Shown here in pieces: positions 1-37,051 of a DNA stretch of 37,051 nucleotides. Position 1 is the stretch's first letter; every line of letters starts with the position of its first letter. This stretch comes from Moorena bouillonii PNG (GTDB taxonomy: Bacteria > Cyanobacteriota > Cyanobacteriia > Cyanobacteriales > Coleofasciculaceae), in the NCBI RefSeq assembly GCF_001942495.1, contig NZ_MKZS01000001.1, forward strand, positions 6,988,683 to 7,025,733. The letters run 5' to 3'. The notes under the pieces were generated by a model. It was not told where the DNA came from. It did no database searches and saw only the letters and a program-made list of their open reading frames with translations. The position numbers and the translations under genes are program-made.

Positions 1-84
1 CATCTGCTGTATCCCTTGCTACACAATGGCTATACCCGCTCTGTCCCCCCGTTAGGTCTCAAACCCTTGGAAACCTATCTGTAA
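1..84 (+). CDS. 3' end of an unidentified gene (partial)
   Basis: An open frame enters from the left edge and ends at a TAA at 82-84, giving 27 residues that finish in GLKPLETYL. The stop lies 17 bases before the likely sodC start, so the two could be cotranscribed. The fragment is too short to assign a family and I do not recognise it. It could also be a chance open frame, although the absence of stops and the tight spacing favour a real gene end. Confidence 0.4.
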   Translation, partial: HLLYPLLHNGYTRSVPPLGLKPLETYL

Positions 85-101
85 GTGGGGTGTAGTTGAG
101 T

Positions 102-632
102 ATGAAAATTATCAGCCTATTAGCTGCGATCGCAATATTTCTAATCTCGGCTTGTTCCAATCAATCCGCGTCAACACCACTAAAGGTGACCATACATTTG
201 ACTGATACCAAAGGCATTGGTAAAGAAATTGGCATTGTCAAAGCAACCGAAACCGAGAAGGGTCTGCAGCTAACCTCGAATCTGTCTGGATTAACTCCTG
301 GAGAACATGGCTTCCATGTCCATGCAAAGCCCAATTGTGGTCCAGCCCAGAAGGAAGGTAAAGTAGTTCCTGGCTTAGCTGCTGGTGGTCATTATGATCC
401 AGAAAATACCGGCAAACATGAAGGACCATTCGGTAACGGTCATTTAGGTGATTTGCCAAGGCTAGTGGTTAATCAACAGGGTGTTGCTAACACTCCAGTA
501 GTAGCCCCACGGTTAAAGGTTGCTGACCTTAAGGGTCACTCTCTGATCATTCACGCCCAAGGTGACAATTATTCAGATACTCCCAAACCCTTGGGAGGGG
601 GTGGTGCTCGAGCGGCTTGCGGTGTAATTTAG
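102..632 (+). CDS. sodC: Cu/Zn superoxide dismutase, probable lipoprotein
   Basis: The protein is a periplasmic or membrane-anchored Cu/Zn superoxide dismutase, which converts superoxide to hydrogen peroxide and oxygen. I chose the ATG at 102 over the TTG at 96, because it starts a classic lipoprotein signal: MK, a hydrophobic stretch, then LISAC as lipobox. The copper and zinc ligand motifs are present: HGFHVH, then GGHYDP, then GHLGDLP with the zinc aspartate, then LIIHA. The C-terminal GGGGARAACGVI carries the active-site arginine and the disulfide cysteine. Its partner cysteine is in KPNCGP. About 176 residues is normal for bacterial SodC. It appears intact. Copper/zinc dismutase is less common in cyanobacteria than Fe- or Mn-dismutase, but the family call is secure from the motifs. 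Confidence 0.93.
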   Translation: MKIISLLAAIAIFLISACSNQSASTPLKVTIHLTDTKGIGKEIGIVKATETEKGLQLTSNLSGLTPGEHGFHVHAKPNCGPAQKEGKVVPGLAAGGHYDPENTGKHEGPFGNGHLGDLPRLVVNQQGVANTPVVAPRLKVADLKGHSLIIHAQGDNYSDTPKPLGGGGARAACGVI

Positions 633-669
633 CCACAGTCTTGTGCTTTTCAGTTAACGGGTAAGCATT

Positions 670-703
670 CAGCTATCAGCTATCAGCTATCAGCTATCAG
701 CTT
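670..703. repeat. heptamer tandem repeat (CAGCTAT)n
   Basis: Four to five consecutive copies of a 7-base unit CAGCTAT lie just after sodC. This resembles the short tandemly repeated repetitive (STRR) heptamers known from filamentous cyanobacteria. No coding role is apparent. Confidence 0.85.
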
Positions 704-794
704 ATGGGCTATGGGCAAGCTACTTGATTTGTAAGCATTCAGCCATCAGCCGTGAGCTTTTAGCTCACCCGTGCGCGTTCAGCGGTCAGCTTAT

Positions 795-920
795 TTTATT
801 CAAAAGCACCTCAAGGAGGTTACGCTATGGGCAGAAACTGTGCCACGGTACTGTTCGCACCTCAAGCAGCTTGGCCACAGGCCAAGGGTGCACGTAGCGC
901 AATCGGTGCTTTTCAATAAA
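795..920. repeat. possible small MITE with terminal inverted repeats
   Basis: TTTATTCAAAAGCACC (795-810) is matched in inverted orientation at 905-920, with one mismatch, enclosing about 94 bases. The interior also carries GTAGCGC-type palindromic motifs. No open frame in it looks real. The structure fits a small non-autonomous inverted-repeat element, but no target duplication is clear. Confidence 0.4.
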
Positions 921-936
921 AGAGGTAAGCATTCGT

Positions 937-1217
937 TTAATCTTGAGTTATGGGAAGCTGACGGCTGACAGCTGACGGCTGTTGGCGTAGCCTGCGCGTA
1001 GCGCATATGCTTACAGAATTTTGGATCAGCTTACTATTGGTTTTAATCAGTTCTTGTTGTTCTGGCCAGAATAATGTTGGTAATTCATCTATAGGAAACC
1101 ACCCCAGCTGGTAACTGAGATGTGGATCAGTAGGAGTACCGTCAACTTGGTCAGTAATGAACAGAAAATAGTAAGTCTTTTTCCAACACTGTTTGGCAAA
1201 GTCTAATCGTTCCTTAA
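937..1217 (-). pseudogene. 3' fragment of NUDIX hydrolase gene, cut by IS630-type element
   Basis: This is the C-terminal part of the NUDIX hydrolase whose N-terminal part lies at 2357-2604. It reads KERLDFAKQCWKKTYYFLF and on to GWFPIDELPTLFWPEQQELI, which is a typical NUDIX beta-strand and C-terminal helix region. Removing 1220-2356 (the insertion plus one TA copy) rejoins the frame as ELGVI-KERLDFAK with no lost or extra residue. The fragment therefore has no start of its own and is probably not translated usefully. Confidence 0.85.
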
Positions 1218-1219
1218 TA

Positions 1220-2354
1220 TGAAATCCGGCTAAATAGTTACTGTTAAGCCTTGGCATCCTGCCACCAGTGAAAATGGGTGAGTCCCCGGATCAACTCAGG
1301 CTGTTTTAGTAGTACGCAACACCGATTACATAGAAGTTGCTCTAACTCAAAGATGTTCTCAAAGGTTCGGTTAGCAATCGGCTCATCCAAGATTGACCAA
1401 AGACGTTCTGCAGGTTGCAACTCAGGGGAGTAAGGGGGAAGAAACTCTAAATGTAATCCTTCTGGTAGCACGATATCCTGACCGGTGTGCCAACCGGCTT
1501 GGTCAACAGTTAAAATAACGTGTTTATTTTGGCCTAAGCTGAAATGTTGGGCAAAGTCAGCCAGGACTTGATTGAACAGTTGAATGTTTACTCTCGGTAA
1601 CAACCACCAATAGGTTTGACCCGAAGCTGGATGCACAAAACCCCATACCCAAACCCACTCATAGCGCCACTGCACTTTGGCAATAGGGGTTTCCCACCAG
1701 GGAACCCAGAGGCGGCGCACCATAGGTTTGAGTCCAACTCGATGTTCGTCCATCGCCCACAACTCAATCTCTGCCCCCGGGTGCTGCTGCTGTAACTGCT
1801 CTACTCGCTCAGGCAGTTTTTTTTCCAGGCTTCTTGCTTGATGGGATCTTGCTGTTGATGCTCCGGACGGGGCAGCCGTAGCCGAAACTCCATCTGCTTG
1901 AGATATTCCCAACCTCGTTGAGGCGCAACCGGACGGTCGAGCACTCGACTCATCCAATCAGCTACCTTACGACCATTCCACAACCCGCTCTCATCCACAG
2001 GGGCTTCTATAGCTTGTAGGAGTTGGGCTTGTTGAATCTCGTCGAGTAAAGGTTCGGCTCCACGATTATGATGCCGACCATCACCTACCCCGGCTTCCCC
2101 CTGTTGGTTGTAGCGCTTGGCAATCACCCGTATCCAGCGCAATGAATACCCTGTTGCCTCTCGCACCTCTTCGGTCTGCTTACCTTTTGCCAGCAACCAC
2201 AGGATTTGGTATTGGCTGCGTTCTACAGCATCACTGGCTTGACGATACCGTTCTTCCAATTCCTCACAACTAAGATGAGGTAATAGGCTCAGCCGTTTGG
2301 GCATAGATCTTTCCCGACTCACTCTATACAATAAGTCTACACCCGGATTTGATA
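1220..2354 (-). mobile_element. IS630-family insertion sequence in a NUDIX gene
   Basis: The element is about 1.14 kb, flanked by TA at 1218-1219 and 2355-2356, the target dinucleotide of the IS630/Tc1 group. Both ends carry the inverted motif AAATCCGG, at 1222-1229 and, on the other strand, at about 2343-2350, with further weaker similarity inward. It encodes a two-frame transposase on the minus strand. Excising it and one TA restores the NUDIX reading frame exactly, so the ends are known to within about two bases. Confidence 0.88.
1244..2304 (-). CDS. IS630-family transposase, made by a -1 frameshift
   Basis: This is a DDE transposase encoded in two overlapping frames. The first frame starts at the ATG at 2304 (MPKRLSLLPHLSCEELEERY) and has the helix-turn-helix region with LLAKGKQTEEVREATGYS; it stops at 1801. 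The second frame holds the catalytic domain: the first Asp in WAMDEHRVG, the second in ILTVDQAGWH, and the Glu in LQPAERLW, ending at 1244. The frames meet at an A8 run on the coding strand (plus-strand T8 at 1817-1824). A -1 slip there joins EAWKK to KLPERVEQ, giving about 350 residues, the normal size. Programmed -1 frameshifting at poly-A is common in this family, so the element may be active; a simple disabling indel is the alternative. Upstream, the first frame is also open into the NUDIX fragment, so a hybrid protein is possible. Confidence 0.85.
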
Positions 2355-2356
2355 TA

Positions 2357-2604
2357 ACTCCCAGTTCAGCAATAAATTTCAGGTCATTTAAGCCCGCTTC
2401 TTCCGCAATTTCTCGCTCTGCCGCCTCTAAAATGCTTTCTCCTGGTTCTACATGACCTTTGGGTAAGACGTATTCAAGTCTATTGCCTTCTTGAACTAGA
2501 GCAATGTATATCTGCTGCTCCCAACGGCGGGCAACAATACCACCAGCGGAGGTAGCCTCAGAAACTCCAGGTGGTCGTTGGTACCAAGTTTCATCAATAA
2601 TCAT
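2357..2604 (-). pseudogene. 5' fragment of NUDIX hydrolase gene
   Basis: This is the N-terminal part of a NUDIX pyrophosphohydrolase. The full NUDIX box is present as GHVEPGESILEAAEREIAEEAGL in two adjoining stretches, GHVEPGESILEAAE and REIAEEAGL, matching GX5EX7REUXEEXGU. Substrates of the family are nucleoside diphosphates linked to another group; the specific substrate cannot be told. I prefer the ATG at 2604 (MIIDETW) over the TTG at 2637. After GVI at 2357 the frame runs into the IS630 end and then straight into its transposase without a stop. The native C-terminus is at 937-1217. Confidence 0.85.
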
Positions 2605-2650
2605 TTTTACAGCAGTTTTCAATTGGGTGAGGTACAAATTCTTGGCTTTT

Positions 2651-2681
2651 AGGGAGTAGGGAGTAGGGAGTAGGGAGTAGG
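2651..2681. repeat. heptamer tandem repeat (GGGAGTA)n
   Basis: Four consecutive GGGAGTA units lie upstream of the NUDIX gene. A mirror tract of TCCCTACTCCC/TTCCCTATTCCC units lies at about 2839-2897, just beyond the end of the uracil-DNA glycosylase gene. Both are STRR-like. The remaining bases between them are AT-rich and show nothing recognisable. Confidence 0.85.
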
Positions 2682-2900
2682 TAAGAGGTAAGATGGAAAA
2701 ACTCCTGTGTACCTGATAGCTATGAAAAACGCTGTATCATTCTTGGTTGTTCGTCAATTTAAAATTGGAATGAAAATTGTTAATTGACCATTTAAAGTTG
2801 TCAATTAACAATTAACACTTAACACTTAACTAATCTATACTCCCTACTCCCTGTTCCCAGATCTGCTGTTCCCTATTCCCTGTTCCCTATTCCCTAATAT

Positions 2901-3608
2901 CTATGGCATTAAGGCGCGAATCTCATCTAACTTAGCACGCACTTTCTGGATATCTTGCCACATCAGCCACTTTGGACTACCTTGATCTCGTTTGGGATTC
3001 CGCAGTAGGTAAGCAGGATGGAGAATTGGCATACACCACTTATGCCCTTCCCATTCCATCCAGGTACCCCGAATCTTAGTAATCCCCTTCTTGTTACCAG
3101 TTAAGCCTTTTACCGCTGTGGCACCAGTGAACAGAATAATTTGGGGGTCTACTAGGCGAATTTGCTCCAACAAGTAAGGTTTGCACGCTTCAATTTCATC
3201 AGGAGTAGGGGTGCGGTTACCAGGAGGTCGGCACTTGACCATATTACAAATATATACATCTTGTTCACTATCGATTTTCACAGATGCCAAAATTTTCTCC
3301 AACAGTTGCCCTGCTCTGCCTACAAAGGGCTTACCAGTCTCATCTTCTTGTTTACCCGGTCCTTCCCCAATAATCATAATTAGGGCATTAGGGTTGCCAC
3401 GTCCAATAACAGCCTGAGTGCGGGTAGCTCCTAATTCGCACCGTTGGCAAGATTGACAGTGTTCTGTCAAGGATTCCATGGTGTCGTAAGTGCCAGGAGG
3501 AATAGGGATTTTGGCATCAGTGGGGATTAGCTCCCTTTGGACATTGTTCGGCTGTGATGGGGTTAACTCTGACTCGTCAAAAAGACTAAGTTGTTCTCCG
3601 TTGGACAT
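2901..3608 (-). CDS. family-4 uracil-DNA glycosylase (Fe-S)
   Basis: The enzyme removes uracil from DNA, starting base-excision repair. The 235-residue protein has about 70 extra N-terminal residues compared with compact thermophile enzymes, a common cyanobacterial arrangement. Fe-S ligand candidates are the CxxC at residues 54/57, the Cys in NMVKCRPPGNR (126) and the Cys near 142. The active-site motif GEGPGKQED begins at residue 81, and the C-terminal HPAYLLRNP motif starts at 197. The short N-terminal stretch EQLSLFDE resembles a sliding-clamp-binding QLSLF peptide; this is inference. It stands alone between repeat tracts and is divergent from the phosphoribosyltransferase gene. It looks intact. 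Confidence 0.92.
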   Translation of the reverse strand: MSNGEQLSLFDESELTPSQPNNVQRELIPTDAKIPIPPGTYDTMESLTEHCQSCQRCELGATRTQAVIGRGNPNALIMIIGEGPGKQEDETGKPFVGRAGQLLEKILASVKIDSEQDVYICNMVKCRPPGNRTPTPDEIEACKPYLLEQIRLVDPQIILFTGATAVKGLTGNKKGITKIRGTWMEWEGHKWCMPILHPAYLLRNPKRDQGSPKWLMWQDIQKVRAKLDEIRALMP

Positions 3609-3716
3609 GAGGACTCACAGAAATTGTTCCAGGCATAAGGCACCTTACTACTAATAGTAGATTCAGGAGATTGTGAGCAACTAATTATTACAATTCTTTC
3701 TTTTGATACAGTAATC

Positions 3717-3745
3717 TTGACAAAAATCGGTAATTATAATATAAG
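3717..3745 (+). promoter_or_regulatory. sigma-70-type promoter for the phosphoribosyltransferase gene
   Basis: TTGACA at 3717-3722 is followed, 17 bases later, by TATAAG at 3740-3745. This is near-consensus -35/-10 spacing, 28 bases before the start codon. A Shine-Dalgarno GGAGG lies at 3763-3767. Confidence 0.65.
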
Positions 3746-3772
3746 TCAGGCAACTTCATACCGGAGGAAGCC

Positions 3773-4510
3773 ATGTACACTGCCCCGCTGTTTAGCGATC
3801 GCGCTGATGCCGGTGAGCAGCTCGCTCAAGCACTTATCCCCCTGGTGAGCAAGCTGCACGCTACAGGTATTGATGCAACGCCTATTGTATATGCACTACC
3901 TCGGGGGGGTATCCCAGTAGCAGCACCAGTAGCTCGGGCACTGGATTGTCCACTAGATATTGTAGTGGCAAAAAAAATTACCACGGCTCGCAACCCAGAA
4001 TTAGCAATCGGTGCGGTGACTTCCTCGGGAGTTGTACTTTGGTCTGGGCAAAGGCGATGGCGAAACAAAAATGCTCAATGGCAGGAAATAGTATTAGCTC
4101 AAGCTCAAGAAAAAGCCCAAGCTCAGCTAGCTCAACTGCAACCGGGTTGTCCGAAAACCAATCCTACTGGTGCCCTAGCGTTGCTGGTTGATGATGGCAT
4201 TGCTACTGGAATGACTATAGCAGCAGCAACGGAAGCAGTAAAAGCCCACAATCCAGCACAGGTTTGGATTTGCACACCAGTGGCACCAGGAGGATTAATA
4301 CCCTGGTTATCACAATGGTGCGATCGCATGGTGATCTTACGGACACCGGAACCCTTTCTAAGTGTCAGCCGCTTCTACCTCAAATTTCCTCAAGTTAAAA
4401 CCGAGGAAGCTCTAAGCTATTTACAGGAGATTGGGTGGGTCGGCGGGGTTTCCCCCGCTTCGCCCCCTAAGCACCGTGCGAGCAAGTCTCCAAGCACACG
4501 GCGCACCTAA
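3773..4510 (+). CDS. phosphoribosyltransferase with intron-derived C-terminus
   Basis: This is a type I phosphoribosyltransferase-fold protein. The PRPP-binding loop is visible as LLVDDGIATGMTIAAA, and the N-terminal half has VYALPRGGIPVAAPVARAL and a VVAKKI segment. Such PRTase-fold proteins in bacteria are often annotated only as phosphoribosyltransferase; the base or acceptor is unknown. The start is supported by GGAGG five bases upstream. The gene is broken at codon 221 by group II intron A in antisense orientation. Native residues end at LQEI (residue 220), and the next 25 residues (GWVGGVSPA... to RRT) are read from the antisense of intron domains VI and V. The original end, reconstructed from flanking exon pieces at 7136-7146 and 11712-11728, was GLTVSDYPD. 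The fold core is complete, so the altered protein may still work. Confidence 0.85.
   Translation: MYTAPLFSDRADAGEQLAQALIPLVSKLHATGIDATPIVYALPRGGIPVAAPVARALDCPLDIVVAKKITTARNPELAIGAVTSSGVVLWSGQRRWRNKNAQWQEIVLAQAQEKAQAQLAQLQPGCPKTNPTGALALLVDDGIATGMTIAAATEAVKAHNPAQVWICTPVAPGGLIPWLSQWCDRMVILRTPEPFLSVSRFYLKFPQVKTEEALSYLQEIGWVGGVSPASPPKHRASKSPSTRRT
4471..4506 (-). other. domain V of group II intron A
   Basis: On the minus strand GCGCCGTGTGC pairs with GCACGGTGC around a bulged GGAGACTTGCTC section, the characteristic domain V hairpin. It carries a CGC-type catalytic triad. Domain VI follows immediately, with a GGGG-GAAA-CCCC stem and the 3' end at 4435. Confidence 0.75.
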
Positions 4511-4537
4511 TTCCTTTGGAACACGTTATTTTAGCGA

Positions 4538-6361
4538 CTACTTTTTCTTCGATTTCCGGTTTTGTGCCTTTTGGTTTTTGTTCCGGTTCTTAGAGGGTGT
4601 TTTGAACCCTTTCCTTAACATCTTTTGGATTTCGGGTTTTGTCGCACCCAAGGCATGTATGGAGTAGTGGCAGTCTTCGTGTAGATAGATTAGGTTATCA
4701 TATTTATCAAGACCACCTAGTTGTTTGGGAATAATGTGGTGTAGATGCACATTGTTGTATTCCCCTAGGTTTTGCTGACAGACGGGGCATTGGTATCCTT
4801 GTCTGTTAGCTATTTTGTCTTTTCCGGTGGTTAGTCTCTTCTTGGCTGTTTTTTCACTTTGTTTCTCTTCCCTTTCTTTCCAATACTCGGTGAGTGTTGG
4901 ATTGTCGGGGGATTTATCGTATGAAACTAGTATATGTCTCTGGATTGGTGTCCAGGCAAACTTTTCCAAGTAGATTTCTCCGTCTCCAAATACCCAATTA
5001 TCCTCTCTTCCTGGGCAATATTTTCCGAAATATTTCTCGTTTACCCAGTCGTGAGATTTTTTGGCGTGCTTCCGTCTTGCCCACCTCTGTAACTTCCAGA
5101 ACATGTATGAATCTAATTCAGAAAAGATTTCTTTGGATACCGTGCCATTGTGATAATTGCTCCATCCCCTTACTATTGAGTTGATTTTGCCAATTAACGT
5201 TCTCTGGGTTAGGCTTTTTCCTCTTTTGAATTCTTCTCTTAATTTCTTCTTGATTTTGTCTACACTTTTCCCGGAAGGTTTGATTAGGGTTATTAGCCCT
5301 GTCTTTTTCCCTGATGTTTGATACTTCCTGAAGTTCCATCCTAAAAAGTCAAATCCTTTGGTTAGATGGCTTATCTTTGTTTTCTCCTCAGACAATGTTA
5401 GTCCTTTTTTGGATAACCATTTCGTTGTGATTTCCTTAGCTTTCGCTGCATCTTCCTCGCTTTCGGTTAGGATAACGAAGTCATCGGCAAAGCGGATGTA
5501 TGTCCTTGGAGATATGTTGGCCCACCAACCTCCGTCTTTGCGCCTTTTATCTCTTCTCCATTTGTACTCTATACCCAATTCCTCCTCTAGTCCGTGTAGG
5601 GCGATATTAGCCAGTAATGGACTTATTATTCCGCCTTGGGGAGTTCCTTCCTCTGTGTTGTAGTATACGTCTTTATCGACGTATCCAGCCTTAAGCCAAT
5701 CCTTGATCAGGTTGGTTGCTGGGAAGTTCCCTATGGCTTCTAGGAGAGGTAGGTGTGCTATGTTGTCGAAGCATCCTGAGATGTCCGCATCTAGTACCCA
5801 CCATTTCCTGTTATTTTCTCCATTGATGTTTTGGAATATCCTTTGTCTTGCGTCATGGGTACTCCTACCCGGTCTAAATCCGTATGATACAGGTTCAAAC
5901 CTGGCTTCCCATGATGGTTCTAGTGCATTTTTGACGATGCCTTGTAGACATCTATCCGTGATGCTTGGTATTCCTAGTGGCCTTTTCTTCCCGTTGGACT
6001 TGGGGATGTAGATGCGTTTGGTTGGGATGGGTTTCCAGGCTTTATAGTTTCTGAGGGAATCGACCATTTCCCCTCTTTCCGCCGGTGTTATCTTGGTCTG
6101 TTTATCTATTCCTGCGGTCTTTTTTCCACTATTTATTTGAGTAGCCTGTTTGACAGAAGTGAGTGTATTGGAGTGGCTACGAAGCATTAACCTTTGTAGC
6201 TTATTGACTTTCTTCCAATTGCCTTCACGTGTCGCCTTGAAAATTCTACGTCTAAGTTTCCTGACCATCCTATAGGCACGTTTCCAATCGGTTGTGTGCC
6301 AGTCGGTGGCTTGTTTAGTTACGATACCGTTACCCGAAGGTTTCGATTCAATCTTTTCCAT
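4538..6361 (-). CDS. ltrA-like: group II intron A reverse transcriptase/maturase with HNH
   Basis: This multifunctional intron-encoded protein of about 607 residues helps splicing and drives retrohoming. Residues near 80-300 form the reverse transcriptase: KKTAGID, SYGFRPGRSTHDA, DADISGCFDNI, EEGTPQGGIISPLLANI and the active site RFADDFVIL (FADD, about residue 293 counted from the upstream TTG). The maturase X domain follows, with IVRGWSNYHNG. The C-terminus is an HNH endonuclease, with CPVCQQNLGEY, HLHHIIPKQLGG and CHYSIHAL. I chose the ATG at 6361; a TTG two codons upstream is an alternative. All catalytic residues appear present, so the intron may be mobile. Confidence 0.93.
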   Translation of the reverse strand: MEKIESKPSGNGIVTKQATDWHTTDWKRAYRMVRKLRRRIFKATREGNWKKVNKLQRLMLRSHSNTLTSVKQATQINSGKKTAGIDKQTKITPAERGEMVDSLRNYKAWKPIPTKRIYIPKSNGKKRPLGIPSITDRCLQGIVKNALEPSWEARFEPVSYGFRPGRSTHDARQRIFQNINGENNRKWWVLDADISGCFDNIAHLPLLEAIGNFPATNLIKDWLKAGYVDKDVYYNTEEGTPQGGIISPLLANIALHGLEEELGIEYKWRRDKRRKDGGWWANISPRTYIRFADDFVILTESEEDAAKAKEITTKWLSKKGLTLSEEKTKISHLTKGFDFLGWNFRKYQTSGKKTGLITLIKPSGKSVDKIKKKLREEFKRGKSLTQRTLIGKINSIVRGWSNYHNGTVSKEIFSELDSYMFWKLQRWARRKHAKKSHDWVNEKYFGKYCPGREDNWVFGDGEIYLEKFAWTPIQRHILVSYDKSPDNPTLTEYWKEREEKQSEKTAKKRLTTGKDKIANRQGYQCPVCQQNLGEYNNVHLHHIIPKQLGGLDKYDNLIYLHEDCHYSIHALGATKPEIQKMLRKGFKTPSKNRNKNQKAQNRKSKKK

Positions 6362-7135
6362 GTACAATGTAGGTCTTATCGTATTATTTCCTTGACTCGG
6401 AATTAGTTCTGAAATTCAGCACTCTGCACGAGTTGAGGGATTTCCCTCTATCCAGTCAGTTATGCGGTTGTCCGTTTTCCTGTTTCCTTTCGGTCACTGG
6501 CTTTTGCTTGGTTCAGTCTTCTACCGGGCTGAGAGTTATACCGCTTCTTGGGATTTGGCTACCAATATCAATCGACCTAGATATTGGACTCAACCTCGGC
6601 TTACCCGGTTATGCTCATTAGAGGTGCGATTCTAAGGTTGCCGTCTCTACACCGAGTCCACTGTGGGATTCTGATTGCCCCGTCAAGGAGAGGCTAATCC
6701 GGGAGCTGTTATCCCCATTGTCGTTTGATCAGGGATATTGCTTATTACGATGCCTTATAACAACGGTTCCTAATTGTCAACCCTTTGATTCTTTCCCTGC
6801 CATTGGTCACCTTCCCGACATCTCAGTTTCTTTCTGGCTTTACCCTCTAGCTGTGAAACCCACTGATTCGGGAGTAACCTAGTCGTGAACCGGGTTATCC
6901 ATCTCAGTACGCTCCTTTGGGTGGGAACAAGACTGAATCCTAGTCTTGGAAAGGCTCTTACCCCTTTCACTCTGCATGAGCACCTTCATCGGTCGCCCCT
7001 TGACTGTAAACATACCAGAACTCAGGCTTTCAAGCAACTCCTGGTCGAGATGCCAGGAACGCCTAGACAGATGAGTGGGAGGCTTAACTCCAATTGCTGA
7101 CCACCACTCCTCCCTCAGGCAACAACAAATTGCAC

Positions 7136-7146
7136 CTTGACCGTTT
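7136..7146 (+). pseudogene. stranded 11-base exon of the phosphoribosyltransferase gene
   Basis: CTTGACCGTTT is all that separates intron A from intron C. It continues the phosphoribosyltransferase frame after GG at 4433-4434, reading Gly-Leu-Thr-Val and the first base of Ser. Its two halves serve as IBS1 for both introns: GTCAAG on the minus strand for A and CCGTTT on the plus strand for C, overlapping at position 7141. Confidence 0.85.
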
Positions 7147-8245
7147 GTGCGGCTTGCTCCAACTAGGAACCTAGAGAAACTCCAGGGGTATGAGTTGGGA
7201 GAATCGCGAGGATAACACCTCAAAATTCTTAACTATCTAACGGATGTGGGTGAAAATCCCACCCATGAGGAGACATGTGACTCCCTACCTGGCCACACCG
7301 AGAAAGCGACAACTTTCAGAGTGAAGCTGGCGACAGGGCACAATCAGACCGAAGCAGATAAGGACACTGGTGCTAAAGGGGAAGGTGACATGGGTAAACA
7401 GATTCTAGAAAAGTGTCTAACAAGGGAGCCACAATCTGAACAAAATATGTGGACTCTACTATCTCATTCTCACAGTGTTTTAAACGGGATAACTGTAAAC
7501 TCCGAGAAGATAGTAGGCAAAATGAATCGCCCTAAATCACCAGAATAATCCGATAGATGGAACAAGTAAAAACGACAGCATTAATAGGTCTGAGGATAGG
7601 TCGTCACCTCGGTAAGTTATGTCAAACTTAATCCCTACTGTCGGGTAGGATGCAGGCGTGCGATTCGTTGACTAGAAATCTTGCCCATCAAGGGTTTAGG
7701 AGGATTAGTCGCAAGGAAGAAAGAACCTTGACAACTTGATAACCATGATGGTGAAAGACCATCCCTCGTGAAATCCGAGTGACAGCCCTACCCTGGTTCA
7801 TGGGAACTAACAAAACCCATGGATTGAAAGCAAGGGTCGAACAGCGAAGCGGAACCAATCCAGGGAAAGTTAGTAGCAGGCAAAAGACTCATGGGTACGC
7901 AAGGAAGGCATGTTTGAATCATCGACACCTACACGTGGCGAAATGGATTGATACGCCACAGACAAAAAGTCAAACGGAATAAAGGATAGTTAGTTGCCCG
8001 CTTAACTATTGATTTCCCTAGAAATAAAATTCCCGGTGAACAATGCCGCCCTAAAAGTCTACAGAATGGTTATCAGGAACGAAGTAACCCCCACTTGTAC
8101 TCTCAGAAAGGTCGAACATTCTGAGTAGGTAGTTAACCGTAAGTCATCTGGGGGAGAGATAGAGTCAGAAGCCAATGCCTAGGGTAATACCTATGGATAT
8201 GCCAACGGACTCACGTTACAGGAATAGGTGTAGTTGTAAGTAGTA

Positions 8246-9946
8246 ATGAAGAAGTCTAAAACTCGGGGATTCAACCCACAGTCGGAATGGAACAAGGTCA
8301 ACTGGCGAAAGCTAGAAATAACCGTGTTCAAGTTACAAAAACGAATATACCAAGCCTCACAGCGTGACGATGTTCGCGTGGTACGTAAATTACAAAAGAC
8401 CCTGATGAAGTCTTGGTCAGCCAAAATGATTGCGGTCAGGCGGGTAACCCAAGAGAACAAAGGCAAGAAAACTGCTGGAATAGACGGGATTAAAACCTTA
8501 AATGGTAAACAGCGTCTGGCCTTAGTAGCTAACCTGGAAATCTCAAGAAAAGCCAAACCAACTAGAAGGGTATGGATTCCAAAACCCGGACAGAAGGAAA
8601 AACGCCCACTAGGAATCCCAACAATGCATGACCGCGCCCTACAAGCACTAGTCAAACAAGCACTAGAGCCTGAATGGGAGGCTAAATTTGAACCTAACTC
8701 CTATGGGTTCAGACCAGGACGCTCATGTCATGATGCCATCGAAGCAATATTTAATGGAATCTGCAAAAAACCTAAATGGGTACTAGACGCCGATATCTCC
8801 AAATGTTTCGATAAAATCAATCACGATGTTCTTCTCACGAAATTAAACACCTATCCATCCTTGAGGCGATTAATTAAATCTTGGTTAAAAGCTGGTGTGA
8901 TGGATAATAACACATTCTCAGAAACCGAAGAAGGCACACCACAAGGAGGAGTAATATCACCTCTCCTCGCGAACATAGCCCTTCATGGAATGGAAACAAT
9001 AATTAAGACTTATATCGGAAATAAAAAGAACAAAAAAGGAGAAAAACTAGGAAAAGCTCAAAAGATGAGAGGTATAAGTCTAATTAGATATGCGGATGAT
9101 TTTGTCATCATGCACAAAGACCAAACCATAATAGAAGAATGTCAGAGAATCATCAGTGAATGGCTAAAAGACATAGGGTTGGAATTAAAGCCCAGTAAGA
9201 CAAAGATAACTCACACTTCGGAAGGATTCAATTTCCTAGGATTCAACATCCGACAATATCCAGCCGGAAAAAACCATTCAAAACTAGGCTTTAAAACCAT
9301 CATCAAACCATCCAAGGAAAAAGTTCTAGAACACTATAGGCAGCTTGCTGACATAATCGACCGTCACAAAGCTGCCCCTCAGGCTGCCCTAATCAGCCGA
9401 CTCTCACCTGTCATACGAGGATGGTGTAATTACAACAAAGCTGTTTGTAGTAAAGAAACCTTCAAAGACCTCGAATGCATGCTCTGGAACAAACTCCAAA
9501 GATGGGGATACAGGCGACATCCAAACAAATCAAAAACCTGGGTAATCAATAAATATTGGGGAACCGTAGAAAAAGACAACTGGACGTTCACAGACGGAAA
9601 GAGTTACCTCTTGAAACATGCCAAAACGAAAATCGTCCGGCACATCAAAGTCAAGAACACCACAAGTCCATTCAACGGAAACTTAATATATTGGAATTCC
9701 AGAATGGGAAAACATCCTGAAATAAACAGTCAAAAAGGAAGACTACTTAAAAAACAAAAAGGAAAATGCTCCCATTGTGGCCTTACCTTCAGGGATGGAG
9801 ATTTAATAGAAAAACACCACATAATACCACGCGCACTCGGTGGAGAAGACCTAGACAAAAATATGGAACTACTCCACCTGCATTGTCACGATGTCAAACA
9901 TGGAACGAAATCTAATTCACTGAATCTAGATGAAAATCCATTCTAG
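8246..9946 (+). CDS. ltrA-like: group II intron B reverse transcriptase/maturase with HNH
   Basis: The 566-residue intron-encoded protein has KKTAGIDG, NSYGFRPGRSCHDA, LDADISKCFDKI, GTPQGGVISPLLANI and the RT active site RYADDFVIM (YADD at residues 282-285). The maturase domain contains PVIRGWCNYNKA. The C-terminal HNH module has CSHCGLTF, KHHIIPRALGGED and LHCHDVKHG. The start ATG at 8246 is the first Met of the conserved N-terminus. Apparent catalytic residues are all present. It is clearly related to the proteins of introns A and C but not a recent copy of either, since the sequences differ throughout. Confidence 0.94.
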   Translation: MKKSKTRGFNPQSEWNKVNWRKLEITVFKLQKRIYQASQRDDVRVVRKLQKTLMKSWSAKMIAVRRVTQENKGKKTAGIDGIKTLNGKQRLALVANLEISRKAKPTRRVWIPKPGQKEKRPLGIPTMHDRALQALVKQALEPEWEAKFEPNSYGFRPGRSCHDAIEAIFNGICKKPKWVLDADISKCFDKINHDVLLTKLNTYPSLRRLIKSWLKAGVMDNNTFSETEEGTPQGGVISPLLANIALHGMETIIKTYIGNKKNKKGEKLGKAQKMRGISLIRYADDFVIMHKDQTIIEECQRIISEWLKDIGLELKPSKTKITHTSEGFNFLGFNIRQYPAGKNHSKLGFKTIIKPSKEKVLEHYRQLADIIDRHKAAPQAALISRLSPVIRGWCNYNKAVCSKETFKDLECMLWNKLQRWGYRRHPNKSKTWVINKYWGTVEKDNWTFTDGKSYLLKHAKTKIVRHIKVKNTTSPFNGNLIYWNSRMGKHPEINSQKGRLLKKQKGKCSHCGLTFRDGDLIEKHHIIPRALGGEDLDKNMELLHLHCHDVKHGTKSNSLNLDENPF

Positions 9947-9979
9947 AGGTGCCACTGACAAGGATTGTACTGTAATGAG

Positions 9980-10013
9980 GAGCCGGATGAGGGGAAACTT
10001 TCACGTCCGGTTC
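9980..10013 (+). other. domain V of group II intron B
   Basis: GAGCCGGATGA pairs with TCACGTCCGGTTC around GGGGAAACTT, a standard 34-base domain V with an AGC catalytic triad. Domain VI follows to 10057. Confidence 0.85.
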
Positions 10014-10114
10014 TGGAGACGAGTCAGCTGTGAGGTGACTCCCTGGCTTAGTTTAATGGAAACTGCCTGCGGGTATCCAGAATACACAAATCAACGAAGA
10101 GTACAGGTAGACAC

Positions 10115-11629
10115 ATGTCAAACCGATATAGTGACCTATGGAAAAGACAAAATTGGAAACAACTCCGACGGAACCTTTTTCGCCTACAGAGAAGAGTGTA
10201 CAAAGCAGTTCGAAACGGTGACTTGAGGAAAGCTCGGTCTCTACAAAAACTGATTCTGAAATCTCGCGCAGCACAACTTCTAGCCATCCGTCAAGTGACA
10301 CAGCTCAATAAAGGCAAGAAGACTGCCGGTGTGGATGGGAAGACAGCCCTAACATACAAAGAGCGAATTGAACTACTGTATGAATTGAACCACTATGGCC
10401 TTGTCTGGAAACATAGCGGACTTCGCGAAATCCCAATTCCAAAAAAGAATGGGAAAGTAAGGATTCTTAAGGTACCCACAATCGCCGATAGAGCATGGCA
10501 ATGTCTAGCCAAATACGCTCTCGAACCCGCCCACGAAGCAACTTTTCACGCCCGGAGTTACGGGTTTAGGACTGGACGCAGTGCCCATGATGCCCAAAAA
10601 CATGTGTTCAATAATTTAAGGTCACAATCCAATGGCATCAATAAGAGAGTAATTGAATTAGATATTAAAAAGTGTTTTGACCGTATCTCCCATAAGTCCA
10701 TCATGGATAGATTGCTAGCCCCAGCTAGTCTGAAGAAGGGGATTTTCAGATGTTTAAAAGCTGGCATCAATCCGGAATTCCCTGAACAAGGAACACCCCA
10801 AGGAGGTGTGGTTAGCCCACTCTTAGCCAACATTGCACTGGATGGAATAGAGGCAATTCACCCCAGCGTCCGATATGCAGACGACATGGTGATATTCCTC
10901 AAACCAGAGGATAACGCAGAAAAGGTACTGGACAAAATCAAGACCTTTTTAGCAGAACGTGAGATGGAAATCAGTCAAGAAAAGACCAAGATTACCAAAA
11001 CGACAGATGGCTTTGACTTCCTAGGTTGGAGAATGTATGTTCAAAAACATAACGGAAAATTCCGGAGTATTCCCTCAGTGGAAAATCACCGAAGTATCCG
11101 AAAGAAGATTAAAACCATAGTCAACAACTCGAATTATGGCGCTGAAGTAAAGGCACAAAAACTAGCCCCCGTGATCAGGGGATGGAGAAACTACCACAAA
11201 TGGTGTGACATGAGCAGCGCAAGAGATTCCTTGTGGTTCATGAACAAGACCGCCAACCGTAAATTCCGAAAAGAGAAGAAAGTCAACAGGTATAAAGCCA
11301 ACAAACTTTGTAACAAGGCTTTGCCATCCGTAGGATACGAACAGAACGGACACAAAATGGTAGCAGGAACCAACTCCCCCTATAACGGGAAAACAGTGTA
11401 CTGGAGTCAAAGAAACTCCAAGCTATACAGTGATGCTACAGCAATAGCCTTGAAAAGGCAACGCCATTCCTGTGGACATTGTGGATTAAAGTTCATAGAC
11501 GAAGAGTCCGTGCAACTCCATCACATAGATGGGAACCACGACAACTGGAAGTCTAAGAACCTAATGGCAGTACATCACAGCTGTCACCAACAAATCCACT
11601 GGAGCAAACCGAAAGGACAGGATATCTAG
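10115..11629 (+). CDS. ltrA-like: group II intron C reverse transcriptase/maturase with HNH
   Basis: The 504-residue intron-encoded protein starts at the ATG at 10115, 57 bases after intron B. RT motifs are KKTAGVDGK, RSYGFRTGRSAHDA, LDIKKCFDRI, GTPQGGVVSPLLANIAL and VRYADDMVIF (YADD at 254-257). The maturase region has APVIRGWRNYHKW. The HNH part has CGHCGLKF, LHHIDGNHDN and HHSCHQQIHW. It is shorter than the other two, mainly between RT motifs, but shows no frameshift or missing motif. Intron B sits upstream of the start and leaves this protein intact, although B must be removed or tolerated for the intron C RNA to fold. Confidence 0.94.
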   Translation: MSNRYSDLWKRQNWKQLRRNLFRLQRRVYKAVRNGDLRKARSLQKLILKSRAAQLLAIRQVTQLNKGKKTAGVDGKTALTYKERIELLYELNHYGLVWKHSGLREIPIPKKNGKVRILKVPTIADRAWQCLAKYALEPAHEATFHARSYGFRTGRSAHDAQKHVFNNLRSQSNGINKRVIELDIKKCFDRISHKSIMDRLLAPASLKKGIFRCLKAGINPEFPEQGTPQGGVVSPLLANIALDGIEAIHPSVRYADDMVIFLKPEDNAEKVLDKIKTFLAEREMEISQEKTKITKTTDGFDFLGWRMYVQKHNGKFRSIPSVENHRSIRKKIKTIVNNSNYGAEVKAQKLAPVIRGWRNYHKWCDMSSARDSLWFMNKTANRKFRKEKKVNRYKANKLCNKALPSVGYEQNGHKMVAGTNSPYNGKTVYWSQRNSKLYSDATAIALKRQRHSCGHCGLKFIDEESVQLHHIDGNHDNWKSKNLMAVHHSCHQQIHWSKPKGQDI

Positions 11630-11663
11630 GAGCCGTATGCGGTGAAAGTCGCACGTACGGATT
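11630..11663 (+). other. domain V of group II intron C
   Basis: GAGCCGTATGCGGTGAAAG followed by TCGCACGTACGGATT is a textbook domain V hairpin with an AGC triad, directly after the maturase stop. Domain VI (GAGAGGTGCC...) and the AC end at 11711 follow. Confidence 0.9.
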
Positions 11664-11711
11664 TGAAGGAGAGGTGCCCTGGGTAATACCAGGCATCGAC
11701 TCTAACTATAC

Positions 11712-11728
11712 CGGATTATCCCGATTAA
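11712..11728 (+). pseudogene. displaced last exon of the phosphoribosyltransferase gene
   Basis: CGGATTATCCCGATTAA completes the frame interrupted at 4434 and 7146: Ser-Asp-Tyr-Pro-Asp and a TAA stop. It is the original end of the gene, now 7.3 kb away. Confidence 0.82.
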
Positions 11729-12028
11729 TTACGGTTTAAGAGTATCTCAAATCCCCCAACCCAGCGCGGTGATGGCAAATGTCCTACTGGGGCTTGGAGT
11801 TGGAACTCAAAGTCTTGATCTCGAAGATGGGAGTTGTGAAGGGGCCAGCTGATGGAATTGACCTAAGGTCACGCTACGCGAAGGCAAAACCTATAGTAAC
11901 GAAAGTTGTTAGTTATAGCGCTACGGGCTGGGAATAGGGAAGATTCCTGTTATGAGTTCCCTGTTCTGAGTTGCCTGTTCAACACTTATGGGATAATTGA
12001 TCGCTCTTTATCTTACTTATTGCTGAGT
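11729..12028. other. intergenic region, no gene seen
   Basis: This stretch holds a copy of the dispersed CACGCTACGCGAA motif (11870-11882) and a GTTCCCTGTTC-type tract near 11950-11980. The 11755-11840 part is non-repetitive and rather GC-rich compared with nearby intergenic DNA, but I recognise no RNA or open frame in it. Confidence 0.5.
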
Positions 12029-12631
12029 TTAAAGTTCTAGTTCACATTGACTAAATACATAATTAATTGCTGAATACAGTCTCTCTAAATCAGAAATTGT
12101 ATAATTGTTAATTTCTCTAGTGTAGAGATTAGCTTTGAGTTTGCCAAACTGCCAAACTTGACCATTGGAAACAATTCCAAATATAGTTTGATCAGATTGG
12201 TCATTAAGCTTTTGAATTGCCACCATTTCTGCTAAACATTGACCCCACCCCTTAATAAAATCATCCTTTTTGGCTTCTACGGCTACAAAATAAGGCTTTT
12301 CAAAAATTTGTTTGCCAAGGGGTGACCGCTTTGCTAAAATATAATCGGGTATTCCCGTGAGCTGTTGATCATAGGTTATTGGTTTATGACTCCACAGCGT
12401 AAATTTATCTCGATACTGTCTGTATACTTCTTTTAAGAGCGGAAAAATAATCGCTTCACAAATAGCATACTCTGACTCTTCAACGGTAAATTCTCGAAGA
12501 CAAAACTCTAAATCTTCTTTAAACGCTTCTCTGATTACAGTGTCAGTTTCCAGGATATAATTGGCTTCAGTAGCAGTAATTGTAAATTCTTGGAGTACTT
12601 CGCCAATCGTTTTATAGGAATCAAAGGACAT
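12029..12631 (-). CDS. REase-like hypothetical protein
   Basis: The 200-residue protein has a restriction-endonuclease-like core: GIPDYILAKRS followed by FVAVEAKKDDF, i.e. the PD...(D/E)xK pattern with the Asp of GIPDY and the Glu and Lys of VEAKK. Similar stand-alone proteins are common in cyanobacteria and of unknown function. It may bind or cut DNA, but no partner methylase is present. The C-terminal part (FGIVSNGQVWQFGKL) is a typical strand-turn-strand of this fold. The gene is alone, with a repeat tract directly upstream of its start. Confidence 0.7.
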   Translation of the reverse strand: MSFDSYKTIGEVLQEFTITATEANYILETDTVIREAFKEDLEFCLREFTVEESEYAICEAIIFPLLKEVYRQYRDKFTLWSHKPITYDQQLTGIPDYILAKRSPLGKQIFEKPYFVAVEAKKDDFIKGWGQCLAEMVAIQKLNDQSDQTIFGIVSNGQVWQFGKLKANLYTREINNYTISDLERLYSAINYVFSQCELEL

Positions 12632-12635
12632 GAGG

Positions 12636-12712
12636 AAATTTAGAATTTAGAATTTAGAATTTAGAATTTAGAATTGGGAATCGGGAATCGGGAATCGGGA
12701 ATCGGGAATCGG
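12636..12712. repeat. tandem repeats (AATTTAG)n and (GGGAATC)n
   Basis: Five AATTTAG-type units (12636-12675) run into about five GGGAATC heptamers (to 12712). A tract of CACCCCAT units follows at 12782-12830. All are STRR-like intergenic repeats between the REase-like gene and the radical SAM fragment. Confidence 0.9.
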
Positions 12713-12835
12713 AACCCACCCCTAACCCCTCCCAGGAGGGGAACGGGAATCGGGAATTGGGATTAGCCACGATAACACCACACTCCCCATCACCCCATCA
12801 CCCCATCACCCCATCTCCCCATCTTCCCACAGTCA

Positions 12836-13357
12836 CTACACTTTCCGCGCCACTTCTGCAAGAGGTCTAGTGTTAGCAACTGCTGCCAAAAACTGAGTCA
12901 GTTGTGCTGGAATTTGATCGTGGACAATTTGGCGGTATTCAAGGAAATGTTCCAGATAGGCATGATCGCTAAGATAGCGTTTCCATACCTGAGGATTGTG
13001 CCTGAGGATAGAAAAAAGTTGACCCCAGAATTGGAAGCGGGTTTGGCGCTTGATGCCATTGCGCCAGATAATAATTAGCAGTGCCCAGAAATAGATAAAT
13101 TTTGGCATTACTAATTTAGGCTGATAGGGTTTCGGCTTCATATTTAAGTAGTGCCGATAAAGTCTGCCTAAATAGGATTCTGGTTTATATAATTCCCAGA
13201 AACAACTGACATATTCCTGAGCCAGTTGTTCTATCGGGCGAGTGGGGATAAAATTGGTCAGGGTTGTCTGATTGATATTTTCCTCATTGCCTTCTAGCAA
13301 ACGCCCCTCTTGTTTGAGCCGATGCCAAAGGGCGGTATTGGGCAAGGCTTGTAACAT
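12836..13357 (-). pseudogene. C-terminal fragment of B12-binding radical SAM gene (DUF4070 region)
   Basis: The fragment reads MLQALPNTALWHRLKQEGRL and continues through GNEENINQTTLTNFIP and a helical region with YRHYLNM, the C-terminal domain found after the radical SAM core in BchE/HpnP-like proteins. It continues the frame that ends at 14768, where the core stops after AIPHPVFS. The TnpB element (13358-14767) separates them. It could in principle be translated from its own Met, but without the catalytic core. Confidence 0.85.
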
Positions 13358-13450
13358 AGTGACATCCTCCCGACGCTGAATCAGAGATTACAGCGCGGGC
13401 TTCTTAACCTCACAGTTAAGAGTTCCTGCGTAGCACTTATCTAGATTTAA
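13358..13450 (-). ncRNA. probable omega RNA / right end of TnpB element
   Basis: TnpB guide RNAs are transcribed from the 3' end of tnpB into the element's right end, with the guide taken from flanking DNA. Here the structured right end (AACTGTGAGGTTAAGAAGCC... to GGGAGGATGTCACT) follows the tnpB stop. The guide would then begin at ATGTTACAAGCC in the radical SAM gene. This assignment is from family knowledge and position; the transcript is not demonstrated. Confidence 0.5.
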
Positions 13451-14650
13451 AATCCCCGATAGTACGCTCTCAGCAGGCGGTTTCCTTTCCCCAATAGTCC
13501 TTGGGTACTTTTGAATCCCACGATTACGAATCACTTCGGCACTGGCAACATCTCGGTTATTGGAGTAGCTGCATTCTTTACAGGTATGCCAACGAATTGA
13601 AAGGTTATTATCCCACTCCGCACCACAGTTAGGGCATTGTTTTGATGTCCCCCGATGGTCTACTGTGGCAAAAAACTTTCCTCGCTTCCAACAAACCCAT
13701 TTCAACAACTCTCTGAACTGACCAAAACTGGCATCTAGAGAATGCTTTCCAAGAAACCCTTTAGCCATGACTCGGTAATCAATATCCTCTACAAAAATAG
13801 AATCTGCTTGGTCACAGAGAGTATGAGCTACTTTGAGTTGCCAGTCTTGGCGAGTATTGTTAATTTTGTGGTGTAATCGTGCGATTTTAATTTGGACTTT
13901 CTCCCAATTCTTAGACCGCTTCTGTTTTCGAGACTCTCTACGTTGCAGCAATTTAAGCTCGCGTTGTAAGTCTACAAAAAACTTCTGTCTAGGAATTTTT
14001 AATCCATCTGATGTTGCCAAGAAATCAATCAATCCAACGTCTATTCCGATTGCTCGCCCAAAAGACGGTGGATCGGGAACAGAAACATCTGCTTGAATCG
14101 TTATGACAACAAACCATTTTGTTCCTCGACATCTTGACACAACTCTCACACCTTTAATCTTGAATCCATCAGGGATTTCTCGGTGTAAGTTGATGTCTAC
14201 AAGTCCCATCTTGGGAAGTTTAATTTTATTTCCCTTGAGGGGATTAGCAGGAAACTGAGGAAACAAAAAGGATTGATATCGCCCATACTTTTTAAAACGT
14301 GGAAAACCTCGCCCTCTCTGTCTGAACGACTCCCAGGAATTATGTAAACGTTTGACAACGTCTTGAGTGACTTGAGAATGAACTTCCTTCAGGTCAGTTT
14401 CGGTTTTTTTCCACTGCGTTAACTGTCGTTTTTGTGACCTATAACCCGGGAATGGAATGTCTGGAGACATAATATATTCCCGTATGAGCGAACATCTATC
14501 AATCGAACACTTACGACTATTCATCCAGTCCTTTAAGTCTCGCAAACAACGGTTATAAAGTCGTCTGCAAGTTTCTAGCCAACTCAACATTAATTCCTGT
14601 TGAGCTGCATCTGGATAAATTCGGTACGTGTAGTTCATGGTTAGTGCCAT
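13388..14650 (-). CDS. tnpB: RNA-guided nuclease TnpB (IS605 OrfB)
   Basis: This 420-residue TnpB belongs to the RNA-guided DNA nuclease family ancestral to Cas12. The RuvC catalytic set appears complete: Asp204 in GIDVGLIDF, Glu288 in IFVEDIDY and Asp367 in NRDVASAEV. The zinc ribbon has CPNCG (339/342) and CKEC (357/360). The N-terminal MNYTYRIYPDAAQQELMLSWL is the usual OrfB helix-turn-helix start. The start could be the second Met (MNYTY), four residues in. Activity is plausible because no residue is lost. Confidence 0.94.
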   Translation of the reverse strand: MALTMNYTYRIYPDAAQQELMLSWLETCRRLYNRCLRDLKDWMNSRKCSIDRCSLIREYIMSPDIPFPGYRSQKRQLTQWKKTETDLKEVHSQVTQDVVKRLHNSWESFRQRGRGFPRFKKYGRYQSFLFPQFPANPLKGNKIKLPKMGLVDINLHREIPDGFKIKGVRVVSRCRGTKWFVVITIQADVSVPDPPSFGRAIGIDVGLIDFLATSDGLKIPRQKFFVDLQRELKLLQRRESRKQKRSKNWEKVQIKIARLHHKINNTRQDWQLKVAHTLCDQADSIFVEDIDYRVMAKGFLGKHSLDASFGQFRELLKWVCWKRGKFFATVDHRGTSKQCPNCGAEWDNNLSIRWHTCKECSYSNNRDVASAEVIRNRGIQKYPRTIGERKPPAESVLSGILNLDKCYAGTLNCEVKKPAL

Positions 14651-14767
14651 GTAAAATATCTTAGCACAAGCCAGGCGAATGATAAATGTTAATTTGCATA
14701 AACCCCGTCCCGGCTATCATCCCGACACCAAATCAAAGATTATGGTGCGGGGCTTCTCGCCGGGGTA

Positions 14768-15337
14768 GCTAAAAACAGGATGGGGAATGGCGGTTGCTTC
14801 TACAAAATCGATAATGCGATCGCCTGCTCCTGGTTTTTCCCCATCCAAGCCAATAATAAATCCAGCCATCACTCGCAAACCTGCCCGATTAATTTTCTCA
14901 ACCGCATCTCGTAAGGGTTGACGGGTGTTGTGGTGTTTTTTGGTCAGGGTCAAGCTATCAGTATCTGGTGTTTCAATTCCCACAAACACTGAACTAAAAT
15001 TGGCAGCAATCATCAAGTCCAACAGTTCATCATCTTCGGCCAGATTCAAGGAAGCTTCTGTGGACAAATGAAACGGGTAACCATGCTCTGCCATCCAGAG
15101 AGCCAGTTCCTGCAACAGAACCTTGACATGGCGTTTATTGCCAATAAAATTATCATCAACTATAAATACAGGAAGCCGCCAACCCAAATTATAGAGAGTT
15201 TGCAATTCAGCCAATACTTGAGCTGGGGTTTTCGTGCGCGGTTTACGGCCATATCGCACAGAGATGTCACAGAACTCGCACTGGAAAGGACAACCACGGG
15301 AAAACTGTACCGACATCTCACTATAAGCATCCAATTC
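14768..15337 (-). pseudogene. radical SAM core fragment of the split gene
   Basis: The middle piece runs from [15 protein letters not shown] to AIPHPVFS. It has the [4Fe-4S]/SAM motif [10 protein letters not shown] and the strands [18 protein letters not shown] and VFVGIETPD typical of class B radical SAM enzymes. Insertions bound it on both sides. The open frame continues upstream into the next element as far as about 15460, so a non-native start would be needed. The original gene would be N part (17998-18498), this piece, then 12836-13357, about 530 residues in all. Confidence 0.87.
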
Positions 15338-15795
15338 CATTGACACTCCCCGCCCTGGAAGGACGGGGATTCTTGCTTGGCCTTTGGCCACGCTACGCGA
15401 ACAACGGGGTGACTTGTTATCCCTTGCCGGAGCCAGGAAAAATAGAGGTCTCCTCTCCACAAGCGTATTTGGTCTATGACCTAGGTTTCGGTGTGCCCCA
15501 CCGTACCTAAAATAGTTAACAAATTTAAGTTAACAAATTTAGATAACAAATCTAGATGAACATTTTTTTTATCAAAGACTTTCATAAACGTCCAAATCGT
15601 TAGACTTGATTGTGCAACATGATTATCTCAAAACATGTTTTTTACACTGTCTACTTATTCAAGATCATGTTTATCTAGAACATTAATTGTTTTTTTGTTA
15701 TGTTTTTATCTTAACACGGTGCGATCAAACTGTCAATACATAGATGCTCCTTTGGAGCCGCCAAAGGCGAACAAAAAAAAGCCGTCCTGTAAGGA

Positions 15796-15838
15796 CCTAT
15801 GCTTTATAAACATATTTCTTTACAAAAAACTTGACAAA
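15796..15838. repeat. inverted repeat copy 1 (partner at 17918-17960)
   Basis: A sequence of about 40 bases beginning CTATGCTTTATAAACAT and ending AAAAAACTTGACAA is present here on the plus strand. It recurs on the minus strand at 17960-17918, apparently without mismatch over the core. Each copy is preceded by GTCCTTACAG-type hairpin sequence. The pair brackets the IS4/Tn5-like transposase. Confidence 0.85.
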
Positions 15839-15865
15839 TTTTAGGAATTATGAATAGGAAATAAA

Positions 15866-16080
15866 TAGGGCTGGCTGCATGAAGGCAGAAGGCATACCCG
15901 ACAAGGCTTTCAAGCCTTTTTTCCAAAACAAAGTGCCAGGTTTTGGCATCTTGTCGCTCAAAAACCTTGTACTTTTGTGGGAAATCCCTGGGTTTTCTTG
16001 GGGAACCTTGGGGTGAAACTCAGATTTGTCAAGCTGTGTAGCCTCTAAAGTCGCTTTGTCGACTTATTCAGCAAGCCCTA
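15866..16080. repeat. MITE-like unit with imperfect terminal inverted repeats
   Basis: TAGGGCTGGCTGCATGA at 15866 is matched in inverted form by TAGGGCTTGCTGAATAA ending at 16080 (about 14 of 17). The 215-base interior has short dyads (AAGGCTTTCAAGCCTT) but no open frame. The TAGGGCTTGCTGAATAA end is of a type seen on cyanobacterial insertion sequences; no specific family is claimed. The following 16081-16224 shows nothing recognisable. Confidence 0.45.
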
Positions 16081-16224
16081 AAAGCATTTATTGACTTGAC
16101 AAAGCTGAATTCAACAAGTAGAAATATAGCAATTCATACCGATTAGTAAAGGCCGAGGGGGGACTGATCAGCTTTGCAATCGGTTATTAGTCTTTATTAT
16201 GGTTATGTAGCCTCTTCTTACGTA

Positions 16225-17668
16225 CTAAGATTCATCAAAAAAAGAATTATGACAAAATAGCCAAGTACGGGCAATATCATCTAATCTTCTTAAACCACGC
16301 CAAAGAGTTTTAACTCCAGGAGCACCATCAGATTTTCGCCCCAAGAAACCTCCCAATTGTGCAATCCAACCAATAACTTCTCCTAAAGTAGGAGGACGAG
16401 TAAAGGGATATTTTTTTTCATGAATAGTAGCGTAAAGAGCTTGCCATTCATAAGGTTCTAAAACTACAGAACAATCCGTTTCAGGATGACAACGAGCTTG
16501 ATACGTAAGCCAAAGTAAACGCCAAGCCACAATCGAGTAAGTTGCCAGAGCCATCTCTAAACGTCGAGCAGTGTCTTGATGCAGTCGCTCATGGGGGAAA
16601 CCCCCAAGACCGCGCTGCATCGCTTCTTAATTGAAGTTTTTCCAGACCACAACCACTTTTTAAAGTATAGTGATAACGTTCGATTAGCCAACGATAACTA
16701 TACCATTTAACATAACGAATTGCCTGGGAGCAATTACTAATTGGTAAATTAGTCAGTAACAACCAACTAATTGGCTCTTCTGACAATGGTGGGTCTTCTT
16801 CTACCGCTAAAATGACTTGTAAGTTGATGGCTGCTAAGTGTTTTGGCCATGGACGGTTTTGAGGCGCTTTAATAGTTAAACTGGTAAACCTAATAGTTAA
16901 TTTAGCACGACGAGCTTTCCGATTTAAATTGCGTTTTAATTCTACAATTAGTTCTCCCTGAGGCTGAACTTCTTCTAGGGCTTCTTTTAAGTGTTGATCA
17001 GAGTCCATTAAACATCTGTTTTGAGTAGCTCTAATCAAGAAAGCTGACTCCAAACTACTACAGGCAGCAAATAAATCCTAAAAATCGGCTTCTCTATCGG
17101 CAATAGTCACGACTTTTTGACCAGAAGTAATTAACTCTTTTGTTGCCCTTAATCCCAATAACCATTTATTACTTTCCTTGGTAATGGTTGGTTTTTGATG
17201 ACGGGTTGACGCTTTTCCTAATTCTAATATGTCTGAAGCCCATACTTGTTGGTTTATCAGTCCTAAGGGAATTCCTTCTGTGGTCACTGCTATAGTCGAG
17301 TGTACTTTCAAACCCCATGAATATTTACTATCAAGATATCCCATTCCTTGAGTAGCTGGATGATTAGTATAATTGAATTCTGTTGTATCCTGAATAGCTA
17401 AGATCCAATCCTGTTCTGTAATTCTTTTTAGAGTCGAATCGATGTGAGCTTGTCTAATCTGTTCTGGTTTTATATATGGGGAGTCCCAAAAGTCATAAGT
17501 GGCTTTGGTGGCTGCCCAAGTCCCACAGGCTTCTGGCACAGTTGCTGACGGTTTTTTAGATAGATTATCTACGATGAGGATTAATCTTTTGGTTCGTCGA
17601 ACATCTCCCAATTGAGCATTTTTTAATTCGGCTGTAGCCCACCCTGACATCAGCTTGCTCCTATACAT
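16225..17668 (-). pseudogene. inactivated IS4-family (Tn5-like) transposase
   Basis: The transposase starts at 17668 (MYRSKLMSGWATAELKNAQL). It has the Tn5-type N-terminal domain, the first Asp in ILAIQDTTEF, the second in TIADREADF, and the Glu region YRWLIERYHYTLKSGCG. Two lesions kill it. First, an in-frame TAG at 17078-17080 follows EADF, where a Tyr is expected (DF-stop-DLFAA). Second, a 46-base insertion of a dispersed repeat near 16573-16620 shifts the frame between LQLRSDA and TARRLEMALATYS. The rest of the C-terminus continues in the new frame to 16225. Unless the stop is read through, no active enzyme is made. Confidence 0.85.
16573..16628. repeat. dispersed about 50-bp palindromic repeat inside a transposase
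   Basis: The sequence GTCTTGATGCAGTCGCTCAT, then GGGGGAAACCCCC, then AAGACCGCGCTGCATCGCTT has a central GGGGG/CCCCC hairpin and outer GATGCAG/CTGCATC dyad. About 46 bases interrupt the IS4/Tn5-like coding frame here. A second copy, itself interrupted, is at 32501-32658. Confidence 0.85.
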
Positions 17669-17917
17669 TTGCTTTCATATTCTAATATGAAGATAGGATC
17701 AATTTCCTGATATCTACCCCTATCACGCACACCCGAGGGTACCCTGAGCCTCAAAATTATCTCCTGATCAATGTCAACTAAATTAACATGATTCCCCCAA
17801 AATCCCCTCGTGCCTATCACGATTTTTCGCTCCTTTTTGGCAAAAGGCTTTTCCTATACAAACTGAGCGAGAACGTGGGACGTCAAGTTTTTTGATCACA
17901 GGAATCATATCAAGTTA

Positions 17918-17960
17918 CTTTTGTCAAGTTTTTTGTAAAGAAATATGTTTATAAAGCATA
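17918..17960. repeat. inverted repeat copy 2 (partner at 15796-15838)
   Basis: This is the minus-strand copy of the approximately 40-base sequence at 15796-15838. It lies just inside the right end of the composite insertion, next to the radical SAM N-terminal fragment. Confidence 0.85.
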
Positions 17961-17997
17961 GCTGTAAGGACGGGGCGCGATTACCCAAATTTTTTGG

Positions 17998-18498
17998 TAA
18001 ATCGTAGCGGGGAATTGGTGTTTTGGTGACATCTGCCCTTTCGCCATGAGCACGGAATACCCCCGAAGTCTCTCCCAGAGCCAGTGCTTCAACAAATCTC
18101 GGTAGGGTAATCTCACCCTCATCTAAAATCAGAAAGTCTACTCCTGCTTCTTGAGCTTCCTCTGCTATAGAGGTGACATAGGGACCACCGACGGCTACCA
18201 ATTTGCCCCGCCTTTTCCCCTCCCCAATCAGGTGGAGCAGATCGGGTTTCTGGACAATCATACCGGAAACGATCACCACATCTGCCCATTCCCAGTCAGC
18301 GTCAGTTTCTAAACTAACATTACGGTCTACTAAGCGGAATTCCCAGGTTTGAGGAAGAATAGCTGCTACGGTAATCAGACCCATCGGGGGTTGAGCGACT
18401 TTGCAGCCGATCAGTTCTATGGCTTTATCAAAAGACCAATAGGATTTGGTGAACAGAGGAGACAGGAGTAAAACTCTCACGTTTGATGTTGAAATCAA
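17998..18498 (-). pseudogene. N-terminal cobalamin-binding fragment of the split radical SAM gene
   Basis: The first 167 or so residues, MISTSNVRVLLLSPLFTKSY to KTPIPRYDL, form a Rossmann-like B12-binding domain (VVIVSGMIVQ, KLVAVGGPYVTS, LILDEGEITLPRFVEAL). These precede the radical SAM core in BchE/HpnP-like enzymes. After RYDL the frame enters foreign sequence and stops after about 30 residues at 17905. The family acts on diverse substrates; the specific role of this gene before breakage is unknown. With core and C-terminal domain separated by two insertions, the enzyme cannot be made. Confidence 0.87.
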
Positions 18499-18532
18499 GA
18501 ATAGTAAAATACTATAGCAGTTCTCAATTTAG

Positions 18533-18600
18533 GGAATCGGGAATCGGGAATCGGGAGTCGGGAATCGGGAGTCGGGAATCGGGAGTCGGGAATCGGGAGT
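18533..18600. repeat. heptamer tandem repeat (GGGAATC/GGGAGTC)n
   Basis: About nine 7-base units alternate between GGGAATC and GGGAGTC just upstream of the radical SAM fragment, an STRR-like tract. The same unit occurs at 12673-12712. Confidence 0.9.
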
Positions 18601-18605
18601 AGCAG

Positions 18606-18754
18606 TAGGGTGGGCAAATTTTGAGAATTTGATCATTTCGTCAGGTATGATGCCGATTTGCCCACCAAACCAGATCAGGGGTAGGGTGGGCAAATTTGGA
18701 GAATTTGATGATTTGACCAGCTCTGATGCCGATTTGCCCACCAAACCAGATCAG
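18606..18754. repeat. two copies of a 73-bp GGGTGGGCAAAT repeat
   Basis: Each copy starts TAGGGTGGGCAAATT and ends ATTTGCCCACC followed by AAACCAGATCAGG, so the ends form an inverted repeat around an AT-rich loop. Copies lie at 18606-18679 and 18682-18754. A third is at 19750-19819. They resemble a small mobile hairpin repeat. Confidence 0.88.
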
Positions 18755-18831
18755 GCGATCGCACTGCAACTAAATTTAGTTGCATGATCGGGTAATACTT
18801 TTTACAATTAATTACTAGATTGGGTGTCAAG

Positions 18832-19086
18832 ATGACTCGACAAGAGAAGCTGATCAAACGTCTTCTAAGTAAGCCGAAGGATTTTACTTGGAATGAATTG
18901 ACCAAGCTTTTGTCCGGACTCGGCTTTGAGGAGGTCAAAGGTGGAAAAACAGGCGGTTCAAGGCGGCGATTCATTAACTCTGATGGCGTGGCGATCGCTC
19001 TACACAAGCCTCATCCTCACAACACACTCAAGAAGTATCAGATTGAGCAAACGATCGATATTCTTAGGCACGAAGGATTGTTATGA
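18832..19086 (+). CDS. hicA-like: HicA-like mRNA interferase toxin
   Basis: The 84-residue protein has the double-stranded-RNA-binding-like HicA (YcfA) fold: MTRQEKLIKRLLSKPKDF, GFEEVKGGKTGGSRRRF, and ALHKPHPHNTLKKYQI. HicA toxins cleave mRNA. In classical HicA a His sits in the GSH motif; here the equivalent stretch reads GSRRRF, so either this subfamily uses the downstream HKPHPH histidines or activity is altered. I chose ATG 18832 over the TTG four codons upstream. The stop overlaps the next start (ATGA at 19083-19086), indicating translational coupling with the antitoxin. Confidence 0.8.
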   Translation: MTRQEKLIKRLLSKPKDFTWNELTKLLSGLGFEEVKGGKTGGSRRRFINSDGVAIALHKPHPHNTLKKYQIEQTIDILRHEGLL

Positions 19087-19415
19087 ATAACTTGATGAAA
19101 TACAAGGAATACCTGGGCTCGGTAAATTACAATGATGAGGATGAGATTTTATACGGGAAAGTAGAGTATATTCGTAGCCTGATCAGTTATGAAGGTCAGG
19201 ATGTTGAATCTCTTCGCGCCAGTTTTCACGAAGCAGTGGATGATTACCTAGAGCTTTGTCAACTCAAAGGGATAGAACCGGAAAAGCCTTTCAAGGGAAG
19301 CTTTAACATCAGACCTGGAACCGACCTTCATCGACGTGCTGCCTACGCAGCTATTGAACAAGGGATAAACTTGAACCAGCTAGTGACAGAGGCACTTGAG
19401 CAGTATCTCAGATAA
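19083..19415 (+). CDS. hicB-like: HicB-like antitoxin
   Basis: The 110-residue HicB-family protein has a degraded RNase H-like N-terminal domain (LGSVNYNDEDEILYGKVEYI, SLRASFHEAVDDYLELC) and a C-terminal ribbon-helix-helix or Arc-like part (FNIRPGTDLHRRAAYAAIEQ, NLNQLVTEALEQYL). It should bind the HicA-like toxin and probably repress the operon. The 4-base overlap with hicA and the toxin-first order match the family. Confidence 0.88.
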   Translation: MNNLMKYKEYLGSVNYNDEDEILYGKVEYIRSLISYEGQDVESLRASFHEAVDDYLELCQLKGIEPEKPFKGSFNIRPGTDLHRRAAYAAIEQGINLNQLVTEALEQYLR

Positions 19416-20159
19416 CCGCTTGACCCTGCTTCAAGCGAAAGGCGGCGGAGTGGGAGCGATCGCACTCATGCACTGCCAACCTAGGGTGTGGGGTGTGGGG
19501 TGTGGGGTGTGGGGTGTGGGGTAGGCTGTTTATTATGGGCCTTTTTCGCGGGAGATCGTTCACACCGGGATTGAGCTTTGCTCACGCTACGCGAACGCGT
19601 ACGGCGATAACGCCCAGAATGGATATCTAGCAAGAGATACACTGTCTCATACTATCAGACAAAAAGGAAGTGCATGAAGTTTAAGCTATGGCCATCGCAC
19701 AAAGTGAACAGCCTACTGCCAACCCTACAAGAACTAGCAACAGTAGGGGTAGGGTGGGCAAATTGTGAGAATTTGATGATTTGACCAGCTCGCCCATTTG
19801 CTCACCAAACCAGATCAGGCGATCGCACTGGTCTCATTTGTGCTATGTTTTAATTCGAGTGATGGGTTGTTATTGTGCCGTTTGCATCTACGCTAAATTC
19901 GGTCTCAAATGGTATGGGTTTAGTGTCGCCAGAAATGCAGTTGTTAGACTGACCAATAATAGTGAATATCGGATCAGTCAATTCATGGATAATTAGGTTT
20001 TAAAAACGGTGTTTTTTTTGGTATAATTTAGTTGATAAAACAGAAGTTCAGAAATGATTCAGCAACGGTTACATTGTGAATCATTTCTGATGGCTATTCG
20101 GTTCCAATTCGGCTAAAATTATTCGCTAAAACTAGACTATTTGGTAAAACTAGTTAGTG
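19416..20159. other. 744-base intergenic region with repeats
   Basis: It holds a GGGTGTG heptamer tract (about 19482-19523), HIP1 sites, one CACGCTACGCGAA motif (19583-19595), and the third GGGTGGGCAAAT repeat (19750-19819). A short open frame at 19781-19996 begins inside this repeat and shows no family features. The AT-rich 19990-20150 probably includes the downstream region of the DUF3134-like gene; nothing else is recognisable. Confidence 0.6.
19750..19819. repeat. third copy of the GGGTGGGCAAAT repeat
   Basis: This copy matches those at 18606-18754 but with a changed right arm (ATTTGCTCACC for ATTTGCCCACC). Like copy 2 it is followed by CGATCGCACTG. Together the copies bracket the hicAB pair. 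Confidence 0.85.
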
Positions 20160-20381
20160 TTAATTCAAACTTTCTTCCTCCTCCTCGTAGCTATTGTCCT
20201 CTACCCCCATCAGTTCAGAGATTTCTACGTCATCACCTAGGGGATTTTCTTCCTCTAAAATCTCCCGTGGGATCAGGCGATTATTAGACTCTAACCAATC
20301 TAAAAGGGAAGTTTCTTGCTTAAGGGGAATGACCTCAGCGAGTTGATCACGATGTAGTTCACGTAGAGCAGGATTGTACAT
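20160..20381 (-). CDS. DUF3134-like conserved cyanobacterial protein
   Basis: The 73-residue acidic protein has the conserved N-terminal block MYNPALRELHRDQLAEVIPL and then SLLDWLESNNRLI, ending in an Asp/Glu-rich tail (DNSYEEEEESLN). Small proteins of this type are widespread in cyanobacteria with no known role. It is divergent from the PAP/fibrillin gene (73 bases between starts), so they may share a regulatory region. Confidence 0.75.
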   Translation of the reverse strand: MYNPALRELHRDQLAEVIPLKQETSLLDWLESNNRLIPREILEEENPLGDDVEISELMGVEDNSYEEEEESLN

Positions 20382-20454
20382 AGGCGTCTTCAGCTAATAT
20401 GGACAAGGTGAAAACCTTTAACTTTGAGTCTAGCAGTCAGCTAGAGGAAATTTT

Positions 20455-21039
20455 ATGATTGGCAAGGCGGAACTCTTAGAAGCGATCGCAGGAAAGAATC
20501 GTGGTCTATTAGCAAGCAAAACCGATAAAACAGCAATACTCGCAGCAGTTACTCAACTGGAAGGGAGAAACCCCACCCCTCGACCCCTTGAGGCGCAAGA
20601 CTTGCTAGATGGTAACTGGCGTCTGCTATATACCACGAGTCAAGAACTTTTGAATCTTGACGGATTTCCCTTGGTACAACTGGGTCAAATCTACCAATTT
20701 GTTCGTACCTCAGATACTAAAATTTACAACATCGCTGAATTATCTGGTATTCCTTATCTCGAAGGTGTTGTCTGTGTTTGTGCTAAATTTGAGCCAGTAT
20801 CTCAATGCCGGGTTAATGTTAGGTTCGAGAGGTCTATCATTGGCCTACAAAGCTTGCTGAGCTATAGCTCTGCCAATGATTTCATTGAGCAAATCGAAGC
20901 TGGCAAAAAGTTCCCAGCTATTGACTTTCCCATCAATAGGGACAACCAACAGGGTTGGTTAGAGATCACCTATCTTGACGATGACCTGCGCATTGGACGG
21001 GGGAATCAGGGGAGTTTGTTTGTGTTAACCAAGAAATAA
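20455..21039 (+). CDS. PAP/fibrillin family protein
   Basis: The 194-residue protein belongs to the plastid-lipid-associated protein/fibrillin family, lipocalin-like proteins tied to thylakoid membranes and lipid or carotenoid handling. Family features are the N-terminal helix AELLEAIAGKNRGLLA, the conserved LLDGNWRLLYTTSQELL, the internal QIYQFVR strands, and the C-terminal LEITYLDDDLRIGRGNQGS followed by LFVLTKK. It looks complete. The precise lipid or pigment bound is unknown. The start ATG at 20455 follows an AGAGGAAA purine-rich site. Confidence 0.9.
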   Translation: MIGKAELLEAIAGKNRGLLASKTDKTAILAAVTQLEGRNPTPRPLEAQDLLDGNWRLLYTTSQELLNLDGFPLVQLGQIYQFVRTSDTKIYNIAELSGIPYLEGVVCVCAKFEPVSQCRVNVRFERSIIGLQSLLSYSSANDFIEQIEAGKKFPAIDFPINRDNQQGWLEITYLDDDLRIGRGNQGSLFVLTKK

Positions 21040-21040
21040 G

Positions 21041-21080
21041 TAGGGAGTAGGGAGTAGGGAGTAGGGAGTAGGGAGTAGGG
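21041..21080. repeat. heptamer tandem repeat (GGGAGTA)n
   Basis: Five GGGAGTA units follow the PAP/fibrillin stop codon directly. The unit is the same as at 2651-2681. A CAACAAACAACTGT duplication lies at about 21140-21172. Confidence 0.88.
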
Positions 21081-21184
21081 GTTGGGAAAATTGAGTGTAC
21101 CTCATAACTATGATCAACGCTATATCTGTTCCCTAACCCTCAACAAACAACTGTCAACAAACAACTGTCAACAGTGATCATGTA

Positions 21185-22183
21185 TTAGTAACCAGCCTCT
21201 TCTTCGTATTCTGGAGCTTTCTTTTTCTCAGGAATGTTGACTCGCGGTGCTTTGTAAGGCTCTGGGGAGCGGTCATCATCCCAGGCATCACCCTCGACTT
21301 CGTACTTGTCATAGTCCTGGGTGTTAGTTTTACCATAGTTTGGCTCAGGTGAGCTATAGACTGGCTGCTCGTAGCGCACTGGCTGAGGGGACTCTTCCCG
21401 TTCATCGCTCCAGTTATCTTCTTCTAATCTGGCTTCGACATACTTCTTCGGAACTGGTGCTTCTCGTCTGATCGGCTCTAGTTCTGGCTCTTGCCAATCG
21501 TCATCCCAGGCATCTTGAGCTCGGTTGGCATTCTCTACTGTCTGAGAGATCGGAGTACGTATTGGAATCCCGGTTCCCAGTTGATTTTCTGGTCTAGCCG
21601 TTGGAGTATAGTAGGGGTCTTCTGTGTCCTTTTCCCAAGGGGGTCTGCCAACCCCCATACGTTCTAATACCCCGACGGTTAACTGGACCAGATGCTCTTG
21701 AGCTTCCTCAAATACAATTAATCGGTCTGGACCACTGCTGACAATTTCATCAATGGGTAGCTCATAAGTACTAATAACCTGGTCGGGTATTTGGGGCAAC
21801 CCTATCGATGCAATGATTAGGGCGGAAACGGTGCCATCTTCTACATTGAACTTGAAGCCTCTAACCCGACCTAAGAGTTCACCGGTTTCGGTGATCACTT
21901 CGCTGTTAATCAGGGTACTATAGGCATCGACATCAATATCTTCGATAACGTCTTGATCATCTACCAGGATGACATCACCAAATTGTCGAATGCTGCTCAG
22001 GAGCATGTACTTTGGCATACCGGCTACTGCCAGGAGGTTGTCTCGCAGACCCAGTGCCACAACCTGGCGTCTGTCTATATCTACCAAGAGCTCCTTGACG
22101 ACTCCGAGGCGTTTGCCATTGTCACGGGTAATTACCTGAGTATTTAAGATATCGGAGCGTGGACGAATTTGTTCCGTTGTCAT
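21185..22183 (-). CDS. PRC-barrel domain protein
   Basis: The 332-residue protein has two tandem PRC-barrel domains. The first runs about 10-75 (ITRDNGKRLGVVKELLVDID, VVALGLRD), the second about 90-170 (VITETGELLGRVRGFKFNVE, GTVSALIIAS). A low-complexity acidic and Pro-rich tail with repeated DAWDDDW and PEPNYGK-like segments follows. PRC-barrels occur in photosynthetic reaction-centre H subunits and RNA-processing factors, so the fold alone does not give a role. The tail is probably disordered. It lies downstream of smc in the same direction, 347 bases away. Confidence 0.85.
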   Translation of the reverse strand: MTTEQIRPRSDILNTQVITRDNGKRLGVVKELLVDIDRRQVVALGLRDNLLAVAGMPKYMLLSSIRQFGDVILVDDQDVIEDIDVDAYSTLINSEVITETGELLGRVRGFKFNVEDGTVSALIIASIGLPQIPDQVISTYELPIDEIVSSGPDRLIVFEEAQEHLVQLTVGVLERMGVGRPPWEKDTEDPYYTPTARPENQLGTGIPIRTPISQTVENANRAQDAWDDDWQEPELEPIRREAPVPKKYVEARLEEDNWSDEREESPQPVRYEQPVYSSPEPNYGKTNTQDYDKYEVEGDAWDDDRSPEPYKAPRVNIPEKKKAPEYEEEAGY

Positions 22184-22530
22184 TATATCTCGCTTTTCCT
22201 GAGCTATACTCCTGATGGATTAAAAATAAATAATACGTGAGCATTAATTACGTGAGCATTCAGCTAAAGGCCTTGGCCGTTGGCCACGCTACGCGAATGG
22301 CCACGCTACGCGAACAGCTTTCAGCTAAGGTAATGCCACCCTGAGGTTAATCAACAGACTACAGAGGTTATATATAACCTCTGAACATCGGTTTTTTTTC
22401 CTACATCACCCCCTTCGGACGAGGGGTTCGTGGGTCGGTTCTCTCCAAAATCAATCATGAATAGCTTATAGCTGATCAGCCTTGGGCTTAATGCTTACAA
22501 TAATACTGGATTTGATGAATGGGATTTTAT
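22184..22530. other. intergenic region with palindromes
   Basis: Two CACGCTACGCGAA motifs are at 22285-22297 and 22302-22314, in tandem, within GGCCGTTGGCCACGCTACGCG-type sequence. A palindrome lies at 22362-22383. The rest shows no open frame with family features. Confidence 0.6.
22362..22383 (+). terminator. perfect 22-base palindrome followed by T8
   Basis: CAGAGGTTATA followed by TATAACCTCTG is a perfect palindrome, and a run of eight T lies seven bases further on (22392-22399). As a plus-strand intrinsic terminator it would have no gene upstream on that strand, so its role is unclear. It could act as a binding site in front of the PRC-barrel gene. Confidence 0.35.
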
Positions 22531-25500
22531 CTAGTTAACCGTACTTTTGGGTGATAGTTTTAAACCCAATACTTGAGTGTATGCTCCCCTGGCTTGGGTA
22601 ACACCAATGGTGCGTTGAGCAGACTCAATCATAGGACGGCGTAAGCTCACTACAATAAATTGCGCAAGTTTAGCCTGTTGTTTGATCATTTTAGCTAATC
22701 GCTGGACATTTGCCCCGTCCAAAAACATATCGACTTCATCAAAAGCATAAAATGGCGAGGGACGGTAGCGTTGTAGGGCAAAGATAAAGCTAAGGGCTGT
22801 GAGGGATTTTTCTCCTCCTGACATAGATGCTAGCCGCCGCACCGGTTTACCTTTGGGGTGTGCCACCAGGTTTAGTCCACCGCTAAAGGGGTCCTCTGGA
22901 TCATCGAGTTGTAAATAACCATCCCCATCGGACAGTTCAGCAAAGATGGCTTGGAAATTTTCATTGACGGCATCAAAGGCTTCTTTGAAAGCACGGTATC
23001 TCAAGGTGGTAAAGTTTTCTATCCTTAGCAACAGTTCAGTACGTTCACCAGCTATGGTTTCGAGTTTCTCAGACAGTTCTTGGAGGCGAGCTTGAGTTCG
23101 GTCATATTCTTCTAAGGCCAGCATATTCACGGGTTCCATAGCCTGTAGACGTTTCTGTCCGTTGCGCAGTTCCTTTTGTAGTTGTTCTAGTTGAGCAGCT
23201 AGGGAGTCAAGGGCAATTCCCTCTGAGCTTTTTTTATCACTAGAGGGGGAATTTTTTTTGACAATTGGAGGTATTTCTGGTATTGGGTCTGGTAATTCAG
23301 CAGCTTGGTCTTGGAGTTGAGTTTGGAGACTAGCAAGTTTTTCTACTCTAGCAGACTGGGTTTCTTGAAGTTTTTGCTGTTGCCAAGAGGTTTCTTGGTG
23401 TTGTTGGCGCAGTTTTTGTAGGTGTTGCTCGGTGCGATCGCGTTTTTGTTTCTCTTGCCCCAATTTCTCCTCTAACTGGCGTAAGGCAAATGTCGTTTCG
23501 GTAATTTGCTTGGTGAGTGTTTCTAAGTGAGTGTTAATTGCTGATTGCTGCTGTTGCCAAGATTCGATTTGGGTTTGATAGTCTGCTATTTTGCGGTGGC
23601 CTTCGGTAAGTTGATCCCTCAGGCGCTGTTGCTGATTCTCCTTCTGTTGTAGCTGTTTCTCGGTATTTCTCAAGGCTTGTTCACACTCGCGCAACTGAGC
23701 TTCTTGGGTTTTAATGATGTTCTGAATCTGTTGCCACTCGTTATGAGTTTGAGACTCCTCCAGTTGAGCCAGTTGTTGCCGTAAGTCGGCAAGTTGGGAT
23801 TCTTGTTGGGGTAACTCTATCGCTATGGTCTCTAGCCGTTGAGTAGCGGCGGAGAGTTCTTGGTTGTTTTTAGCCAGAAGCGTACGCATTTGGCCTTGAT
23901 TGCTCTGAGATTGCTCAATTTCCCTTTGTAACTGTTCCAAACGTAATTTGGTTTCCGAGTGTTTTGCCCTAGTTTCTGTCAATTCCTGGGTAATTTGTTT
24001 GACCGAGGCAGATTCGGTAGTAATCAATCCCTCGCAATGGTGTAATATCTGTTCAATTTCCCCTAACCGGGTTCGCAAGCTACGGATTTCAGAGGACTCC
24101 ATGGTGTCACTGGTACCAAAGTGCAATCCCGAACGGTGACTGGTGCTACCACCAGTCATGGCACCGCTTATTTCCAAGATTTCCCCATCTAGGGTAACAA
24201 TGCGGTGTTTGCCCAAGTAGGTACGGGCATCATTGAGAGTTTCAAAGACTACTGTAGACCCAAACACGTAGGCAAAGACTTTTTGGTAACGGGGGTCGCA
24301 ATCGATTAGCTTAATGGCGTAGTCAACAAAGCCCTTAGCATACCGTAGCACAACCGTTTCGGTAAATGGCCTGGGTTGGATTTTGGTCAGAGGTAAGAAG
24401 GTGGCTCTGCCAGCGCGTTTTTGTTTGAGGAGTTCGATCCCAGCCGCTGCTACACTATCATCTTCTACCACTAAATTCCCGAGGCGTGCGCCAGCGGCAA
24501 TTTCTAGGGCTAGCTGATAGCGGGGTTCCACTCTACCCAATTGGGCGACTAATCCACAAACTCCCATTATACTACTTTCTAGGATAACTTTAGTAGCATA
24601 AGTCCCTTGGGCTTCTTGTTGAGCTTGGGCTTGGGCTTCTAGTTTATCGAGTTGCCGTTGTTTTTGCCGTTGTTCCCCGAGCAGGCGAGTTTGGGTTTGT
24701 TGTTGGAGTTGTAGTTGTTGTTCGGTATTCCCTAAGGATTGGGCGAGGGACTGGACTTGTTGGGAATAAGTGGTTAATTGAGTTTCTAATGCCACAGCTT
24801 GGGTTTGCTTGGTGGCGATTTCTGGTTCTAAGGTTTGCAGTTGCTGGGTTTGGTCTTGGATTTGCCGATTTAGCTGATTCTGACGCTCTTGGAGTTGAGC
24901 TTGCTCGGTGCGTTGGGGGTTGATGGTTTTGAGTAGGGTGTCGATCTCCTTGGTGAGGGTGGTTTGTTGTTGTACCCAGGCATCACTAGCGGCTGCGATC
25001 GCATTGGCTTGTTCTCGGCTTTGGTTGAGAGCAGCTTGAGCCTCATCCCGTGCCACTTGTAAGGAGGTTTTAGACAAGGTCTCTAGATCATTTTTTTCTG
25101 CGATCAACTGTTCCAGGGTTTGCTCGACTTGTTGAATTGTCTCTTGTGTACGTTGGAGATTAACAGCGGCATTTTGTAGGTTATCAGTTAGTTCCTGCTG
25201 TCGGGTTTGTAGTTGACGTTGTTCAGCTTGTTGAGTGGCAAGGGTGGATGCGATCGCAATTTGTTCTTCTTCTCCTAAGGCTTTGACCCGAGCATTGAGT
25301 TGGTCAAGTTCAGTGGTAGTTTGGTTAATTTGTTCCTCAATGCTAGTAATCTGAGCAATAAGCTGGGCTTTTTTTGTATTAGCAGCATCAATTTGCTGTT
25401 GGACTTGGGATACTTGCTTCTGGAGCAATCGCCATTTTAGAACAATTTCCCACTGTTGCTTTTGTTGGAGTTCAGCACGGAGTTTTTGATATTTCTCAGC

Positions 25501-26523
25501 TTTAGCACGGTCAGCAGCTAAGCGATCGCGTTGAGCGGTCAGTTCTTGTTCAATAATTCGGCAGCGTTCTTCTCGCTCTTTAACAGTGGCCAGGGTTTGT
25601 TTAGTTTGGGTAATTTTGCGGTCAAAGGCAGCAACTCCAGCTAATTCGTCAATAATCTCCCGCCTTTCTCTGGATTTCATTGAGATAATGCTAGTGACGT
25701 CTCCTTGCTGGACAACATTGTAGCCTTCTGGGTAAACCCGCAAGCGATTGAGTTGTTCATGAAGTGCAGTAACAGTACAGGGTTCACCATTGATGTAGTA
25801 CTGGGAACTGTAATTACCTTGTTTAGTGACTCGCAGCCGTCGGGTCACACTCCATTCTAGATCAGTTGCAGGTTGGTCAGGGGTTGACGGTTGTTCGAGT
25901 AGCGTGGCCTTTTGGCCAAGGTTAGTTGGTTGAAGGTTAGTTGGTTGAAGGTTAGTTGGTTGAAGGTTATTGGGTTGAAGGTTAGTTGGTTGAAGGTTAG
26001 TTGGTTGAAGGTTATTGGGTTGAAGGTTATCTGGTTGAAGGTTATTGGGTTGAAGGTTATTGGGTTGAAGGTTATCTGGTTGAAGGTTATTGGGTTGAAG
26101 GTTATTGGGTTGAAGGTTATTGGGTTGTTCGCGAACAACCTGTAACTTGCTAACCTGTAACGGTTCCTCCAACTCTTTAACCTGTAACGGTTCCTCCAAC
26201 TCTGTAACCTGTAACGGTTCTTCTAACTCTGTAACCTGTAACTCGTCATAGTTATTGAAGTCAGATAAGTCAAAGGTAACTGTGACACTGGCTTCGACAG
26301 TGCCTCGATGTTCTTTATTGTGGTTAACTAAATCAGGAAGGCGTTCAGCTCGCATTCCTTTGGAACTGGCGATACCAAGACAAAATAGAAGAGCATCAAG
26401 GATGTTGGATTTGCCTGACCCGTTTGGCCCAGAAATTACGGTAAATCCTTCCAGGAGGGGGATTTTTGTGGTGCCGCCGAAGGATTTGAACCGCGAGAGT
26501 TCCACTCGCTTGATGTGTACCAT
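22531..26523 (-). CDS. smc: chromosome segregation protein SMC
   Basis: SMC is the core ATPase of bacterial condensin. I set the start at ATG 26523 (MVHIKRVELSRFKSFGG), giving 1330 residues; the open frame upstream to 26700 is low-complexity intergenic sequence. The Walker A motif is GPNGSGKSN near residue 35. Long coiled coils flank a hinge with GVCGLVAQLGRVEPRYQLAL and TLDGEILEISGAMTGGS. The C-terminal signature is SMSGGEKSLTALSFIFALQ and the Walker B is FYAFDEVDMFLDG. It is longer than the usual 1170-1220 residues, because the N-terminal head carries an insertion between FDLSDFNNYDE and LEWSVTRRL. That insertion has three LQVTELEEP nonapeptides and fourteen QPNNL-type pentapeptides. The ATPase motifs are intact, so the insert is likely a tolerated surface loop. 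The gene is divergent from coaD. Confidence 0.93.
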   Translation of the reverse strand: MVHIKRVELSRFKSFGGTTKIPLLEGFTVISGPNGSGKSNILDALLFCLGIASSKGMRAERLPDLVNHNKEHRGTVEASVTVTFDLSDFNNYDELQVTELEEPLQVTELEEPLQVKELEEPLQVSKLQVVREQPNNLQPNNLQPNNLQPDNLQPNNLQPNNLQPDNLQPNNLQPTNLQPTNLQPNNLQPTNLQPTNLQPTNLGQKATLLEQPSTPDQPATDLEWSVTRRLRVTKQGNYSSQYYINGEPCTVTALHEQLNRLRVYPEGYNVVQQGDVTSIISMKSRERREIIDELAGVAAFDRKITQTKQTLATVKEREERCRIIEQELTAQRDRLAADRAKAEKYQKLRAELQQKQQWEIVLKWRLLQKQVSQVQQQIDAANTKKAQLIAQITSIEEQINQTTTELDQLNARVKALGEEEQIAIASTLATQQAEQRQLQTRQQELTDNLQNAAVNLQRTQETIQQVEQTLEQLIAEKNDLETLSKTSLQVARDEAQAALNQSREQANAIAAASDAWVQQQTTLTKEIDTLLKTINPQRTEQAQLQERQNQLNRQIQDQTQQLQTLEPEIATKQTQAVALETQLTTYSQQVQSLAQSLGNTEQQLQLQQQTQTRLLGEQRQKQRQLDKLEAQAQAQQEAQGTYATKVILESSIMGVCGLVAQLGRVEPRYQLALEIAAGARLGNLVVEDDSVAAAGIELLKQKRAGRATFLPLTKIQPRPFTETVVLRYAKGFVDYAIKLIDCDPRYQKVFAYVFGSTVVFETLNDARTYLGKHRIVTLDGEILEISGAMTGGSTSHRSGLHFGTSDTMESSEIRSLRTRLGEIEQILHHCEGLITTESASVKQITQELTETRAKHSETKLRLEQLQREIEQSQSNQGQMRTLLAKNNQELSAATQRLETIAIELPQQESQLADLRQQLAQLEESQTHNEWQQIQNIIKTQEAQLRECEQALRNTEKQLQQKENQQQRLRDQLTEGHRKIADYQTQIESWQQQQSAINTHLETLTKQITETTFALRQLEEKLGQEKQKRDRTEQHLQKLRQQHQETSWQQQKLQETQSARVEKLASLQTQLQDQAAELPDPIPEIPPIVKKNSPSSDKKSSEGIALDSLAAQLEQLQKELRNGQKRLQAMEPVNMLALEEYDRTQARLQELSEKLETIAGERTELLLRIENFTTLRYRAFKEAFDAVNENFQAIFAELSDGDGYLQLDDPEDPFSGGLNLVAHPKGKPVRRLASMSGGEKSLTALSFIFALQRYRPSPFYAFDEVDMFLDGANVQRLAKMIKQQAKLAQFIVVSLRRPMIESAQRTIGVTQARGAYTQVLGLKLSPKSTVN
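25918..26130. repeat. 15-bp tandem repeat array inside smc
   Basis: Fourteen 15-base units of the type GGTTAGTTGGTTGAA or GGTTATTGGGTTGAA encode, on the minus strand, QPNNL, QPDNL or QPTNL. Units mostly differ by single bases. The neighbouring 26148-26240 holds a 27-base repeat (AACCTGTAACGGTTCCTCC...) encoding LQVTELEEP. Related GGTTGAAGGTT and AACCTGTAAC sequences make up the non-coding tract at 36720-37051. Confidence 0.95.
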
Positions 26524-26859
26524 AGGCGTTTCTGGGTTTAGGTTAACCGGTTGGTCACACAGAGTGTGCGTACTGAACACATTGCTGATCAGCGTAGCAT
26601 GGGCAATAGGCAGATGGCGCAACTGATGGGTTAAAAGATGTAAATGGGTTAACCGATGGAATGGATGGGGGGACGGAAGGGGGACAGTGTGGGGCTGCAA
26701 TTAAAATGCTCTATACTATATCAAAAAAACCAATAACTAATGACTAGTGACTAATCACCAATGAGTTAACAAACTAATATTTCACTAATAGTTCAGTATG
26801 TCATCGCCGTGAAACAAGCTATATAATCACTCCTTGAACCCATTGGTAATACTTGCGTC
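26524..26859. other. divergent intergenic region smc-coaD
   Basis: No gene is seen. The 26590-26690 part is a short-period G/A-rich tract (ATGGGTTAACCGATGGAATG), probably decayed repeat. The 26700-26850 part is AT-rich and must hold the promoters of both genes, but no convincing -35/-10 pair was singled out. Confidence 0.55.
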
Positions 26860-27414
26860 GTGATTGCAATCTATCCAGGCAGCTTCGATCCCATTACCCT
26901 AGGACACCTTGACATCATCCAGCGTGGCTGTAGACTCTTTGATAAGGTGATTGTGACGGTGCTGCGCAATCCAAATAAATCTCCCTTGTTCACAGTGCTT
27001 GAGCGAGTCGAGCAGATTAAACTTTGCACCCAAGACTTACCTAATGTGGAAGTGGACAGTTTCACCGGTTTAACGGTGGAATATGCCAAACTGAAGAAAG
27101 CTCAAGTACTGTTGCGAGGGTTAAGGGTGCTTTCTGACTTTGAGAAGGAACTCCAGATGGCTCATACTAATCATACCCTCTGGGATGAAATCGAAACGGT
27201 TTTTCTCGCCACCTCTAACGAATATAGTTTCTTGAGTAGTAGCGTAGTCAAAGAGATTGCCAAATTTGGCGGCTCCGTCGATCATCTTGTCCCCCAACAG
27301 GTTGCCTTAGATATATACCGATGTTACGCCAAGAATCATCCCGGTACGACCCACCCGAGCAAAACAAACCCCCAAACCCGACTGAATCCTTTAATCCTGG
27401 ATCAGGAGACATAG
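26860..27414 (+). CDS. coaD: phosphopantetheine adenylyltransferase
   Basis: CoaD transfers AMP from ATP to 4'-phosphopantetheine, the penultimate step of coenzyme A synthesis. The nucleotidyltransferase motif is [16 protein letters not shown] (TxGH), followed by [18 protein letters not shown] and the C-terminal [18 protein letters not shown]. It starts with GTG at 26860, the only start giving the conserved [11 protein letters not shown]. The 184 residues exceed the usual 160 or so. The last 20-25 residues ([19 protein letters not shown]) lie in the overlap with the next gene and are outside the conserved fold. Confidence 0.96.
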
Positions 27415-28067
27415 ATATTCAGGGGCAATTTAACTATATCGAGGACATAATCTTCGATAGCCCCCACATCCCGTTTACCCGGCGCACCCTGATTGATGAA
27501 GAACTGTTGCTGGCTCAACTCGACTTGGTGCGGGAAAATTTGCCCTTAGCTTTTCAACAAGCTACTAGAATAATTGAAGAACACGATGCAATTATCCAGC
27601 AAGCTGAACAGTACGCTCAAGAAATCATTGAGACAGCTCAGCGGCGTGCTGAAATGATTTTAGATGAACTCGGTATTATTCAGCAAGCGGAACACGAAGC
27701 CCAACAAATCAGCCAACAAGTTCAAAAAGAGTGTGAGGCGATGCACAAGCAAACGGTATCGGAGCTTGAGCAGATGCGCCGCAAAGCTCAGCAGGAACTG
27801 GAGCAAATGCGCCAAATGACCCTAGCGGAGTGTGAGGAAATTCAAAATGGGGCAGATGCCTACGCTGACGGAGTGCTCTACAATATTGAGCAGCACCTCA
27901 GTGACATGCTTAGAGTAATTCGCAATGGACGTCAGCAACTCAATGGTCCTGTCAAACCCCAAAACTCTGGCAAGAAAGATAATGGTAAGAAAGACAATGG
28001 TAAGAAAGACAATGGTAAGGGGGGTTCACGCTCACCTAAAACCCCATCGAAGTCAAAAAAAGGATGA
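27321..28067 (+). CDS. coiled-coil protein, DivIVA/F0-b-like
   Basis: The 248-residue protein begins inside coaD in another frame and overlaps it by 94 bases. A conserved-looking block, [20 protein letters not shown], is followed by a long amphipathic helix (residues about 60-200) rich in Gln, Glu and Ala (ARIIEEHD-type, [20 protein letters not shown]). The tail is basic, with three GKKDN repeats and a Lys-rich end. The helix resembles DivIVA-like or ATP-synthase-b-like coiled coils, but it has no membrane segment, so I do not assign a function. The link to coaD suggests cotranscription. Confidence 0.75.
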
Positions 28068-28346
28068 ACGAAGGATTAAGGATTAAGGATTAAGGATTAA
28101 CTAAGAACTAAGGACATTTCTAGAACTTATTAGGTACAGTATTTTTTGACGCTTATTACCTGAAAACCCTCTTTTATATTGCCTTTTGCATTAAAAGGAT
28201 AATAAGTTTCGATAATCGTTATTATAATTGCAATATTTAATTTATTCGGTTGTTAAAGAGCCGCTAAGCGATTGGCCGTAGGTCACGCTACGCGAACGCA
28301 TTTTTGATGGAGAATCAGTTTAAGCCCTAATTTAGGATAACACTGG
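28068..28346. other. intergenic region with short repeats
   Basis: Four AAGGATT heptamers follow the stop of the coiled-coil gene (about 28072-28100). A CACGCTACGCGAA motif lies at 28284-28296. The intervening AT-rich sequence probably includes the promoter of the amine oxidase gene; no clear element was picked out. Confidence 0.6.
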
Positions 28347-29891
28347 ATGTTTAACCCTTACCGCCATACACAAGAGTTAGAGCGACCTTTTTCCTTTGAG
28401 CGCCTGTATCGTCATCCTGGTTCTCTTAGTTCCTACGATCAAGGTGGTACTCGCAAACGAATTGCGATTATCGGTGGAGGAATTGCTGGGCTTGTTAGTG
28501 CTTATGAACTCAGTCAACTCAACCATCAAGTTACTATATTAGAAGCTGATTCTCGCCTTGGAGGAAGAATTAAGACTCATTATTTTAGTGATGGTACTTA
28601 TGGGGAATTAGGCGCAATGCGAATTCCTACTAGTCATGGCTGCACATTACACTATATAGATAAATTTAATTTACCAAAAAGACCTTTTATTAATTACAAT
28701 CCCGGCGCTTTTTATTATCTACGGGGTAAGAAAACTCGTTTAGATAGTTACCAAGAGTTGTTTGGTGTTTACAATTTAACCCCTGATGAGCAACAAGACC
28801 CAGGGGAACTTTACGACCAGTTATTGGAAGAATTAATCGATTCTTTGACTGAAAAAGAGAAATGGGAGTTATTTGCACCCACTTTCACCAGTGATCAAGT
28901 TATAAAATGGGATACCCTAACGGTTACCGACTATTTTCGCAGTCATCTTTCTCCCGATGCTTTTGAGTTACTCGGTCATGCTACTGGAGCAATTCATTAC
29001 GACAAAGTATCTCTGTTAAATGGTTTAATTGACTTCTTTGCTTGGCATCGAGTAGAACAATATGAGCTAATCGGAGGACTGGAAACGTTAATTAAGGCTT
29101 TGGTTAAAAGGATATCAGGCATAATCCAGACTGAAGCCAGAGTAACAACTATAGAAATGACCGATAGAGGGGTTAGGCTGGTCTGGAATAAGCTGGATAA
29201 GCAACAAACCGCTGAATTTGACTATATTATCTGTACCATTCCTGCTACTGCTCTGGCTCAGATTAATTTTGACCCTAGTTTACCTAGCCAACAACGGGAA
29301 GCTATTAACAACTTGGGGTATTGCAGTTCCAGTAAAACTCTATTACACTGTACCGCTCGTCCTTGGGAATTTGCCGATCATGTCTATGGGGGTGGTAGCT
29401 TTACGGATTTAAATTTCGAAAAGTGTTGGTATCCTTCTGATAATGCTCAATTAGACTCAACAAACATTTCTCAACCTCACTTTATTGCTAAAGATAAGGA
29501 TATTTCTTATCAGCCATCAGTATTAACGGCTGCTTATCGCTGGGAAGATAATTCCAGGAAATTTAGGACTTTAGAGGAAACAGCTAAAACCGATTTAACC
29601 TTAGACGAAGTTTCCCAACTGCATCCTGAGATTAAAGACTATACTGATGATATTATTCATAGTATTTGGGATGAAGATAATCAGTCTGGTTCTGGTTCTT
29701 ATGCCTATTTTGCTCCAGGGGATCGGGAGAACTATCAACCATTACTTGGTCAAGCTTATCCAGTAGATAATCCCCGTGTTTTCTTTGCAGGGGAACACTT
29801 GGCAATTAATCATGCTTCAGTTCAAGGAGCGGTACAAACAGCTGTTTCAGCAGTTATTGATCTTCTCGAAAGTTCTATTTTTGAGATTTAA
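28347..29891 (+). CDS. FAD-dependent flavin amine/L-amino-acid oxidase
   Basis: The 514-residue flavoenzyme is of the monoamine oxidase family. The dinucleotide-binding motif is IAIIGGGIAGLVSAYELSQ (residues about 38-56), with the ribose-binding acidic strand TILEADSRLGGRI. The C-terminal FAD motif is VFFAGEHLAINHASVQGAV. Between them lies the substrate domain, with GELGAMRIPTSHG resembling bacterial L-amino-acid oxidases, where an Arg in GAMRIP contacts the substrate carboxylate. Expected products are an imino acid and hydrogen peroxide. No signal peptide is visible. The gene is alone and its substrate is not predictable. Confidence 0.87.
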   Translation: MFNPYRHTQELERPFSFERLYRHPGSLSSYDQGGTRKRIAIIGGGIAGLVSAYELSQLNHQVTILEADSRLGGRIKTHYFSDGTYGELGAMRIPTSHGCTLHYIDKFNLPKRPFINYNPGAFYYLRGKKTRLDSYQELFGVYNLTPDEQQDPGELYDQLLEELIDSLTEKEKWELFAPTFTSDQVIKWDTLTVTDYFRSHLSPDAFELLGHATGAIHYDKVSLLNGLIDFFAWHRVEQYELIGGLETLIKALVKRISGIIQTEARVTTIEMTDRGVRLVWNKLDKQQTAEFDYIICTIPATALAQINFDPSLPSQQREAINNLGYCSSSKTLLHCTARPWEFADHVYGGGSFTDLNFEKCWYPSDNAQLDSTNISQPHFIAKDKDISYQPSVLTAAYRWEDNSRKFRTLEETAKTDLTLDEVSQLHPEIKDYTDDIIHSIWDEDNQSGSGSYAYFAPGDRENYQPLLGQAYPVDNPRVFFAGEHLAINHASVQGAVQTAVSAVIDLLESSIFEI

Positions 29892-30011
29892 TCGATTCTA
29901 TTTATTTTCCTGGCTTCTCAAGCACTACCTAAACTAGATAAAGGCAAAAACAACAATAATGGATGCTCTTTAGTTCCTTCAAACCCGTATCTATCATAAT
30001 AAGCAAGACGT

Positions 30012-30299
30012 TCAATCTTTTCCACTGAAAAAAGCCTGATGTCGTTGGATAGCTTCTTTTAAATGCTTATTAGGGGTGGGTGGATTCTCAATAAGACTAA
30101 AAATTATATCCGCATCTTGGGGTGATAAATGAATCACCTGTTCTGTATTAATCACTTTTTGGGCTTCTTTAACCTGAGCATGAACCATAAATTGATTTAA
30201 GGTTGCCCCCGTTAAATCCGCAGCCTTTTGTAAAGTATCTTTGACCGATGCAGGAAGCCTAGCTGTCACACGAGTATCATTAGGAGTGGTACTTGCCAT
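30012..30299 (-). CDS. DUF1778-type antitoxin
   Basis: The 95-residue protein has an N-terminal ribbon-helix-helix (TRVTARLPASVKDTLQKAADL, split as TRVTARLPASV and KDTLQKAADLTG) and a C-terminal segment LSPQDADIIFSLIENPP then NKHLKEAIQRHQAFF. This is the DUF1778 (TacA-like) antitoxin layout. Such antitoxins pair with GNAT acetyltransferase toxins, but none lies next to it: upstream on the minus strand is only the divergent Uma2 gene. It is therefore an orphan or a solitary regulator. A decayed C-terminal copy is at 31166-31216. Confidence 0.85.
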   Translation of the reverse strand: MASTTPNDTRVTARLPASVKDTLQKAADLTGATLNQFMVHAQVKEAQKVINTEQVIHLSPQDADIIFSLIENPPTPNKHLKEAIQRHQAFFSGKD

Positions 30300-30383
30300 C
30301 TGAATTTATGCCTCAATTTCTTTCACAATAACAGAATAGTGTCATTTTGTCACCATAAATTTCAGCTTCAAGAAGAACGATCT

Positions 30384-31013
30384 ATGACTCAAGCCAAAGC
30401 CGAACCGAAATTATACAGCTTTGATGAATTTATCAGCTGGTATCCCGAAAACTCAGAAGTCCGGTACGAACTGTATGATGGAGTAATTATCGAAATGCCC
30501 AAGCCAAAGGGGAAACATTCAAATCTAACCGGTTCTCTGATCGAGCAACTATTGATAGTTATCAGGCAGATAGACAAAGGAGGCATTTGGACTATTCCTA
30601 GAGAGTCAATTGTTAAACCAAAACGGGAAAACTCAGGTTATGAACCGGACATTATTGTTTTGAATCAAGACGTTATGGGGGCGGAATCTCGGTGGGAAAG
30701 CGAATCAATTATTCAAAATCCTGATTCCGTCAAATTAATCGTCGAAGTTGTTTCAACTAATTGGCGTGACGATTACTACAATAAGCTTAGAGATTATGAA
30801 GAGATGGGGATCGAAGAATATTGGATTATCGATTATGCCGCATTGGGGGCGAGAAAGTTTATCGGCAACCCCAAGCAACCCACATTTTTTGTTTGTCATT
30901 TAGTTGACGGCGAATATCAGATGACGCCCTTTACGGGAAATACTCCCATTGTTTCCACGACTTTTCCCCAGTTCAAGTTATCCGCACAGCATATTTTTAA
31001 CCTAGCTTTGTAG
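30384..31013 (+). CDS. Uma2 family endonuclease-like protein (DUF820)
   Basis: This 209-residue Uma2 protein has a PD-(D/E)XK-like fold: ELYDGVIIEMPKPKGKHSNL, then EPDIIVLNQD (the Asp), then VKLIVEVVSTNWRDDYYNKL (Glu and downstream residues), then YEEMGIEEYWIID. Uma2 genes are greatly expanded in cyanobacteria and their function is unproven. I use ATG 30384 (MTQAKAEPKLYSFDEF), because the 15 residues upstream are not family-like and AAGAACGA precedes this ATG. It is divergent from the DUF1778 gene. Confidence 0.88.
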   Translation: MTQAKAEPKLYSFDEFISWYPENSEVRYELYDGVIIEMPKPKGKHSNLTGSLIEQLLIVIRQIDKGGIWTIPRESIVKPKRENSGYEPDIIVLNQDVMGAESRWESESIIQNPDSVKLIVEVVSTNWRDDYYNKLRDYEEMGIEEYWIIDYAALGARKFIGNPKQPTFFVCHLVDGEYQMTPFTGNTPIVSTTFPQFKLSAQHIFNLAL

Positions 31014-31165
31014 GAAAAGGTTAGCCATCGGCGTTTAGCTTAGTGTAAGTATTCAACTGGACATGATATCAGATCATCCCACGGCTAAGCCTTGAGCTTA
31101 CCAACCTCACAGTTGGGCATTTCTGCCCCAGTCAAAACCCTTGCGGTCATGAGTCTTACTGAAAA

Positions 31166-31216
31166 GTTAAATCTTTTTCACTAAAAAAAGCCTGATGTGG
31201 TTGGATAGCTTCTTTT
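31166..31216 (-). pseudogene. C-terminal remnant of a second DUF1778 antitoxin
   Basis: On the minus strand the stretch reads LKEAIQPHQAFFSEKDL, nearly the same as the end of the intact antitoxin (LKEAIQRHQAFFSGKD), and the DNA is highly similar to 30015-30063. No upstream part is preserved. The remaining 31014-31165 is intergenic with nothing else recognisable. Confidence 0.75.
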
Positions 31217-31272
31217 AAGAGTCTAGAAGAAATAACGTGAACTATTGCTAAAATTCAGGAAAAGCATATTAT

Positions 31273-31689
31273 ATGTCTGCTAAGGATTATTTTCATGAAG
31301 CTGTCAAAGGAGGACTAATTAAGGATGGATGGATTATCACTCACGATCCACTCTACCTGGATTTTGATAACGCTCGTATTCAAATAGATCTGGCAGGAGA
31401 GAAACTAATTGCAGCGGAGCAAGGTCTTGAAAAAATTGCTGTTGAGGTGAAAAGTTTTATCGGTTCTTCTACAATTTATGAATTTTACTTAGCAGTGGGA
31501 CAATGTTTAAGTTATCGAATTGCCTTAAAAGCGCAACAACCGGAACGTAAACTTTATCTAGCGGTTCCTACCTATACTTACGAAGAATTTTTTCGTCGTC
31601 CTTTCGCACAACAAACGATTAAAGAATCTCAAATACACCTATTGGTATATGAGCCAAATCAGGAGGTAATTTTGCAGTGGATAAGTTAA
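31273..31689 (+). CDS. xisH: XisH family protein
   Basis: The 138-residue protein is of the XisH family, named after a fdxN-element excision factor of heterocystous cyanobacteria. Its fold is endonuclease-like: KDGWIITHDPLYL, then IQIDLAGEKLIAAEQ, then KIAVEVKSFIGSSTIYEFY (the ExK core), then KLYLAVPTYTYEEFF. In most genomes, including those with no fdxN element, XisH and XisI form a stand-alone pair of unknown role. Here it is followed by xisI with a 13-base overlap. Confidence 0.93.
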   Translation: MSAKDYFHEAVKGGLIKDGWIITHDPLYLDFDNARIQIDLAGEKLIAAEQGLEKIAVEVKSFIGSSTIYEFYLAVGQCLSYRIALKAQQPERKLYLAVPTYTYEEFFRRPFAQQTIKESQIHLLVYEPNQEVILQWIS

Positions 31690-32012
31690 TTCAGTATCGT
31701 CGTTTGATTCAGGAAACCTTGGAAAAGCATAGTCTGGTTAAGTTAGCCAATGAAGATATCAAAGTCTATAAATTCTTCGATCCTGAGCAAGATCACTACC
31801 AAGTATTTCATGCAGGATGGCAAAATTATCGTCGTGTTTTTGGACCTTTGATTCACATTGATATTATTGATGGAAAAATCTGGATTCAACATGATGGCAC
31901 CGAGTTTGGGGTGGCGAATGAGTTACTTGAATTAGGGATACCGAAACAAGATATTGTCCTAGGGTATCATGCCCCATTTATGCGTCAATTTGATGGATTT
32001 GCTGTTGGTTAG
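31677..32012 (+). CDS. xisI: XisI family protein
   Basis: The 111-residue XisI-family protein starts with GTG at 31677, 10 bases after a strong AGGAGG (31661-31666) inside xisH. Family motifs are DHYQVFHAGWQNYRRVFGP, HIDIIDGKIWIQHDGTE and the C-terminal LGYHAPFMRQFDGFAVG. The overlap with xisH implies translational coupling and probable complex formation. No site-specific recombinase XisF-like gene is nearby, so excision activity is not implied. Confidence 0.93.
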   Translation: MDKLIQYRRLIQETLEKHSLVKLANEDIKVYKFFDPEQDHYQVFHAGWQNYRRVFGPLIHIDIIDGKIWIQHDGTEFGVANELLELGIPKQDIVLGYHAPFMRQFDGFAVG

Positions 32013-32300
32013 AAAGTAGATATTTATGGTTTTTTAGGGAACAGGGAACAGGGAACGGGTGCGTCCCTATCTCCCTATCTCCCTATCTCCCTATCTGCCT
32101 ATCTCCCTATCTCCCCACCAATTACATTTGAGTCCGACGCCAAAAAAAGCCCTGGGATCAGAGGGGATTCCTGCTCCCTAAAAACCAATAATTTGTAGCT
32201 CAGTTAATAAAAAAATCAGGTAAATTTATTACACAGAATTGAGTCTAAAAATGGTTAATCAAACTAATTGCAAATAAATGTAAAATATTTTAATTAACCC

Positions 32301-32329
32301 TTGCATTTTTTCGAGGATTTATCTATACT
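32301..32329 (+). promoter_or_regulatory. strong sigma-70-type promoter in an intergenic region
   Basis: TTGCAT at 32301-32306 and TATACT at 32324-32329 have exactly 17 bases between them. The transcript would begin near 32336. It would run through the hairpin at 32355-32395 and then reach a ribosome-binding site and a 37-codon frame. Confidence 0.55.
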
Positions 32330-32354
32330 ATAGAAGGTAAAGACTGATACTAAT

Positions 32355-32397
32355 AACCGCGCTGGTCATGCCCGTTAATCATATCCAGCGCGGTTTT
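32355..32397 (+). terminator. GC-rich hairpin with T-run (terminator or attenuator)
   Basis: AACCGCGCTGG (32355-32365) pairs perfectly with CCAGCGCGGTT (32385-32395) over a 19-base loop, followed by TT. It lies about 20 bases after the predicted transcription start. It could end a short RNA of about 60 bases or attenuate the small frame behind it. Confidence 0.6.
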
Positions 32398-32424
32398 CCT
32401 CCCACCTAAATAGGAGCTACTTCC

Positions 32425-32538
32425 ATGATGCCAAAAAAATCACGATCATCAATCCTGGCTTTTCAGCAATCCACCGGATCTCTCTTGGGGATACGGCATT
32501 GTCTTGATGCAGTCGCTCATGGTTTGAATTTACCGTAA
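32425..32538 (+). CDS. 37-residue small open frame, possibly a truncated gene
   Basis: ATGATGCCAAAAAAATCACG starts a frame with AGGAG ten bases upstream, giving MMPKKSRSSILAFQQSTGSL and a short tail ending LNLP. The last dozen or so codons lie in the dispersed GTCTTGATGCAG repeat and the MITE inserted in it, so the native protein was probably longer and has been cut. I do not recognise the first 25 residues. Promoter, hairpin and ribosome-binding site upstream suggest it was once, or still is, expressed. Confidence 0.35.
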   Translation: MMPKKSRSSILAFQQSTGSLLGIRHCLDAVAHGLNLP

Positions 32539-32658
32539 GATAGTGGAGCCTTATTAAAAAATATTTAACCCTTTTCTGCATAACCTGCTAACTATAAAGG
32601 CTCCACTATCTAAGGTTTTGTCTCCGGGGGAAACCCCCAAGACCGCGCTGCATCGCTT
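32501..32658. repeat. second copy of the dispersed palindromic repeat, split by a MITE
   Basis: The left half GTCTTGATGCAGTCGCTCAT (32501-32520) and the right half GGGGGAAACCCCC...CTGCATCGCTT (from about 32626 to 32658) match the intact copy at 16573-16628. About 103 bases are inserted between them. Confidence 0.85.
32523..32625. mobile_element. about 103-bp MITE inside the dispersed repeat
   Basis: AGATAGTGGAGCCTT (32538-32552) and its exact inverse AAGGCTCCACTATCT (32597-32611) form 15-base perfect inverted repeats. They enclose an AT-rich interior with no coding capacity. The insertion point falls in the central G run of the host repeat, so the precise ends are ambiguous by a few bases. 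Confidence 0.7.
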
Positions 32659-32709
32659 CTGAATCAAGGGATTAATATGAGTGGCATGGGCATACTGCCC
32701 GCCCGGAAA

Positions 32710-32881
32710 TTGAAACGGGCAAGATGCCCGTTCCACCAAGATGCCCGTTCCACCAAGATGTCCATGGCACGGCAAGATGCCCGTTCCACCAAGATGCCCA
32801 TGGCACGGCAAGATGCCCATGGCACAGCCAGATGCCCATGGCACAGCCAGATGCCCATGGCACGGCAAGATACCCATGGCA
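32710..32881. repeat. minisatellite with AAGATGCCC units
   Basis: About nine units of 17-20 bases alternate between AAGATGCCCGTTCCACC and AGATGCCCATGGCACGGC/AGCC types. Long open frames on both strands (for example WASGCAMG-like repeats) are products of the repeat and not genes. The rest of the 32013-33305 intergenic region holds a CTATCTCCC tract (32064-32115), a GTTCCCT/CTACTCCCT tract (33141-33206), and AT-rich sequence. Confidence 0.9.
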
Positions 32882-33305
32882 CAAAACTATTAAAATCATC
32901 CCGTATTTATTCAACGACAAAATTTGTCCATCACCTTTTTTTAAACCGCTATATAGCACTATGCATTAAAGTTAGGACATTGATAAAAGCTGAAAAGCTA
33001 ATGCACGTCAACTTTGAGGTGCGACCCGTGGCGAATTTAATAATTAGATGCGGAAAGCGCACTTTTGCCTTTTGCCTTTTGCCTCTTGCCTTGCCCGTAG
33101 CGCTATATAGGGATCCGTGTAGGAATTGTGATAATTTTTGTTCCCTACTCCCTACTCCCTACTCCCTACTCCCTGTTCCCTGTTCCCTGTTCCCTGTTCC
33201 CTGTTATATAACTGATTATAGTGCAAACCCTCCCAGCCAAAACTGTTACTATAAAATTCAACACATTAGCTAATAACTAAACGGTTTAATTAACCGTGTA
33301 AAACC

Positions 33306-34364
33306 ATGAAATTCATCAGTCCTAAAACTGACTTTGCTTTAAAGAAAATATTTGGATCAGATCAGAGTAAAGATATTCTGATTTCCTTCCTCAATGCCAT
33401 GATTTACTCCGGGAATTCGGTCATCCAAGATTTAGAAATTATTGATCCCTACAGTGCGGGGGATGTGGTTGATTTAAAAGACACCTATCTGGATGTTAAG
33501 GCAGTATTAGACAATAAAACGACTGTGATCATTGAAATGCAACTCTGGAATGTGGAGGCTTTCGAGAAGCGAGTCGTTTATAATTTGTGCAAAACCTACG
33601 GGAATCAACTTAAATCCGGACAGGGATATTTCGATCTCAATCCGGTCATTGCTTTAACTATCACTGATTTTAAGCTGTTCCCCTCAACAGAGAAAGTCAT
33701 TAGCAGTTTTTACTTTCAAGAAGAAGAAGACCACTTGCCTTATCAGGAAAATGAGTTAAAGATGGTGTTTGTGGAACTTCCCAAATTTACTAAGCAGCTG
33801 GAAGAGTTAGAAAGTGTCGTAGATAAGTGGATCTATTTTATCAAAGATGCTCCCAGCTTAGAAGTTATTCCTGATCAGATGAGGGAAATCCCACAGCTGG
33901 AACAAGCTTTAACTATAGCCAATCAAGCGGGCTTGAGTGTAGAAGAATTGGAAAAGATCCGCAAACAAGAGATGTTCTTGGAGGACTGGCGAGGTGCATT
34001 GAGTCTAGCCAAAAGGGAAGGACGAGAAGAGGGAATAATAGAGGGAAGAGAAGAAGGACGAGTAGAGGGAAGAATAGAAGGACGAGTAGAGGGCAGAGAA
34101 GAAGGACGAGTAGAGGGCAGAGAAGAAGGACGAGTAGAGGGCAGAGAAGAAGGACGAGTAGAAGGCGAAAGAAGCTTACTATTGCGACAGCTTGAGCGCC
34201 GCTTTGGAAAACTAACAAGTAATGCGATTCGGCGAAGCCGACGCTACGCGAACGCATTGCTTGAAGCCTTGAATGCCCAAGATCTAGAACGCTTATCAGA
34301 AGCAATCTGGGATTTTCAGACCAGTGAGGATTTACTCAACTGGCTCCAAGAGCACTCTCACTAA
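33306..34364 (+). CDS. Rpn family nuclease / PD-(D/E)XK transposase-like protein
   Basis: This 352-residue protein is of the Rpn (recombination-promoting nuclease, PDDEXK_2) family. The N-terminus MKFISPKTDFALKKIFGSD is diagnostic, followed by LKDTYLDVKAVLDNKTTVII and EMQLWNVEAFEKRVVYNL, which carry the Asp and ExQ catalytic positions. Residues about 240-285 are an extended EGREEGRVEGRE repeat, common in this family as a charged helix. Near the C-terminus the frame contains RRSRRYANA, encoded by a copy of the dispersed GACGCTACGCGAA palindromic repeat (about 34226-34256) inserted without breaking the frame. Biological role is unclear. Confidence 0.9.
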   Translation: MKFISPKTDFALKKIFGSDQSKDILISFLNAMIYSGNSVIQDLEIIDPYSAGDVVDLKDTYLDVKAVLDNKTTVIIEMQLWNVEAFEKRVVYNLCKTYGNQLKSGQGYFDLNPVIALTITDFKLFPSTEKVISSFYFQEEEDHLPYQENELKMVFVELPKFTKQLEELESVVDKWIYFIKDAPSLEVIPDQMREIPQLEQALTIANQAGLSVEELEKIRKQEMFLEDWRGALSLAKREGREEGIIEGREEGRVEGRIEGRVEGREEGRVEGREEGRVEGREEGRVEGERSLLLRQLERRFGKLTSNAIRRSRRYANALLEALNAQDLERLSEAIWDFQTSEDLLNWLQEHSH

Positions 34365-34506
34365 GGGTAGCTATGCCTTAGTTGCCTAAAATCAGACTAG
34401 ACCTCTTGGAAAAATTGGGAATCAAAAGGGATTACTTTTCACTTTCCTATGGACTTAACCTCCTACGTCCCTACTACTTTTTACTGTATTCAACCAATGA
34501 CTCATT

Positions 34507-35133
34507 ATGGTTCAAACTATTCAAGCTCAAGATCTTAGCCTAGAAGAACTGCAAGAACACTTTAAACTACAATTAACAACTGATCATCAATTTTTTCGAG
34601 AATGGCAAGACAACTTACCCTCTTTAACGGATCAGGAAAAACGTTCTCTCGAAAGAGTCCGCAGTAACTACTTTAACTTGGTCAATCGCCGCCCTCTCTT
34701 AGAAGAGGGTGTCAAAATGGTGGTTCTATCACCGTTACTCGATCTAGCTGGATTCTTTCAACCACCCTTTTCGATCAGAACTGAAACTTCTGTGGCAATT
34801 GCTGCTGAAGACAATCGAGTAATTGTAAGAGGCAGGATAGATGTTTTAGTAGTGCGACAGAGACTTTGGATACTGGTGATCGAATCCAAAAGTACCAAGT
34901 TTGATGTGATGGCAGCACTGCCTCAAGCTCTAGCTTATATGCTGGATGGATCCAACAGTGACAAGCCAAGGTTTGGTTTTCTAGTCAATGGGAGAGAGTT
35001 TGTGTTTGTTAAACTCCAACCAGCAGATGTTCCCATCTATGGTCGTTCTTACGCCTTATCTATTGACAGGGAAAATGAACTGGAGCAAGTTTTAGCTGCT
35101 CTCAAAGCTATTGGTCAATTGCTATTAGATTAA
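34507..35133 (+). CDS. HsdR-N-like REase-fold protein
   Basis: The 208-residue protein resembles the N-terminal nuclease module of type I restriction subunits but has no helicase part. The core is IVRGRIDVLVVRQRLWILVI followed by ESKSTKFDVMAALPQALAY. This gives Asp...Glu-x-Lys, then the Gln-containing motif (PQALAYML) typical of this subfamily. The N-terminal half is helical. Such solitary proteins are common in cyanobacteria. It lies 43 bases upstream of a Uma2 gene on the same strand and may be cotranscribed with it. Confidence 0.75.
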   Translation: MVQTIQAQDLSLEELQEHFKLQLTTDHQFFREWQDNLPSLTDQEKRSLERVRSNYFNLVNRRPLLEEGVKMVVLSPLLDLAGFFQPPFSIRTETSVAIAAEDNRVIVRGRIDVLVVRQRLWILVIESKSTKFDVMAALPQALAYMLDGSNSDKPRFGFLVNGREFVFVKLQPADVPIYGRSYALSIDRENELEQVLAALKAIGQLLLD

Positions 35134-35176
35134 CGTTTGATCTTTATCCACAATCCGAAATCATAGAACATTCACC

Positions 35177-35824
35177 ATGGCTGTTACTCTCCTACTCCAA
35201 CAACTTACCGTTCCCCCAGGCCAAAGACTGTTGATTCATAACCTAGAATGGGCTGAATTTGAGTCTGTTCTGGAAGAACTAGGGGAACATCGCTCTGCCC
35301 GTATTGCCTATAGCCACGGAACCTTAGAAATCAGAATGCCTACCCCAGAACACGAAGTCGATAAAGAACTGCTCGGTGATTTGGTTAAAATTTTGCTTGA
35401 TGAGTTAGAAATCGACTGCGAGTGCTTTGGTTCCACTACCTTCAAGGGAGAAAATATGGACAGTGGCATTGAACCGGATCAATGTTTCTACATCCAAAAC
35501 CACGCTAGAATGCGAGGCAAGCGGCGCGTCGATCTCACTATTGATCCACCGCCAGATCTAGCCATTGAAGTGGATGTTACCTCCAAGACTCAACTGGATG
35601 TCTATGGCAACTTAGGTGTGCCTGAACTCTGGCGCTATGAAAAAAATAAACTCAGGATTGACCTGTTGCAAGGAGGTGAGTACCGGCAAGTTACCACCAG
35701 TCCGACCTTCCCCAGATTACCAATTCCGGAGCTGCTAGCAGACGTTTTAGCTCAAAGCCGTGATACCGGGAGAAGTCCTGCATTACGAGCCTTTCGCCAA
35801 AGATTAAAGCAACTGCTTCTATAA
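35177..35824 (+). CDS. Uma2 family endonuclease-like protein (DUF820)
   Basis: The 215-residue Uma2 protein differs clearly from the one at 30384. It has AYSHGTLEIRMPTPEHEVDK, then STTFKGENMDSGIEPDQCFY (catalytic Asp region), then PPPDLAIEVDVTSKTQLDV (Glu), then LGVPELWRYEKNKLRI. It follows the REase-like gene closely. The expected nuclease activity of the family is unproven. Confidence 0.9.
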   Translation: MAVTLLLQQLTVPPGQRLLIHNLEWAEFESVLEELGEHRSARIAYSHGTLEIRMPTPEHEVDKELLGDLVKILLDELEIDCECFGSTTFKGENMDSGIEPDQCFYIQNHARMRGKRRVDLTIDPPPDLAIEVDVTSKTQLDVYGNLGVPELWRYEKNKLRIDLLQGGEYRQVTTSPTFPRLPIPELLADVLAQSRDTGRSPALRAFRQRLKQLLL

Positions 35825-35872
35825 ATTAATATAGCAATTCTACGACTTGTGAGGTACAAATTTATGTTTTTT

Positions 35873-36057
35873 AGGGAGCAGGGAGCAGGGAGCAGGGAGC
35901 AGGTAAGAGGTAAGAGGTAAGAGGGAAAACAATCTTGTCTACCTGATAGTTATACAAACCGCCATATCCATTTAAATTTCAGTCCGATCCACTTCTGAAA
36001 AAGCCGGTCTACCCTCTCCCCATCTCCCCATCTCCCCATCTCCCCATCTCCCCATCA
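35873..36057. repeat. intergenic tandem repeats (GGGAGCA)n and (CCCCATCT)n
   Basis: Four GGGAGCA units (35873-35902) run into GTAAGAG units, and a (TCCCCATC)n tract occupies about 36017-36056. The gap between the Uma2 gene and azoR is otherwise featureless. Confidence 0.85.
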
Positions 36058-36088
36058 GCCGACCTTTACAATTTAAATGCGTGAGACC

Positions 36089-36715
36089 TTACCAGGTTTC
36101 TACTGCTTTCTCAAGCTCAGCACGGGCATTGGCCAAAGATTGCTGACGGGCTTCTTCCCCTAAATCTAGTTTCTCGGCATGAATAAACGTGATATCTGTA
36201 ATGCCAAGTACTCCAAATATAGCCCGTAAAAAAGGTTCCTGATAATCGTAATCAGCAATAGGGCTTCCTGGAGAGAAAGTACCGGCACGAGCTGTAAAAA
36301 TTAGCATTTTCTTTCCCTTAGGAACTAAGCCCCGATATTGACCAGGTTCGTCAAAGGTAAAGGTGCGATTAAATCGAAAAATTTGATCGATATATGCTTT
36401 GAAGGTAGATGGAACATTGAAGTTGTACATGGGAATGCCAAAAACATAGCGATCGGCTGCTAAAAATTCATCCACCAAAGTATCTGATACTTTAATTGCC
36501 TCTACTAATTCAGTAGTGCGTTTTTCGGGAGGACAAAATGCTGCAGCAATCCACTTTTCATCAACATGGGGCACAGGATTATGACCTAAATCTCGATAGC
36601 TGACGGTGTCGTCTGGATAGAAAGACTTCCAAGTTTGAATAAACCGATTAGACAATTGCCGAGAAATAGAGCGATCGCCACGGGGACTAGCATCAATGTG
36701 AAGAATATGGGTCAT
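36089..36715 (-). CDS. azoR: FMN-dependent NADH-azoreductase
   Basis: The 208-residue flavodoxin-fold quinone/azo reductase uses NADH to reduce quinones and azo bonds via FMN. It probably limits quinone or thiol stress in the cytoplasm. The start has ILHIDASPRGDRSISRQLS, the FMN phosphate-binding loop. The motif FGIPMYNFNVPSTFKAYIDQ follows near residue 92, and ARAGTFSPGSPIADYDYQEP and GVLGITDITFIHAE come next. All are standard for AzoR. The gene is monocistronic between repeat tracts. Confidence 0.93.
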   Translation of the reverse strand: MTHILHIDASPRGDRSISRQLSNRFIQTWKSFYPDDTVSYRDLGHNPVPHVDEKWIAAAFCPPEKRTTELVEAIKVSDTLVDEFLAADRYVFGIPMYNFNVPSTFKAYIDQIFRFNRTFTFDEPGQYRGLVPKGKKMLIFTARAGTFSPGSPIADYDYQEPFLRAIFGVLGITDITFIHAEKLDLGEEARQQSLANARAELEKAVETW

Positions 36716-36719
36716 AATT

Positions 36720-37051
36720 AAGTTGAAGGTTGTTTGCCTGTTTGGTTGAAGGTTTAAGGTTTTTTGGTTGAAGGTTGAAGGTGGTTTGGTTGAAGGTTGT
36801 TTGGTGGTTTGGTTGAAGGTTGAAGGTGGTTTGGTTGAAGGTTGAAGGTTTTTTGGTTGAAGGTTGTTTGGTGGTTTGGTTGAAGGTTGTTTGGTGGTTT
36901 GGTTGAAGGTTGTTTGGTGGTTTGGTTGAAGGTTCAGAATATAACCTTTAACCTGGTAACCTGTAAACTCTAACCTGTAACCTGATAACCTGTAACCTGC
37001 TAACCTTCAACCTGCTAACCTTCAACCTGCTAACCTTCAACCTGCTAACCT
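36720..37051. repeat. GGTTGAAGGTT repeat tract to window end
   Basis: The upstream region of azoR is made of TTTGGTTGAAGGTT and TTGTTTGGTGG units (to about 36935). It then passes into AACCTGTAAC/AACCTGCTAACC units to the end of the window. The same sequence families are coding in smc at 25918-26240. The tract probably separates azoR from its distal regulatory DNA, and no promoter can be singled out. Confidence 0.9.

Follow-up and report, generated by a model that had tools for sequence, protein, structure and literature searches.

We identified a group II intron, B, inserted within a second group II intron, C, on the plus strand of a 37,051-nucleotide stretch of the Moorena bouillonii PNG genome (the window). 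Both introns are complete and the uninterrupted form of the outer intron is known, and the sequence comparisons support reading the nested pair as a bacterial twintron (Table 1). In our favored account, to which we give a probability of about 0.8, C homed first, B later entered a hairpin of C, and B would be spliced out before C.

Table 1 Features of the nested introns and of neighboring intron A, in window coordinates.
Feature	Position	Strand	Evidence or remark
Group II intron A, outside the nest	4434–6998	−	5' end falls in a G run and is approximate
IBS2 of C, CCTTG	7135–7139	+	
IBS1 of C, CCGTTT	7141–7146	+	
Outer group II intron C	7147–11706 (5' part 7147–7657, 3' part 10058–11706)	+	RF00029 at 3' end, collinear paralogues without B, common ends
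EBS2 of C, CAAGG	7421–7425	+	5/5 with IBS2
EBS1 of C, AAACGG	7482–7487	+	6/6 with IBS1
Domain III of C, by the present reading	7574–7642	+	closing stem 7574–7578 with 7638–7642
IBS2 of B, within C, GTAGG	7645–7649	+	
Hairpin 5' arm of C, also IBS1 of B, GCAGGC	7652–7657	+	covariation
Inner group II intron B	7658–10057	+	RF00029/RF04357 matches, paralogue ends, missing from C paralogues
EBS2 of B, CCTAC	7928–7932	+	5/5 with IBS2
EBS1 of B, GCCCGC	7996–8001	+	5/6 with IBS1
B maturase/reverse transcriptase, 566 aa	8246–9946	+	RVT_N, RVT_1, GIIM, HNH
DV + DVI of B	9978–10057	+	Rfam RF00029, 57.5 bits
Hairpin 3' arm of C, GCCTGC	10065–10070	+	covariation
DIV basal stem 5' strand of C, by the present reading	10072–10077	+	pairs with 11621–11626, directly before DV
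C maturase/reverse transcriptase, 504 aa	10115–11629	+	RVT_N, RVT_1, GIIM; weak HNH
DV + DVI of C	11628–11706	+	Rfam RF00029, 56.2 bits

Boundaries, maturases and locus

The introns were delimited by Rfam models and by the ends of their paralogues. B paralogues start with GTGCGAYYCGTT and end with CTTAGTTTAAT, giving B the extent proposed in a preliminary description of this DNA. The start of C, GTGCGGCT, is common to its paralogues, again as proposed, while its 3' end, ..GACTCTAAC, agrees with paralogue ends ..CTCTAAY or ..CCGTAAY and lies 5 nt short of the 11711 suggested earlier. Group II introns have the consensus ends 5' GUGYG and 3' AY. Both B and C begin with GTGCG and end, as their paralogues do, in AT and AC, respectively. 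Each has its own start and its own domain V, as had been claimed, with scores above the RF00029 (DV/DVI) gathering score of 40. No Rfam D1–D4 family was among the matches listed for positions 700–3100 of locus L034 or 4300–11900 of the window.

With B removed in silico, C aligns end to end with three loci of the same genome (L032, L033 and L034), and around the junction it aligns straight through in 9/9 same-genome loci (L031–L039), which represent empty sites. A further empty site, with an identical hairpin, occurs in a sister species (L120). The preliminary description had named two findings that would speak against nesting, C relatives without the B site and a segment 7147–7657 not acting as 5' domains; both were checked and the outcome favors nesting.

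The maturases were described as complete and HNH-bearing. Both are indeed full length, and in B the RT, X and endonuclease domains are all over cut-off, HNH by Pfam included. In the C protein RT and X are over cut-off, but HNH is weak by Pfam (16.2 bits against a cut-off of 21.4) and the protein falls under the NCBIfam cut-off. Its C-terminus aligns with that of B across the HNH region, and its length is that of intact paralogues. The two proteins are 36% identical. By sequence B and C are different group II intron families, in a class that is putatively CL-like (IIB).

C is flanked by a dispersed repeat, which we take for the 3' portion of a TnpB-like gene. A phosphoribosyltransferase gene (from 3773) was considered as the host of C and dropped, since in L047–L049 the match to the window stops at 4429 and the C-termini are their own, and the C flanks lie in the repeat. 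Intron A, with an RF00029 match at 4506–4434 (48.5 bits), is a separate element. Its suggested start, GTGCAAT at 7135, was rejected because 7136–6999 is part of this same dispersed repeat, placing the start near 6998.

The hairpin of C and the guide pairings

We examined the covariation of the hairpin that B interrupts. Across 27 of 29 distinct rows that could be parsed, the arms form 17 distinct pairs with 102/102 standard pairs, a level reached by 0/2000 shuffles (best shuffle, 0.912); the two rows missed by the parsing expression each pair 6/6. The set derives from 43 query matches, with the window's own set aside and with five that were too short (L108, L109, L115 and L039 twice), rows with N and duplicates left out, giving the 29 rows including one window row. 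This and all other shuffle controls ignore the relatedness of the copies. The claim that B splits a hairpin of C thus stands for the inner 6 bp, GCAGGC/GCCTGC, and is less sure for the outer GGAT/ATCC, where AGAT rows hold 3/4 pairs and where the ATCC strand fits no less well as part of the DIV basal stem, as its 5' strand.

The closing stem assigned to DIII of C has 39/40 pairs with 8 distinct arm pairs, and 0/2000 shuffles were as good. The DIV basal stem has 99/108 pairs, taking the best of nine registers per row, and was matched by 15/2000 shuffles; L111, L121 and L135, parsed at the wrong place, were kept, and two rows without the 3' part were left out. B is inserted 57 nt ahead of the start codon of C, at a point that covariation places upstream of the DIV basal stem. 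By this domain reading, B would occupy the apical loop of a hairpin located between DIII and DIV, and therefore the core helices of C would not be split.

Guide pairings were assessed by covariation in 12 C and 8 B copies, at the exon offsets given by a prior open scan, and all four exceed the maximum of 60 shuffles. These sets leave out two entries of the open scan, a C copy (L039+ 614) and a B start with N upstream (L046− 1062), and rows with gaps or N skip single positions (L040, L039). The pairings support homing of both B and C.

Nested introns elsewhere in Moorena

B is found in one C hairpin of the window's genome. In a second species of the genus (G003), at least two C-type introns are interrupted by B at the position seen in the window. 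Only the ends of B are visible there, and 126/127 nt of the longer visible part are identical to the window in both outer introns, while the outer introns match C of the window at 361/503 and 376/499 positions (72–75%) and each other at 417/506. The flanks of these two outer introns differ. At C457 of G003 the last 58 nt of B, at 100% identity, stand beside the 3' arm GGGCAC; since this arm cannot pair with either 5' half, C457 probably carries a third outer intron of that genome. The G003 B sites carry GCAGCC, which would pair 4/6 with EBS1 of the window B, the G003 EBS1 being outside the visible sequence. The near-identical B ends in diverged outer introns suggest that B has spread recently and is hairpin-specific. 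We propose that the B lineage homes into this C hairpin, on the evidence of three outer introns in two genomes and probably a fourth. Judged by the flanks listed for them, the full or partial B-type relatives in the window's genome (L041–L046) are situated outside C introns, so this specialization is proposed for the B lineage and not for the B family. Counts and absences from the genome searches are lower bounds, drawn for instance from at most 14 scored candidates per genome, from 150 of 384 and, for an intron D in G003, from 15 of 26.

Other nests occur in the genus, including a four-intron stack with three levels. Intron B2 is a DVI-specific inner intron that is 100% identical at four loci. 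Genome G001 has a C-type intron with an inner intron in DVI whose 4539 bp are 100% identical at two sites, although the flanks of these sites share just 75% identity across 89 aligned positions and 73% across 145. The examined ends of D (seven 3' and three 5') all map to a single position in domain V of other introns; D starts with GCGCG, and a pattern search for its 5' junction with a GTGYG start returned 0 matches. D-like matches were also seen in the other 23 genomes searched, with weaker ones in G003. Two further candidates in the window's genome were set aside. Supposed 'mini-B' introns of ~200 nt in L035–L037 contain N runs that are 100-N gaps (in L036 the locus edge truncates the run), and their visible ends are identical to B2; a doubled C intron in L039, with a single N at the junction, is likely an assembly artefact.

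We consider it fairly probable that Moorena harbors a guild of introns within introns, each lineage being specialized for a different conserved RNA element of its host introns, with B on the DIII–DIV hairpin, B2 on DVI and D on one exact DV point, nested up to three levels. If so, the catalytic DV, where conservation of the ribozyme is highest, would be the homing site of D, and for this reason all group II introns with a standard DV would be possible hosts that must shed D to work.

Proposed order of events and relation to known twintrons

We propose that a mobile C homed into the TnpB-like gene remnant through EBS/IBS pairing, and that B, from another family, homed afterwards into the apical loop of the C hairpin. 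Since IBS1 of B is the 5' arm, the hairpin would be open while this arm pairs with EBS1. B would leave first, most likely by its own maturase, and ligation would close the hairpin, hiding IBS1, which should make reversal less favorable for the RNA. C would then fold and splice.

Alternatively, C might splice with B inside as a large apical loop, the composite being mobile as one. B does lie outside the helices assigned to the C core, and the hairpin could close around it, its duplex being stronger than IBS1–EBS1 on short fragments (−10.2 versus −6.7 kcal/mol). The G001 composite, identical at two sites with diverged flanks, is expected if a composite moved. However, in that composite it is DVI that is interrupted and not the hairpin occupied by B, inner introns that match exactly or almost exactly while their outer introns have diverged show that the inner ones move independently, and the authors of the Trichodesmium study conclude that the inner intron there most probably must exit first (PMC4649490). 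We regard a tolerated loop as rather unlikely.

It is more doubtful still that B landed in C and that neither now splices. Several C-type maturases at the fetched loci are split into pieces, and beside a gene remnant there is no obvious selection for splicing of C. Both maturases of the window are full length, though, the DV/DVI scores are good, both introns have EBS/IBS matches, and the visible ends of B are nearly unchanged between species, all of which speak against a relic. A recombination or assembly chimera of two intron copies seems very improbable. The genome does have 100-N scaffold gaps and odd intron loci (L039, L040), but the window contains no N, the intron ends are exact, empty sites exist, and the junction (query bases 1–200) recurs at 93–94% in an independently assembled genome, making an artefact unlikely.

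Nested group II introns form a known class, as the preliminary description stated, with cases in Thermosynechococcus elongatus, Trichodesmium and Methanosarcina. In T. elongatus, also a cyanobacterium, TeI3 introns lie within TeI4 introns: the inner family occupies a single conserved site in outer introns that are dispersed, with identical inner and diverged outer copies, and the inner intron has no ORF and is found in DIV between the first and the second ATG of the outer ORF (PMC2882425). Unlike it, B encodes its own 566-aa maturase and is placed in a hairpin before DIV, and so is not of that type. The Tery_4732 twintron of Trichodesmium erythraeum, like Moorena a filamentous marine cyanobacterium, resembles the nest in combining two distantly related introns, each with a maturase gene, and its sequential splicing was shown by RT-PCR; its inner intron is in domain I and its host is a protein-coding gene (PMC4649490). 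For Methanosarcina acetivorans and Euglena plastids, a review reports repeated site-specific intron-into-intron homing with up to five nested introns and group II twintrons whose inner intron is often out first, respectively (PMC4424553). The former is an archaeon and the latter are organellar, whereas the Moorena nest is bacterial. The original M. acetivorans paper, by its title, reportedly concerns homing into related intron ORFs, in contrast to the non-coding hairpin, DV or DVI targeted by the Moorena inner introns. Euglena twintrons consist of degenerate introns and are not known as mobile elements with maturases, and the inner intron of psbF is said to be positioned in DV. The earlier view of the arrangement as unusual holds mainly in comparison with published cases, since nests recur within the genus.

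Moorena offers a bacterial setting for tracing a parasite's own parasite copy by copy, through identical inner introns, diverged outer introns, empty sites and guide matches. It would allow tests of the splicing order in stacked ribozymes, of whether a hairpin doubling as a guide target acts as a switch, and of whether stacked introns are mobile as one unit, a question relevant to the origin of complex introns.

The insertion of intron B in intron C

The preliminary description had placed one group II intron (B, 7658-10057) inside another (C, 7147-11711); we put the end of C at 11706. We compared C without B (7147-7657 joined to 10058-11706) to its same-genome paralogues, with which it aligns unbroken, over the full length in loci L032, L033 and L034, and the C sequence flanking the junction is continuous in 9/9 loci (L031-L039). 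These nine loci are empty at the insertion point, a short loop (AAACT, for example) taking the place of B, and so is L120 from a sister species (G002), whose hairpin GCAGGC-GGAAACT-GCCTGC matches the window's arms exactly. The window contains no N. Collinearity and empty sites in both species thus bear out the nesting and support a nested pair of group II introns as the correct reading of the locus. The maturases of B and C share 36% identity (552 aligned positions), and the 8.3 Mb genome holds at least 33 matches to RF00029, the Rfam DV/DVI family, at least 31 above cut-off, among the best 150 of 384 candidates scored.

Features of the window (NCBIfam group II RT/maturase model, cut-off 300 bits)
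Feature	Position	Strand	Evidence
DV/DVI end of intron B	9978-10057	+	Rfam match
DV/DVI end of intron C	11628-11706	+	Rfam match
DV/DVI end of intron A	4506-4434	-	Rfam match
Maturase ORF of B	8246-9946	+	NCBIfam model, 355 bits
Maturase ORF of C	10115-11629	+	NCBIfam model, 287 bits, below cut-off
Maturase ORF of A	4538-6367	-	NCBIfam model, 359 bits
Repeat remnant flanking C	7000-7097 and 11707-11751		Read as end of TnpB-like gene; related copies L032, L040

B was further said to split an RNA hairpin of C, and this held, since the arms covary and the insertion lies in the loop. Four genomes (G000-G003) supplied 29 distinct C-type rows, of which the 27 parsed hold 17 distinct arm pairs with 102/102 base pairs standard, reached by 0/2000 shuffles that, as for the other stems, ignore kinship of the rows; the arms of the two unparsed rows pair as well. 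The stem upstream of the insertion covaries (39/40 pairs over 8 distinct pairs), and we read it as closing DIII of C. Downstream, GGTATC pairs with GATATC directly before DV in 99/108 cases, a count that retains three misparsed rows and that 15/2000 shuffles match or beat; we read this pairing as the DIV basal stem. With these labels, which follow the general architecture of group II introns, the stems on either side place B in a hairpin loop that falls after DIII and before DIV, leaving 57 nt of C sequence ahead of the C maturase start codon.

Guide pairing, host context and a proposed splicing order

An open scan looked in each paralogue for intron columns that could pair with its 5' exon (EBS, intron guides; IBS, their exon targets), and the best offsets were compared to shuffled exons (60 shuffles each). 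One EBS1 and one EBS2 were recovered per family. Over the 12 copies of C, mean complementarity is 0.86 at EBS1 and 0.98 at EBS2 (shuffled maxima 0.67 and 0.69); over the 8 copies of B it is 0.96 and 1.00 (0.81 and 0.85). In the window, EBS1/IBS1 and EBS2/IBS2 pair at 6/6 and 5/5 positions for C, and at 5/6 and 5/5 for B, where the 5' arm of C's hairpin doubles as IBS1. By these complementarities, homing of both introns is predicted to proceed through guide pairing.

The flanks of C are the 3' part of a dispersed repeat found in nine places by our count, the window included. At L032 an exon encoding a TnpB-like domain (PF07282, 36.8 bits) precedes the repeat and is separated from it by a B-type intron; judged by eye, the exons join in frame. 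From this juxtaposition we read the window as a putative stack of TnpB-like gene remnant, then C, then B. Copies of the gene that we read as TnpB-like carry B-type and C-type introns. The upstream phosphoribosyltransferase gene (94-96% identity to three Moorena records) has lost its normal C-terminus at 4429-4434, compared to L047-L049. Intron A follows it immediately, in antisense orientation.

We propose that B would be excised first by its own maturase, allowing the hairpin of C to close and C then to fold and splice. This B-first order is the best supported, as argued by the Trichodesmium twintron (PMC4649490) and by the placement of B and C on one strand. Alternatively, C may splice with B retained as a loop. 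For the twintron explanation as a whole we estimate a probability of about 0.80, lowered from 0.82 because the identity of B between species is seen at its ends only.

B and other nested introns in the genus

Bases 1-200 of a junction query matched in at least two of 57 genomes (at most 14 candidates scored per genome), the window's own and G003, of the same genus. The two G003 matches (94% and 93%) are contigs that stop 127 nt into B, with one mismatch to the window over those 127 nt. Their outer introns share 361/503 and 376/499 positions with C and 417/506 with each other, and their 5' flanks differ. A third contig, C457, carries B's final 58 nt at 100% identity, then a C-type 3' half. Its 3' arm GGGCAC cannot pair with GCAGCC, the arm of both 5' halves, so B is probably carried by three outer introns in G003. 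B thus appears near-identical between species within diverged C introns, as judged from its ends (127 nt and 58 nt). The window's genome has one occupied C hairpin among the loci aligned across the junction, and the printed flanks of B-type relatives L041-L046 are not C introns, which together disfavor a wide specialization of B.

Inner introns were found in 4/20 loci fetched from G001. L123 (G001:C5:1070000-1088000) holds four group II introns at three levels over about 9.2 kb: C-type C_x lies within C_y, and C_x contains B1 at C position 415/416 and B2 at 2128/2129, in DVI. Both inner B-type maturase frames are open, and the guide sequences of B1 and B2 show a good though imperfect fit to their sites by eye. 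B2 (2374 bp) is 100% identical across L123-L126, whose outer introns share 78-85% identity, except the identical L124 and L125. In these two (G001:C4) the nested pair makes up a composite of 4539 bp, 100% identical between the two sites although the flanks agree at only 75% of 89 positions and 73% of 145, possibly a twintron that moved as a unit.

Among 16 loci fetched from the window's genome, L035 has both B2 ends at the same DVI point with a 100-N gap between, L036 and L037 have the B2 5' end only, and L038 has a C-type intron within another, where it splits the maturase start codon after its first base (A/TG). A repeat of ~100 nt (GAAGTTACCG..GGTTTCATCTCCG) interrupts C-type introns in loci L037, L038, L039, L040 and L109, using two positions within the 5' portion of the intron, and looks like a small non-autonomous element.

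The examined ends of intron D, 127 nt on either side, lie in domain V of other introns. Seven G003 contigs (L115, L122, L143-L147) share the 3' end, followed in 7/7 by the 3' half of DV, then DVI, of another group II intron; queried without flank, it recovered these seven and no additional identical copy among the best 15 of 26 candidates scored. The 5' end (GCGCGACC) terminates three other contigs (L111, L149, L121), preceded in 3/3 by the 5' half of DV ending GAAAGT or GAAACT; having been found through C-type flank, they confirm position, not specificity. All ends examined (7/7 3', 3/3 5') fall at one DV point, near which D's own DV is different. One of the seven 3' copies, on C457, lies inside B, itself inside a C intron, giving three levels, and D-like matches occur in 23 other genomes.

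Twintrons are already known in bacteria and archaea (PMC4649490, PMC2882425 and PMC4424553). Group II introns of this genus are also known, since a figure legend in PMC8919778 describes their map in Moorea producens NZ_CP017599.1; the paper also names elongatus and a Wolbachia endosymbiont. Among the matches listed in open literature for group II introns and twintrons, no report of nested introns in Moorea/Moorena was found. Nests may be under-counted.
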